DNA of 64,000 nucleotides, from positions 2,570,109 through 2,634,108 of the forward strand of contig CAIIXF020000003.1 of the NCBI GenBank assembly GCA_903813345.2. The letters are read 5' to 3'. Shown here in pieces: positions 1 through 64,000 of the stretch (within the stretch, counting starts at the first letter, position 1; every line of letters starts with the position of its first letter). The notes beneath the pieces were generated by a model that ran no database searches, was not told where the DNA came from, and worked only from the letters and a program-made list of their open reading frames with translations. Source of the stretch: Owenia fusiformis (Eukaryota; Annelida; Polychaeta; Sabellida; Oweniidae). The position numbers and the translations under genes are program-made.

Positions 1-132
1 TTACAAGTAATTTTTTTAATGGAATTTTTTTTAATTTCATCATGATCCAATTTTAGTGATATTGTGTTTTATTGTGAAGACGCACAAAAAGTGTAGTTCT
101 AAATAAATAATAAATGTCAAAAAATGACTTAC

Positions 133-191
133 GATAATTCGACGGGAGTTGTATAGTATCTATGCAGTTGTCTGCCGGTCTCTGTGATGCT
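133..191 (-). CDS. SPMIP8: SPMIP8 coding exon 3
   Basis: This is a 59-nt exon with a strong acceptor (TTTTTGTTTTTCAG) and donor (C|GTAAGTCA). Starting in phase 0 it encodes SITETGRQLHRYYTTPVELS. ITxTGxxL followed by an RYY/NRYH block is a landmark of the family at this position. It ends in phase 2, so a further exon is expected left of the window. Confidence 0.85.
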
Positions 192-3100
192 CTGAAAAAC
201 AAAAATAGATACAATAATAGATACGACATTAGATTAATTAATAGAGGCAACAATAAAAGATGCAATCTTACCTTTTGCGAAGGTTTTACACGTCATTACT
301 CCTAAAAATACAGAAGACAAGCCACACGTTTTTTTTAAATTGTGCGTGAACGTGTAGCATCATGACCCCAAGGGAAAACAATTATTTTCTTTATACCTTT
401 ATACTCAATATTAACTTTTTTCCTTATACCTTTATTAAACTCAAAATTAAATGCTACTAAGGGGTAATGAACTTATCCACAGAATCCATAAGTCACGATC
501 ACTGATGTTCCTTGGTTCTACTCAAAACGTGTAGCCTAACCTCACTATGTATGACGCAAACTGTCCTAAACAAATATGCGAAATATAAATCACAAAATAG
601 ACCTAATTAGCCGTGTTCAAGTCGGGATAAACTGATTTATTGGCTGATTTAATGTCAAGATCGATAGCCTCGACCCAGTTCGGAATTGTATTTCTTTAAC
701 AAGGCAACTAATGTGACCTCATTGATCTATTCTTAATAAGGTAAATTTATGTGACACTGTATGGCCGGTCACATTGGTCGGAAAACATTGGCCTGAATTT
801 ACACGACTCTTGGAATCTCATTCGTCATCCCCACGCCTAATCATCGACAGGTATAGTGACAAAATATACCGTTGTACACTTTAGATGTACGATGCCACTA
901 TTTAACCGATTTGAAGCAAAGACGATGATGCAGGTGTGATGTAGGTTGTTGGACACTGCAAAAAAACATGTTAAACACTGGTATTGATCCCTCAAAATCA
1001 GAGTGGCACAAATTAGCATTAGGACGGGTAAGATACACTCAGAAACTTAACTTAATGATTAACTGTACTTTGAAATATTCTATCCATTTGTATATTCGAA
1101 TAAGATGTTCATTTAAACCACAAAGCTGGCGGGTACTGTGAAACAGATATCCTGAGAAATGCATGTATTTTAAACTTATGGACAAGCACTTAACAAACCA
1201 AACATTGAATGGAAACAATAAATGGGGCAATAAAAATGCCTTACATGTAATTCCGGCGAAATTGAGACATTAGAACATTTTACTTTATTTTGTAGCTCTC
1301 TAGATGCTGAAAGGGTAGCTCTACTAGCCCTTTTTAAAATGGGAGAAGATAATGTACTCCAGATTTTTAAAGAGGATGATGATTTTAATATGATTTTAAA
1401 GGCCAAGGCAATTTATTTTATGTATAAAAAACGCAACCTGTTGATGTAAATATGTTTGATAAAATATTGAAAATTGTAATGTACTCACATAGAAATAATG
1501 TGGTAATAAAGGATACAATACAATACAATATAGATTGATAGATTCGAGCACTGTTCGAAAATCTTTTAACGTTATTAGAAAGTTAAATGTCTTTCTAAAC
1601 GAATACTAGCACACAAAAATCAAACATGAAATCCTTAATGCATTCCTCTGATTATTTTTTTAAAACCTACATCAAACCTACATCATTGTCTTTGCTTCAA
1701 ATCGGTTAAATAGTGACATCGTACATCTAAAGTGTACTGCGGTATATTTTGTCACTGTACCTTGTCGATGGTTAGGTGTGATCCCAAGGCCCAGAAGATG
1801 ACGACCTCGTTTGAAGAAGTGAAATCGAGCTTTTGAAATGACCCGACTCCTCAAAAATATTGACATAGCTGTGAACTTATAAGATGACGTAAACCTCATT
1901 TGTCATCAGAGGACTATTCTCTTGTATTATTCACATCATGGAGTTATCCCTTGAATAAGTGAAATCATTTTCAAGAGTACACAACTAACTATTCAGTAAT
2001 TAACTTATTTCATCAATAATTGACCCAGTTTTTCATATAAGTTAATCTTAACGAAGAACTGATGGGTCGCACATGGCTTATTTAAAGATTAACACATAAA
2101 ATGAAATCCCCGTGACTATGTAAAAAGCTGTATAATGAAATAAAACTGGGATGAATCATCTGATAGCCTATCGGCCAAACTGCCCTAATTCACGTCACCA
2201 TACTAGTCAATGGGCAAAAGGCCAAACGCCTGACTTTTTATCTCGAGTTATGGATTTATGTGGCCTCACTGGCCTATCTGAGGTTCTAAAGCTATGTCTA
2301 AGCTACATCTTGACAAAAAACTCAATAGGGGCCAATCATCTACTTTTTGAAATAATTGGTCAATTGTGACACTACCCCCTCTCTCTGCCGACACAAATTG
2401 AAATTCACAAAAATCAAGGCAAAATTAATGCGCCACTTGACTCGAAATTTTCCTTCAGATAACCCAAATAAACGCATTTTCAGAAGAAATGGCATGTTGT
2501 CATTGCAAAAAGATGACAACTGTGCCTACATACTAGCTTACTGACTCGTCATGATCACAATTGTGTTGGGACTACATTTATTTTTGAATACTACTTTTTT
2601 CTATTCAGCGGAAGTGACGTATTAGGGCATTTGGGCCTAATAGCAACATGGTTGGATGATTTCTGGCTTGAAATTGCGTTTTTCCAATTTACTAGAGTTT
2701 TTCAAGTTGTTTTGTGCAGTTTAAGAATATTCTGACAGCAATTACGAAAAATATGGCTACTTTATTACCCCTGGGGTCATTTTTCCAAGAACCCAATGGT
2801 TTTCCTTTAATTTGACTAGTTTTTCATTTACATCATGAAATCTACTGCCTGATGGTGACATTTTACAATGTCGTGTCAAGAAATTGAGTATTTCATTGCA
2901 TATTGCGATTTTTAGCCAAAATCACTGAACCATGAACCAGAAAATTGGGTAAATTTGGCCAACTTAGGCAAAATTTTACTAAAATTATCATTTGTTTGAT
3001 ATTTTATTTCATTCAACAACCTCCGGATTTAAAAAATGATGGCAAATTTGATCAGATTTGACTCTGGCCTAGAGAATTGAGACTTTTAGATAGTTTTAGC

Positions 3101-6100
3101 TCGAATTTGGTCATTCAGAGTGGACAAATACATCAAAAATTGACACTTAACTGACCAATCTCTGACTGTACCCCTGATATGTACCTTCATTTTTTACTAG
3201 AAACCAAAAGATGGAAAATTCAATCTTTATTATGAACAGCAACTCATTGGCTTCCCCATTTACGACAACATATGACATCTTGGGGTCATTAAGGACGAAA
3301 TTATGGCCAAATATCGTCAAAATCAGTGGTTTTGGGGGTAAAAAGCGAAAACTGCTGATTCAGCAAAAACTTTAAATTTGTTCATGAAAATTCCCCTTTT
3401 TGCCTACGTCCAGAATATGTTTCGTACTAATAAACTTCAATTCTGGGCGATTCTGAGTAGTTTTAAAAAATTTTGGTCACTCTCACATGTGACTAATAGG
3501 CCAAACTGCCCTAATTCACGTCACCATACTAGTCAATGGGCAAAAGGCCAAACGCCTGACTTTTTATCTCGAGTTATGGATTTATGTGGCCTCACTGGCC
3601 TATCTGAGGTTCTAAAGCTATGTCTAAGCTACATCTTGACAAAAAACTCAATAGGGGCCAATCATCTACTTTTTGAAATAATTGGTCAATTGTGACACTA
3701 CCCCCTCTCTCTGCCGACACAAATTGAAATTCACAAAAATCAAGGCAAAATTAATGCGCCACTTGACTCGAAATTTTCCTTCAGATAACCCAAATAAACG
3801 CATTTTCAGAAGAAATGGCATGTTGTCATTGCAAAAAGATGACAACTGTGCCTACATACTAGCTTACTGACTCGTCATGATCACAATTGTGTTGGGACTA
3901 CATTTATTTTTGAATACTACTTTTTTCTATTCAGCGGAAGTGACGTATTAGGGCATTTGGGCCATCGTGTTTGGTATTATACAATGAAACCTGTACATCC
4001 GGACACTTTTAGAAAACGCCATCCTCCGAACGCAGGGTTCCAGACATCATCCACTTAGGATGAGAAAACGTTATCTCCTCCCATTGACTCCTATGTTATC
4101 AAACCTCATTTAAAAACCTGCTAGTTCAAACACTTTTGGCTGGTCACAGAGTATATGTCAGATTTAACTGGTTTAACTGTATGTCAAAGGATGTACTGAA
4201 ACAATTTACATGACCACAAGGAGGATTGGCTCCCAGGATCGACAATCGATATTTTCCAAAAATGAAAACGTCGAAATGTCGTTATTTTCTGAAATTATTA
4301 CCGACGATAAATTCGAAATAAACAGTCGAAAGATTCGAACCAATATCTCGATCATTTCTTGCGATTTTTGGAATTTTTCGTTAGGAATAAGACCAAAATT
4401 CACGATTCAAATGTTGAAGTGAACAAAATGGCGGCTGTTTGAATTCAAATTTTGAATCACGACATTTCCATATATGGGACAGAATATCGATGTTGCACTC
4501 TGGAAGTCAATCCTCCTCGCATGACCAGGAATCTAATAGACGTAATAAAAATCTTGTTTTCTGAGTGGAAAATCACTGTATATAAAAGCATTATTGAATT
4601 CCCGGGTCTCAGGTGAATCCCCCAGGGTATAATAAAAAGTATACAGGTATTAAAAGCCATCTAATGATTTAATTAATCTAGTTCTAATATGTATCTGTAT
4701 TGTAACTGTAAAAATGCTGCACTACAAGGTTGAATGTGCCACTGTTCTAAAAGTGTTTTAGCAAATGAATGAATAAAAAAATTAATGTGAACGTCCGCAA
4801 AAGAGAGGCTTCATATTACCCCCATTACTTGGCACCGTTTCTAATATTTCAATTTCAATTGTTAAAGAGAATTTCGTACACTGGGATGGAGCTCAGTGTA
4901 ACATTCTACTTAATAGAAACGTACCCTAGGCCTCCAGCTCCTGTTGAATCACGTGTGACATAGTTTATTTTATTCAAAGGATAGTCCGAACAGAAACAAA
5001 AACTTTATTAAGAAGAGAGGTTGGGGTCACAAAGGCCCAAAGCAAAAATAAAAGAATAGTATACTTACTGAACTATTAAGTCTTTGTGCGGGTGGAGTAA
5101 ATAGAGTTGTTGTCGCTCGCTTGAAGTCAGCTAAAAATAGAATATAATGATGGTATAATAGAGATATAATGACTCTTTTTTCAAAACCAAAAATCGTAAA
5201 ACCTTAAATCCAATGGCAATCGATATCAGTAATGTTATTAATAGCTTGCATTCGATTTGCGATTGCAACTTTCGGCTGTCGGCTACCGGATTAATCTATC
5301 AATTTTCATAAATGAATCCATCAATTATCGAATCAGCCACTGGAATACACGACATATAGAAGTCGTATTTAAGTGTTTACCATCAAATTGCAATCAATCC
5401 GGTAGCCGCTAGCCGGAATGTGTACCCTGCGCGCAGAGTCTAGTTATAAACGAAGCTCTCTTATGAGAAGCGAAGTCGAACGAATGCAAAGGGTACGAAA
5501 GTTGCATTCGCGAATACAAGCTAACCTAAATTACTCTTCAAGTACAGAAGTTCTAGACTACCAGCAAAGGGTAGCTGACTTTTTCTGGAAAATGTAGAAT
5601 AATGGAACAAATCAATTAGGGTTGTTGACATCATGATAAACATTTAATGGCATTTCTCATTTCAATTTTTAAGTACATATACGTTAACTACCCCGAGAAA
5701 AAACTGGGACAAATGAAATATACTACACACAAGCTCAGGCATAATTACACAATACTGGCTATATATAATGGAAACACAGAAAGAGCGTAGGATTTCATTC
5801 TGTGTTTTCATTAATACTAATACCGGCGACTGTGAACAATTATGTAGTAGGTATTTGTGGAACATTACAATAGACGCGTCGTAAATAATTCACGTCTTAT
5901 GCTGTAATGTTTTCAAGGGTACTAACAAGACCTAATCATACTTACACATTCTGATATATTATCAAATTCCCTCTGTTATTTATTTCCGAAGTGATTGAGG
6001 TATATGGATTCTGAACCTCGACAATGCATCACTACCATAAGACATGAGTATCTTTTAGGGAGTTTAATAGGGAGTTTAAGCTTGCAATGTTTTTCACGAC

Positions 6101-9100
6101 CTAAACGTGAGCGGAAAATATTTAAGCAATGCATTTGTATTGGCGATTGGTGATACGTATATGTTGGCGTTTCGATTTTATATGCAAGCTTAAACTCCAT
6201 ATTCACTGTTAACAGAGCCCGAAATGGAGCTCTCTTGGAAAAGTAGCTTATCATATTGTCAAGTTCTCAAATACACTCCCCATACGTATGGTAAATGGAA
6301 GTCCCCAAATATATCACGACCCGAACTAAATGTAAATGATGTACACATTTAAGTTTTAAACAGTGACAGGCTATATGACATCTAATGAAACGTTTCGGTT
6401 TCTAAACTTATGGAGGGGGTGTTCAATTTTTGACGTGACAATAACCTGCCCCACCCTATCCAAACTCACCAACTTGATTTTATTATAACATCAACGCGGT
6501 ATAATCAGTCAAAATGAAAATTTGTAGAATAATCGAACTGTCTCTAAGGAACATTCACTGAAGGTTTCATGGAAAAATATCAATTATTGATAAAGTTAGA
6601 GCATATAGTGCATTAATTCTGGGACAGTCCTCGTACATGTAGCCTTAACTTTAGCTAAATCATTTAGACACACCTTATGTTTTCAACAAGCAAAAACCTA
6701 GAAATCAAATGAACTGATGGGTCGTGATTTTTGATCACATGAAACATCGTTTTGTTATATCAGTGTTACCCTACAGATATACACTGTATCAAATAACCTG
6801 ATGCCTAGATATGAATATGACACTGCCTTAAAAACCCACGTCATCATAATGGCTGGTAAGTACCCCCTAAGCATACGTTAAAAGTTCATTGATGTCAGGT
6901 CACTCTGACTTATTGGATCTATGAAATGGACGAAGTCACGCTTTTAAAGTACAAATCTATTTGATTGTTACAGAATATTTTCATTTGACAATGTGAATGA
7001 ACAAAGGCTTGTCATTTTAGCAGATTTCTATATTTTTATTTCATTTTCTGGAAAAGAATCAGACATCTGGTTAAGCGTATTAAGCGTTATTGAAGAAGCG
7101 AAGATGCCAAAATTCATTAATTAAAAAATGCCGTCTAAATAATTTCCAGTTAGCGTAATAAATCAAAAGATTAAAATGAAATAAAACAAGAAAGATGAAA
7201 CTTAATATATTCAACTAGGTGTAACCAAGGGCGTTACAATACCCGGGAATTTATCGGTTCGTGCAGTACTTGTTTGTGATAGCGCCCTCTGTAGGTCACT
7301 ATGCTTAATACAGGCCTGTCAACTTGGGAACACCTAACATGAGTGACTTGGAAATGTTGAACACCTCCCCTCAAAATGTGGACACCTTGGTCCAAATCTG
7401 AACACCTTGATCCAAATTTTGAACACCTTGGTTTAAATTTTATTACATCTTGCCAAATTTTGAACACCTCAAATTTTTCGCGCACGCTACGCTCGCATTT
7501 CAAACATCCGTCAACGGGGGGGGGGGGGGGGGGGGGGGGTAGGTACGAAAACTTTCGAACGGAATGCGTGACATATACGTAATTCGCGTGAAAAGTCCGA
7601 ACGAAATGCGTACATTTTTTTCCGGCGTTCGTATTTTTGCTGTGTAGACGATCTTTTTAAGAAATTTTTCTGCAGAAATATTTTTGCTTGACAATTACCA
7701 GGTAAAATGCGTATTTGCGTGACATTTTCTGTCACGCAAAAATAACTGGCGTGACTTCAAATTCTTCAGCAAATGCGTGACGAATACGCAAAATGCGGGA
7801 CAGTTGACAGGCCTGTTAATAGCCTACAGTAATTACAAATATATTGGATAATCACATTTATGCGTGCGCGCGCAGCTCATCCACTGAACGAAACGCCACT
7901 TCCCGCTGAAATCACCGGGTATTGATCTTTCCCTTGGTATAACATGGAATAGTCAGGCAAACATAGGATAGCATTCAATAACCTTTGATGCACCGCTGTT
8001 ACATAATATATTCATTAATCTTTTTATTCGAAGATAGCAGATTTAATTGAAAAGGTTGGTATGGATTGCGCATCTGGTTTGGTACCGTCTGGGTAAAAAC
8101 TAAAATATATGTATACATGATATCAACTAGTTTATCTATTGTAAATATCTAATTGATATTAAAATGTCAGCCCGGATATACTATAAACAAGTGAATTCCT
8201 TTTAGTCATATGTAATACCTTAATGGATCTAAAGTGTCAACCTACGCATTCTTATGTCATCAAAGTGACATTTCTCAAAACATTCAAAAGCGTAACATCT
8301 TAACCTGACACCAAAAACGTGACACCATAACGTGACATCAAAACAGGGATCGGTCTAAGCAGTAATGTGATGATTGATTGTTAAAATAAATGTACTATAA
8401 AATGTACCGACTAGACGCTTTAATCTCCATTGGATGCCTTAACAGCTTTACCCCCCCCCCCAAAAAAAAAAAAAAATATCCGCAAAAAGTATCAGCGACT
8501 ACTTTGAATCTTTTACTCTTCTTCTTCCTTGTACTTCCTTGCAAACTAGGAAAATGAAGCAAGTAAGTTTTCTATTCTTAGGTCTTTATGACTCGACTGA
8601 CATTAATGATTAACCGAATTTTATCATAATTCAAGTCGCACTAAATTTGCACAATGGATTATAGTTATCCAATGGATGTACTTAAATGGTTATTTATCTT
8701 AGATCGTGAACTTGAATGTCTTTCCTTTCTTGCAAGTGTGTATAGCCTTGAACACTTCACTGTTTGATTAATATTGTGTTAATTATCAAATATTCATAGT
8801 AAACTACACTTCCCTTCACAAGTTTGGCAACAGGACGTCTCTTCTCGATCAGTTATCAAAGCCTGATTTATATTTGACGATTTAAAAAATCATCACTCTC
8901 GAACCGTATTTAAGCTAAACAGAACCAATGACATGCTTTGATATGCCAGTATGCTATCCCATGAAATTTGCCAAACTTATGACGGGGAGTGTAAGAGGCG
9001 AAAATAGCGTACCAGGTCCACAGGCTGTGGTAGTTCTACAATGTTGATCGGGTAGTTTATGAGCTGCTGTGTCCATATCCATCCGTCTGAAAGTTGGAAG

Positions 9101-9241
9101 GCGGGGGTGGAAGAGTCCCTCCTTGGTTGCTGCCAATTGGACGGTTCTAAGTGAAGGGTACTGGTACGAATAACTCGGAATGTCCATAGGAAGGACCCGT
9201 TCGGGCACAGGGGCCGCTTGTTGTACTCCTATAGTAGTCAT
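133..9241 (-). CDS. SPMIP8: Sperm microtubule inner protein 8 homologue (TEPP), first three coding exons; 3' part outside window
   Basis: The product should be a structural protein inside the doublet microtubules of the sperm flagellum. Three minus-strand segments with consensus splice borders join without breaking phase: 76 codons plus 1 nt, then 62 nt, then 59 nt, for about 116 codons so far. The joined peptide aligns without gaps, over about 45 residues, to human TEPP/SPMIP8 as I recall it. Shared landmarks are FHP-LP, RMDMDT, LPD-HC-TT, DF, TL, ITxTG and a final RYY/NRYH. The ATG at 9241 is chosen because the coding-like, GC-richer stretch begins there and a ciliary-type promoter lies just upstream. 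The introns are about 3.9 and 4.9 kb and full of MITEs. The remaining exons lie left of position 133. Seen: exons, phase and motifs. Known: the family role in sperm axonemes. Inferred: orthology. Confidence 0.85.
192..833. other. SPMIP8 intron 2, no recognisable feature
   Basis: AT-rich intron sequence. I see no coding exon, RNA or repeat boundary. Short open frames here lack coding character. Confidence 0.5.
834..1778. repeat. Inverted repeat pair with LINE tail between the arms
   Basis: The arm at 834-930 (CGCCTAATCATCGACAGG... onward) recurs as its reverse complement at about 1682-1778, with roughly 85-90% identity over about 97 bp. A LINE 3' end lies between the arms, and about 0.3 kb of plain AT-rich sequence precedes it. 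The arms may be the ends of an old foldback element that received the LINE, or two opposed copies of one repeat. Confidence 0.6.
1234..1530 (+). mobile_element. 5'-truncated CR1/Jockey-like LINE, 3' end (copy 1)
   Basis: The segment 1234-1449 reads 71 open codons to a stop. It begins KCLTCNSGEIETLEHF and contains SSLDAERVALL, with a C-x2-C-x10-H-x4-C pattern. This matches the extreme C-terminus of reverse-transcriptase ORF2 in CR1/Jockey-like LINEs. About 80 bp of 3' UTR follows, ending GGTAATAAAGGATACAATAC and an (ATACA)n tail. A second copy at 17.8 kb shares both the peptide and the tail, which confirms the family. Everything upstream in the element is missing. Confidence 0.75.
2173..2637. 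mobile_element. 465-bp MITE, copy 1
   Basis: The copy starts GGCCAAACTGCCCTAATTC and ends ATTAGGGCATTTGGGCC. The ends are inverted repeats of each other for about 24 bp (GGCCnAAnTGCCCTAAT plus a CGTCAC core). A copy of the same length starts 1,326 bp downstream and looks identical wherever I compared them. No transposase frame is present. It lies in SPMIP8 intron 2. Confidence 0.75.
2638..3498. repeat. 861-bp spacer between the two 465-bp copies
   Basis: This AT-rich, non-coding spacer begins and ends with TAATA (2638-2642 and 3494-3498). The outer flanks of the pair are ATC on both sides (2170-2172 and 3964-3966). The symmetry suggests the spacer and both copies may move or have been duplicated as a unit. 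Confidence 0.45.
3499..3963. mobile_element. 465-bp MITE, copy 2
   Basis: Same length as the copy at 2173-2637, same orientation and same terminal inverted repeats. The peptides read through both copies are identical over the parts I compared, which implies a very recent duplication or conversion. Confidence 0.75.
4217..4519. mobile_element. hAT-like MITE with 8-bp target site duplication
   Basis: The left end is CAAGGAGGATTGGCTCCCAG. The reverse complement of the right end is CGAGGAGGATTGACTTCCAG. Both flanks carry CATGACCA (4209-4216 and 4520-4527). An 8-bp duplication and a CARRG-type terminus are hallmarks of hAT transposons. The element is about 303 bp and has no transposase. A diverged copy is at 37.3 kb. 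Confidence 0.8.
5069..5130 (-). CDS. SPMIP8: SPMIP8 coding exon 2
   Basis: This is a 62-nt exon. The acceptor is CTATTTTTAG and the donor is CA|GTAAGTAT, a near-perfect match. It takes the single base left by exon 1 and reads ADFKRATTTLFTPP then AQRLNSS, ending in phase 0. The spacing of DF, A, TL, P and L matches vertebrate SPMIP8 without gaps. The exon is too short to stand out without the splice sites and phase. Confidence 0.8.
5243..5522. mobile_element. MITE family with AGCTTGTATTCG ends, copy 1
   Basis: The inverted ends are AGCTTGCATTCG...CAACTTTCGGCTGTCGGC on the left and GTTGCATTCGCGAATACAAG on the right. An internal stretch reading TACCCTGCGCGCAGAGTCTA recurs near 37.94 kb, and an ACGAAGCTCTCTT stretch recurs near 38.2 kb. 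Better-preserved or partial relatives lie at 38.83 kb, 24.6 kb and 34.4 kb. Confidence 0.6.
6071..6198. repeat. Small foldback element
   Basis: GGAGTTTAAGCTTGCA at the left is mirrored by TGCAAGCTTAAACTCC at the right, giving perfect 16-bp inverted ends around about 96 bp. It is non-coding and lies in SPMIP8 intron 1. Confidence 0.6.
6199..7225. other. SPMIP8 intron 1, mostly featureless
   Basis: No exon or clear repeat was found. One relic of the AACTTATGGAGGGGGTGTTC repeat end occurs near 6407. Confidence 0.4.
7226..7936 (+). mobile_element. CAAGGG-MITE copy A, interrupted by another MITE
   Basis: The ends are CAAGGGCGTTACAATACCC and, reversed, CAAGGGAAAGATCAATACCC. The flanks are GTGTAAC (7219-7225) and GTATAAC (7937-7943), a 7-bp target duplication with one change. 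Uninterrupted copies at 21.7 and 27.4 kb show that the 7311-7815 stretch is an insertion. Confidence 0.8.
7311..7815. mobile_element. Nested MITE with CAGGCCTGTCAAC ends
   Basis: This 505-bp insertion has inverted ends CAGGCCTGTCAACTTGGG and, reversed, CAGGCCTGTCAACTGTCCC. It is flanked by TTAATA on both sides (7305-7310 and 7816-7821). The empty site GCTTAATAGCC is preserved in the copy at 27.4 kb. It contains degenerate GAACACCTTGGTCCAAAT repeats and a run of 24 G (7516-7539). Confidence 0.8.
8805..8993. mobile_element. Mariner-like MITE (TACACTYCCC family), copy 1
   Basis: The ends TACACTTCCCTTCACAAG and, reversed, TACACTCCCCGTCATAAG are inverted repeats that extend to TTTGGCAA. Both ends carry TA, the mariner target dinucleotide. 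It is 189 bp, non-coding, and ends 20 bp from the SPMIP8 exon 1 donor. Other copies lie at 10.7, 23.4, 42.6 and 61.4 kb. Confidence 0.65.
9013..9241 (-). CDS. SPMIP8: SPMIP8 coding exon 1
   Basis: The exon starts at the ATG at 9241 and encodes 76 residues plus one base. Key motifs are GLFHPRLPTFRRMDMDTAA at about residues 42-60 and LPDQHCRTTTAC at about 63-74, the best-conserved part of the family. The donor is G|GTACGC at 9012-9011. A mariner-like MITE ends only about 20 bp beyond the donor. Reading through the donor gives 95 codons, but the tail after CGP loses family similarity, so the splice is preferred. Confidence 0.85.
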
Positions 9242-9441
9242 CGCTCGATATTTTTAATGTCCAAGTTCGATATGGTCGTGTAGCTTGTTTTGCGTTCCTT
9301 TCCCTGTTTTTCGTGATTTTGTTCAGTTTCGTTAACTTGCTATTTAGTCTTAAACTGGTCAAGTGATGTTTATCCGGTCCAACTTGCTGAATTACTTGCC
9401 TAAAGTGTTCTGTGTTGGGTTATTGTACTTGACTCGACCTG

Positions 9442-9477
9442 GTTGCCATTGGCTACGTGTATACAATCGTGACGTCA
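9442..9477 (-). promoter_or_regulatory. X-box (RFX site) and CRE upstream of SPMIP8
   Basis: On the minus strand, 9456-9442 reads GTAGCCAATGGCAAC. This matches the RFX X-box consensus GYNRCC-N3-RGNAAC at every fixed base and also contains a CCAAT box. The full CRE palindrome TGACGTCA lies at 9470-9477. Both sit 200-236 bp upstream of the SPMIP8 ATG. RFX and CREB/CREM sites are typical of genes expressed in ciliated cells and male germ cells, which fits the gene. The start of transcription is not visible. Confidence 0.65.
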
Positions 9478-9479
9478 CT

Positions 9480-10348
9480 TGTTTGGGGCATGATAACCCA
9501 AATAAATCGGGTCGCATAAATTGGCTATTCTTTTCAGCAAGTAAGCTGTTCAATAAAGAAAATAATAAAGCCTGTTACATTGTAAATAGCGTTCCATTGT
9601 GAAGTAGTTGAAAGGATTATTGACTTATCTCATAAACAATGTCTACCGTACAGTAAAAATCAATTGCGAAGCAGTAGGGTTGATGCAAGCAAATTCATCA
9701 ACTTCGACGGTGGTCCTGGAAATCAAAAGGGAGGGGACCCAAATAGGTTGGGCCCAATTTTACAAAATTTTTGGGCAAGTTTCTTAAAAGTTAGATGTTT
9801 GTGGTGACAAAAATGCATAGTACAAATGCAATGTTTTCATTAAATTAATTGTTTGATGCCCAGAAAATATTAGAAGGTTTATCCAGGATCAGGGCAATTT
9901 TCGAAATGTTCGAGTATTCGAAAATTCAGATATTACTGCATTTCGAGGATAAATATTAAAACATTATACAGGGTACAAAATACTTTTCAACAATTTCAAA
10001 ATTTTAGACTTGTTACTTTTAAAATGGAATATCTCCATAAGTGGAACAATTTGACAAGTTCCATTGCCTTAACCTATTAACTGAGCATCTGTAAGTGGAA
10101 CATTTCCAAAATTGAATAATGGCAATGGTTATCCATTTAAACAAGTTTTACTTAACAAATGTAATTAGTTATAAAAGTTCTATCTCGGTTGATAGATGTG
10201 ACAGTTGCAGAAATAAAAACAAATAAGCCATAGCACTCGTAACTGTTTCACCTGAAATATCTCAGGGCTGAGAAGAAATCGGAGAAGACTCGTATCACTC
10301 ATTGCAGCTTTACAGTCTGCGCTAGATGATAGAACTGATCGAGAGAAC
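9480..10348. other. Intergenic, no feature
   Basis: AT-rich sequence upstream of SPMIP8. I see no exon, RNA or repeat boundary. Confidence 0.4.
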
Positions 10349-10539
10349 CAGGGGCGTAGTCAGCTTTTAGTCGGGGGGGGGAGGGGAGTGCGATTGCCCA
10401 AAAAAATTCGGTTTTCAGTCGGGGGTGCGATTGTGCCACAAACAAGCCAAAAATTAAGATTTATCTTGAATTTTACAAAAATTAATGCAACTTCCTTCAA
10501 CATTGAGCTAGAAGCTTCAAATGAAAAGCTACGCCTATG
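10349..10539. mobile_element. hAT-like MITE with CAGGGGCGTAG end
   Basis: The left end is CAGGGGCGTAGTCAGCTTTT and the reversed right end is CATAGGCGTAGCTTTTC. CAGGGGCGTAG is a widespread hAT-type terminus. The interior (ATGCAACTTCCTTCAACATT and following) recurs at about 43.12-43.19 kb. No target duplication is visible. Confidence 0.5.
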
Positions 10540-10698
10540 AAAACATTATCTTCCATTTCCAAAATTATTAGGTTATCCATGGGCTTTCAACAGAGAGCCC
10601 ATGGGCTATCAAAAACCATTTTCTCCAGTTTCAGACTACAGTGCAAAACCACGTGTTTCATGGCTCATTTTGTAATTTTGTCCCCGGGGATATACGTG

Positions 10699-10910
10699 TA
10701 CACTCCCCTCTATAAGTTTGCAACCTTTTTCCCCATTGGCTTACGTGTTAAAGCCTCTCTATGTTTGTATTTCTATTTTCATGACATGCAAGGAAAAATG
10801 TGATACTATATAAGTGAAAAAAGTAATGATGGCGGATATGTATTTTGACTTTATTCACTATAACTCCAATTTTTTCAATTTTTTTCCTCAATTACATTAG
10901 GTAGAAACTT
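10699..10910. mobile_element. Mariner-like MITE, TACACTYCCC family, longer form
   Basis: It starts TACACTCCCCTCTATAAG. The next 150-200 bp resembles the sequence after the same end at 61,388 and, reversed, the sequence before 23,634. The right end is not clear. Confidence 0.4.
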
Positions 10911-11818
10911 TGAGAATTTTTTGAAATCATCATTCCTGTTACGCGGTAAGCATGATACAAATATATGTCATATTCCGCAACGAATATGGCATATTCACTT
11001 GCGTTGTATGACAGATTCACCCGTGGCTCGTTAGGCCCCGGAATAAGATGCGGGATAGACTCAAACCTACTTTACAAGCAGGCACGAAGCCAAGGGGCGG
11101 AGGGAGCGGCCCTGGCCAGAAATACTTTCAAAATCATGCAGTTTTCACCATTCTGAGTACTTTTCGCGTGATCTTTTGCCAAAACTGTCAAAAAGCTGCT
11201 ACCCCTCTTGGCAAAAACTTGGCAACCTCCCCCCTTTGGTAAAACCGCTTTCCCCTGGTAAATCCTGGCTACAGGCCTGACAAGGTACTCCCGAACTCCC
11301 TTCACATTCCCACCTGCCCCTAATCAAGTTTCGATCCACTGACACCACCCGGTCAACATCAACAATGTTCTCTACAAATATGTTTTGAAATAAGTTCTCG
11401 CAATTCGAACACTGACATCTACTTGGGACAGACTTGGGATCTGGCCACACAGCTGAAACCAACTGAGCCACAGAACCAAAACTTAGTGTTGACGTTCAAA
11501 AATTTAAATAGCATCATGATAAACCATCATGACATCTCATATCTTCTCAGCACTGAAATGCCATGATATAATGAGCTTGATTTGGCGATCCAGGAGAGCC
11601 CAAAATTTTCATCCCAGAACGTTCATCCCAGCTCGTGTACCTGTGCCAGTGGTAATATCTGCTATTAACAGTTAAATACAATGCCTATTATATATTGATG
11701 ATTAATGATACCATGACAACTATCACACTTATTGACAGTTATAACTCTTCCCATCCGGTGTCCTCAGATCACAGAATATGCCTCATAATATCGGAGCATG
11801 TTTCAGGTGAAACAGAAT

Positions 11819-12229
11819 CACGCGGTTCAAACTTCGACCGTTAATTTGCATTTTTGACCTACCAGCTGCTTGAAAATCAAGGATTGCGAGTCTCATACTG
11901 CACCGTTTTTCTTCAAACTTATACCATTAAAAGCAAAACAAAATTGCCTTTCTGTCGGTGCATTACTTTATTGTAAAGAGTCCCTCGTTCAAGCAGCGTT
12001 TTGGTCCCCAGCTGTTAGAAGGCCTTCTTACAGCTGGGGACCAAAATGCCGCTGGAAGTAGCAGGGACTCTGATTAAGAGAATAATGTACCATCAGAAAG
12101 GGATTTTTGTGATGCTTTGAATGGAACAAGTTTGAAGAAAAACGGTGCAGTATGAGACTCGTGATCCTTGATTTTCAAACATCCGGTAGGTCAAAAATTC
12201 AAATTAACGGTCGAAGTTTGTACCGCGTG
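11819..12229. mobile_element. Giant-hairpin MITE, copy A (5-bp target duplication)
   Basis: The element is a near-complete palindrome. Left and right arms of about 100 bp match at over 90%, starting CACGCGGTTCAAACTTCG. A second inner palindrome, TTTTGGTCCCCAGCTGT, is centred on AGAAGGCCTTCT. The flanks are AGAAT (11814-11818 and 12230-12234). A sister copy is at 45.25 kb. The 63-codon frame seen inside both copies is a by-product. Confidence 0.85.
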
Positions 12230-12234
12230 AGAAT

Positions 12235-13326
12235 GATTGCCAGAATATTTATAATATGTTTCATTACCGTACTCTGCGCATGCGCGTTATGATTAGTATA
12301 GGTTAATTGGCGAGAAGTATCATGGGACTTGTTTTATTCGATATTAAAGTCACGTTGTTTTAATCAGAGTACACACAATTCACATCATCAAAAGAACGGT
12401 GTTTGACGGAATTTCCTAGATACACGTTCAATCTACGACTCAAACAAAGAGGAGGAACGACCCCAAACTTTATAAAATTAAACCATACATGTACCGTCAT
12501 ATAGAACTGAACCTAGAAAGGAGTGGTATCGATATGGAGAACTGAATTCAACAATGTTTTTCTCTTAAACCAATCATTGAAAACATTCTGTAAAAAACAC
12601 GGTATTTTATGTTATGTTGAATGATTGACAACAATTTAATGCGAAAATTATTTAGAAATATTTTTCATAACTGTTTTTGTTAAAAAAATTTGTTTTCTTA
12701 GTGCAATTGTTTTTGCTCCTTTCTACCAATTCTTGAAAATGAAATAAAATGTCTTTCCGTTTTGTTCCAATGAGGTTCGGAAAGATGTTTCATTTCACTC
12801 TGGAAACATGATACCAAGAACAAAACAAGTGTTTGATGTATTTTCTAAATCATATAGAAAAATTAAATTGACGATGTGTGAAATTTTTAGATTTTTTTAT
12901 GACTGGTTTAAGAGGAACGTGTGTTCAAAAAGTTCTCCATATCGATACCACTCCTTTATCATCGAATTATGGGTTGCTCCCCTCCTTATACTGTACTTTG
13001 ACATGGTTTATTTTATTTTTGTTCAAAATGTTATTCAAATTGCATTATGCAATTTGTATGAATGCACCACTATCCCCTCGTATAATTAAATTCAGTGACC
13101 CTGGCCTTAAGTGTGCGCGCAGCCAGTCACAGGAGCAACCATCAATGCAATTACGTTGTTCATACAGACAGCCGTTTAGGCAACGTGACAATGTACGTAA
13201 AATAAGTTATTTCATACAATTGTTTCGCGTCAATTACTCAATGAAGACATATACCATGCAGAGATACAGATTGGAATCTCCCTTTGACTTGAATGGTTTC
13301 GGACTAATTGAAATAACAAGAGAACA
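12235..13326. other. Intergenic, diverged dispersed repeat
   Basis: The stretch around 13,160-13,200 (CCGTTTAGGCAACGTGACAA) resembles 20,605-20,630, so a diverged repeat is present. The 180-codon plus-strand frame that starts in this stretch shows no coding signature and runs into the MITE at 13,327. Confidence 0.4.
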
Positions 13327-13529
13327 CAGTGGCGGACCAAGAAATTTTGCAGGGCCTCAAAAAATGGGCCTTTTCGGCCTTTTTAGGCCAAATTATCATA
13401 CAATGGGCCTTAAATCTTAAAATTTGGGCCAATTTTGGGTTTTAGGGGCTGTTTAGGGGCCAGAAATTTGGGGAAATATTTTACTGACTCAAAATTTGCC
13501 CCCCTTGTAAGCTTCTGGATCCGCCACTG
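13327..13529. mobile_element. hAT-like MITE with CAGTGGCGGA ends
   Basis: The left end CAGTGGCGGACCAAGAA and the reversed right end CAGTGGCGGATCCAGAA are inverted repeats of a widespread hAT terminus. The interior is GGGCC-rich. No target duplication was recognised. Confidence 0.65.
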
Positions 13530-14023
13530 GAATAGCTTATGCTGAATCGTTATGAATAGATGAGAAAATTTGATCAGCTATATTTGTGTGGTTGGTTCCG
13601 TTTTGATGTAAGACCATTAATGGAATAGATCTAGGATGGATTTCTTCATCCTGGAATAGATTTATACCAATTATGAACAAAAAACAGTTCACTGATATTG
13701 GAATTCGAAAATAGTTCGACATATATGTTTGTTTTATTGTCATTACCCTAAACATGTTATTTAATCATTTCTGAGTTTAAAAGTACATAATTAAATGAGT
13801 CCAATCAGAAAGCATTGAGTAATCCGCCCACAGTTTTTTCTTTTAATTTATAAGTATGGCGGCCGTTCCGATACCTGACATTTCGTACTACATTTTTTAG
13901 CTTGTATGGAGCTGAGTGTTTTTTATCATTTTGCTAATGTTACGACGTTAAATATCAACGGAAAGTCATATCTATAATTGACTTTTTGTCTATTTTTGTA
14001 TTTCCTTTCTTTAAGATGCGACT

Positions 14024-14785
14024 GTGTACCTCATTGTCAAGATAAAAAGAATGTAATGTCTAATTTTCGTACCTAATCTAGGTTACTGTTGTCAGCGTGT
14101 CATCCACGTACGCACCTAGGAAATATGGCACACTGACAGCCATGTGCATTCTGTTGAGAGTCACAGGCCCGTAGTAAGCTTTTGCCAAGGGGGGTCACTT
14201 TTAAAATATTTCCGTGTACCTCATTGTCAAGATAAAAAGAATGTAGCTTAATGTCTAATTTTCGTACCTAATCTAGGCTACTGTTGTCAGCTTGTCATCC
14301 CCTACGCACCTAGGAAATATGGCACACTGACAGCCATGTGCATTCTGTTGAGAGTCACAGGCCCGTAGTAAGCTTTTGCCAAGGGGGGTCACTTTTAAAA
14401 TATTTCCGTGTACCTCATTGTCAAGATAAAAAGAATGTAATGTCTAATTTTCGTACCTAATCTAGGCTACTGTTGTCAGCTTGTCATCCCCTACGCACCT
14501 AGGAAATATGGCACACTGACAGCCATGTGCATTCTGTTGAGAGTCACAGGCCCGTAGTAAGCTTTTGCCAAGGGGGGTCACTTTTAAAATATTTCCGTGT
14601 ACCTCATTGTCAAGATAAAAAGAATGTAATGTCTAATTTTCGTACCTAATCTAGGCTACTGTTGTCAGCGTGTCATCCACGTACGCACCTAGGAAATATG
14701 GCACACTGACAGCCATGTGCATTCTGTTGAGAGTCACAGGCCCGTTAAGTAAGCTTTTGCCAAGGGGGGTCACTTTTAAGATATT
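14024..14785. repeat. Tandem array, about 190-bp unit, four copies
   Basis: GTGTACCTCATTGTCAAG recurs at 14,024, 14,214, 14,408 and 14,597. The unit contains GGCCCGTAGTAAGCTTTTGC, and neighbouring units are nearly identical apart from small indels. It is non-coding. Confidence 0.9.
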
Positions 14786-14789
14786 TCCA

Positions 14790-16180
14790 GGGGGATTCTC
14801 GTTTGACATCTTTGGTTCAGAATCACTTGAATAGTGCTAGAAAGGTGAAACCCCGAACCTCCCCCACCCCGGCTACAGGACTGAGCCATTACCGCACGCT
14901 ATGCGTTATAGAAACGGTGCTCAACATGTACAGCTTAACGCATGTTCAGGAGATAATTAGCCTACCAACAAATAAAATTTATGAAATAAAATTTGAATAT
15001 TTGAGTGTCCCCTGACAAGTGTGCTTTGGGTTGAAATCAAATTAAAATTAAATCATTTAAAGTCAAACAAATTATCCCCTTCGGGGTAACCTATATATAT
15101 TTTCTGTATTGAAAATCCAGGCGATAAATTTATTGACAATTGCTTAGAAAAAAGCACACTAGCATTTAGTTTTTCAAAGTTATCATTTGTTGCCCGTTCG
15201 ACTGAATCCCAGAAAATATGAAAAAAACATTAAACATTATTTAAAAATGTTTAAACCTTAAAGCTATCTAACTTGAATTATGTTTCCTTGAGGTTTATAG
15301 CAGAAAATGTTACAAATTAAAAAGTACATAGCATCTCGATCATTCAAACAACCCTGTATTTGCCTCCCCTCTGGTGAGTAAATAGAGGCATTATACGGTA
15401 TATATATGCCCTTGATGCAACGTGAAGCAACGGTAAATGCTAGGAGGAAATGTGTAACAGCTAGACACTTTATTACTAGTACTCTTAAAAATAGTATATT
15501 TTAGATCTATCTACAAGGAAGGAACCAAATGGGATTCGGTGGATACTGGCTGATGTGTTAAGTACTGTGTTTGAATTAGGGGGGGGGGGGGGGGGTGTCG
15601 GTTAGCTCTAGAGCTAATTATACTCAAAGTCTAATAATGACAGAAATGATACTTTGTCATTATCTCGTCTAAGATCTCATTTTGAATTCTATACCACTCG
15701 GGAACCTATACAATATGTTAATACTTTGAAGAAAAAATGCAAAATGTATATTTTAGTCAAATTAAGTCAAATTAAGTTTTCTAAAAACACATTTTTTATT
15801 GTTTTTATTATTGGAAATGTGGTGCTGAGATATGTTCAGAATGCACCAAAGAGGGTCTAAATTTGAAAATATCCCCTAGATTGCTCGACACGCACTGCGT
15901 GCGGCGCGCTTCACGCACGATTCATCCATACCCTAAAATCGCACCCCCTCATCTTTCTGACGCCCTGCATGTCCAATAGTTTATTATAATATTATGGATT
16001 TATTGTGTTAATGCTCCACGATAGAAATGGTATTAGATTTCCCAACTCCCTGCTAAGAGTATTACAACTCATACCTCCCCATTGTGAGATCCACAGTCCC
16101 TTTTTACATGAAGAGAGACTCTCATAAAAAATAATCCCTCTTAAAGTAATCCCTACCCTCTTAAAATAACTTCTCGAGCC
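14790..16180. other. Intergenic, no gene
   Basis: Contains a run of about 18 G near 15,579 and a relic (about 15,360-15,540) shared with 23,160-23,350. Nothing else was recognised. Confidence 0.4.
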
Positions 16181-17307
16181 ATTTCTCTAGGCTAATTCCA
16201 TCGATCAGTCCATTTCCCTGTGCATATATGCCCTTTTGGACTATCTAGCCTTGCCCTGGTCGGTATTATCATTTCACTAGGCTAATTCCATCGAGCAGTC
16301 CATATCCCTGTGCATTTATGGAGCCCTTGGGGACTATCGATCTAGCCTTGTGCAAGTCGGTATTTTCATTTCTCTAGGCTAATTCCATCGAGCACTCAGT
16401 CTATATCCCAGTGCATAGAGAGCCCTTTTGGACTATCTAGCCTTGCCCTGGTCGGTATTATCATTTCACTAGGCTAATTCCATCGAGCAGTCCATATCCC
16501 TGTGCATTTATGGAGCCCTTGGGGACTATCGATCTAGCCTTGTGCAAGTCGGTATTTTCATTTCTCTAGGCTAATTCCATCGAGCACTCAGTCTATATCC
16601 CAGTGCATAGAGAGCCCTTTGGGACTATCTAGCCTTGCCCTGGTCGGTATTATCATTTCACTAGGCTAATTCCATCGAGCAGTCCATATCCCTGTGCATT
16701 TATGGAGCCCTTGGGGACTATCGATCTAGCCTTGTGCAAGTCGGTATTTTCATTTCTCTAGGCTAATTCCATCGAGCACTCAGTCTATATCCCAGTGCAT
16801 AGAGAGCCCTTTGGGACTATCTAGCCTTGCCCAAGTCGGTATTTTCATTTCTCTAGGCTAATTCCATCGATCAGTCCATTTCCCTGTGCATATATGCCCT
16901 TTTGGACTATCTAGCCTTGCCCTGGTCGGTATTATCATTTCACTAGGCTAATTCCATCGATCAGTCCATTTCCCTGTGCATATATGCCCTTTGGGACTAT
17001 CTAGCCTTGCCCAAGTCGGTATTTTCATTTCTCTAGGCTAATCCCATCGAGCAGTCCATATCCCTGTGCATATATGGAGCCCTTGGGGATTATCTAGCCT
17101 TGTGCAAGTCGGTATTTTCATTTCTCTAGGCTAATTCCATCGAGTACTCAGTCTATATCCCAGTGCATAGAGAGCCCTTTGGGACTATCTAGCCTTGCCC
17201 AAGTCGGTATTTTCATTTCTCTAGGCTAATTCAATCGAGCAGTCCATTTCCCTGTGCATATATGGAGCCCTTTGAGACTATCTAGCTCTTCTCAAGTCGG
17301 TATTTTT
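16181..17307. repeat. Tandem array, about 94-bp unit, 12 copies with A/B higher order
   Basis: TCTCTAGGCTAATTCCATCG recurs about every 94 bp. Two unit types, one with CTATATCCCAGTGCATAGAG and one with CATATCCCTGTGCATTTATG, alternate through the middle as a dimer of about 190 bp. It is non-coding. Confidence 0.9.
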
Positions 17308-17368
17308 TACTTGTCTGATCTTGAATTATTACCGCGGTCATTATAGAAATCACGATAAGTAAAAGAAA

Positions 17369-17394
17369 CCGACTTGGGCAAGGCTAAGGACTAT
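17369..17394 (-). repeat. Inverted fragment of the 94-bp unit
   Basis: CCGACTTGGGCAAGGCTA is the reverse complement of the unit segment TAGCCTTGCCCAAGTCGG. It sits 60 bp beyond the array end in opposite orientation. Confidence 0.75.
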
Positions 17395-17824
17395 AAGAAT
17401 CCATTGTAAATTATCCTAGAAGCAACATATACGACAGGACCATGAATTCTAGAGATCTGTGTCATTCTTTTTATTCTTTAACTTATAAATCGCACAAAAT
17501 CTCGCGATTGCTTCCTCTGGACTGTGGTTTTTATGAGACATAGCCCAGCGAATAGACATCCACATCGGAACATTATTTCTGTTACATCGTTCTAAGTACC
17601 AGTGAATAAATAAATTATTCTACCCCATTTGATATATCTAATTGGTATCTAGAACCTTCACACCATTCTCCTGGGATAATCTGTTGTCTTAAAGGGAGAA
17701 TCAGATTTATACAAAGTGACAGAATTGCGAGCAAAGTATTCTATATTCCTTACAATTTCATACATGATATCTGAGATATGTTATCAATCAGTGAGATTAT
17801 TTTAGTTTCAAAGTGCAAAAAGGG

Positions 17825-18134
17825 GATTTTTTAATTCTCCCATATAATGGCGAAATAGAAACATTGGATCACTTTTTACGTTTCTGCAATTCCATAGATG
17901 CGGAAAGAGTTGCACTTCTCAATTTATTTAGAATTGGTAATGATGACATTATATTTCAAACTTTCAAATCAGACAATGATGAAGCAATGATTGTAAAAGC
18001 CAACGCTGTATTCCTAATGTATGCAAAGCGTAATATGCTTATGCAAATGTAATTTTATTGTTAATGCAAAACAAAAATGTAAATGTACTCACAATATACA
18101 CTTGTGGTAATAAAGGATACAATACAATACAATA
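17825..18134 (+). mobile_element. 5'-truncated CR1/Jockey-like LINE, 3' end (copy 2)
   Basis: The frame to the stop at 18,052 carries NGEIETLDHFLRFCNSIDAE and ends MYAKRNMLMQM, closely matching copy 1 at 1.2 kb. The 3' UTR is the same (TTGTGGTAATAAAGGATACA) and ends in (ATACA)n. Only the last 70-80 codons remain, and the CxxC pair of copy 1 is not conserved here. Confidence 0.75.
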
Positions 18135-18743
18135 ACAATATCGTAACCATATTCATAAAAAATGCATTTTTGTAAAAATCATTAGTTTTCCTCAAATAGG
18201 TATGCACTCTCGGGATTTTTCAAATTTTCAAAACGACTACTAGCCATTGCCAGCCCATTTGCTAGATTCGATAATTTCGGTGCGAATCTGGGGATGGGAC
18301 ATCTTGACTCGTCCAAGGTTAATAAAGAAAAAACCGACAAAACAATATGTCCTCTCCCAGATCCGCCAGTGCACAGAACGTTCTCGTTCACCCCCCACAA
18401 AAAAAACCAACTTATCGGCAAAAATGAACATGTCTTTAGGAATACGAGTATACATTTCACGATATAAAATTGTATTTTGGGCTTGGTTTGAAGGATCGAG
18501 ATTGACTGCTATATGGCCTTTAAATTTGTTTACATATTTTGGGGTCCCAATTGGCATTGAAACGTCAGGATAACATGCCTATCATCGACCAATAATTCCC
18601 AGGCGGGTCTTGAATTAACCTAATTTGAATAAGTACTTAACCAATTTCTTCGGTATCTTAGCCGCGTTGTTTCAATACATAATTCGCATTTATTTAGAAA
18701 CAGGTTTCTTTTACTTGAAGCTGCAATCAATCGCATCTTACTT

Positions 18744-20421
18744 CAATCAGTTCAATTACCATTGTGCACTTTAATTAGTTCAAATACCATGTGTGCACTT
18801 CAATCGGTTCAGATACCATTTGTGGACTTCAATTTTTTCAGAGATCATTTGTGAACGTCAATTTGTTCAAATGCCATTTGTGCAATTCAACTGGTTCAAA
18901 TACCATTTGTGAACTTCAATCGGTCCAGATACCATTTGTGGACTTCAATTTGTTCAGAGACCATTTGTGCAATTCAATTGGTTCAAATACCATTTGTGAA
19001 CTTCAATCGGTCCAGATACCATTTGTGGACCTCAATTTGTTCAGAGACCATTTGTGCAATTCAATTGGTCCAAATACCATTTGTGAACTTCATTCGGTCA
19101 GATACCATTTGTGCACTTCGACCGGTTCAGATACCATTTGTGCACTTCAATTGGTTCAGATATTATTTGTGCACTTCATTCAACTTAGATACTTTTTGTG
19201 CATTTCAATCGGCACTTTAATTGGTTCGAATACCGTTTATGAACTCAATCGGTTCAGATACATGTTTGTGCACTTCATTCAATTTAGATACTTTTCGTGC
19301 ATTTCAATCGGTTCAGATATACCATTAGTACACTTCAATCGGTTCAGATATACCATTTGTGCACTTCAATCGGTTCAGATATACCATTTGTGCACTTCAA
19401 TCGGTTCAGATATACCATTTGTGCACTTCAATCGGTTCAGATACTATTTGTGCACTTCAATCGGTTCAGATATACCATTTGTGCACTTCAATCGGTTCAG
19501 ATATACCATTTGTGCATTTCAATCGGTTCAGATATACCATTAGTGCACTTCAATCGGTTCAGATATACCATTTGTTCACTTCAATCGGTTCAGATATACT
19601 ATTTGTGCACTTCAATCGGTTCAGATATACCATTTGTGCATTTCAATCGGTTCAGATATACCATTAGTGCACTTCAATCGGTTCAGATATACCATTTGTG
19701 CACTTCAATCGGTTCAGATATACCATTTGTGCACTTCAATCGGTTCAGATATACCATTAGTGCACTTCAATCGGTTCAGATATACCATTTGTGCACTTCA
19801 ATCGGTTCAGATATACCATTAGTGCACTTCAATCGGTTCAGATATACCATTTGTGCACTTCAATCGGTTCAGATATACTATTTGTGCACTTCAATCGGTT
19901 CAGATATACCATTTGTGCACTTCAATCGGTTCAGATATACCATTTGTGCACTTCAATCGGTTCAGATATACCATTTGTGCATTTCAATCGGTTCAGATAT
20001 ACCATTTGTGCAGTTCAATCGGTTCAGATATACCATTTGTGCACTTCAATCGGTTCAGATATACCATTTGTGCATTCTAATCGGTTCAGTATACCATTTG
20101 TTCACTTCAATCGGTTCAAATACAATTTGTGTACTTCACTCTGTTCAGATACCATTTATCCACTTCAATTGGTTCAAATACCATTTGTGCACTTTAATCG
20201 ATTCAGATATTCCATTTGTGCACTTTAATTGGTTCGAATACCGTTTATAAACTCAATCGGTTCAGATACAATTTGTGCACTTCAAATGGTTCAAATACCA
20301 TTTGTGCACTTTAATCGGTTCAGATATTCCACTTGTGCACTTTAATTGGTTCGAATACCATTTCCATCCGTTCAGATACCATTTGTGCATTTCAATTAGT
20401 TCAGATACCATTTGTGCACTT
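18744..20421. repeat. Minisatellite, 29-31-bp unit, about 54 copies
   Basis: The 31-bp unit is TTCAGATATACCATTTGTGC plus ACTTCAATCGG. Outer units are 29 bp and lack one TA, and the core is nearly homogeneous. The unit has no stop in any plus-strand frame and is not a multiple of 3, so frames of up to 317 codons arise by chance. These repeat the peptide in all phases and are not treated as genes. Confidence 0.95.
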
Positions 20422-21712
20422 TTACCAGCATTCTTTTATCAAATTCAATCATTGTATCTTTTAAGCAGTTTGGATCCAGCTTGTACCTCATTCAGTTAAT
20501 ATATCTGGTATGTAGATCGAATAACCTTTCTGTAGTGAATCAGTTAAGATACCTTTAAATTGATCTTTACGTACCGGAACTCTTCGTCAATCACAATTAC
20601 TATGCAGGCATCCGTTTAGTTAACGTGACAATGAAAACTTTAATTGTTTCGTGTCACTAAGGATTGTCACGGACTCATCTTTTAAGATCGGGCTTCACTG
20701 CTATGCAGCAGGTATGAAAAGAAGCTAAATACTCTTGAACCAAAGATGGCACCGACATGGAGAAATATATTTTGAGTCTCCCGTTTGGTTTTTTTTTATT
20801 ACTGGAGAGGTTAAGCTTTGCATATATAATCGAAACTGAACCTGTACGTATCACTCGACCATATACAAATTCATGTAGCCTTCTCATATAAATAGCCGTT
20901 CAAATCCAGTGTTTGTTTAGACTACACCATAGCGTGTAATGATTCTATAGTATGTCATTGATGCGGTTTTATAGCTGGTTTTCTAATACATATTTTAAAC
21001 GAGCTCGTTTCGTAAGATTTTTGGCGCTAAATCATGCATGACATACATCATCGTGTTCAGCAAGAATTCAACTGTGCATCGAAATCAAAATTGACAGCAT
21101 AGTGTTCAATAGACACGAGTAAAATGGTTCCCGTTGACCCAACGTTAAATTTCAAATCTCCCGTTCTAAACCCGAAACTCTGAAGCTGAAAGAGTATCTG
21201 AAGTAGACTAAGCGCTCGATACATTCCTTTGTTAATTTTTGTACTTTGCGTTCACGGTTACGTTGTGAAAAACTTCGTTAGCTTAACCTCTCCATTAATC
21301 TCCCGTTTGGTCTCGGACTTGTCGATGCACAAGGGGAATATATTGTATCAACTCTCTGATGCCATTACGATGACGTATTATATATTAGTCAGAATGACAA
21401 TGTATAATATACTAAGCTAAACTCAAACTAGAATAAGTCTACTACGATAGATCACTCGTATAAAGTAAATAGAGCATGACAAAATGTAAAAGTATAAGTC
21501 ACAAGTCATTTTAAAATAGACCTTGGCAAAACGTAAGAAATATCAGAGTGAGGTATCATTGACAATTGCCCAATTTTCGGATTTTTCTACAACTTACAAG
21601 AAATTTTTGTTTATCTTCCAAAGTACAGATATGTTGCATGAACATTTATCCATTGTTTTAGGTTTGCGCTTGAATAACGACAGACCAAGTTGTGCGTAGT
21701 TATTACTTAGCC
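20422..21712. other. Intergenic, no gene
   Basis: Contains a diverged repeat relic at 20,600-20,780. No exon or element end was identified. Confidence 0.4.
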
Positions 21713-21873
21713 CAAGGGAAAGATCAATACCCGGTGATTTCAGCGGGAAGTGGCGTTTCGTTCAGTGGATGAGCTGCGCGCGCACGCATAAATGTGATTA
21801 TCAATAGCAGATGGCGCTATCACAAACAAGTACTGCACGAACCGATAAATTCCCGGGTATTGTAACGCCCTTG
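21713..21873 (-). mobile_element. CAAGGG-MITE copy B
   Basis: This 161-bp intact copy lies in reverse orientation to copies A and C. The ends are CAAGGGAAAGATCAATACCC and GGGTATTGTAACGCCCTTG. CTTAGCC flanks both sides (21,706-21,712 and 21,874-21,880), an exact 7-bp target duplication. Confidence 0.85.
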
Positions 21874-22369
21874 CTTAGCCTAGACCTGGACATAGCTTGT
21901 CTATGATTTTAATTTGTATATTCAATCTTTTTCCTTCAAAGATATTTTCAAATTTTACATAAATTTTCAAAACAGAAAATTAAAATATTATTATTACTAT
22001 ATATTTTGTCCATTGAGTTCTAATTCTGATATTGTTTTTGCATAAAGATAAAGCCTCACTTTCAGGGTTCGGAGAAGATATATGTTTATAATATAAATCT
22101 GTATTGAGAAGACATATCGTACTGATTGGTCAAGATGAAAGACAAATGACGTCATTCACGAGCGGTTTCAAAATTTTCTAAAATCGCTTAAATTTGAATA
22201 ATATTATGTTAATTTATGGCGTGTTAGCCAATATCATAGCTTATTACTTCACATAAAAATAAAGAAAGATGTAAAGATTATGCAAACATCCATTCAAACA
22301 CCTCAACGACGTGTGGTATTCGGAAACTACCCGGTGAAAATTCGGACAAACAAAAGTGGTAAGCAAGAG

Positions 22370-23026
22370 ACGTATGTGAAGCTCCAAGTGTTCCGGGTTA
22401 CCCTAGTATTCCGACTCTTGCCGAAGTATTCTGACTTGGCCCAAGTATTCTGGATTTACCTATTTTATCAAATACACTCGATACGGTGAATTTCAATTTC
22501 TAATATCAATTTTAGGTTTCTACAGAGATGATTGTTGAAATAAAGCTAATCAAACCACCTGTAATGTGGCTGCCTCGTGCACAAAAGGCTTTCCATTTAT
22601 TCATATAAACTAACAGGGTACCCATTTGGAATGTAAAATCCCCGGTTGTTCGACTTTTGCACCATGTGCATCTCCTGAGAAATAGAATATTTAGACAGAA
22701 CATATCAATATATTTAGGCTGGGTCTCAATTCCAGGAATATACCTCATTTTTGGAAAATGGGCCTTTTGAAAATATGGGCCTCCGTTTTTTAAAAAATAG
22801 GTCCATATTTTAAAAAAATTGGGTGAAATCTTTAAAGAAGCCAACATTTTAGGACTCTCCTTTTTCATCCTAGCATTTTTTCAACAAAATTTTATTTTTT
22901 GAACACTCTCTTGTGAATTATAAGATATGATAAAATAAGCGATCTCGGAACACTTGGGTTGTCAGAACAGTTGGGCAAGAGTCAGAGCACTTCGGTAGCC
23001 TAGAACAGTTGGGCTTCCACAGACGT
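22370..23026. mobile_element. Foldback element with CCAAGTGTTCYG repeats in the arms
   Basis: The left arm (about 22,370-22,455) and reversed right arm (about 22,940-23,026) match over about 85 bp: ACGTATGTGAAGCTCCAAGT versus ACGTCTGTGGAAGCCCAACT. Each arm carries three or four copies of a CCAAGTGTTCTG-like motif. The interior is non-coding with GGGCC-rich stretches. Confidence 0.6.
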
Positions 23027-23379
23027 ACATGTAGTCATATTAAATCAAAAATTGAAAATTCAAATGAAATCAGAACTTCTCGCTCCAATTATATTCTTTA
23101 TGGACATCTATTTTAAACTACCCTCAATTGAAAATACATTTTATCGCTGCTAAGTTCTACGGACTAGGTTTTCCCCCTCTTCTTTCAAACAACTCTGTAA
23201 ATATAGGCACGTATGCCATATCCGCCATTGACGCAACGTGACACAAATACGAATGCTAGAAAGAAAACAAAACTGACTTAATTACTTTTTAGAATTAGTA
23301 CATCTTTAGCTTCTCAATCTGCAAGGAAGGAATGGGTATCGATGGATACACTCGGTGAGGTCTTTAGACTCATATACTT

Positions 23380-23634
23380 GCGGCAAACCTACCATTTCCC
23401 ATTGGTTAACATGGGGATGTCGATTTTCAAAAATTCATCAAAATCATCAATTTTCGACTTATTGTAATTGAGGAAAAAAGTGAGAAAATTTGGAGGTATT
23501 GGAAATAAAGTCAAATTATGTTTCCACCAATCAGATAGTATAAGTATTTTCATCGCAGGTAAAGTTAATTAAAATTCAAAGGTGAAGAATTTCAATGGGG
23601 AGCTAAGGTTGCCAAACTTATGGAGGGGAGTGTA
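23380..23634. mobile_element. Mariner-like MITE, TACACTYCCC family
   Basis: The right end GCCAAACTTATGGAGGGGAG then TGTA closes the element. The body resembles, in reverse, the copies at 10.7 and 61.4 kb (for example GTAATTGAGGAAAAAAGTGA). The left border near 23,380 (GCGGCAAACCTACC) is approximate. Confidence 0.45.
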
Positions 23635-24495
23635 TGTATTCAAATGTATTTAAATGCGGCTATTAATATTTTAATGCACAGGCCGCTACATGCATTTGTA
23701 TTTTGAAAATTATTACATTGAATGAGCAAAACTGAATAAAACATAACAAATCACAGCACCTCTATGACTAAATACAAGTAGAAATGATATCTATTTACGT
23801 AATTAATTATTCAATATCTAGTCATAGTGATATGATATTTAAAATAAACAAACAAAATGCTTTTAAGAATTGCTTATCAACTTTGAACTTTTAGTTTTCT
23901 TTGAAAGAAACCTTTTCTTATATATCTACCATATAATCAATTGATGTAGCGAATTAGCCACCTGGTGGTGATTATGTCTACTACTGGCACATTTTGTTGT
24001 TTTGTATTGCATTAGTACATCATTCTTTATGTGGCATAAGGACCCACCTCTATCACAGAACGAGGTGCAAGGTAAATGTAAAACCAATGACTTAGATAAA
24101 AAGTTTACACTATGTTACCTTGTGCTAGGACAGCGTAACCTTTTCCCAGTATAGCATTTCACGGTCTGTATTGAAAACTTATCAGTCCCATTTTTCCCCA
24201 CGGCTCTTGACGTGGAGTAAACACAACCATATACTGTATTTATCAATGTTTATTTCTTGAAACCGCAACTGCAAATTAATTCACTTTATCAGAGTATTGA
24301 CTGAATAGTGGATAACGTTGAGCAGATTTTGCTAACATTATTGAAAAATGGATCTATATGAAGCTAACTTTGAAGGGATCTTTTCCCACTATGTTTCCCC
24401 CGGGATTCTGCCCCCCCCCCTTCCCTGTAGATTCTTCCCCCACCCCTCCCCTGGTTGAGTAGTTATACTAATCGAGAAAAAAGAGAGGTTAGCGC
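23635..24495. other. Intergenic, no gene
   Basis: AT-rich sequence with a C/CCCCTCC-rich stretch at 24,400-24,450. Nothing was recognised. Confidence 0.4.
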
Positions 24496-24566
24496 AATCG
24501 TGTAGCTCAGCGGTAGAGCGTGTACCGATTACGCATAGGTCCCGGATTCGATCCCCGGTTCAGGCA
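24496..24566 (+). pseudogene. tRNA-like sequence (tRNA relic or SINE head)
   Basis: A good D arm (GCTC-AGCGGTA-GAGC after TA) and a T loop (TTCGATC between CCGGA and CCCGG) give typical A and B boxes. The anticodon loop CGATTAC lacks U33, and the acceptor ends AATCGTG and TTCAGGC do not pair. A functional tRNA is therefore unlikely. It is best read as a decayed tRNA or the promoter head of a tRNA-derived SINE. Confidence 0.5.
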
Positions 24567-24589
24567 GTTTGCTCATTGCGTTAAGTACA

Positions 24590-24682
24590 TCAGGGTTATT
24601 TACATTTAAATGAGCTACCTATAAAATAGTAGGTTAATCCGGTAGCTGTTAGCCGTTAGTTGCATTCACGAATACAAGCTTA
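24590..24682. mobile_element. MITE family with AGCTTGTATTCG ends, partial copy
   Basis: Only one end is present: TTAATCCGGTAGCTGTTAGC, then GTTGCATTCACGAATACAAG. It matches the right ends at 5.5 and 39.0 kb. Confidence 0.5.
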
Positions 24683-24785
24683 GTTTATATTAAATGTGTT
24701 TTTACTCTCTATTTTAAACAGACTGTATAACTTTGGCTATCCATCAAACGTGACTTATTTAAATTAAAAAGATCACGTATCATTC

Positions 24786-24846
24786 ATGATGCGTGTCATG
24801 TTCACATGATGCGTGTCATGTTCACATGATGCGTGTCATGTTCACA
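24786..24846. repeat. 20-bp tandem repeat, three copies
   Basis: ATGATGCGTGTCATGTTCAC is repeated exactly three times. Confidence 0.95.
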
Positions 24847-25022
24847 TCTCCAATTGTTGTGAATAGAAATCGTTTGGATTACACATCGGTAATCTTAAGT
24901 TAATCTTTCTGTGAGAAAATTTCCAATGCTCGAAACCTCTTCAACAGATTACTGAATTAGTGTAAAGATTGGCTACCCTTTTAACAAGGTTCGATTTCGA
25001 TTTTTTACAAATGAGTTACAAT

Positions 25023-26293
25023 CATAGAGTCACAGAGTTTCATGCCCTCATATGAATATAATCGTAATATCATAGAGTTTCATGCCCTCATAGGAATACA
25101 ATCGTAATATCATAGAGTTTCATGCCCTTATATGAATACAATCGTAATATCACAGAGTTTCATGCCCTTATATGAATACAATCGTAATATCACAGAGTGT
25201 CATGCCCTTATATGAATACAATCGTAATATCACAGAGTTTCATGCCCTTAAATGAATACAATCGTAATATCACAGAGTTTCATGCCCGCATATTAATACA
25301 ATCGTAATATCATTGAGTTTCATGCCCTCATATGCATACAATAGTAATATCACAGAGTTTCATGCCCTTAATGAATACAATCGTAATATCATAGAGTGTC
25401 ATGCCCTCATATGAATACAATCATAATATCATAGAGTTTCATGCCCTCATATGAATACAATCATAATATCATAAAGTTTCATGCCCTAATATGAATACAA
25501 TCGTAATATTATAGAGTTTCATGCCCTCATATGAATACAATCGTAATATCATAAAATTTCATGCCCTAATATGAATACAATCGTAATATTATAGAGTTTC
25601 ATGCCCTTAATGAATACAATCGTAATATCACAGAGTGTCATGCCCTTATATGAATACAATCGTAATATCACAGAGTTTCATGCCCTTAAATGAATACAAT
25701 CGTAATATCACAGAGTTTCATGCCCGCATATTAATACAATCGTAATATCATTGAGTTTCATGCCCTCATATGCATACAATAGTAATATCACAGAGTTTCA
25801 TGCCCTTAATGAATACAATCGTAATATCATAGAGTGTCATGCCCTCATATGAATACAATCATAATATCATAGAGTTTCATGCCCTCATATGAATACAATC
25901 ATAATATCATAGAGTTTCATGCCCTTATATGAATACAATCGTAATATCACAGAGTTTCATGCCCTTAAATGAATACAATCGTAATATCACAGAGTTTCAT
26001 GCCCGCATATTAATACAATCGTAATATCATTGAGTTTCATGCCCTCATATGCATACAATAGTAATATCACAGAGTTTCATGCCCTTAATGAATACAATCG
26101 TAATATCATAGAGTGTCATGCCCTCATATGAATACAATCATAATATCATAGAGTTTCATGCCCTCATATGAATACAATCATAATATCATAGAGTTTCATG
26201 CCCTCATATGAATACAATCGTAATATCATAGAGTTTCATGCCCTCATATGAATACAATCGTAATATCATAGAGTTATCGCCCTCATATGCATG
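25023..26293. repeat. Tandem array, 40-bp unit, about 31 copies with higher-order blocks
   Basis: The unit reads CACAGAGTTTCATGCCCTTA then TATGAATACAATCGTAATAT. A run of marked variants (GCCCGCATATTAATAC, then CATTGAGTTTCATG, then ATGCATACAATAG, then CCCTTAATGAAT) recurs in the same order three times, which shows amplification of blocks several units long. Confidence 0.95.
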
Positions 26294-26299
26294 TATAAT

Positions 26300-27432
26300 T
26301 TTGGTATCAAATAATAATCAAACTCCCATAAACGATACAATCATAAAGTCATAGAGTATTCGTATAATCACATCGGCGTTAAACTGTCAATATGTATTCT
26401 CGTTACGTGTTAGAGAGCAGCTATTTTTGCTAGCTTTTGATCCCCAGGGTACCCTGAAGAACCATCCCAGTGGACCCTGTTTTATCCCATACTTGGCGTG
26501 GTGTAAAATCAGGTAAATACAACTTATGCTAATTGCAATTGATATAAACATAATTCGCAAAAACACTGTTTTGTATATGTATCCCTGCATCTATCTCCCA
26601 TACGGACCGGATATTCTTTTTGTATTGTATATGGGATTTATTGATACAGAGAGATTTTTGATTAAACGGTTGTTCTGGCCAGGATTGTTTTTTGGGTTTT
26701 ATCAGGAAGGATATGATATCTCTTTCACGGTAGATATCATACATCCTGTTGATTGGCGTATTATATATCTTCATCGTGAATAATTGTTATGCTTCTTCGT
26801 TTCATTTATGCACCCCCCCCCCCCAAAAAAGGAAAGATGTGAAAAAGGAGATTGAAGGACCCTGATTTCGCCCAGAGATATAAGTAACATTTTTACAAAA
26901 ATAAGTTTTTATTTGTAAAAAGAATAAATTTTGTAACAATAAATAAATGATTCAGTGAAATCGGGAAAATTATTTCGTTTTGGGCAAAGGGCAACATTCG
27001 CCTTTTTTAGTTCCCTTGCAAAAAGTGAAATGACGAATAACTGAGCAAGACGGGCAGCTCAGACGGACGCATTCATGCACCTTGTAACGTATATTTATTT
27101 ACAATTCTACACCCCCTCCATCAGTTTTGAAATCGGAAGTTCCCTTTTGGACCACTTACAAAATATCAAAGCCTGCATGTTTTTTAAAAAAATCATCAAC
27201 GTCATAAGAAAAATGAAAAATGGAAGGAGCGACTTTAAGAATCAAATATCTAAGCACAAGAGGCAAATGGAGAGAACCAAAATCTGTAAAGAAACCTAGC
27301 AAGAAAATATAATTTTTACAAGTGTAAACCTGTCATAGGAAGTAGACCCTATATATCCCCATGGCCCAAACAATGATCTAATGTAAAAAGAAATAATGTC
27401 TAACGCCCCCCCCCCCCATTCCCCCATCCAAT
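26300..27432. other. Intergenic, no gene
   Basis: Runs of C lie near 26,812 and 27,407. Overlapping short frames on both strands at 26.5-26.8 kb show no coding signature. Confidence 0.4.
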
Positions 27433-27615
27433 CAAGGGCGTTACAATACCCGGGAATCGGTTCGTGCAGTACTTGTTTGTGATAGCGCCCTCTGCAGGTC
27501 ACTGTGCTTAATAGCCTACAGTAATACTAATTACATTTATGCGTGCGCCCGCAGCTCATTCACTGAACGAAACGTCACTTCCCACTGAAATCACCGAGTA
27601 TTGATTTTTCCCTTG
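27433..27615 (+). mobile_element. CAAGGG-MITE copy C (empty site for nested MITE)
   Basis: This 183-bp intact copy has ATCCAAT on both sides (27,426-27,432 and 27,616-27,622). GTGCTTAATAGCCTACAG is uninterrupted here, giving the empty site for the insertion in copy A. Confidence 0.85.
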
Positions 27616-27622
27616 ATCCAAT

Positions 27623-29130
27623 CAAGGGACAATATCACAATCGCAGGATTAGAACACCAAGAAACATTCCATTCATACTGAAGTCATTACAAACATGAAC
27701 AAGTTTTGATATGCTATCAAATTAAAACCTATAATTACCAAACTTATGATGGGGGGGGGGGGGTGTAACCCAAACTCAATAGAGGCTTTGTCTATTTTGA
27801 AAATTCGAATGAAATCAAAACTTCTTGCTCCAATTGCATTCTTTATGGGCCTCTCTATTTTGGACTACCAATTGTAAACACCGTTTATCTCTAAAATTAC
27901 TATATAGTTAGACCGAATCCAGGTGTTCGCCGTGCCTTGCACAATAAGGAGATTAACAAAGATAGATAGTCATAGATTTAGAAATAAAAGCTCTTATTCA
28001 GGTGATTTACAGCGTTTCTGACTATAAAATGTGTTAAAAGATGAATTTCGTTCCGAGAAAAGTGCAGTTTCGCACGTTGTCCATTTCATTCTGCGAATAA
28101 TGTCTTCTTGTTCTTAGTCGATTTGTTACAACCGTTTAGAATAGTCGTGTTCTTTAATGAGCGTTTCTGAGCTTACCTTGTGTCTACACGCGTCATCACG
28201 CGCATCTCGTATTACGCGTACAATTAAACATTATTATAAATCATTTACTCGATGATTTGACGTAGTTATGTAGTCAAAATTGTGCAATCGAAGATAATTT
28301 CGGTAAAACTGTTTTTTGTGCAATATCTTTATTCAATAGCCATTATCGCCTCTTTTGTTAAATATAGCAACACTGAAAAAGATACAGGGTGATCCAATAA
28401 TGCATAATTACGCTGGAATCTTTTTTCTGGTTTTCTGGTTTTGTTCTCCGAGTACTTTTTAACGGGGTGCATTCATCCATCTTTTATCTGATTTTAGACA
28501 AAGATATCGGGGCCTTTCATAAAATCTTTTTTTGTACTTCACTCACTCCAATTCTTGTAGAGTAGAAATGACTTCTGAACAAACTTTCTAAATAGCTTTC
28601 AAATAGTGTGTCGCACTTCTCAATAACTCAGATTCGAGTAGGTAGTAACCAGTTTCACCACCAGGTGGCTCATTTGTGTCAGATAGCATGGTGGGTATCG
28701 TAGAAAATTCCCATTAACTTAAATATTCATCGGTTTTAGTGGTTCAATTTTCGTATCACCCCTATGTATCCAATAGTTATGCAAATTAAAATATGCCCAG
28801 TAAAAGAAAATGTTATCTGACGTCCAATCACCAAAAAATATATTTCACTTTTTGTGATTTTATAATATGGGGTCTATGGGGAATCTCCCCGAACTAGAGG
28901 TCAAAAAATTAGATTTTCAAAGTTGACAAGCAATTTTCGAAATGTACTTTTACGTGTATATTTTAAATTGCTTTGATGGAATTTTAAATATGAAGTAAAA
29001 TTTGGATTTTGAAGTAAATCAAGATTATTTCTACTGGGATCTAGTCGATTGCTGCACTTGTTTCATAAACAACAATACAGCTCAGTTCAGTATCTTTATT
29101 TACTCCATTTAGGTGAAGGTTTTAAACATG
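27623..29130. other. Intergenic, no gene
   Basis: A run of 16 G at about 27,752 follows an ACCAAACTTATGATGGG end of the TACACTYCCC MITE family. No exon was recognised. Confidence 0.4.
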
Positions 29131-29134
29131 ACTT

Positions 29135-31200
29135 AGTTAGTCATGTGTAATTATACTATTTTCAGCCAAATGTCCACATGATTCAAGCATCAATTATATT
29201 TATTTTTATAATAAAGCCAATAATAATATATGTTTTAAAATCTTATTGCATCCCATGTTTTGAGACACGTGTACCATCATACGACAAACTGGTATACCAC
29301 GATCATAATATTTGGATTGATGACAAATTATTCTGCACATTATGGATACAAGCAAACCCTTAATCAATACCAAATCAAAAGCTGACCTAGTTTTAAAATA
29401 GGTACCAATTTTTGGCTTGGAGCCAAAGATAGCCGAAGATGTTTCAACCCTTACCCCATACATATCTCAAAACCATAACGCCAAAAATATCCCTAACCCA
29501 AACACTAACCCTAACCCGAAACACAAGCCCCTAACCGTAAGCCCTAACCCCGAAAAAGGATCGGAATCCCTATGTGAATACCGGTGTGAAAGAAATGATG
29601 GTCCCCCGGGGATTATGGTCCGCTTTCTTAACGGGCCTTACTGGCCCTGATTGCGTATAATATAATGAGGGAAAAAGTTGTATTTAGGTCACCATATAAA
29701 TCAATGGAAAGTAGGACCATCATTTGATAGGACCTCCTACCCTTTTACACCTGATCTAAAGCTGACCTAGTTTTAAAATGGGTAACAATTTTTGGCTTGG
29801 AGCCAAAGATGGGCGAAGATATTTCAACCCTTACCCCAAACACATCTCAAAACCCTTACCACAACGGTATCTCTAGCCCTCTAGCCCTAAACACTTATCC
29901 TAGCCCTAATGCCCCCCCCTGCGACTTAGTGTCATGAAAAAGGGTTACAGACATTAGGGTTAAACATTACCGAGTTAGTCATTTATAATTCTACTACATG
30001 TATTTTCAGCTAAATGTCAAAATGATGCATGCATGAATTATATTTATTTTTATAATAGAGCCAATAATAATATCTGTGTTAAAATCTTATTGCTTCCCAT
30101 GTTTTGAGACACGTGTACCATAATATGACACACTGGTATACCACGATCACATAAGATTTAGATTGATGACAAATTATAGAGATGTCGCTCGTAGGTTAAA
30201 CCATAACTTATATGTAAGCGTATAAGTCTTTAAAGGTATATTAGTGAATTGAAATTTTGCAATTCGCAAAATGATGTACTTATCTATCGATTCAAATGTT
30301 CTTGATAATTTTCTTCTCCAAATTCCATGTTTGCGAGGTGGATTTGATAGTTATATAACTTCATATAACCTAAAAATGTTGTTTATAAGTGAATCACTGG
30401 ATTTAGAAATGAAAGTATATTTCTTTAGTTAAAATATTAAGCTATAATTGCAATCCACCTTTCTGTCTGTCCGTCCGTCCGTCCGTCTTGGAAAGATAGT
30501 TTTACAAGTTATTCTGCACATTATCGATCTACAAACAAGCCCTTTATCATTACCGAATCAAAAGCTGATCTGGTTTTAAAATGGGTACCAATTTTTGGCT
30601 TGGAGCCAAAGATGGCCGAAGATGTTTCAACCCTTACCCCAAACACATCTCAAAACCCTAACCCCAAAGGTATCTCTAGCCCTCTAGCCCAAAACATTGG
30701 ATTGGATTGGATTGGATTGTTAAATGAGTTCAGATAAAAAATGATGTTTATAAGTGGGTCACTTAGAAATTAGGTTTTATAACGTTGTTTTATTTTTACA
30801 GAGTCACTGGATTTAAAAATGAAAACATATTTCTTCAGTAAAAATATTAAGCTATAATTGCAATCCACTTTTCTGTCTGTCCGTCCGTCCGTCTTGGAAA
30901 GATAGTTTCACCAGTTAGATCAATACCGGTGTGAAAGAAATGATGGTCCCCCAGGGATTATGGTCCCCTTTTTTAATGGCCCTTACTGACCCTGATTGTG
31001 TATAAGATAATGAGGGAAAGAGTTGTATTTAGGTCACCATATAAATCAATGGAGAGTAGGACCATAATTTGATAGGACCTCCTACCCTTTTACACCGGAT
31101 CAAAAACTGGCCCAGTTTTAAAATGGGTAACCATTTTTGGCTTGGAGCCAAACATAACTCGAAACTATAACCCCAAACATACCCCTAACCCTAACCCAAT
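29135..31200. repeat. Mosaic of local duplications with CCCTAA-like tracts
   Basis: Four blocks are reshuffled. GTTTTAAAATGGGTAACAAT followed by TTTTTGGCTTGGAGCCAAA occurs near 29.39, 29.77, 30.57 and 31.11 kb, each time leading into degenerate CCCTAACCC/CCCAAAC tracts. GAAAGAAATGATGGTCCCCC occurs near 29.59 and 30.94 kb. TTTTGAGACACGTGTACCAT occurs near 29.26 and 30.10 kb. TTTCTGTCTGTCCGTCCGTC occurs near 30.46 and 30.87 kb. Copies are about 85-95% alike. An (ATTGG)n tract lies at about 30,694-30,718. Confidence 0.75.
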
Positions 31201-31254
31201 AAAAGGATATGAATTTCACTCGGCAATCTCCGGTTGTTTGGCGTTCGTGCTTTT

Positions 31255-31580
31255 CCGTTTTAAAATGGATGCTACTATCATTCATTCCTCTTTTGGTTAT
31301 ATTGGAAGGTGTTTCAATCATTTTTTAAACATTGTACAGAGAGCTATGTTAGCAAAAAGGACTCGGGAACTATAAAATATCAAAATATCTTACAAACAAA
31401 GTACCTTACAATTACAATCCGTTTTAAAATGGATGCTACTATCATTCATTCCTCTTTTGGTTATATTGGAAGGTATTTCAATCATTTTTTAAACATTGTA
31501 CAGAGAGCTATGTTAGCAAAAAGGACCCAGGAACTATAAAATATCAAAATATCTTACAAACAAAGTACCTTACAAACAAA
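31255..31580. repeat. Direct duplication, 164-bp period
   Basis: TAAAATGGATGCTACTATCA recurs at 31,261 and 31,425. The copies are nearly identical for about 150 bp. Confidence 0.85.
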
Positions 31581-31949
31581 ATATCAAAATGTATAAATGT
31601 CGGCAAAATATCTCAAATATCTCAATCATTCAAAAAGGTACGCACTATAGAAAAAAAGTTGCTCAATTTGTTTCCTATTTTATCAATAACTTGGTTCGAT
31701 GGGCTCTAGGTGTTTTGACAAGATAGATTGCAACAATACAAAATTTGGTTTTCAAAAAGAATAAACCGTACGCCTATTCCCTCTGCTTAATGTTTTTAGT
31801 TCTTTTGGACAATCCGAATCAACTCATCGGTGGATCTGGGGGCGGGGGGGGGGGGGCAGAAACAACTGGCCATTTTTTTATTTGCTATTAATCTTTTTAA
31901 TAGTGAATGAATTAGAATTAACTTTTACCTAACTTACCTTTCAATAAAC

Positions 31950-32275
31950 TAACTTCACTGATGTCTGTTACAAATTTGTATTATGCTTGAGATTACAGTA
32001 TGACTCGACGGGGCTTTTAAGGACACTTTAAAAAATAAAAGATAAACACTCTTCATTAAATGATTGTGAAACAGTAAAATTATACCTTTTATAATCATAA
32101 TTACATAATTACATAATTGTATTATTGATGTCTGTTACAAATTTGCATTATGCTTGAGAATACAGTATGACTCGACGGGGCTTTTAATGACACTATAAAC
32201 AATAAAAGATGAACACTCTTCATTAAATGATTGCGAAACAGTGAAATTATACCTTTTATAATCATAATTATATAA
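31950..32275. repeat. Direct duplication, about 172-bp period
   Basis: TGATGTCTGTTACAAATTTG recurs near 31,958 and 32,127, followed in both by CAGTATGACTCGACGGGGCT. Confidence 0.85.
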
Positions 32276-32431
32276 ATACAAAACTACAAGAGGAAAAAAT
32301 GCAAAACCAACTTTTTACAGAAAAATTCAGAACCTTCTACATGTTTGATGAGATGATGATGATTTTATAAACCGGATATGGAATATTATTGACACTGATT
32401 TAAGAGATTCAACAATCTGTTTTCATTTCTG

Positions 32432-33434
32432 GATCAAAATTACACTGGTGTTGGTTTTAGTGCATCGTTGCAATGGCCAACCCGAAAAAACGCAAGCTTA
32501 AAACAGAGGATGACTCAATATACACATGTCGTAACAGCCATTATCAAAATTACACCGAAGTTGGTTAAAGTGCGTCGTTGCAATGGCCAACCCCAAAATG
32601 TGCAAGCTTATAACAGAAGATGACTCAATATACACATGTCGTAACAGCCATTATCAAAATTACACTGGTGTTGGTTTTAGTGCATCGTTGCAATGGCCAA
32701 CCCGAAAAAACGCAAGCTTATAACAAAAGATGACTCAACATACACATGTCGTAACAGCCATTATCAAAATTACACTGGTGTTGGTTTTAGTGCATCGTTG
32801 CAATGGTCAACCCGAAAATGCGCAAGCTTAAACAGAGGATGACTCAATATACACATGTCGTAACAGCCATTATCAAAATTACACTGGTGTTGGTTAAAGT
32901 GCGTCGTTGCAATGGCCAACCCCAAAATGTGCAAGCTTATAACAGAAGATGACTCGATATATATATACACATGTCGTAACAGCCATTATCAAAATTACAC
33001 TGGTGTTGGTTTTAGTGCATCGTTGCAATGGCCAACCCCAAAATGTGCAAGCTTATAACAGAAGATGACTCAATATACACATGTCGTAACAGTCATTATC
33101 AAAATTACACAGGTGTTGGTTTTAGTGCATCGTTGCAATGGCCAACCCCAAAATGTGCAAGCTTATAACAGAAGATGACTCAACATACACATGTCGTAAC
33201 AGCCATTATCAAAATTACACCGAAGTTGGTTAAAGTGCGTCGTTGCAATGGCCAACCCCAAAATGTGCAAGCTTATAACAGAAGATGACTTAATATACAC
33301 ATTTCGTAACAGCCATTATCAAAATTACACCGAAGTTGGTTAAAGTGCATCGTTGCAATGGCCAACCCCAAAATGTGCAAGCTTATAACAGAGGATGACT
33401 CAATATACACATTTCGTGACAGCCATTATCAAAA
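32432..33434. repeat. Tandem array, about 110-bp unit, nine copies
   Basis: ATCAAAATTACACTGGTGTT, then GCATCGTTGCAATGGCCAAC, then GATGACTCAATATACACATG repeats nine times. Two variant types (ACTGGTGTTGGTTTTAG and ACCGAAGTTGGTTAAAG) are mixed. It is non-coding. Confidence 0.9.
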
Positions 33435-33439
33435 TTACT

Positions 33440-34916
33440 AAAAAAAACTTGCAGTTTTTCTTATGCAATGGGCATCCAAAGGCAAAAAACGCTGGTGCTA
33501 TGACTCAATTCGATATATACTGAACAACATCGTGTGCAAACATTCGAACAAGGCACCATGGCAACATTATTATCCCCGTCGTGGGGAGGGTGTTGGGGTA
33601 ATCGACTAACGTGGTTTGGTTAACAAAGCAGTTATTAAAACATCAGTTGATCGTTATGGTTACAGGTCCCCTCTGATATTTGAAGCTATGTTTTTTTTAT
33701 TTCATGACTTTATAGAGTCATTTTAGAGATTAAGGTGAAAAGGTTCTTACTTATAGACGACGAAGAATATCACACTCATGGAAGTCTAGATCTGCGCTAT
33801 AAATGATAATCGACCCATTCATAAGTTATACGTTATACGGGAGTTTTAATAAACATGCTTTAAGTGAGTTGCGAAATCTCTCTAATATTTCTAGAAAGAA
33901 ATTAAAAGAAGTCCATGATTGTTCATAATAATAAATTACTACGCGCCTTAAGTTACGCAAAAAAGACACCTTACACCCATCATTTTATCGTTAATTGATA
34001 CATTCCCAAAGTCAAGGATATGCATGATGGTTAAAACGATATAAATAGCTATAAGTATATATTAGTATAAAGTATATGTATTAATCTAATATATACTCTG
34101 CCCCTCCCATTGGTACACGTGTGAATCCTATTTATTTGCATGTAAAACGTTTGACATAGCCGTAAAATTCTAATTATTGCACATTAGGAAAACTATCAAA
34201 ACATCATTATTATTATGTTTATTTATCCATAATTTTTGATAAGTACATTTAGATAACATATAATATGTATAAATCAAACATTTTAAGAAATTTTAAGGAA
34301 TGTCACCCCTCTCACTTTGGCTTTCCAGTGATATCGTAAAAGCTACGTGCATTTGCCACGTACCATTATACCCAATCGTTCAAGTATTTAATCCTAAAGG
34401 ACAATAATTCTACACGCTCCACTCATATTTAAAATACTTGGTTAATCAGGGAGCCGACAGCCGAAAGTTGCATCCAGGAATACTAGAGTTAAAAACTAAT
34501 TATGGACCTGATTAAAACTATTACTACCCTATTCTCAAGAATACCAATTCTTTTTATTCACGGGAAAAACAACGTGAGCCTTGACACTAAAATGGTTATA
34601 GATTGGCCTGGATTAGTATGATGAATGAAGTAAATTTAGACAAAACCCATCCCTTGGTCTCTGAAATATCAACCAGGATATGATGCTAAGACTTTTCCAA
34701 TTTCCGAATTATCCAATCGTAGCAGATAAACCGTACGGTGATTGTCGTTCACGTGTCAAAGATTTCTAAGATGGTGGAAAGTAAGTTTTTTATGTCTGAT
34801 TCTCTGAATCCATGTAACCTTTTGCTTATGTAGGGAAATATTTGGAATCCAGATTTTACCTTGTTTGGTGAAAATTGAACGTTTATAAATATTGAATGAA
34901 TGTTGTCCAACATTTA
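33440..34916. other. Intergenic, no gene
   Basis: Contains one decayed end of the AGCTTGTATTCG MITE family (about 34,440-34,490, GCCGACAGCCGAAAGTTGC). Nothing else was recognised. Confidence 0.4.
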
Positions 34917-35030
34917 CAACCAATATAATTCGACGCCGATTCAACGACGATAAATGTCGATGAACCGTTGAAGGTTTCTGATTGTTTATCTCTGAAAATT
35001 GTTGCCGAAACGACGCCGAAATATTGGTTG
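34917..35030. repeat. Imperfect inverted repeat
   Basis: CAACCAATATAATTCGACGC at the left is mirrored by GACGCCGAAATATTGGTTG at the right. The hairpin has arms of about 25 bp and lies in otherwise unique sequence. Confidence 0.5.
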
Positions 35031-35831
35031 CAGATTGCAGGTGTACTCGAGCTTGTATAATTCTTATGAGTACCAGGGAACAAATTGTGAATATTTCATA
35101 ATGAAATATGATTTAGTAACCATATTATACATCACAAATGGAAAAAGGAAACTTGTACCATATTGTACTGTTTTCAATAACCTTAACTCCTTAATCAAGC
35201 TAAATTGAACTTCAAACAAAAGTGCAGGTCATTGCCCAAGTCTGAGTGCAAATCTGTATTTTCTCGTTCACAATTAAATTTAGTATCTCCATAAGGCCGC
35301 ATAGGAGGACAAAACGAAACATGCCCTTTGAATTCAGATATTGTTATCGGAGAAAGCATTTTTGATTCCACTTTAGCTTATATATCACCCCTGAAATGAA
35401 GGAATCGGGTTATGAATGAAGGGCTGAATTGAATTAGCAATGAAACCGTTTGATGGAGGATGGTGCGAGGTAATGTAACACATTCATCACGTCAAATTTG
35501 CTGTCATACATGTACATTTAACATTGAGCTTTATTAATATATCTCCGGAATCCGATGCTTAACAAGTAGTGACTTGAGAAAGTCTCGCATAGTCCAAAAA
35601 TCAATATTACTGTCTTCATGCTCGACCTTAAAATGAATGTCTATTTCATTCCCTATGGCAGTGTCTACATAATCAGTGTTCCTTAACAAGGTCAGGCATT
35701 GATTTTAGCGAAGAAAACGATAGTCTTCTAACTCGTTATCTTTATAAACAAGGCAAGGCGATTAACGCATCAAGGCATTTCTCTTGTCTTGTCACATCCC
35801 GATATCTAATAAACGGCTCTAGTATAGGGTC

Positions 35832-35901
35832 AAGCCCGTCCGAAGGGGGGGGGGCTTTTTTCCCTCATTTTTTAAGATGGGGAAATCCTTCGGACGGGCC
35901 T
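35832..35901. repeat. Hairpin with GCCCGTCCGAAGG arms
   Basis: AAGCCCGTCCGAAGG (35,832-35,846) is mirrored at 35,887-35,901 with one mismatch. The loop carries a G10 run. It could resemble a terminator but has no gene beside it. Confidence 0.6.
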
Positions 35902-35944
35902 GCCAGGGGGTTCGTTTTTTGGCACGATAGTAAATTACGATTCC

Positions 35945-36190
35945 TGGAAGACCATTGACTCCTTTTTGACGAACAATGACTTGCTACCAAATCGTAATGC
36001 CCCAGTCATACTTGATCTACGGCAACTGTACGGCGGTCATAGCTTTCCAAAATCGAGAGAAAAATACAGCATAAAATGTAGGGATAAGCAATACGATGTA
36101 CTGTATCGATTTTGTGAAGCTACGGCCGTCGTAGAGCAAATGGGACTGCATCTAAGAGAAGATTATTTATTTTCCAATTTTTTAAGATAA
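35945..36190 (+). CDS. Possible orphan terminal exon, unknown protein
   Basis: The open frame includes NNDLLPNRNAPVILDLRQLY and YDVLYRFCEATAVVEQMGLH and ends LFSNFLR. It is GC-richer than its surroundings and has a balanced, protein-like composition. I do not recognise it, and I see no convincing splice acceptor or neighbouring exon. It could be an internal or terminal exon of an unseen gene, or chance. Confidence 0.2.
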   Translation, partial: WKTIDSFLTNNDLLPNRNAPVILDLRQLYGGHSFPKSREKYSIKCRDKQYDVLYRFCEATAVVEQMGLHLREDYLFSNFLR

Positions 36191-37323
36191 TCTTGGTATT
36201 GTGGAATAATTTACGAAATGAATAACAATTAGGGTGAGAAACCAACGTTCATTCCAATAGCAGGTCATGCCGATCTCACTGTAAGCGCGACAAAATATTT
36301 GAATAACGATTATTTACTTTTCTTTTTATTCTACTTGACATTATTAATGTAGATAATACATTAATTTCGTGCTTAGGAGTGTGTAAGACATTTCCAGTTA
36401 AATGCTGACCTATATTCTGTTTTTTGTAAAAATGGTTTAAAGAAATGTAATTTTTTCAAACGGTTGCGTAAAAAATTGCGTCAACGTTTGAGATATTTTC
36501 AAATTCCATGCAAAATACTCGTGAAAATATCTAGGCAAACGTAAAACCTTGTAAATAATACTATGTAGAAAATAAAGCTGAATTAAATTGAAACCGTTGT
36601 CAACATTTTTAAAATATCGACAGGTTCGAGCGACGCCAACTTCACTCGTCTTGCTCTAAGGAAAGGTTTCCACAGTGTAATATCTCTAACACAGATTGAC
36701 AGATTAACCTATTTTACGCGTATAGAAACCTCTTCGTAAAAGAATTATAAGTAGCCTAAGCTCCCCTGATACCTTAATAAAATGACCTTTTACATCACGG
36801 TGTCCTATTACTAAAATTACCTATCGTAGAGGATCATTTTATGACAATGACATACAGGTGTGATATTACGTCAAAGATGCAAAAATTATTATAAGTAATA
36901 GCGTGAAATAAAGTTGAAGTAAAGCGGATATTTGTTTTTTTATATAATTGCGCAATACGTGTCAATGGCAAAGGTATTCATTTGTTTGAAATGACGTTAG
37001 GAGATACAACAAAGACAAGGTTTTTACCTCAACTTTGGACATTCTTTGTTTATATTGCATGCACAGACTAAGCTCTAAGGGGAGGAAAATCCCCAGCGTT
37101 CAGAGATGGCCGCATAATTACGGTCTCTCTTGACCACCTTCGTTTGTCAAAAAAATTCTCACTATTCGTTTCTAAATGTCACATGACGTTGATGTGATGT
37201 TTTAATCGATATATAATCGATGTTTATTCATTACATATTTCTTTATCTTGACGTGAAATAACAAGTTAAATATTGTTAAACAAGTCAAAGATTAATATTT
37301 CATCATTTTAATTAAACATTTTA
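36191..37323. other. Intergenic, no gene
   Basis: AT-rich. No element ends, RNAs or exons were recognised. Confidence 0.4.
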
Positions 37324-37596
37324 CAAGGAGGATTGGCTCCCAGGATCTCAACTGGATATTCGACCTTGACCTTGATGGATGCCAACAGTGAAAATGTCGT
37401 TATTTTCTGATATCATAACTTACTTTAAATTCATATTCAGCGATCCAAAACTCGCAATTCAAATTATGAAGTGAATAATTGCGGACGTTTTGATTTTGAA
37501 TTCTGATATCACAACATGACTACCTGATAATTATGTCAAGGTCATAGCACCATATATGGCAAGAATATCGAAATTTCATTCTGGGAGCTAATCCTC
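37324..37596. mobile_element. hAT-like MITE, diverged copy
   Basis: The left end CAAGGAGGATTGGCTCCCAG is identical to the copy at 4.2 kb. The right end reads CTGGGAGCTAATCCTC and lacks the last few bases. Internal GAATATCG and AAAATGTCGTTATTTTC stretches are shared. No target duplication is visible, consistent with a worn right end. Confidence 0.65.
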
Positions 37597-38829
37597 AAAA
37601 ATTTTGAATGCGCCATTTTGTTTCCGTTCGCTCTTATGTTATTTGCTCAGAGCTGACGGCCTTATCTACAGAGATCCATTAACGTTGAGGTCATCTCTAG
37701 GGTTTCCCCAAGAAAGACCGGTTCCCATGGTTCCCCGTCGATTTTTAATAAACGGTCAGTTCTGACAAGGGTTCTCTACATGGTCAACCTATCAACAGGG
37801 TTGAATTAATCCAATGACGTTTACGTGACATACAACCACGTGCAGCAATGTTTTAATCAAACTGATTGCTTTTAAGATTTATTTCACCATCTCCATATAT
37901 TCAGTTGAGAATCTCTATCTTCAGTTTTTGTACCCTGCGAGCAGTCTAGTTATAAACTACCCTCTGCATAATATATAGACAATATATTACAGTTTAGCAG
38001 CCCTGTCCCGAAGATTGGTACCTGTGAGAGTCCAGGTAATAAATCATTTCAAATCTACCACGCTGACCCTTTCTCAAACAATCAGCGATTAATACGTGCC
38101 CATTAACTATGCGGTGATGTCAGAAAGTCGTCCGTATTTCGACGACGAACTCTGATTGGCTCGGTGAGATCAGAGATTTATTGTAAACTGAAAGAGTGGA
38201 GACGAAGCTCTCTTTTAAGGAGTGAAGTCAAACGAATCATCCTTCTTCAAAGGACTTCATTTATGCTCAAATTCTATATACTTGTAAAATACCCTTGCAG
38301 CAAGGATGAAACGAATGCCAAGGGTAGACTTTTTGTCTTATTGCCGAATAAGATCGAGGCGGGGATCAAGGCAATCGTTCAAAACTCATCACTCTTAAAT
38401 TTGTAGTCGTCTGCCTATGGTCGTATACAATTCTCCTCATTTCTTCTTTAAAATCAGTAAAGTGTTTTGACGCCGTACGTTAGGTTAGGCGTGTGAATAA
38501 AGACTGTAGGAGAAACATAGGCCGGTATATTTTTGCAACGATTGCTTCAAACATTTTGTCTTTCCCGCTTCTTTTTAATATTTTTTTTGTTTCTATCTTG
38601 CTCTGGGCTTGACTGTCATAGTCACGGACTCAAAGGCCAAAGAGTTCCCTGTTCGGATATTTTGATTTTTTTGCTTTTTGCTTTTTCTCTTGCTTCTTCT
38701 AAAGGTAGATTCATCTATTATGCAATTTAATGATTCTCATGGGTTACCGTCTCCTCTCTCTCAATAAGTTTTCCAGTGAACCTATTTAACACCTTTTGTC
38801 TTTGACCTTCACGTTTACGTTTTCTCACG
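37597..38829. other. Intergenic with worn repeat pieces
   Basis: TACCCTGCGAGCAGTCTAG (about 37,930) and GACGAAGCTCTCTTTTAAG (about 38,202) match pieces of the MITE at 5.2-5.5 kb. No gene was recognised. Confidence 0.45.
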
Positions 38830-39007
38830 AGCTTGTATTCGTGAATGCAACTTCCAGCTGTCGGCTACCGAATTAATCCACTTTGACCAAGTCATTTAAA
38901 TATGAATGGAATAATGTAAGTTACTATTCATATTTAATGAGTTGCTCATAAAATGGTGAGTTTATCCGATAGCCGTCAGCCGAAAGTTGCATTCGCGAAT
39001 ACAAGTT
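38830..39007. mobile_element. MITE family with AGCTTGTATTCG ends, best copy
   Basis: The left end AGCTTGTATTCGTGAATGC is mirrored by GCATTCGCGAATACAAGTT. The arms extend about 45 bp through GGCTACCGAATTAATCC with roughly 85% identity. It is 178 bp and has no coding sequence. Confidence 0.75.
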
Positions 39008-40103
39008 TAACCTCCCTACTAATGTATAACATAGAACAGCCCTTGGCTTGAAATGTCTAAGATGCAAAACCGTACTTTACACACGTTCGATTAGTCATAT
39101 TAGAACTCTCGCCTTCGTGATCGCCTCTATATATAAGATGCCTTGTCTCGTTTTGTTATTAGTTTACCGCTCGAGCCTGTCTTACTAATACTAGGCAGAC
39201 CTGCTTAAGCAATCACAGAACGAAATCGCAAAGCGGAGCTAGGTATGCAACTCAACAAACATTGAAAAAGTAAATGGTAATCAAAACAATTTGATTCGTC
39301 TGTACAAACACGCCAATTTGGATATGAAAATATTTTCCAAGAATCCAGCGTTCATCTACGAGGTTAACGCAGATAAACAAACCTATTAGTTGTAACATAT
39401 CGAATGTTGTGCAGCGAAACGGGGTAATTTGGAAGAGATAATACAATTAGGATGCCTAGCACATCTTGTTATTCAGCAGTTTGACATGGCAAGAGAATAC
39501 GACTGGACGTGTGCCATTATTAGAATCAGTTATGGTCATTGTTTACCCATTTTTGATTGAATCAGTGAACATGTTCTTCCGACGTTTACAGAGCTAAAGC
39601 AAGAGTTAACGTTTACGGAACTGATGAATAAAGCGACTAAAGGGTAACATCTTAAAGCGATAACTCAGCGCCTTTATTAGAATAACTCCCAGTGGATCGC
39701 CGCTAGATCGCTTATGTCTTAAAAATCGACAGACTAAAAAGGATTTTCACGTCTAACGGAACTCGTATACCTCAAGATCGAAACACATATCTGTCAATAT
39801 ATTCAACAGAGAGCACCTGATATTTTCAGAAAAATGTAACATATTTCAGATATTAAGATACGCACTGGGAATATCGTTGGGGAAATATATGCCGAGGAAA
39901 AATAAACACACTCGGAAAATGTTACACTAACGATAAACTGAAGGATCTAATCACGTTTTACCTTGGGTTTTGTTTCTAAGGTAAACTAGCACTTTTAAAT
40001 TTGGAATATCAGCCGGACCTAAGTGTCGGAAATCGAAACTCTTGGAATGCAAGCAGTCGAAATGTAGATTAATAGATGCTGGAATTTCTCAAATGAATGA
40101 AAC

Positions 40104-40110
40104 TATAAAA
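40104..40110 (+). promoter_or_regulatory. TATA-like box upstream of the GPCR
   Basis: TATAAAA lies 154 bp before the receptor ATG, which would place the start of transcription near 40,134 and give a 5' UTR of about 130 nt. An initiator-like TCAGTC at 40,121 is too close for standard spacing. The call rests on sequence only. Confidence 0.35.
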
Positions 40111-40170
40111 CGGCGATTAATCAGTCGTACTTGAACTGAGTTACGGGAGTGAACAAAAAACATTGATAAT

Positions 40171-40227
40171 ATGGATGGAGTATTCTTAAAAAGCAGCGGT
40201 ACCCGTGGAGTTGTAATTGAGTTTTAA
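40171..40227 (+). promoter_or_regulatory. Upstream ORF 1 of the GPCR mRNA
   Basis: A complete 18-codon frame (MDGVFLKSSGTRGVVIEF) lies 37 nt before the receptor start. If the leader begins near 40,134, it would be the first ATG met by ribosomes. Confidence 0.4.
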
Positions 40228-40246
40228 TTACGTTTAATTAATTAAT

Positions 40247-40267
40247 ATGCAGTTGCAGGAACTATGA
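40247..40267 (+). promoter_or_regulatory. Upstream ORF 2, stop overlapping the GPCR start
   Basis: ATG at 40,247 encodes MQLQEL, and its stop TGA (40,265-40,267) overlaps the receptor ATG (40,264-40,266) as ATGA. This arrangement is compatible with reinitiation or with suppression of receptor translation. Confidence 0.45.
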
Positions 40268-41799
40268 AAATACAACTCAATAAAAGCATGATTGTTAACA
40301 GTGGAGACAATGTGGCTAATGCCACAACATTCAACGGTGCCAGTATGATGGCTAATGCCACGGCGCTAACTAATGCAAGGATGGTGGCTAATGTTACAAC
40401 ATTAATGAAAACTGCTGGAGGCGCAACATTTAGGGTCCAATATGAATTTTTGCACATGTGGCTGATAATAATAGCGATTTTATCAATTGCTATGATAACA
40501 GTATTCGGCAATTGTATCGTCCTAGTGGCGTTCATATCAAATAGGAGCCTTAGAAAAGTGAGCAACAGTTTCATCATGAGTCTCGCTTCAGTGGATGCGC
40601 TGATTGGATGTATCCTCCCATTGAGAATGTTCGAAATGATATATGGACAATGGATCTGGTCTGCAGAGACATGTCAAGCTATGTTGCTCGTGGAGAATGC
40701 CTTGAGCAATACTTCAATGTTGAACATTCTTCTGATAAGCTTGGACCGTTGGTGGTGCGTCCATCGTCCTTTCCAGTACAGGGTTAGGCAGACTAAGACC
40801 AGGGCAATAGCGCTCATCGTATTTTCCTGGGTCTTAGGCTCCTTTATCTACGTACCTCCTATGTATTCGTGGCATGTGGTCCACGGGGAAAAGATCGCTC
40901 AAGTTTTTAGTCTCACAAGGAGCTGCCTGGTGCCTTATTCGGGAGATCTCTCCACGACTTTATCTCTATCAAGCGTTACGTTCCTAATTCCGTTGATTAT
41001 ACTAGCGCTTTGTAATTTATCGATTTATCTTAAAGTGAGCCATCGGAAAGATAAAAAATTGAGACGAAGTGTGAGCACATCCGATACATATTACAGTTTT
41101 GTTTCACGTAAATCATCTGCTGATACGGATACCTCAGACAGTGAAGAGGCTATAGGAACATCCCGGACAAAAACCTCTGAAAATGACAGAGGAAAGGACT
41201 GCACGAAAGCGAAATACGTCATGCTTGTGCGCAACAGTTCGACCCCCGGGGATTTGTGTCGGTACAGTCGACGCTACAGCCCGAGGCGGGTGTCATTCGA
41301 CGCGGGTGTGGTGAGTGGAATCGAGGATAAAAGACAAAATAGATACAGTCGTAGATTCAGTGTGAGCAGTAATAATTCGACCAATAGCACCACCAATAAC
41401 AGTGATGATATTGTGAAAAGCATCCTGACCAAACAGGATAAAAAGGCGGCAAGATTGCTCGGCCTTTTAGTTTGCGTATTCATAATGTGCTGGGTGCCTA
41501 AGGTCGTCTGCTCCATTATAAATGCTTATCACCATGGTGCCATTCCAAAATATATCAAAATACTACATATTGCACAATGGCTACAATGGTTAAACAGTGG
41601 GATCAATCCATTCCTATACGCAAACAGTAATACTAAATTCCGAAGAGTCATTCGGAACTGGATCGGCATTCCACCAGAAGATCGGCCAACTCCGTTATTT
41701 TACGAACTTTACCGAACTTTTCCGAAGGTGCTTAATTTTATAAGCGAAAATCAAAGTGACCAACAATCCAATACTAGTACGTTAAGGGCGATGTCTTAG
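40264..41799 (+). CDS. Class A GPCR, histamine H3/H4-like, single exon, 511 codons
   Basis: An intact seven-helix receptor for the plasma membrane. The N-terminus carries sequons at N6, N19, N31 and N43; the last three lie in a degenerate 12-residue repeat. Landmarks: GN in TM1 (N83), LASVD in TM2 (D111), C137 before TM3, DRW in place of DRY (D161-W163), W189 in TM4, C221 in the second outer loop, P243 and NLSIYL in TM5, CWVP in TM6 (W410), NSGINPFLY in TM7 (N448-Y452). NLSIYL, SMLNILLISLDR and WLQWLNS place it nearest histamine H3/H4 receptors, with muscarinic receptors next. Position 3.32, Asp in nearly all amine receptors, is Glu144, so the ligand may differ. The third inner loop is long (about 258-392) and rich in Ser and Arg. 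No intron is needed. Family is sure; ligand is inference. Confidence 0.93.
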   Translation: MKIQLNKSMIVNSGDNVANATTFNGASMMANATALTNARMVANVTTLMKTAGGATFRVQYEFLHMWLIIIAILSIAMITVFGNCIVLVAFISNRSLRKVSNSFIMSLASVDALIGCILPLRMFEMIYGQWIWSAETCQAMLLVENALSNTSMLNILLISLDRWWCVHRPFQYRVRQTKTRAIALIVFSWVLGSFIYVPPMYSWHVVHGEKIAQVFSLTRSCLVPYSGDLSTTLSLSSVTFLIPLIILALCNLSIYLKVSHRKDKKLRRSVSTSDTYYSFVSRKSSADTDTSDSEEAIGTSRTKTSENDRGKDCTKAKYVMLVRNSSTPGDLCRYSRRYSPRRVSFDAGVVSGIEDKRQNRYSRRFSVSSNNSTNSTTNNSDDIVKSILTKQDKKAARLLGLLVCVFIMCWVPKVVCSIINAYHHGAIPKYIKILHIAQWLQWLNSGINPFLYANSNTKFRRVIRNWIGIPPEDRPTPLFYELYRTFPKVLNFISENQSDQQSNTSTLRAMS

Positions 41800-42596
41800 C
41801 ACAATTAGAGACTAAATTACTGATATAAGACGAGCCTTACCTTACTCGAGGCGCAGATTTTGTAATACGGATAGGCTAATACTAATACAGACGATTTTAA
41901 GAATAGTCCGAAGGAATTATAACTAGTCTCTGAATAGTAACAGTTTTGAGTGCCTACTTTTAAAGGCGTGTTAAGTCTTTGACTGTAATTCTGTTTTAGT
42001 AGATCAAGATTAGTCGAACTTTGACGAGCTAATCTAATTTGGTTCGACTAGATCTAATGATGATCTTTTCTTTGAGGAGTGTACAGGCTCTCTTTTAAAG
42101 AATGAAAAATCACTTGTAAGGTTGAAAGGGTATCAATCAAATGACCTCAATATGTACATGTATAAATACAGAAATGCAGATTTTTTATTGTACAAATATT
42201 TCATTCTTTTGTGGTGAAGATGGTACATACCATGTGCTAAAGGTATACAAGAATGTTTTATTATCATCATTTTCATCTACAGTGAACGAAACAAATTCGA
42301 AATTGAAATACATTGAAAATTCCCGGGATAATCATGATCACTGAATACCACCTGATCTTTCATAACATTGTGAGTAGTTACACAAGCTGGTCACATGTTA
42401 TGTTGCAAACTTGATAATGATACTCACTATGTCATAATTTATAGCAACAACAACAACTACATCAAACAAACTATTATTTTAATAGAGATATTTATGATAA
42501 ATTACATTCTTAAATACATCAATCAGATGTCCTTATTTAAATTATAGTCAGAAGACGTTTATTTACACGTGTATCGTGTCTAACGTGAACCAGATC
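41800..42596. other. GPCR 3' flank, no gene
   Basis: No polyadenylation signal is obvious close to the stop; an AATAAA occurs only near 42,918. No exon was recognised. Confidence 0.4.
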
Positions 42597-42791
42597 TACG
42601 CTTCCCTAAATAAGTTTGACAACTGAGACTCCGCTTTTGGATCATCAATGGACATACTTTAAAATCATTTGTCGTAAATATTCAAATTATTGTAATCAGT
42701 TACATATCAAAATCCAAATTCAAATATTGCCAAACGCTGATATGCTAACCAATGTAAATTTCCGATTGCCAAATTTATGGAGGGGAGTGTA
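42597..42791. mobile_element. Mariner-like MITE (TACACTYCCC family), copy 2
   Basis: The left end is TACGCTTCCCTAAATAAG then TTTGACAAC. The right end, reversed, is TACACTCCCCTCCATAAA then TTTGGCAA. It has TA at both ends and is 195 bp, close to the 189-bp copy at 8.8 kb. Confidence 0.65.
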
Positions 42792-44094
42792 TTTACAATA
42801 TGTAATAGCGATTGACCAGTTTTACGTATTTGACGTCACGTCATTTACGTAATCCATGTATCATTAAAATCGATTGTAGATCGTTCTTAAGTAAGCACAC
42901 TTATGTAAAATATGTGCAATAAATTGAAAAATATTAAAAATTGTTTTTTGATTGCCTAATTATTGTTATGAAACACGATGTGTACACAGTTATTGAAATA
43001 ATCGTGGCCCCCATTATCTATTTATTATCTTATTACGCTACAATTTCGTATGGATGTCATGAATGTAAAACGAACAGTCAGGGGTTGGGGGGGGGGGGTG
43101 CGATCCAAGAAAAAGATTTGTTTTGAATTTTACCAAAAATGATGCAACTTCCTTCAAAATTGAGCTAGAAGCTTCAAATAAAAAGCATTTTCAAGCTCTT
43201 TTCTTCTTCTATCTAGTGGTTTTAACTGGTTATAGGGGGGGGGGAGTGATGCGATCCATCGCATTTTCGTATTTCCACGTCGAGCACGTGCACCGTGCTA
43301 GTATATTAGTTAGAATTTTCATTAAATGCCGTATTGAGGAATTCGATAATGGTAGAAAGACAGTATCAGACATTGCTTCCTCAATCAAAATATCGTCAAA
43401 AGATAATTTTGATATCATTTGTATTCTGTTGTCATTTTTATACGGCTGTATAATAGACCTACAACATAACCAATGAGATTATCAGTCAAGCCACGAATCT
43501 CTTTCACATTTGATCAATGTAAAAGTTGAAAAAATGAAATTTTAGATTGAGATATAAATGCATATACCATTAGCCATGGGGTTAAAGAAGTGTTTCTCAA
43601 AATATTTTTATTACCCTTTAAACAATTACTTGATTGTGCATCAAAACATAAATATACTCTTAAATTGCTGGTGTCGATGATGGTGCATACATAGGCTTAC
43701 ATTGATTCATGTTTCAAAATTAATTTTGAGTTTAAAGATAAACTAATGTATTAAGTTTGAATTATTCAATCACATGAACAAAAATAAATTGCAATAGTTG
43801 TTGTTTATCTTAACAAGAGAATTTTATTAAGATAACCATTGAAATACATTGTTTTGAGTTTCCCTAAAGATAATTAATTTCAAGATTTTGTTTTCTAAGC
43901 TAAATAAAATGCCAAGTCAATTCGTCGATCGACAAAATGAATGTACAAATTAGACACATATGTCTTCTTACATCAAAATACAACATTGTTACGAATAGGT
44001 CAATCTCTCCTCCTTGTGATATTAAGTGTTATTTAACAGTGTCGCTGATGGTCGCTTAGGTTTTTAAACAATAACGTTTACATAATTTACACAT
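42792..44094. other. Intergenic with one shared repeat
   Basis: The part at 43,080-43,200 (GATGCAACTTCCTTCAAAAT and following, with G runs) is shared with the MITE at 10.35 kb. The rest is unremarkable. Confidence 0.45.
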
Positions 44095-44668
44095 TTAAGG
44101 TCTTTTATTGCAATTAATGCATGGAAATATTTCTCCAATGAGTATCCCCTTTGCACGAGAACATTTCCCGGAATCATGAAACCAGTCGGGACATTTAGAG
44201 CACTTGATCCATTCGAACTGCGATTGTAAATACGAATAATAGTTGACACCGCATGCCTTGCAAATATTTACAGTGTCTGTTCTTTTTATCGGGCCTTTCC
44301 TTTTTTCCTCGCTTTTTGAACTTGTAGATGGGGTTACTAAAGGCCGACGCTTCAATGTGGTTGAAAGAGTGGAAACGTCGGAGGGCGTCGATGCTTTACT
44401 TGACGTACTGGGTGTCGGGTGTGCTCCGTTTTGGTTTTAAAGATGGTTGCTCGGTGCCCACCTTAGCTGCCTGCTGGGTCTTCCTAATGGTTATAAGGTT
44501 GTTCCTTTGCCAACCACAGGGTGAGGATGACGTATCTGTTCTGCATTCTTCACAATAGCACGATAATTCTCGCGTTTCAACAATATTATCGGAAACCCCT
44601 CTCACAGCATTGATTCGAAAGGTACCTGGTACTGGCTTAAGTCCAGTCGCCTTATCTTCAATGTTTTA
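44095..44668 (-). pseudogene. Broken gene, 3' part with PHD-like C-terminus
   Basis: One minus-strand frame has KPVPGTFRINAV, then a Cys-rich ELSCYCEECRTD segment. A second frame overlaps it near 44,396-44,437 and carries TPSTSSK repeats and a C-terminal zinc-binding module (CKAC, IKCSKCPDWFH, then PCINC). The frame change marks a frameshift. The order VPGT / SCxC / PHD-like recalls a multicopy family of uncharacterised animal proteins, possibly linked to mobile elements. The 5' part lies at 46.9-47.2 kb beyond an inserted element, and a middle section is missing. Function unknown. Confidence 0.5.
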
Positions 44669-44674
44669 ATGGTA

Positions 44675-46922
44675 CCTGTTACACTGCTGGGTTGAGTCTA
44701 ACGAAGCATTTTTGTAACGAAGGTTAGCGAAACAATTGTGTCCACACTGGCTTTATCCAACCCTAACGAAGCAATTATTTGGTGTTACACTGCACTTAAA
44801 ATGCTTCGTTGCGCGTGCGCATTACTCATCTGCCCCACCCACTTAATATAAACCATTGATCAAACTCAAAAATCTAATTTTTAATCTTTATTTTAACAAA
44901 TCAGCACAGAAAAAGACTAGTTCAAAATTCTCGGGAAAATAAAACAAGATGAATGTGATCATTCCGTACACTTGTCCATACATTTTCCCTATCATTTCGA
45001 TTTTTATATATTTCAGCTGTCAATACGATTACAAGTATTGTTTTCATTTTCTATCATTTCCTTTGGAAAACATGTGGAATAAAAATAGGCCTATGTTAAT
45101 TACTAGGAGGAATTGGATTTGGGGTTTATTCAGACGACTAGTATGTAATATCGTATAAAAATGTTCAATTTCCGAATAGACTTCTCAGTTATATTTCAAA
45201 TAGTGTAGCCATTACTAAAATATCTCGGTGTTCGGCTGGTGGTTTAACTCACGCGGTCCTAACTTCGATCGTTAATTTGAATTTTCGACCTACCAGATGT
45301 GAAAATCAAGGATTGCGAGTCTCATACTGCACCGTTTTTCTTCAAACCTATACCATTAAAAGCAAAACAAAATTGCCTTTCTGTCGGTGCATTACTTTAT
45401 TGTAAAGAGTCCCTCATTCTAGCAGCGTTTTGGTCCCCAGTTGTTAGAAGGCCTTCTTACAGCTGGGGACCAAAATGCCGCTGGAAGTAGGGACTCTGTT
45501 TAGAGAATAATGTACCATCAGAAAGGGATTTTTGTTATGCTTTGAATGGAACAAGTTTGAAGAAAAACGGTGCAGTATGAGACTCGTAATCCTTGATTTT
45601 CAAACATCCGGTAGGTCAAAAATTCAAATTAACGGTCGAAGTTAAGACCGCGTGTAACTACTATTTCATGACCAATTCATTTTAATATGAATATTACCCG
45701 TCTCGCCAATACTGCATGCATATTTGAGTGAGTTTGACATAAATTAGTATGTTAATCCATAAGCCGTCCGTTGAATTCGAAAATGGCGCAAATAGGAAGA
45801 AACTTGAATATCAGTTGTAAGCATCGTCTTACGACACATCAATAGTGTTTGGGGCTGGCCTAAAACATGCAGCCTCTCTGTGGCAAATATCTGTCGACAA
45901 GAAACAGTTTTGGCCACCGTTCCTTGTCCGCAGGTTTTACGGAAGTTTTACGGAAGTTTTGAAACGTAATTAATTCAATATATTTAACATGAAGTTTATA
46001 TTCAATTACAATTTAAAATCGTCGAAGAATAAAATAATGGAACGACTATCTAGTGCAAGTACATGTATTGCAATGGCAGAATGGGGCGATAGCCAGTTGA
46101 ATACGATTTCTGAAGAGAGACATTTTCGAATCAATCAAATCGGCTATATTCCCTGATGTGATTCACCGGGAAGCAATTGTATCAGTATCATGGTATTAAC
46201 ACCTTTAGAACACGGGCTTTAGAACTACATTCAAGGTATAATTATTCGAGGCGCAAGAAAAAATTAATATTAAACATGTATGCCACAACTTTCTATTTAG
46301 TAAGCATATCTTATGTAATTTCAAAAGTTTACCCTTCCACACTTGAGACGGAGTTTGCCGAAAGAGGGACATTTAAATATTCTAGGTTTATTCTCTAATA
46401 GGTCAGATAAACGTTTCAAAACTACCGTATTGTAAAACCTGCGTTTTTTAGATTTAATACTTTTTGTCATATCAATGCGAGGAAAGGCAGGGAATCGAAT
46501 GAAATGCTACGAAAGACGGTAAATCACATTTGTACGTGGCGTTTAGGGCTTGAGTTAGCGTCAATCAGTGACGCAAATAGGTAATTATTTTAATCAAAAC
46601 GTAGCATTATAATAATACGTACTTAAAAACATGTTCTTTCCTCGCGATTCCTCTCATTTAATACAAAATGATGAATGTGCTCTTTATTACGCGCATGCGC
46701 AAACCGCCAACTAAGCATTTTCTAACGAAGCTACCTGTTACACAGGCCAAAAAAGCTTCGTTGGGACCTAACCTTCGTTGAATTTTCTACTCAATTGCTT
46801 CGTTATCAACTAAGCTTTTCCAACGAAGGCGGAGGTGTTACACTGGCCCAAAATTGCTTCGTTACGAAGCTTTTTGTCAAATTGCTTCGTAACGAAGCAT
46901 TTCAACTGGCCTGTGTAACAGG
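44675..46922. mobile_element. 2.25-kb element with CCTGTTACAC ends
   Basis: The left end CCTGTTACACTGCTGGGTTG is mirrored by CCAACTGAAA-type sequence and GTGTAACAGG at the right. Both subterminal regions are packed with AACGAAGC/GCTTCGTT motifs, and further CCTGTTACACAGGCC or GTTACACTGGCC ends occur inside (about 46,732 and 46,832), suggesting nested or multiplied ends. There is no transposase frame and no clear target duplication. It separates the two parts of a broken gene and itself contains the hairpin MITE at 45.25 kb. Confidence 0.5.
45250..45654. mobile_element. Giant-hairpin MITE, copy B
   Basis: It has the same arms and inner GGTCCCCAG palindrome as the copy at 11.8 kb. It is flanked by TAACT on both sides (45,245-45,249 and 45,655-45,659). 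Two copies with independent 5-bp duplications establish the target-site length for this family. Confidence 0.85.
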
Positions 46923-47247
46923 GGTCAATAATGCGTTCTGGGATTTCTTGGATTTTGTGTCCTGGCAGTTTCACTTTGAGACTCTGAGCGTTCCCTTCAG
47001 TCTGGCGTGTTTTGATTGTTTCTCTATACACTTGGCGTATGCGTGCCCTGTATTCCCGGGATGCCTTGTTGTTCTTTTCTCTGATCCGTTGAATAGCTTC
47101 AGCAGACAGGTTATTTCTCGGTGTATACGATGCTCGCTGTCGCAATCGTTCTTGCTCTAAGTAGCCTTTAGTATCCTTCTTTTTCTTTCTCTACCTGTAC
47201 TGTACTCTGTAGGGAACGACGGCACTTCTCGGCGTGGTGAGTGCCAT
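46923..47247 (-). pseudogene. Broken gene, 5' part (basic N-terminal domain)
   Basis: From an ATG at 47,247 the frame runs through a highly basic stretch with GYLEQERLRQR and then IREKNNKASREYRARIRQVY, with one stop codon early on. Such YxxKERxR...KARExxxxSRAR N-termini occur in a multicopy family of uncharacterised animal proteins. The frame runs into the 44,675-46,922 element. It probably belongs to the same gene as the 44.1-44.67 kb part, because strand and order agree. Confidence 0.5.
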
Positions 47248-49098
47248 ATTCTTATATCATCAGAAAGGTCTGATAAGTAAGACAGATATATTAATGAGAG
47301 TGTGGGAAATTATGCACATTAATAAAATGTCACAAAACTGATTATCCCAATGAAATATTTATTGTTTTACAATAATGGCAAGAAATACATTTCGTCTAGT
47401 GGTACACGAAACGAAACGTTTATAAATTAAGAAATATCGGGGAATGTGCATCTATATTTGTCAGTGATTTTATAAAACTATGAACTGCTCAATCATCCCA
47501 ATTCTTGTGTCACATTACCATAGCATTTCAAGACAAACAGAATATGCATCATAATTAAAAAACATGATCTGCTTAATAGATTCAATTTTACTTATCACTA
47601 TACGTTGTAATCACAATGAACAATATCCTCTAAATCCTTAGCCCGGTATCACTGTAAAATGCTACACATACAACAAAATAGTCATTTAATGAATGTAGGT
47701 TCATTCAACAAATATATAGCGTTCGATTATACATGTGACCTACTTAATATCTGGATAGTATTTTGGAGTCGTATGTGGTGGAGTCGTTGATGGTCCTAAA
47801 TATCTCAATCTTTACGTGGTCAAAGAATAACATCAATAAAGCGTATTTTTATATTATCAATATATATTGAGACAAACCGTCAACACCATTACTTAACATT
47901 GAAACCTGATTTTGATTGAAAGCAGAGTGCAAAGACAATGTACTTGTAGAGTCGATGATGATTTTGAAAAATAGTACTTTACGTCGAAAAATACGTAACA
48001 AGCTAAATATGTTATATTCAAATGTATTGTGAAAATGTTTTACATCCGTTAGTAAGGCAATTTATATTTCAAAGAAGTAAATGGGGAATTATCATGAATA
48101 GTGCAGAGGCTTCTCGACACCGTTGATTTCAAGCATGGTGTCGATGATGGTGCCTTCGAGGGTTACACATACTTAATGTCGATTTTTCAATAGTAAATTA
48201 GCAAATAAATTAATTCCAGCTAACGTACAATCGACACGATGCAGTCTTTGTGATGAAATAGTCAATTATTATAACAAAATACGTTTCAGAATATAAAAAA
48301 GTTACTGTCAATCAACATAAGGGTGATCGGTTACAAGGCAAAAAATGATAGTTTGGAATGTTCGACGATTTATAATGCGTTCAGCTTTTATAACCCTGAG
48401 ATAAAAACTAAATGATATTTTGCAGGATTAAGAGACGTTTAATTTGATACCAAATACTCATGGTAGAGCGTATATTAAATAGCGGAATAAAAGCATAAAG
48501 TCATGTTACATAAAATTCGTTATAATGAAAGGAATACGTGGCTTGAGTGTATATATATTCGGACGTCTCTCTATTTTGAACTCCTTCAACGTGAACATGT
48601 TTTGGTCTCATAGATAAGCATTGTTAAAAACCTCGAAATGTGAAAACCTGTGTATCTGCACACTTTTTGCCAGCCCCAGTGGCCCTCTGATTACAAATAA
48701 GTGTCACTGTACAAGCAGTGCAACTCTTCCGTTCAATGCTTGCTTCTACAAATGACAAGTATAAAATATGTACTTTATAATGTTACAACATAAATAGAAT
48801 TGTTATTGGAAAATGTTTCATTTGAAATTATTCTATTTTTGAAGACTATATCTCTTCTCTTGTATTCAAGGGATAAATGACGATTGTTGTTACGCAAAAT
48901 ACGCTAATCATTCATAATACGCCAAGCATTTCATAATACGCCAAGCATTCATAATACACCAAGCATTCTGAGATCACGAATGCTTGGCTATCAGTATTCC
49001 TTGCAGATACTCCTACGTCGCTTGTGGCAGAGATATAAAGTATGCTTGTGATTTCTGTGTGAGATCTTGATTTCCGCATGACTGAAAAGTTACTATAT
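47248..49098. other. Intergenic, no gene
   Basis: Short repeated words occur: GGTGTCGATGATGGTGC near 43,672 and 48,130, and ATAATACGCCAAGCATT several times near 48,900-48,990. No exon or RNA was recognised. Confidence 0.4.
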
Positions 49099-49135
49099 TT
49101 ATTCTTTATTTATTTATTTATTTATTTATTTACTT
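49099..49135. repeat. (TTTA)n microsatellite
   Basis: About eight or nine tandem TTTA units. Confidence 0.9.
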
Positions 49136-49151
49136 AAATAATACAATACAA

Positions 49152-49439
49152 ATGATATTACATAAAGTTGAAGACCCCCTTTTCGGGATATTATTCACGA
49201 ATAGGAATTCACAAAATGAATTAATTATAATCATCCACCCTACCCTCCCCCTCTGTAGCATGTCTGCCCGACCTTTCAAAATGGGAATTACTTTGTGCCA
49301 GAATGGAAATAATATACCTATATCAGCAAATTCAAGATTACAAAATCACTTATTTACTTTACTAAATGTTAAATTGTTTAGTGATTTTTCGATGATACAT
49401 CCTCACTTTTACTTTGATTTATGTTTTATGTTTCGATAG
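49152..49439 (+). mobile_element. Possible LINE ORF2 C-terminal relic
   Basis: The 95-codon frame reads FTNRNSQNEL, then SARPFKMGITL, NNIPIS and LQNHLFTLLNVKLF. The spacing resembles the C-terminal (R)xN...GxxLWNxLPxxI...SLxxFKxxLK pattern of many non-LTR retrotransposons. The match is weak and the Trp is lost. Chance is possible. Confidence 0.25.
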
Positions 49440-49440
49440 A

Positions 49441-49765
49441 TCCTTCCCAATAAATCCTGCCACCTTTTGATAAACCTATAAGATATTGGCTCGATCCATT
49501 CATGTTGGCATGGACTGTAAGTAGCAATCTGTCCAAGCATAAGTAGGATTAACTCTTGCTTATTTTAAAAATGAAAGAAACCTATGACACCATCAATCTA
49601 GCGAATACATCCTGGCTTGTATAGCAACTACCCATGCAAAAGGACTATTAAACGTGTTGCTAACTTTGAAAAATACAACCAATGACATCATTAATCTAGC
49701 CAATCTATCATAGTTTGATTAATTTGCCAATTGCAAAAGTTGGCAGGGTCTATTGAAAAGGTCTA
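49441..49765. mobile_element. MITE with CCTTTYCAGTAAATCCTGCC-type ends, copy 1
   Basis: The left end is ATCCTTCCCAATAAATCC then TGCCACCTTTTGATA. The reversed right end is GACCTTTTCAATAGACCC then TGCCAACTTTTG. The internal ACCAATGACATCATTAATCT is shared with the copy at 63.1 kb. Confidence 0.55.
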
Positions 49766-50821
49766 TTGCTAGAAACGTCGCTAAGTATGTCTAATTGTGA
49801 CAAGGTTTAATCAAAAATATATATTAGTCGATTAACTAGCCGTCTTACTCTGAAAGTCTTATCTTCATAACAATCCATAGAGAAAATGGTCACTCATTAA
49901 CTGACATATTGTCGAAGACCACGTGGTTTAGTCGTCCCGTGAAGATATACGAGGATCGTTCTCATTTTCATGGTATTTCTACAGTTGAATTTTGATAAGT
50001 ACTCAGATTTTTAATATTATGCTCAAAGGCATAGACCAAAGGAAAGTATAAGTAAGCCGAATTTAATTAATAATACAGGTGAGTAACTCCGATTGAATTT
50101 TTTCAAAAACTTGCCGTTTTATATTTAGCTAAACTTGTAAAAAATGAAATGATTAGTTGAAATTGTCACTGATGGAGGTCAGAGAGGTCAGCAGTGACCA
50201 ATCAAATCACGTATACAGAACACTTGTTCTCAGTAACCGGTTGGTAACATTAACATACTGGATAAATACTTAGATACAAATCGACCTCCTTCTTTGGGAA
50301 AATGATGTAAATAAGAAGTTCATCCGGCGGAAGTTCATCCATTTTGTTGTAAAGACGTAACGTCTCTATAATCAGGTGGGGACTGGTGCTAATGAAGTCT
50401 TTAACTTTCTCTTAAGTGTCTAGAGATTTATTGATGGATGGCACACTTGCTAAACTTTCAGCTTTATTTAACAAAAAGTCAATAAAAAATCTTAGTAACG
50501 ATGTCAGATATCTGGGGCAGATCTTATATACGTCATAACATATAGAATCTGATAGATTTATACTGTACTTGCAAAGCTAAAAAACTCCAAAAATTTAACT
50601 CGATTTTTTTACATGAAAATGAAAGCATTGGTTTAAGACATTATTGAACGACCCTCGTTCAACAAGAGGTGGATCACCTTGTCCATCATATAACATGTGC
50701 GTATGTGTGAACTCTGTGTACTCGGTATATTAAATATAAGAGCTATTTCATTGTCGTCTCTCATTAAGAAATTTCATGTGATGAGTTAAAAAATAATGTA
50801 TTTGATACTTGAAACCTGGAA
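49766..50821. other. Intergenic; one perfect AGGTCA DR3 motif
   Basis: AGGTCA-GAG-AGGTCA at 50,176-50,190 is a perfect direct repeat with 3-bp spacing, the form bound by VDR/RXR-type nuclear receptors. No gene lies close by, so significance is unknown. Nothing else was recognised. Confidence 0.35.
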
Positions 50822-51445
50822 TCAAAAATCAAGCCACCAATTCACGTATCATATTTAAACATGAACTTTTATAACATGTGTCATTAAAACTCAAGCTACC
50901 AGTTCACGTGTCATATTTAAACATGAATTTTTATAACATGTGTCATTAAAACTCAAGCCACGAGTTCACGTGTCATATTTAAACATGAACTTTTATAACA
51001 TGTGTCATTAAAACTCAAGCCACGAGTTCACGTGTCATATTTAAACATGAACTTTTATAACATGTGTCATTAAAACTCAAGCCACCAGTTCATGTGTCAT
51101 ATTTAAACATGAACTTTTATAACATGTGTCATTAAAACTCAAGCCACGAGTTCACGTGTCATATTTAAACATGAACTTTTATAACATGTGTCATTAAAAC
51201 TCAAGCCACCAGTTCATGTGTCATATTTAAACATGAACTTTTATAACATGTGTCATTAAAACTCAAGCCACCAGTTCATGTGTCATATTTAAACATGAAC
51301 TTTTATAACATGTGTCATTAAAACTCAAGCCAAGAGTTCACGTGTCATATTTAAACATGAACTTTTATAACATGTGTCATTAAAACTCAAGCCACGAGTT
51401 CACGTGTCATATTTAAACATGAACCTTTATAACGTGTGTCATTGG
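50822..51445. repeat. Tandem array, 62-bp unit, ten copies
   Basis: ACTCAAGCCACGAGTTCACG, then TGTCATATTTAAACATGAAC, then TTTTATAACATGTGTCATTAA repeats every 62 bp with few changes. It is non-coding. Confidence 0.95.
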
Positions 51446-51948
51446 CTTGCTGTTGATTTAGTTATTCAATGACAAAAGATGGCGCCAGGCTAAAAGGATT
51501 CAAGCAATTATTCGACGAGGCTCTAGCTTTAGAACCCAGAGTTTAGAACAGTCGATTTTCGTAAAATCGTTATAAAAACGTAACGAGTTTACATAACGAC
51601 GTAATTTAGATGGATTAGATGAAGTAATTTTATTTTTTTTGTTGTTGTAATATTAACAAAAAATAAACGTAACATGAAAAATCATTTTTTAAAGAACAAT
51701 CTCAAGAATATCGTTAGTGGTCATTAGCTATGATCTTGATGGTTCTTACAACATGGGTACACTCACATTAAATCTTTTATAATCCCCTATTATATAAAAC
51801 CTCTCAAACTAGGGTTCAAAATGTTTTATCGCTTCTTTAAAGAGGTAATAGCTGAAATTCCTATCCTTCTGAAACCTCCTGAAAATATCAATACTTGAAA
51901 AATTCCTAACCATTTTTCAATTTTAAAGGGCTATCAATGGTCCTTTTT

Positions 51949-53397
51949 ATGTCACCACCAAAAGTGGTGACATATTGTTATGGTCTCCGTTTTTTTGCGA
52001 CGGTGGTTGGCGTCCGGCGGTTGGTGGTTGGCGTCCGGCGGTTGGCGTCCGGCGGTTGGCGTCCGGCGGTTGGCGTCCGGCGTCTGTAACAATTTCTTAC
52101 AACTTCCTATAACTTAACAAATACTGTTTAGACTGACTTCAATTTTTTTCTAAATCATCTACATGTTCTCAGAAGTTCAAATCTGACTTTAGATTTGACA
52201 TTTGACCTTCAATGACCTTCTCAAGGTCAAAAAGGTCTTTTTTCAACTTGCTTCACATTGACTAAATTTTTTTTCAAAATCATCTACATGTTCTCAGAAA
52301 TTCAAATCTGACTTTAGATTTGACATTTGACCTTCAAATCTGACTTTAGATTTGACATTTGACCTTCAATGACCTTCTCAAGGTCAAAAAGGTCTGTTTT
52401 CAACTTGCTTCAAATTGACTAAATTTTTTTTTCAAAATCATCTACATGTTCTCAGAAATTCAAATCTGACTTAAGATTTGACTTAAGATTTGACATTTGA
52501 CCTTCAATGACCTTCTCAAGGTCAAAAAAGGTCAAAAAGGTCTGTTTTCAACTTGCTTCAAATTGACTAAAAAGATTTTTCAAAATCATCTACGTGTTCT
52601 CAGAAATTCAAATATGACTTTAGATTTGACTTAAGATTTGACATTTGACCTTCAATGACCTTCTCAAAGTCAAAAAAGGTCAAAAAGGTCTTTTTTCAAG
52701 TTGCTTCAAATTGACTAAATTTTTTTTCAAAATCATCTACATTTTCTCAGAAATTCAAATCTGACTTTAGATTTGACATTTGACCTTCAATGACCTTCTC
52801 AATGTCAAAAAAGGTCAAAAAGGTATTTTTTCATCTTCTTCAAATTGACTAAATTTTTTTTTCAAAATCATCTACATGTTCTCAGAAATTCAAATATGAC
52901 TTTAGATTTGACTTTAGATTTGACATTTGACCTTCAATGACCTTCTCAAGGTCAAAAAAGGTCTTTTTTCAACTTGCTTCAAATTGACTAATTTTTTTTC
53001 AAAGGCATCTACATGTTCTCAGAAATTCAAATCTGACTTTAGATTTGACATTTGACCTTTAATGACCTTCTCAAGGTCAAAAAAGGTCTGTTTTCAACTT
53101 GCTTCAAATTGACCAAATTTTTTTTTCAAAATCATCTACATCTTTTCAGAAGTTCAAATTTGACTTTACAAGTTCTCAGAAGTTCAAATCTGACTTTAGA
53201 TTTGACCTTTGACCTTCAATGACCTTCTCAAGGTCAAAAAGGTATTTTTTCAACTTGCTTCAAATTGACTAATTTTTTTTTTCAAAATCATCTACATGTT
53301 CTCAGAAGTTCTTCTTAAGGTCAAAAGGTATTTTCCAACTTGCTTTAAATTGACCAAATTGTTTTAGGTGGTGACATTTTGTCATGTTAATGCCTTG
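51949..53397 (+). repeat. 1.45-kb repeat block with ATGTCACCACC ends and internal tandem units
   Basis: It starts ATGTCACCACCAAAAGTGG and ends GGTGGTGACATTTTGTCATG then TTAATGCCTTG. Near the left is a 14-bp tandem (GGCGTCCGGCGGTT). The body is eight or nine variable units of about 120-150 bp containing TTCTCAGAAATTCAAATCTG and GACCTTCAATGACCTTCTCA. An inverted copy starts at 63.27 kb. It is probably a non-autonomous mobile repeat; the class is unknown. Confidence 0.7.
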
Positions 53398-53860
53398 TTT
53401 CCATATTGCTTTGACATATCGTTAAAGTCTAGTTTTTAATGAGATTTTAGGAGATCTGCATTTTTAACCATTAAAGACTAACTTTTTCTTCTATTTAATG
53501 GCATATACGTCTAGTTACATAACAATGATGTTTTAAGTTGATCAAAATGGAATTACTTCTTAAATCAAGAAATTAAGTGACTCTGGCAATACATTTACAT
53601 GTATTCTAGTCCTACCTTAGCCCTACCAATACCTATGATGCCATCTATTTTCCATTTATATGAAAAAAGGTCAATTGACAAATTAAACTTCCTCAAGCTT
53701 CATAGTCACAGGAAAGATTTTCGAAGTCAATTTAATTTTCGATCAATCCACGGTAATATACAATCACGTGTTGATCCCGTGTCAGAGAGATTAAGGTCGA
53801 TTGTGTGCTAAAATATCTAAGTTAAATCAAGGTGATGAGAATTAAATATCAAGGCATTAA

Positions 53861-55553
53861 CACAACGGAATAACCCAACAACGGTAAAGTCAGACACCGT
53901 TGTTAAAAATGGCGGACATTACCGTCGCTTCAAATATAATAGAGCGACTAGATTAAATTCCTTTGGTACTGCAATCCTGTATATTAAGTGTCAAATTATT
54001 AGGTCAAAATAGCACTTTTGAACAGCAAAATCTTCACAGTAATATTATAAAGATCCGAAAATATCTTGAGTAAAGGATCTCAGATTCTGAACATTACTTG
54101 AGTAAAATCTGTTGAGATCCGATGACATCGTCGAGTTAATGACGTGCTGATAATGAAATAGTGTTAAGGCTAATTTTGGGAGTTTTCCAACCTTGATTTA
54201 ATTGCCTTTATTGGAAGGGCTCCTCGTTATTAATACTATTGTAACATTTTGACCCAGACTGACACAACAGAAATAAGGCTATCAACACTGGAGGATAGGA
54301 ATAGCGCGAAATTGCATTTAAATCGATTATTATCCATATTTATTGATAAAAATAAATTTGTTTCAAGTTCCTAATCTCTATTGGTCAATCTTTTTTTTCT
54401 TTTTAGTAGCCGTTCTACTGATATCTTATTTTATTCAAAATTGAGAGCGAATGGGCATAACGGGTGTTTTAACTTTGCACATTTTAGGCCAATTAAAATA
54501 TATAACTTCTTTTCATATGTTTACCGTCTTGGAAGATACAAAATAACACGTACCAAAGTCATTGGATTATGAGCATAGTCAGATAGAAGTGATGATATCA
54601 TCAATAATGAAAATTATGATGATTCGAGTGAAAGCATGAATTCAATGTTTTAAAGAACTTTGCGAGACACAGACGTTGACGTATAATGCTGCGGGAATTA
54701 TATCATATTAACAGGACTTTTTGTGATATGCTTCATGTTATTATATGATCATCCGAAAGCTTACTCACTACCTCATCGGGTTTTACTCAATCGGAATACT
54801 CGGGCGGTAGCATCGGGTCCTATAGAATCGTACTTGTGGTATAATCGGGTCTTTCATTTTCAACTTTAACTGGTGATTTCAATGATATGCAACGTATGGC
54901 ATTGAAACAAATGTGATATATTTGCCTATTGTATCTTTGAATCAAATGGAGTAAATACAACCTTGGTTCTTACTTATTTAAGATGTAAAACATCATTCTA
55001 ATATTTAGAAGTTGAATTTAGCGATTTGATAGTAAATAATGCATAAAGTACTCATAATTCTGCAAACATGAGTGCCTGGAACAAAAACTATATCTGTTAC
55101 AAACAATGCTGTGTTTTATCTATTTCTCATATTGAGAAATTCAATATATAAATAGGAGTTTATGAACTTATCCCCTACATCTTCGAGTCTTTGCTCGGCG
55201 GTAGCTAGGTTGTATATACGCGGGTAGACTTTCCCCCGTGAATGCAATATATACACTATAGTCCGTTGTCGCATCTTACCATATGCAGTTGTCTTTGTAA
55301 ATTATTTCAAATTCAGATTCCGTTGTCATTGACAATATTGAAGACGCTATATTGTGGCGATTCACGACCCCATTTGATAGAAATTGGGATTTCATATAAT
55401 ACATCATCACATTAGCTTAACACATGCACAGAATTAGCGACGATGTAGTCCCATGAAACGAGGAAAAAGTGATTATAGAGGTGCAGCGACGGTTATGTCC
55501 TCCATTTTTGACAACGGTATCTGACGTTACCGTTGTCAGGCTATTCCGGTGTG
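53861..55553. mobile_element. 1.7-kb DNA transposon, non-autonomous, 5-bp target duplication
   Basis: The left end is CACAACGGAATAACCCAACA and the reversed right end is CACACCGGAATAGCCTGACA. The arms match for about 75 bp through ACCGTTGTTAAAAATGGCGG. ATTAA flanks both sides (53,856-53,860 and 55,554-55,558). The 1.5-kb interior is AT-rich without a transposase frame. The superfamily is not assigned. Confidence 0.8.
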
Positions 55554-55788
55554 ATTAAGTAAAAATAGCAATTGGCGAAACCCATTTTCTGCTTCATAAT
55601 GGTATACAACTACAGGTATGTGATGAGCATTTAGAGCCATTTAGATATAAAGTACCTTTATGTTAGATTAAAGTTTAAGCCTCTGGGTGTATACCTAATT
55701 TAGGGAAAAGCCATGTCCATGTGATACATACTGCTATGTATTTCATAATTGAGTGGGTTTGGGGTAGATACACAGCCAATCTCAAACT

Positions 55789-56012
55789 GTACTGTACAGC
55801 GCTGTTTTTGAAACAGTACTGTACAGCGCTGTAAAAACAGTGCTGTACAGCGCTGTTTTACAAAACAGTACTGTACAGCGCTGTAAAAACAGTACTGTAC
55901 AGCGCTGTTTAAAACAGTACTGTACAGCGCTGTAAAAACAGTACTGTACAGCGCTGTAAGATAAACAGCGCTGTACAGCGCTGTAAAAACAGTACTGTAC
56001 AGCGCTGTTTTT
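55789..56012. repeat. Left array of GTACAGCGCTGTAC palindromes, nine copies
   Basis: ACAGTACTGTACAGCGCTGT recurs nine times, spaced by short A/T runs. The 14-bp core is a perfect palindrome, and it overlaps a second one (AGTACT). Confidence 0.95.
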
Positions 56013-56214
56013 GACTTTGAAAATGATAAATATATTATATCATAATATATTCTGTTATAATAGAGGGTCAAGGGTATTTTATGTTTTGTTATTGATGTTT
56101 GATTACAAAGGCCACTTTTATCAAAAGGCATTAATTTTGTGTTTTCAAAACGGGAGGCCCAGAATGAGAAAACCAGGTATTATTGTTCTTATTATTTACA
56201 CTGCCAAAATAACT

Positions 56215-56405
56215 CCATGCTAAATCAGCGCTAATCTTTTTTCGCGCTAATTTAGCGCTGATTTGGTACTGAATTGGTACAAATAAAGTTTGTGTGGAAT
56301 TAGCGCTAATAAATCAGTACCAAATCAGTACAAACCTCAGTTAGTGCGAAATCAGCACTAACTTAGCAGTGCTAATTTAGTGCTAAGTTAGTGCTGATTT
56401 AGCAC
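56215..56405. repeat. Cluster of AGCGCTAA / AGCACTAA palindromic words
   Basis: AAATCAGCGCTAAT, TTAGCGCTGATTTGGTAC, and later AATCAGTACCAAATCAGTAC and GAAATCAGCACTAACTTAG alternate in both orientations. It shares the AGCGCT core with the neighbouring arrays. Confidence 0.8.
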
Positions 56406-56587
56406 TAACAAAACTTATATTTTTCTGACTTTTATTACAGTATTATTGATTGATTTAAGCAATATTGATATTACTTATTTAGAGTTTGAAATATTTTATT
56501 ATAAATAACATTCATTATTGTGATTTCTTCAATTGAGTTTGACATCTTAGGGAAATCCCTGGGAAATCCCTTTGAACTTTTGACCTA

Positions 56588-56690
56588 TGACGTCACACAT
56601 TCTATGACTCATACAGGAAGTTTGAGAAGCCACATATTTTAAATTTTGATTTCTGTGCCAGTCTCTGCCATCTGTCTGCAATTTTCACTT
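56588..56690 (+). promoter_or_regulatory. CRE, AP-1 site and splice donor inside the candidate element
   Basis: TGACGTCA (56,588-56,595) and TGACTCA (56,605-56,611) lie 9 bp apart. About 80 bp downstream is a strong donor, CTT|GTAAGTATAT, at 56,691. This could be the promoter and leader exon of a transcript that crosses the minisatellite. Inference only. Confidence 0.3.
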
Positions 56691-57315
56691 GTAAGTATAT
56701 ATTTGATTGTTTTGTATGAATAAATGAGCATATGTTAGGTGCACCTATTATATAGAAGACTTTCAAATACCAGATAGGCTCTCTGGGATAGGCTAGGGTG
56801 AAATTCAAAGATAAAAATTCAGGAGGAATTGAAAAAAAAATTCAAATTGAAAAGTCACTGAAAGTCTTGTCTTAAAAGTCCAGGGCATAGGCTAGTTCTT
56901 TGGAGTTTTTAAGAAAATATATTTATAATCTGCAATGCATAACGTCTTCTGAATGAAGCCAGAAATGGGCCAATCCTGGCCAAAATGTAATTTCTGAGTG
57001 ATTTCAGTTTTAAATTCAATTTTTTATTCTTTAGGCCTATATCGGGAATGCATTTCTAGGCTACCTTTTTATTTTATAGACTTGATGTTGGCACAATTGG
57101 TCAGATGTTGGCATATCATGAGGAGTGAAGGCAGTAAAGAATACAATACATAATCAATGGATGGAGGGCCATGTATCAGCAATGTGGAATGCAACCGGGA
57201 ATGCAACATACTTATGCCATTTAGGCTAGGTGCGTAAAGTAAACGTTTTAACAGTTTTAGGAAATCTAATAATAATTTATTTTGCTTATTCAGCGTATCG
57301 TTGGAATCGTGCCCC

Positions 57316-59210
57316 CATGTCATATTACCATGTTCATTTCATATCACCATGTTCCCATGTTATATCACCATGTTCATTTCATATCACCATGTTTCCATGT
57401 TACATCACCATGTCCATGTCATATCACCATGCTCCCATGTTATATCACCATGTTCATATCATATCACCATGCTCCCATGTTATATCACCATGTTCATTTC
57501 ATATCACCATGCTCCCATGTTATATCACCATGTTCATTTCATATCACCATGTTTCAATGTTACATCACCATGTCCATGTCATATCACCATGCTCCCATGT
57601 TATATCACCATGTTCATATCATATCACCATGCCTATGTTATATCACCATGTTCATTTCATATCACCATGTTCCCATGTTACATCACCATGTCCATGTCAT
57701 ATCACCATGCTCCCATGTTATATCACCATGTTCATATCATATCACCATGCTCCCATGTTATATCACCATGTTCATTTCATATCACCATGCTCCCATGTTA
57801 TATCACCATGTTCATTTCATATCACCATGTTTCAATGTTACATCACCATGTCCATGTCATATCACCATGCTCCCATGTTATATCACCATGTTCATATCAT
57901 ATCACCATGCTCCCATGTTATATCACCATGTTCATTTCATATCACCATGCTCCCATGTTATATCACCATGTTCATTTCATATCACCATGTTCCCATGTTA
58001 CATCACCATGTCCATGTCATATCACCATGCTCCCATGTTATATCACCATGTTCATTTCATATCACCATGTTCCCATGTTACATCACCATGTCCATGTCAT
58101 ATCACCATGCTCCCATGTTATATCACCGTGTTCATTTCATATCACCATGTTCCCATGTTATATCACCATGTTCATTTCATATCACCATGTTTCCATGTTA
58201 CATCACCATGTCCATGTCATATCACCATGCTCCCATGTTATATCACCATGTTCATATCATATCACCATGCTCCCATGTTATATCACCATGTTCATTTCAT
58301 ATCACCATGCTCCCATGTTATATCACCATGTTCATTTCATATCACCATGTTTCAATGTTACATCACCATGTCCATGTCATATCACCATGCTCCCATGTTA
58401 TATCACCATGTTCATATCATATCACCATGCTCCCATGTTATATCACCATGTTCATTTCATATCACCATGTTCCCATGTTACATCACCATGTCCATGTCAT
58501 ATCAATATGTTCCCATGTTATATCACCATGTTCATATCATATCACCATGCTCCCATGTTATATCACCATGTTCATTTCATATCACCATGCTCCCATGTTA
58601 TATCACCATGTTCATTTCATATCACCATGTTTCAATGTTACATCACCATGTCCATGTCATATCACCATGCTCCCATGTTATATCACCATGTTCATATCAT
58701 ATCACCATGCTCCCATGTTATATCACCATGTTCATTTCATATCACCATGCTCCCATGTTATATCACCATGTTCATTTCATATCACCATGTTCCCATGTTA
58801 CATCACCATGTCCATGTCATATCACCATGCTCCCATGTTATATCACCATGTTCATTTCATATCACCATGTTCCCATGTTACATCACCATGTCCATGTCAT
58901 ATCACCATGCTCCCATGTTATATCACCGTGTTCATTTCATATCACCATGCTCCCATGTTATATCACCATGTTCATTTCATATCACCATGCTCCCATGTTA
59001 TATCACCGTGTTCATTTCATATCACCATGCTCCCATGTTATATCACCATGTTCATTTCATATCACCATGCTCCCATGTTATATCACCATGTTCACTTCAT
59101 ATCACCATGCTCCCATGTTATATCACAATGTACATTTCATATCACCATGCTCCCATGTTATATCACAATGTACATTTCATATCACCATGCTCCCATGTTA
59201 TATCACCAGA
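57316..59210. repeat. Minisatellite, 40-bp unit, about 47 copies, higher order of 280 bp
   Basis: The unit is CATATCACCATGCTCCCATG plus TTATATCACCATGTTCATTT, itself two related 20-mers. The TTTCAATG variant recurs near 57,550, 57,830, 58,350 and 58,630, giving 7-unit (280-bp) blocks. All three plus-strand frames are open across the array (646-677 codons) and carry the same 40-residue peptide in different phases. There is no sign of selection for one frame, so it is not called a gene. Confidence 0.95.
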
Positions 59211-59863
59211 TATTATTTCGAACTTTAATTTACATTGGTAAGCAAATCTGCGAATATTCATAGAAAACTATATTTTCAGGTAACTGTTATCAGTTATAAC
59301 AACAAAAAGCTTGTGGTACCAGCATATAATCAATTTGAACCAAATCCGCCAACTGGTACTTGAGTTTTCAAAGATTACAATTTTTTATGAAAAATGGCTG
59401 CCATTTTGAAATTTAGTGGCCATCATCAAAATGTCTTCTTCAACAAAGCTCTATTGTCCTGAGGCATCAGCATATAAAATTTGAGTTATCAAAGATTTAA
59501 TTTTTTACAAAAAATGGCGTGCATTTTGAATTGAGTCGCCATATTGAAAATTGATAAGAGGTCAGAGGTTCTACACCGATAAGGCATTAGACTATAAATT
59601 TTCACAAATCAAATCGAATGTGTACCCATTATATTATTAATTATCCATCCATTATACTATTACTGTATACAATTTAAATATTGTGTCCACTACTTAGGCC
59701 TATATCTTATCTTACAAAATAAATATATATATAGGCCTATTCTATACCATGCCATTATAAAAAATGCTTCCAATTCAATATTTTCCTCAATAACTAGTAA
59801 TTGTTTGGGCGTTATCAGTTGCTCTATTCTACAAATGGACTTATTATTTCCTCTTGTTTTAAG

Positions 59864-59963
59864 ATACACACAAATGGAGAGAGAAACGCTGAACCGAAAA
59901 TGGGAGCAGGAAGCAACCAGAGCGGCGAATACAAGCACAACCGTTACAAGGACTGAATTATAA
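59864..59963 (+). CDS. Possible terminal coding exon, 29-codon end
   Basis: A pyrimidine-rich acceptor (TTTCCTCTTGTTTTAAG) precedes a GC-richer segment. From the ATG at 59,874 it reads MERETLNRKWEQEATRAANT and ends TRTEL and a stop. An AATAAA follows at 60,065-60,070. The charged, helix-like tail resembles the end of DNA-binding proteins carried by some transposons, but it is too short to assign. The upstream coding exons, if any, were not found. Confidence 0.3.
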
Positions 59964-60329
59964 AATTAAAATAGAACTTTTTGACATTAGGACATTTGTA
60001 ATTTTTAACAATAGGCTCAGACTTCCGTAACACTATAGTATCTGATATATTTTGTATATTTCTAAATAAAATATAGGTTTTGTATTAGTATTTAATATTG
60101 AGTGTTTTGTATATTTATGGGGACAACAAAATAATCATTAAATACAAAATCCAAGTAGTAAATGCAATTATATAGCCTACAATACACCAATATTAGGATC
60201 AAAGCATTTTGAATTTGATACCCATTAATATTATATATATAATAGAAATGAATACAACTAAATAAAAACCAGGGAATCAACCTGAAACCAAAAACATAAA
60301 TTCCTAAAGGGGCCTAGCCTATAAAAATT

Positions 60330-60480
60330 AAAAACAGCGCTGTACAGCGCTGTTTTAGTACAGCGCTGTACAGCGCTGTATAAGCTACAGCGTTGTACAG
60401 CGCGGTACTCAAATTGTACTGTTTTGTACTGTTAATACAGCGCTGTACAGCGCTGCAAACAGCGCTGTACAGCGCTGCAA
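60330..60480. repeat. Right array of CAGCGCTGTACAGCGCTG palindromes
   Basis: CAGCGCTGTACAGCGCTG occurs four times plus one degenerate copy, ending 31 bp before the proposed right terminus. Here the palindrome is doubled, unlike the left array. Confidence 0.9.
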
Positions 60481-60840
60481 GATGATGATGCGGATTGGGG
60501 GTGTATCACCCGGAATATATATCATCTCTGAGGAGCGGGCAGGATATTTTGTATTTGTACCGCTCTAGGCCAAATGCGGGCAGATGTAATATATCCATCC
60601 CGCTCCCGGGAATTTTTTCAAAAGTTTAAAAAAGTTTAAAAATTTTAAAAATTTAAATTTCAGAAGTTTAAAATTTTTCAAAAAGTTTAAATGTTACAAT
60701 TTCATTGTATTGAACTGAAGGAATATTAAGAAAATGTTAAATATAAATTGTGCTTTTACAGTATGGGCCTATCTTGTCATTTGAAAAAAGGTGGTAAAGG
60801 TTTTATCTAGCCCAAACCCACTCAAGTATGAGATACACCA

Positions 60841-60947
60841 GTTATGTACGGTCGGTTTTGGATACAGTGTTTATCACGCGGTCCCTCGTGAGATATACAT
60901 ATTTCCCTTGGGATACACCCTGTATCCAAAACCTCCCAGTACATAAC
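60841..60947. repeat. 107-bp hairpin element
   Basis: GTTATGTACGGTCGGTTTTG at the left is mirrored by CAAAACCTCCCAGTACATAAC at the right; GGATACAG and CTGTATCC continue the stem. The arms are about 30 bp. Confidence 0.7.
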
Positions 60948-61015
60948 CCTTATGTATTCTACAGAGTATAATTTACAGGTATATATCAAATATCAGCATG
61001 GGCATACATGCTGAG

Positions 61016-61239
61016 CACCGGCGGATCCATGGGCTAACAAGGGGGTGGGCACATTGCAAATTAGAAAAAAACTGCCCGGGAAAAATTGCGCGGAATAAAT
61101 GTTGGGCCCAAAAGGGTCAAGTAATGCCCAAAAAAGTCCCACTAGTTGAGGCCAAAAAAATTAATTTTTTGGGCCCAACATATTTATCTGGGCCTACCCA
61201 AGGGGGGATGGGCCTCATGGCCCCCTGGATCCGCCAGTG
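61016..61239. mobile_element. hAT-like MITE with CACYGGCGGATCC ends
   Basis: The left end is CACCGGCGGATCCATGGG and the reversed right end is CACTGGCGGATCCAGGGG. CTGAG flanks both sides (61,011-61,015 and 61,240-61,244), 5 bp rather than the 8 bp usual for hAT. The interior is GGGCC-rich. It is related to the copy at 13.3 kb, and a lone end occurs near 18,352-18,366. Confidence 0.7.
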
Positions 61240-61244
61240 CTGAG

Positions 61245-63094
61245 GAAAACGAATGCATTTAGACTAGAGATATAAAACCGAAAAATATAATGACACATAC
61301 AAGTATTACATCCTTATCAATAATAACATGAAGAAAATGACAAATTTAGATTTTGAATTTGTGAACATTTAATTATGGACATACAGTACACTCGCCTCCA
61401 TAAAGGCAATCTTTTCCCCCATATGCTTATGTTTCGAGGCCTCACTATGTTTGAATTTTTACTTTCATAAGCTGCAAATAGAAAACTAATAGTGCAGGGG
61501 GAGATGTAACTTGACTTCATTTCCTTTACCTCTAAACTGTTTCAATTTTTTCCTCAAAAAACGAATAGCTCGAAAATTGACGACAAATGAAATTTTAAAA
61601 ATTGTAATTCCAATGTAAACAAATTTGAAATGGTGGGTTCGGAGCAAATTAAATTTTAAAACCCAAAATTAATTCTACTGAAAATTAAATTGTCTGCATG
61701 CTATTGAAGTGCATCGTGGCTTTCCACTGGGTATAGAGATCGTAGATAATTTACTTTATGAACATGCAGAGCTTCAAAAAGTTCTTGCTAAATACAGCAT
61801 TATCAAAAAGAATCATTCATTGCCGGCCATTTTGAATTTACGATTCTTCACCAATACAGAAATAAATCAAACCAATTTCCTGAACAGTATAATTAATTGT
61901 TATGTTACAATCCGGTAGAGATAGTCAGGAACCAATGATTTCAATTAAAGTGCAAATCAGTAAATGGCGAACGTAATACAAGGAACGCACTACTGTCGCA
62001 GATGCATCAATAACGCGTTCGTATATTGACTGTGTTTTTAAAAGTTGGTCGCCTCTGTCTCATCAGTTAATTTCTTCATCAAATACGAACTAAGTAGAAC
62101 CCCAACTTATGGACGACTACAGAATTCCAGTTTAGTTGATAGTATTAAATTCTGAGTGAAAATTATTGATATTCATCAACTGAATTGCCACTTCGAGCGT
62201 TTTCGTCGTTTTCGCGTGACGCCATTCAGACAGCTTGTAAAGTTATTAATATTTTGCCCGACAAAAATGACAATCTGATTAAATGAAATGCGTTGAAATC
62301 ATATATACATTCATCCTGATTCGCCAGCCTCCCCTCATGCACTACAGCATCGTTTAGATCTCACACTGGAAAAACAGTTTTAATACAAGAACGAATACGC
62401 AGAATTAGATAATATTTATGATTTTATGAAAATAAAAAGAAATACATATTGCGATAAATAAAACAGCATATCAACACTAAGTACATTTAGTGCATAACGT
62501 ACAGTCAAGAACGGATAATTATATAAGTAATTGCAAAATTATCTCAACGCATTTAGTTTTTCCTTGTTTTTTTCTGAGGCCCGGGATCAGGACATGTAAA
62601 TAGTATGAGTGTCGTGTGAATTTAAAGAATTGTAAGTATAATATTTAGAGAAACAACATTAATTCACTCCATTTGAAGTGACTTTAAGCTAACACGATGG
62701 ACGAATGATGGGTATATATAGCACGAGGAACGTACAAAAATTTTTTACTGTTTTTCCAGGACTCGGAACTGTTCATTCGTAGAAATAATGGCACACATTC
62801 AAAAAATGTAGGCTATCAAACAATTAATTTCATGAACCATATATAATTTCCGTTTTTTGCTCAATTCTCTCATCTCCTTTATCCAGTTATCTAATTTTGG
62901 GATAATTCGTGATAATGCATCAGTAAGAGCGAAATACGAAACCCCAAATCGGCTAGCTCCACCACAGCGTGTATCTAGCTCGGGCGAATAGAACAATTGT
63001 AGTAAAACTGCTGGCCTGCAGTTTATTCTGAACGTTATTAAACAGAAACCAGCCAAAAGTGTGCAGATTCGTTAAATTATACATTTCAAATAGA
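61245..63094. other. Intergenic, possible weak exons, no firm gene
   Basis: A TACACTYCCC-family MITE starts near 61,387. Two open stretches look mildly protein-like: plus 61,709-61,918 (GIEIVDNLLYEHAELQKVL) and minus 63,056-62,799 (LTDALSRIIPKLDNWIKEM). Neither has convincing splice sites or a family I recognise. Confidence 0.3.
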
Positions 63095-63247
63095 CCTTTC
63101 CAGTAAATCCTGCCACCTTTTGATAGATAAGTTAATCCTATTTTTTGCTTGGAGAGATTGCTACCAACAACCAATGACATCATCAATCTACCCAATATTT
63201 CCTAGCTTCTTTCACCTACAAAAAAGGTGGCGGGACTTAATGGAAGG
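63095..63247. mobile_element. MITE with CCTTTCCAGTAAATCC ends, copy 2
   Basis: The left end CCTTTCCAGTAAATCCTGCC and reversed right end CCTTCCATTAAGTCCCGCC are inverted repeats; both continue into ACCTTTT. It is 153 bp. No target duplication was recognised. Confidence 0.6.
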
Positions 63248-63264
63248 ACCCGCGGCAGAGTAGA

Positions 63265-64000
63265 ACAAGGCATTAACATGACAAAATGTCACCACCTAAA
63301 ACAATTTGGTCAATTTAAAGCAAGTTGAAAAAATACCTCTTGACTTTTTTTGACATTGAGAAGGTCATTGAAGGTCAAATGTCAAATGTAAAGTCAGATT
63401 TGAACTTCTGAGAACATGTAGATGATTTCGAAAAAAAAATTAAGTAAATTTGAAGCAAGTTGAAAAAAGACCTTTTTGACCTTGAAAAGGTCATTGAAGG
63501 TCAAATGTCAAATCTAAAGTCAGATTTGAACTTCCGAGAACATGTAGATGATTTTGAAAAAAAAATTAGTCAATTTGAAGCAAGTTGAAAAAAATACCTT
63601 TTTGACCTTGAGAAGGTCATTGAAGGTCAAAGGTCAAATCTAAAGTCAGATTTGAACTTCTGAGAACTTGTAAAGTCAAATTTGAACTTCTGAAAAGATG
63701 TAGATGATTTTGAAAAAAAATTTGGTCAATTTGAAGCAAGTTGAAAACAGACCTTTTTGACCTTTTTTGACCTTGAGAAGGTCATTAAAGGTCAAATGTC
63801 AAATCTAAAGTCAGATTTGAATTTCTGAGAACATGTAGATGATTTTGAAAAAAAAAATTAGTCAATTTGAAGCAAGTTGAAAAAATACCTTTTTGACCTT
63901 TTTTGACCTTGAGAAGGTCATTGAAGGTCAAATGTCAAATCTAAAGTCAAATCTAAAGTCATATCTGAATTTCTGAGAACATGTAGATGATTTTGAAAAA
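63265..64000 (-). repeat. Inverted copy of the 1.45-kb block, cut by window end
   Basis: It begins CAAGGCATTAACATGACAAA then ATGTCACCACC, the exact reverse of the right end at 53.4 kb. It continues with the same TGACCTTGAGAAGGTCATTG units. The internal unit order also follows the 53-kb copy in reverse, so the two are closely related copies about 9.9 kb apart. Confidence 0.85.

Follow-up and report, generated by a model that had tools for sequence, protein, structure and literature searches.

Probable young non-autonomous DNA transposon with facing palindrome arrays in the annelid Owenia fusiformis

Borders, copies and target site

The window, a stretch of 64,000 nucleotides of contig CAIIXF020000003.1 (assembly GCA_903813345.2), contains at positions 55771-60503 (forward strand, 4733 bp) what is very probably a young non-autonomous DNA transposon, flanked by TA dinucleotides and here called FAM1. 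Its borders are given by the alignments of other copies, which end at 55769 (55768 in locus L013) and at 60505-60507, flanking TA included: the copies start with TA|CACAGCCAATC (55769) and finish with GGATTGGGGGTG|TA (60505), and the sequence outside varies between them. The left terminal inverted repeat, CACAGCCAATC (55771-55781, forward strand), is identical in the nine left ends displayed, and the right one, CACCCCCAATCCGC in inward reading (60490-60503, reverse strand), in the seven right ends displayed as well as in L006; in these ends the two tips form imperfect inverted repeats. The original prediction had proposed an element at 55761..60511 with inverted termini containing GGGT-GATACAC. 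The termini are indeed similar, but the border lies inside that sequence, and the copy alignments move the ends to 55771 and 60503; GGGT-GATAC was thus rejected as part of the terminus, being flank that differs between copies.

A genome search found the array word of FAM1 at 10 loci besides the window. The left border coincides with the end of the window match in eight of them, the right border in seven, and both are kept in five, with lengths of 4.1-7.2 kb and differing flanks. Including the window, six full copies are therefore available (4127-7247 bp), lying in unrelated flanks on several contigs. Substitutions between the window and the other full copies amount to 0.5-0.8%, besides indels, which exceed substitutions among the differences between copies.

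Empty sites with TA duplication were found for two copies. That of L006 lies within a tandem repeat (..AATATC-TA-AGGG..), and that of L010 is seen by comparison with unoccupied repeats of the window (43140-43248 and 10482-10529). The target duplications annotated here, at 55769-55770 and 60504-60505, are based on the single TA at these two empty sites and not on the window's own site. FAM1 has thus been shown to have fixed ends, to insert into TA with duplication (in two copies) and to occur as scattered, closely similar copies. The idea of a non-autonomous transposon, for which the original prediction had looked to copies with both borders and to a clean empty site with target duplication, is borne out on both counts.

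Arrays and internal parts

Two subterminal arrays face each other inside the tips, as judged from motif and palindrome counts. The left array (55784-56010) holds 17 ten-bp units of the form ACAGYRCTGT, mostly doublets at 10-bp spacing (8 of the 16 successive spacings are of 10 bp): ten ACAGCGCTGT, six ACAGTACTGT and one imperfect ACAGTGCTGT. The right array (60332-60480) comprises five doublets of ACAGCGCTGT-like units (ten units, six of them perfect ACAGCGCTGT). Perfect 10-bp palindromes of any kind number 18 on the left (shuffle mean 0.73) and 10 on the right (shuffle mean 0.57), and the core RGYRCY is concentrated in the left array, at 6.7 per 100 bp compared with 0.18 across the whole window. 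Arrays of a 14-bp perfect palindrome had been described at first. Their facing arrangement stands and is far above chance (GTACAGCGCTGTAC has 20 matches at two or fewer mismatches, compared with 0.02 in shuffled sequence), but only one of these matches, at 60358, is the exact 14-mer, the remaining 19 having one or two mismatches; the arrays are better described by a unit of 10 bp, itself a palindrome and in most cases doubled (ACAGCGCTGT/ACAGTACTGT).

Between the arrays, the AGCGCT cluster noticed earlier is present, and it has proved to belong to another family, FAM2, which is nested here and whose left end it forms. The FAM2 part (56197-59316, forward strand) comprises the left end TA|CACTGCCAAAATAACTCC, a core and a minisatellite; its right end is absent here. 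Elsewhere, 22 places begin nearby (query 179-194), and FAM2 copies with their own flanks and right end exist. The FAM2 array (56225-56410) consists of TTAGYRCTAA- and TCAGYRCTGA-like units, often 11 bp apart and many of them imperfect, with 10 RGYRCY in 224 bp (shuffle mean 1.04) and one perfect 10-bp palindrome. The FAM2 left part, starting at TA, is contained in all six full FAM1 copies, which makes the element composite. Moreover, L014 reads TTATTATTTA|GGCC at the point where the window reads TTATTATTTA|CACTG, and from this an insertion of FAM2 within FAM1 is judged probable. L014 was also tried as a true unoccupied FAM1, and no right end was found there; beyond the border it agrees at 99% with C4:29380563-29382693, but the agreement starts only at query base 1285, so that its contig may be another haplotype of that region.

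The features predicted for the interior are all present as sequence. A promoter-like block (56517-56760, forward strand) carries a putative CRE (56588-56595), AP-1 site (56605-56611) and splice donor (GTAAGT, 56691-56696), and is matched by two copies of a third family, FAM3, at 234/242 and 233/242 positions; over 56761-57080 the same comparison gives 256/285 and 256/288 matches with 64 and 94 gap columns. The CRE/AP-1 block and the donor, whose functions are putative, are conserved across FAM1, FAM2 and FAM3. A minisatellite follows (57310-59208, 47.5 copies of a 40-bp unit in the tandem-repeat listing), also found in FAM2 and FAM3 copies; tandem repeats are common in the window (70 rows). 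Finally, a putative terminal exon (59864-60085, forward strand) has an acceptor-like AG, a 29-aa frame from the ATG at 59874 to the stop at 59961-59963, and an AATAAA at 60065-60070. This frame occurs in 8 copies genome-wide, with an internal stop in two. Its peptide was rejected as a lead to the parent gene, since each of the 8 places is either a FAM1 copy or a fragment related to FAM1. The open frame enclosing it has no Pfam match, and no Rfam family reaches its gathering score in 55500-60800.

A clan with common tips and differing arrays

FAM1 has been shown to be a member of a clan with common tips and differing subterminal arrays of short palindromes. The right tip with TA is found at 251 places in the genome at one mismatch or fewer (control, 1), and left ends number 496 (control, 29). 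At least five array types stand behind this one tip type: besides that of FAM1, they are TTAGYRCTAA-like, ACGGTACCGT, GGCACC-type and ACAACGTTGT. One element carries the same motif at both its ends, the motif differs among families that have these tips in common, and the palindromic symmetry is retained through the change of motif in FAM1, FAM3 and the ACAACGTTGT type; the FAM4 array has no perfect 10-bp palindromes.

The core RGYRCY, common to four of the five array types, was picked after several families had been inspected. In ten right ends unseen before, three of which (L066, L072 and L073) are near-identical, it is present in nine, with 46 sites in 1600 bases against 2.07 expected, and among the 432 palindromic hexamers that are equally degenerate it ranks first. 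The tenth, L065, has no RGYRCY and carries ACAACGTTGT instead; among the 20 ends seen earlier, the core is absent from L043, L052 and L060.

Array length varies among copies and clan members. The shortest member, L052, measures 64 bp with both TA included; it and a 90-bp member retain the doublet, imperfect in L052, and members of 64-264 bp, too short for the shared core block, carry arrays at both ends. A pair of TACACAGCCAATATAA tips at C2:2741923/2744362, considered as a 2.4-kb autonomous element, turned out to consist of two FAM4 members, each about 170 bp long, that lie within a larger inverted repeat.

Search for a transposase

The autonomous relative that had been anticipated was not found in the copies read, nor in the compared matches near the listed right ends. 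None of 21 distinct frames from the copies matched a transposase in Pfam; they were taken from the listed frames of at least 70 aa (at least 110 aa for FAM3 copies, minisatellite-like frames filtered out), the rest being mostly sister-copy duplicates or array frames. In the interiors of FAM1 and FAM2 and in the truncated loci L007, L009, L011 and L014, Pfam matches did not rise above chance level and stayed under the curated cut-offs. BLTP1_N, the strongest match (E 1.5e-12, also under its cut-off), belongs to a frame beside the right end of L058 that is taken for a host gene. Likewise, none of the copies read had a recognisable frame bearing either a tnp2 domain or the C(2)C and H(3-4)H motifs of a DDE transposase.

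The genome contains many PF13359 frames and some PF13358 frames. With the comparison confined to matches on C1-C8, 38/58 for PF13613 (HTH_Tnp_4), 9/14 for PF02992 (tnp2), 23/40 for PF13358 (DDE_3) and 62/150 for PF13359 (DDE_Tnp_4; chiefly matches that PF13613 did not already cover) were compared with 100 right ends listed of the 251; none lies within 11 kb, the nearest distances being 39, 50.6, 11.1 and 34 kb, respectively. As no transposase was recognised in the copies or, among the compared matches, near the listed right ends, FAM1 is not assigned to a superfamily. Three candidates were discarded: L062, an element with a tnp2 domain (nine equal-scoring 608-aa frames), whose right end ATTTCGCCGGGGT is unrelated; a frame lying some 6 kb upstream of where L007 has its right end, which belongs to a separate low-copy repeat with 7 matches; and the FAM2 copy L039, whose length of 9.3 kb is put down to additional frames that resemble reverse transcriptases, as judged from their translation. 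A literature search with the tip and array words gave only unrelated titles among the matches listed.

Proposed mechanism and relation to known transposons

Overall, the findings are best explained, with good though not complete confidence, by a young, composite, non-autonomous cut-and-paste transposon belonging to a clan with constant tips and different arrays. Terminal inverted repeats, dispersed copies with constant ends and empty sites with a duplication of fixed length are those of Class II elements. FAM2 would have inserted into FAM1 and then lost its right end, after which the outer FAM1 ends would have mobilised the whole. Cleavage at the constant tips would be the work of one common transposase or of closely related ones, and the arrays may be sites for the transposase or another trans-acting protein: palindromes 10-11 bp apart would lie on one helix face, where a dimeric protein, either a TNPA-like helper or a portion of the transposase itself, could bind them and pair both ends. 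Families might then diverge as the inner letters of the palindrome and the binding protein change in concert. The promoter-like block, donor, last exon and poly(A) signal may be what is left of a gene once carried by an autonomous parent, much as in Spm deletion derivatives.

By analogy, FAM1 would work most like CACTA/Spm, with constant tips and diversified subterminal sites for a trans-acting protein. With the CACTA/EnSpm (CMC) elements (Spm/En, Tam1, soybean Tgm) it shares CA(C) tips, a short duplication (TA, within their 2-5 bp), and conserved tips next to subterminal repeats that have diverged strongly; a further likeness lies in deletion derivatives mobilised in trans. It differs in that the duplication is TA, 2 bp, in that FAM1 and FAM3 units are 10-bp palindrome doublets whereas the soybean motifs have a GC-rich and an AT-rich part, and in that no tnp2-type transposase was recognised in FAM1 copies, the tnp2 element L062 having another right tip. 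According to one study (PMC12730594), CMCT lineages mostly have CA..TG tips and 2-5 bp duplications, and ESTA among them duplicates TA; ESTA, however, comprises three families, in a study that is fungal by its title, with TET/JBP genes and recognised by their transposase, a gene recognised in none of the copies read here.

The nearest rival, rather unlikely yet deserving attention, is a Tc1/mariner or ISL2EU/Harbinger derivative, driven by a TA-inserting transposase and with the subterminal arrays as an unusual addition. TA duplication, found in FAM1, is typical of Tc1/mariner, whose MITEs are short derivatives like the short members here, and PF13359 and PF13358 frames occur in the genome. 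In PHISTA, within the Harbinger-like (PHIS) group, TA is also duplicated, according to the same study (PMC12730594). None of the compared subsets (PF13613 and PF13359 for PHIS, DDE_3 for Tc1/mariner) lies within 11 kb of the listed right ends, however, and CAC...GTG tips with subterminal repeats suit CACTA-like elements better. From Tc1/mariner MITEs, FAM1 differs in its CAC tips and its long palindromic subterminal arrays.

Somewhat less likely, the arrays may be passive, grown in tandem by slippage or gene conversion like a minisatellite, with palindromes as by-products and no binding role. Their variable length, the ordinary minisatellite inside the element, the excess of indels over substitutions and the scarcity or lack of perfect 10-bp palindromes in the FAM2 and FAM4 arrays would agree with this. 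Against it stand the single motif at both ends and its replacement across families with the same tips, the symmetry kept through that change, the poverty of the FAM1 interior in RGYRCY (2 in 1990 bp) and the doublet preserved in the 64- and 90-bp members. Even less probable are sites for host transcription factors, by which the element would be expressed or silenced rather than moved: short palindromes suit host homodimers and the CRE/AP-1 block with its donor is conserved, but arrays persist at both ends of members too short for that block and the motif switches between families. Chance or a local satellite, for all the tandem repeats of the window, is refuted by the sharp borders, the copies on several contigs and the empty sites.

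Returning to the transposon with protein-binding arrays, a broader and frankly tentative proposal is that in this TA-inserting CAC...GTG clan, assigned to no superfamily, tip and address are uncoupled: with the tip fixed, doublets of 10-bp palindromes (often ACNNNNNNGT, usually with core RGYRCY) would change from family to family and serve as a code for a dimeric protein that coevolves with them, and nesting, as of FAM2 in FAM1, would change the address and keep the cargo. For CACTA elements, the diversification of subterminal repeats and their binding protein behind conserved tips has been proposed (PMC2613891). With five or more array types sharing one type of tip in a single genome, together with young copies and a minimal member of 64 bp, the idea of diversifying repeats and binder becomes directly testable here. 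The composite FAM1, in turn, would be an example of an element gaining new ends via nesting.

Copies, borders and insertion site of FAM1

FAM1, the element at window 55771-60503 between TA dinucleotides, is a real, young, nested and composite non-autonomous transposon, belonging to a clan of families whose tips stay constant and whose palindromic arrays switch. In the 498-Mb genome containing the window, the array 18-mer CAGCGCTGTACAGCGCTG occurs at 34 places (control, 0), which correspond to the window and ten further loci, all of them fetched; the search was keyed on the exact 18-mer, so that copies lacking it escape, and one additional array-less fragment lies on contig C329.

The tips are CACAGCCAATC and CACCCCCAATCCGC. 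The left border ends the alignment with the window in eight of the ten loci (L005, L006, L008, L009, L010, L012, L013 and L014, with one chance base beyond it in L013), and the right border does so in seven (L005, L006, L007, L008, L010, L011 and L012, overrun by 0-2 chance bases). The right end of L006 was taken by direct reading, its final part having been dropped by BLAST. Both ends are present in five of the ten loci; L009 and L013 have no right end within the stretch read, and L011, which has only its last 121 bases in common with the window, may be a short sister member. The full copies, including both TA, measure 4127, 4131, 4737 (window), 4741, 5236 and 7247 bp. Their substitutions relative to the window amount to 0.5-0.8% (aligned blocks >250 bp, minisatellite excluded; indels are additional), which is taken as a sign of recent movement.

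FAM1 inserts at TA and duplicates it, as seen from the empty sites of L006 and L010, which carry a single TA. L006 lies within a tandem repeat whose element-free sister units read AATATC-TA-AGGGACG, and the flanks of L010, joined with a single TA, align across the joint with repeats that hold no element, at 84% for window 43140-43248 and 86% for window 10482-10529. For the remaining full copies, no empty site was found among the sequences examined. The original prediction had named an empty site with a target duplication as support for a non-autonomous transposon; this is seen for both loci and, together with the sharp borders and both-ended copies, bears that proposal out. The mobility of FAM1 is shown.

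Palindromic arrays and the clan

The facing arrays of the original prediction are real and far above chance, while the perfect 14-bp palindrome proposed as their repeated unit did not hold, the exact 14-mer occurring once only. A palindrome of 10 bp is the better unit, and most of these units form doublets at 10 bp spacing: the left array has 10 ACAGCGCTGT, 6 ACAGTACTGT and 1 ACAGTGCTGT, and the right array five doublets, i.e. ten units.

The right 16-mer plus TA (at most one mismatch) is found at 251 genome places (control, 1), and the left-end pattern at 496 (control, 29); individual positions were available for 100 of each, and right ends were sampled as 20 first and ten later. Tips that are identical, or almost so, are followed inward by differing arrays: ACAGYRCTGT in FAM1, TTAGYRCTAA-like in FAM2, ACGGTACCGT in doublets in FAM3 (L040, 3713 bp; L041, 4558 bp), GGCACC units in FAM4, with members of about 170 bp, and a ACAACGTTGT type in L052 and L065. 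L052 is the shortest clan member (64 bp including both TA), and the FAM4 right tip, TTTTGGGGGTGTA, agrees with the clan tip in its last 11 letters only. Perfect 10-bp palindromes are abundant in FAM1 and FAM3; FAM2 has few (1 left, 5 right), and the two FAM4 members have none.

The motif RGYRCY is common to the FAM1-FAM4 array types and not to the ACAACGTTGT type. In the 20 ends sampled first it occurs 74 times in 3200 bp on the inner side versus 10 times in 8000 bp of control stretches, being missing in L043, L052 and L060. Since it had been picked after inspection of those ends, ten unseen right ends, three of them near-identical, were tested: their 1600 bp hold 46 occurrences, none of them in L065, whereas 2000 background draws from window 1-55000 averaged 2.07 and reached 10 at most. 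Among 432 equally degenerate palindromic hexamers, RGYRCY ranks first. We infer that the arrays could serve as an address code.

Among other clan arrangements, three units about 4.2 kb apart at G000:C2:2242492-2254162 (same genome), each with the common core and a clan right end, probably represent clan elements arrayed in tandem. At L063:124-2563, two mirror-oriented FAM4 members of about 170 bp each lie inside a larger inverted repeat, which encloses a frame that might be read as mariner-like, its DDE_3 match reaching just E 0.12.

Nested and composite structure

The stretch from window 56197, opened by TA|CACTGCCAAAATAACTCC, is the left end of FAM2, a second family; 22 genome places begin close to this point (query 179-194), and three fully read FAM2 copies (3226-3633 bp) have their own flanks and the same right tip. 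The FAM2 right end is absent from FAM1. In L014 the FAM1 left end runs up to exactly the FAM2-start TA and then gives way to different sequence, which fits a FAM1 site unoccupied by FAM2; truncation is a possible alternative, as the right end of L014 was not found and its contig may represent another haplotype of a place on contig C4. The nested part is present in all six full FAM1 copies, and therefore their movement, via the outer ends, would postdate the nesting. One further FAM2 copy, L039, is enlarged to 9.3 kb by inserted frames resembling, from their translation only, LINE-type reverse transcriptases.

Common to FAM1, FAM2 and FAM3 is a block containing a CRE, an AP-1 site and a splice donor. 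Compared with the two FAM3 copies, window 56517-56760 gives 234/242 and 233/242 matches, and window 56761-57080 gives 256/285 (64 gap columns) and 256/288 (94 gap columns). A 40-bp minisatellite comes after this core block, and the right part of FAM1 contains an acceptor-like site, a 29-aa frame, found at eight genome places (with a stop inside in two), and AATAAA. Core block and exon-like right part can be read as remnants of a lost gene, one from each of its ends. Another minisatellite, at window 25030-26289 (31.6 copies), has the same 40-bp period and a different unit.

Relation to known systems and search for a transposase

Subterminal repeats of Spm/CACTA are described as recognised by TNPA, deletion derivatives transpose in trans, and repeats and binding proteins are expected to diversify (PMC2613891); the CMCT group is given CA..TG tips in most cases and duplications of 2-5 bp, ESTA and PHISTA being named as TA-duplicating lineages (PMC12730594); and the placing of non-autonomous elements is said to depend for the most part on their terminal sequences and duplications and on further structural features (PMC4455052). 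By these marks the clan is CACTA-like, a likeness rather than a demonstrated membership, and Spm/CACTA is the nearest model for how it works. Among the papers listed in searches of open-access literature, no account of the clan tips or arrays was found, which is no proof of absence.

Among FAM1 and FAM2 frames of at least 70 aa, histidine-rich minisatellite frames being filtered out, 21 distinct ones had no significant Pfam match. Genome frames number 58 for PF13613, 14 for PF02992, 40 for PF13358 and at least 150 for PF13359; none of those compared (38, 9, 23 and 62, respectively) comes closer than 11 kb to any of the 100 positioned right ends out of 251.

A tnp2-domain (PF02992) element at L062:1534-6453 (G000:C1:24241133-24246052) has nine equal-score places, with open frames of 608 aa. 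Palindromes of the form TGAATATTCA and repeats of about 150 bp come before its right end, ATTTCGCCGGGGT, and two of its copies show no difference in the compared stretches.

Other features of the window

Tandem arrays at window 52223-53311 and 63347-63966 flank FAM1 on either side in opposite orientation, with an apparently similar 126-156-bp unit (by eye). An open frame of 517 aa at window 40246-41799 resembles, judging from its translation, a seven-helix receptor.
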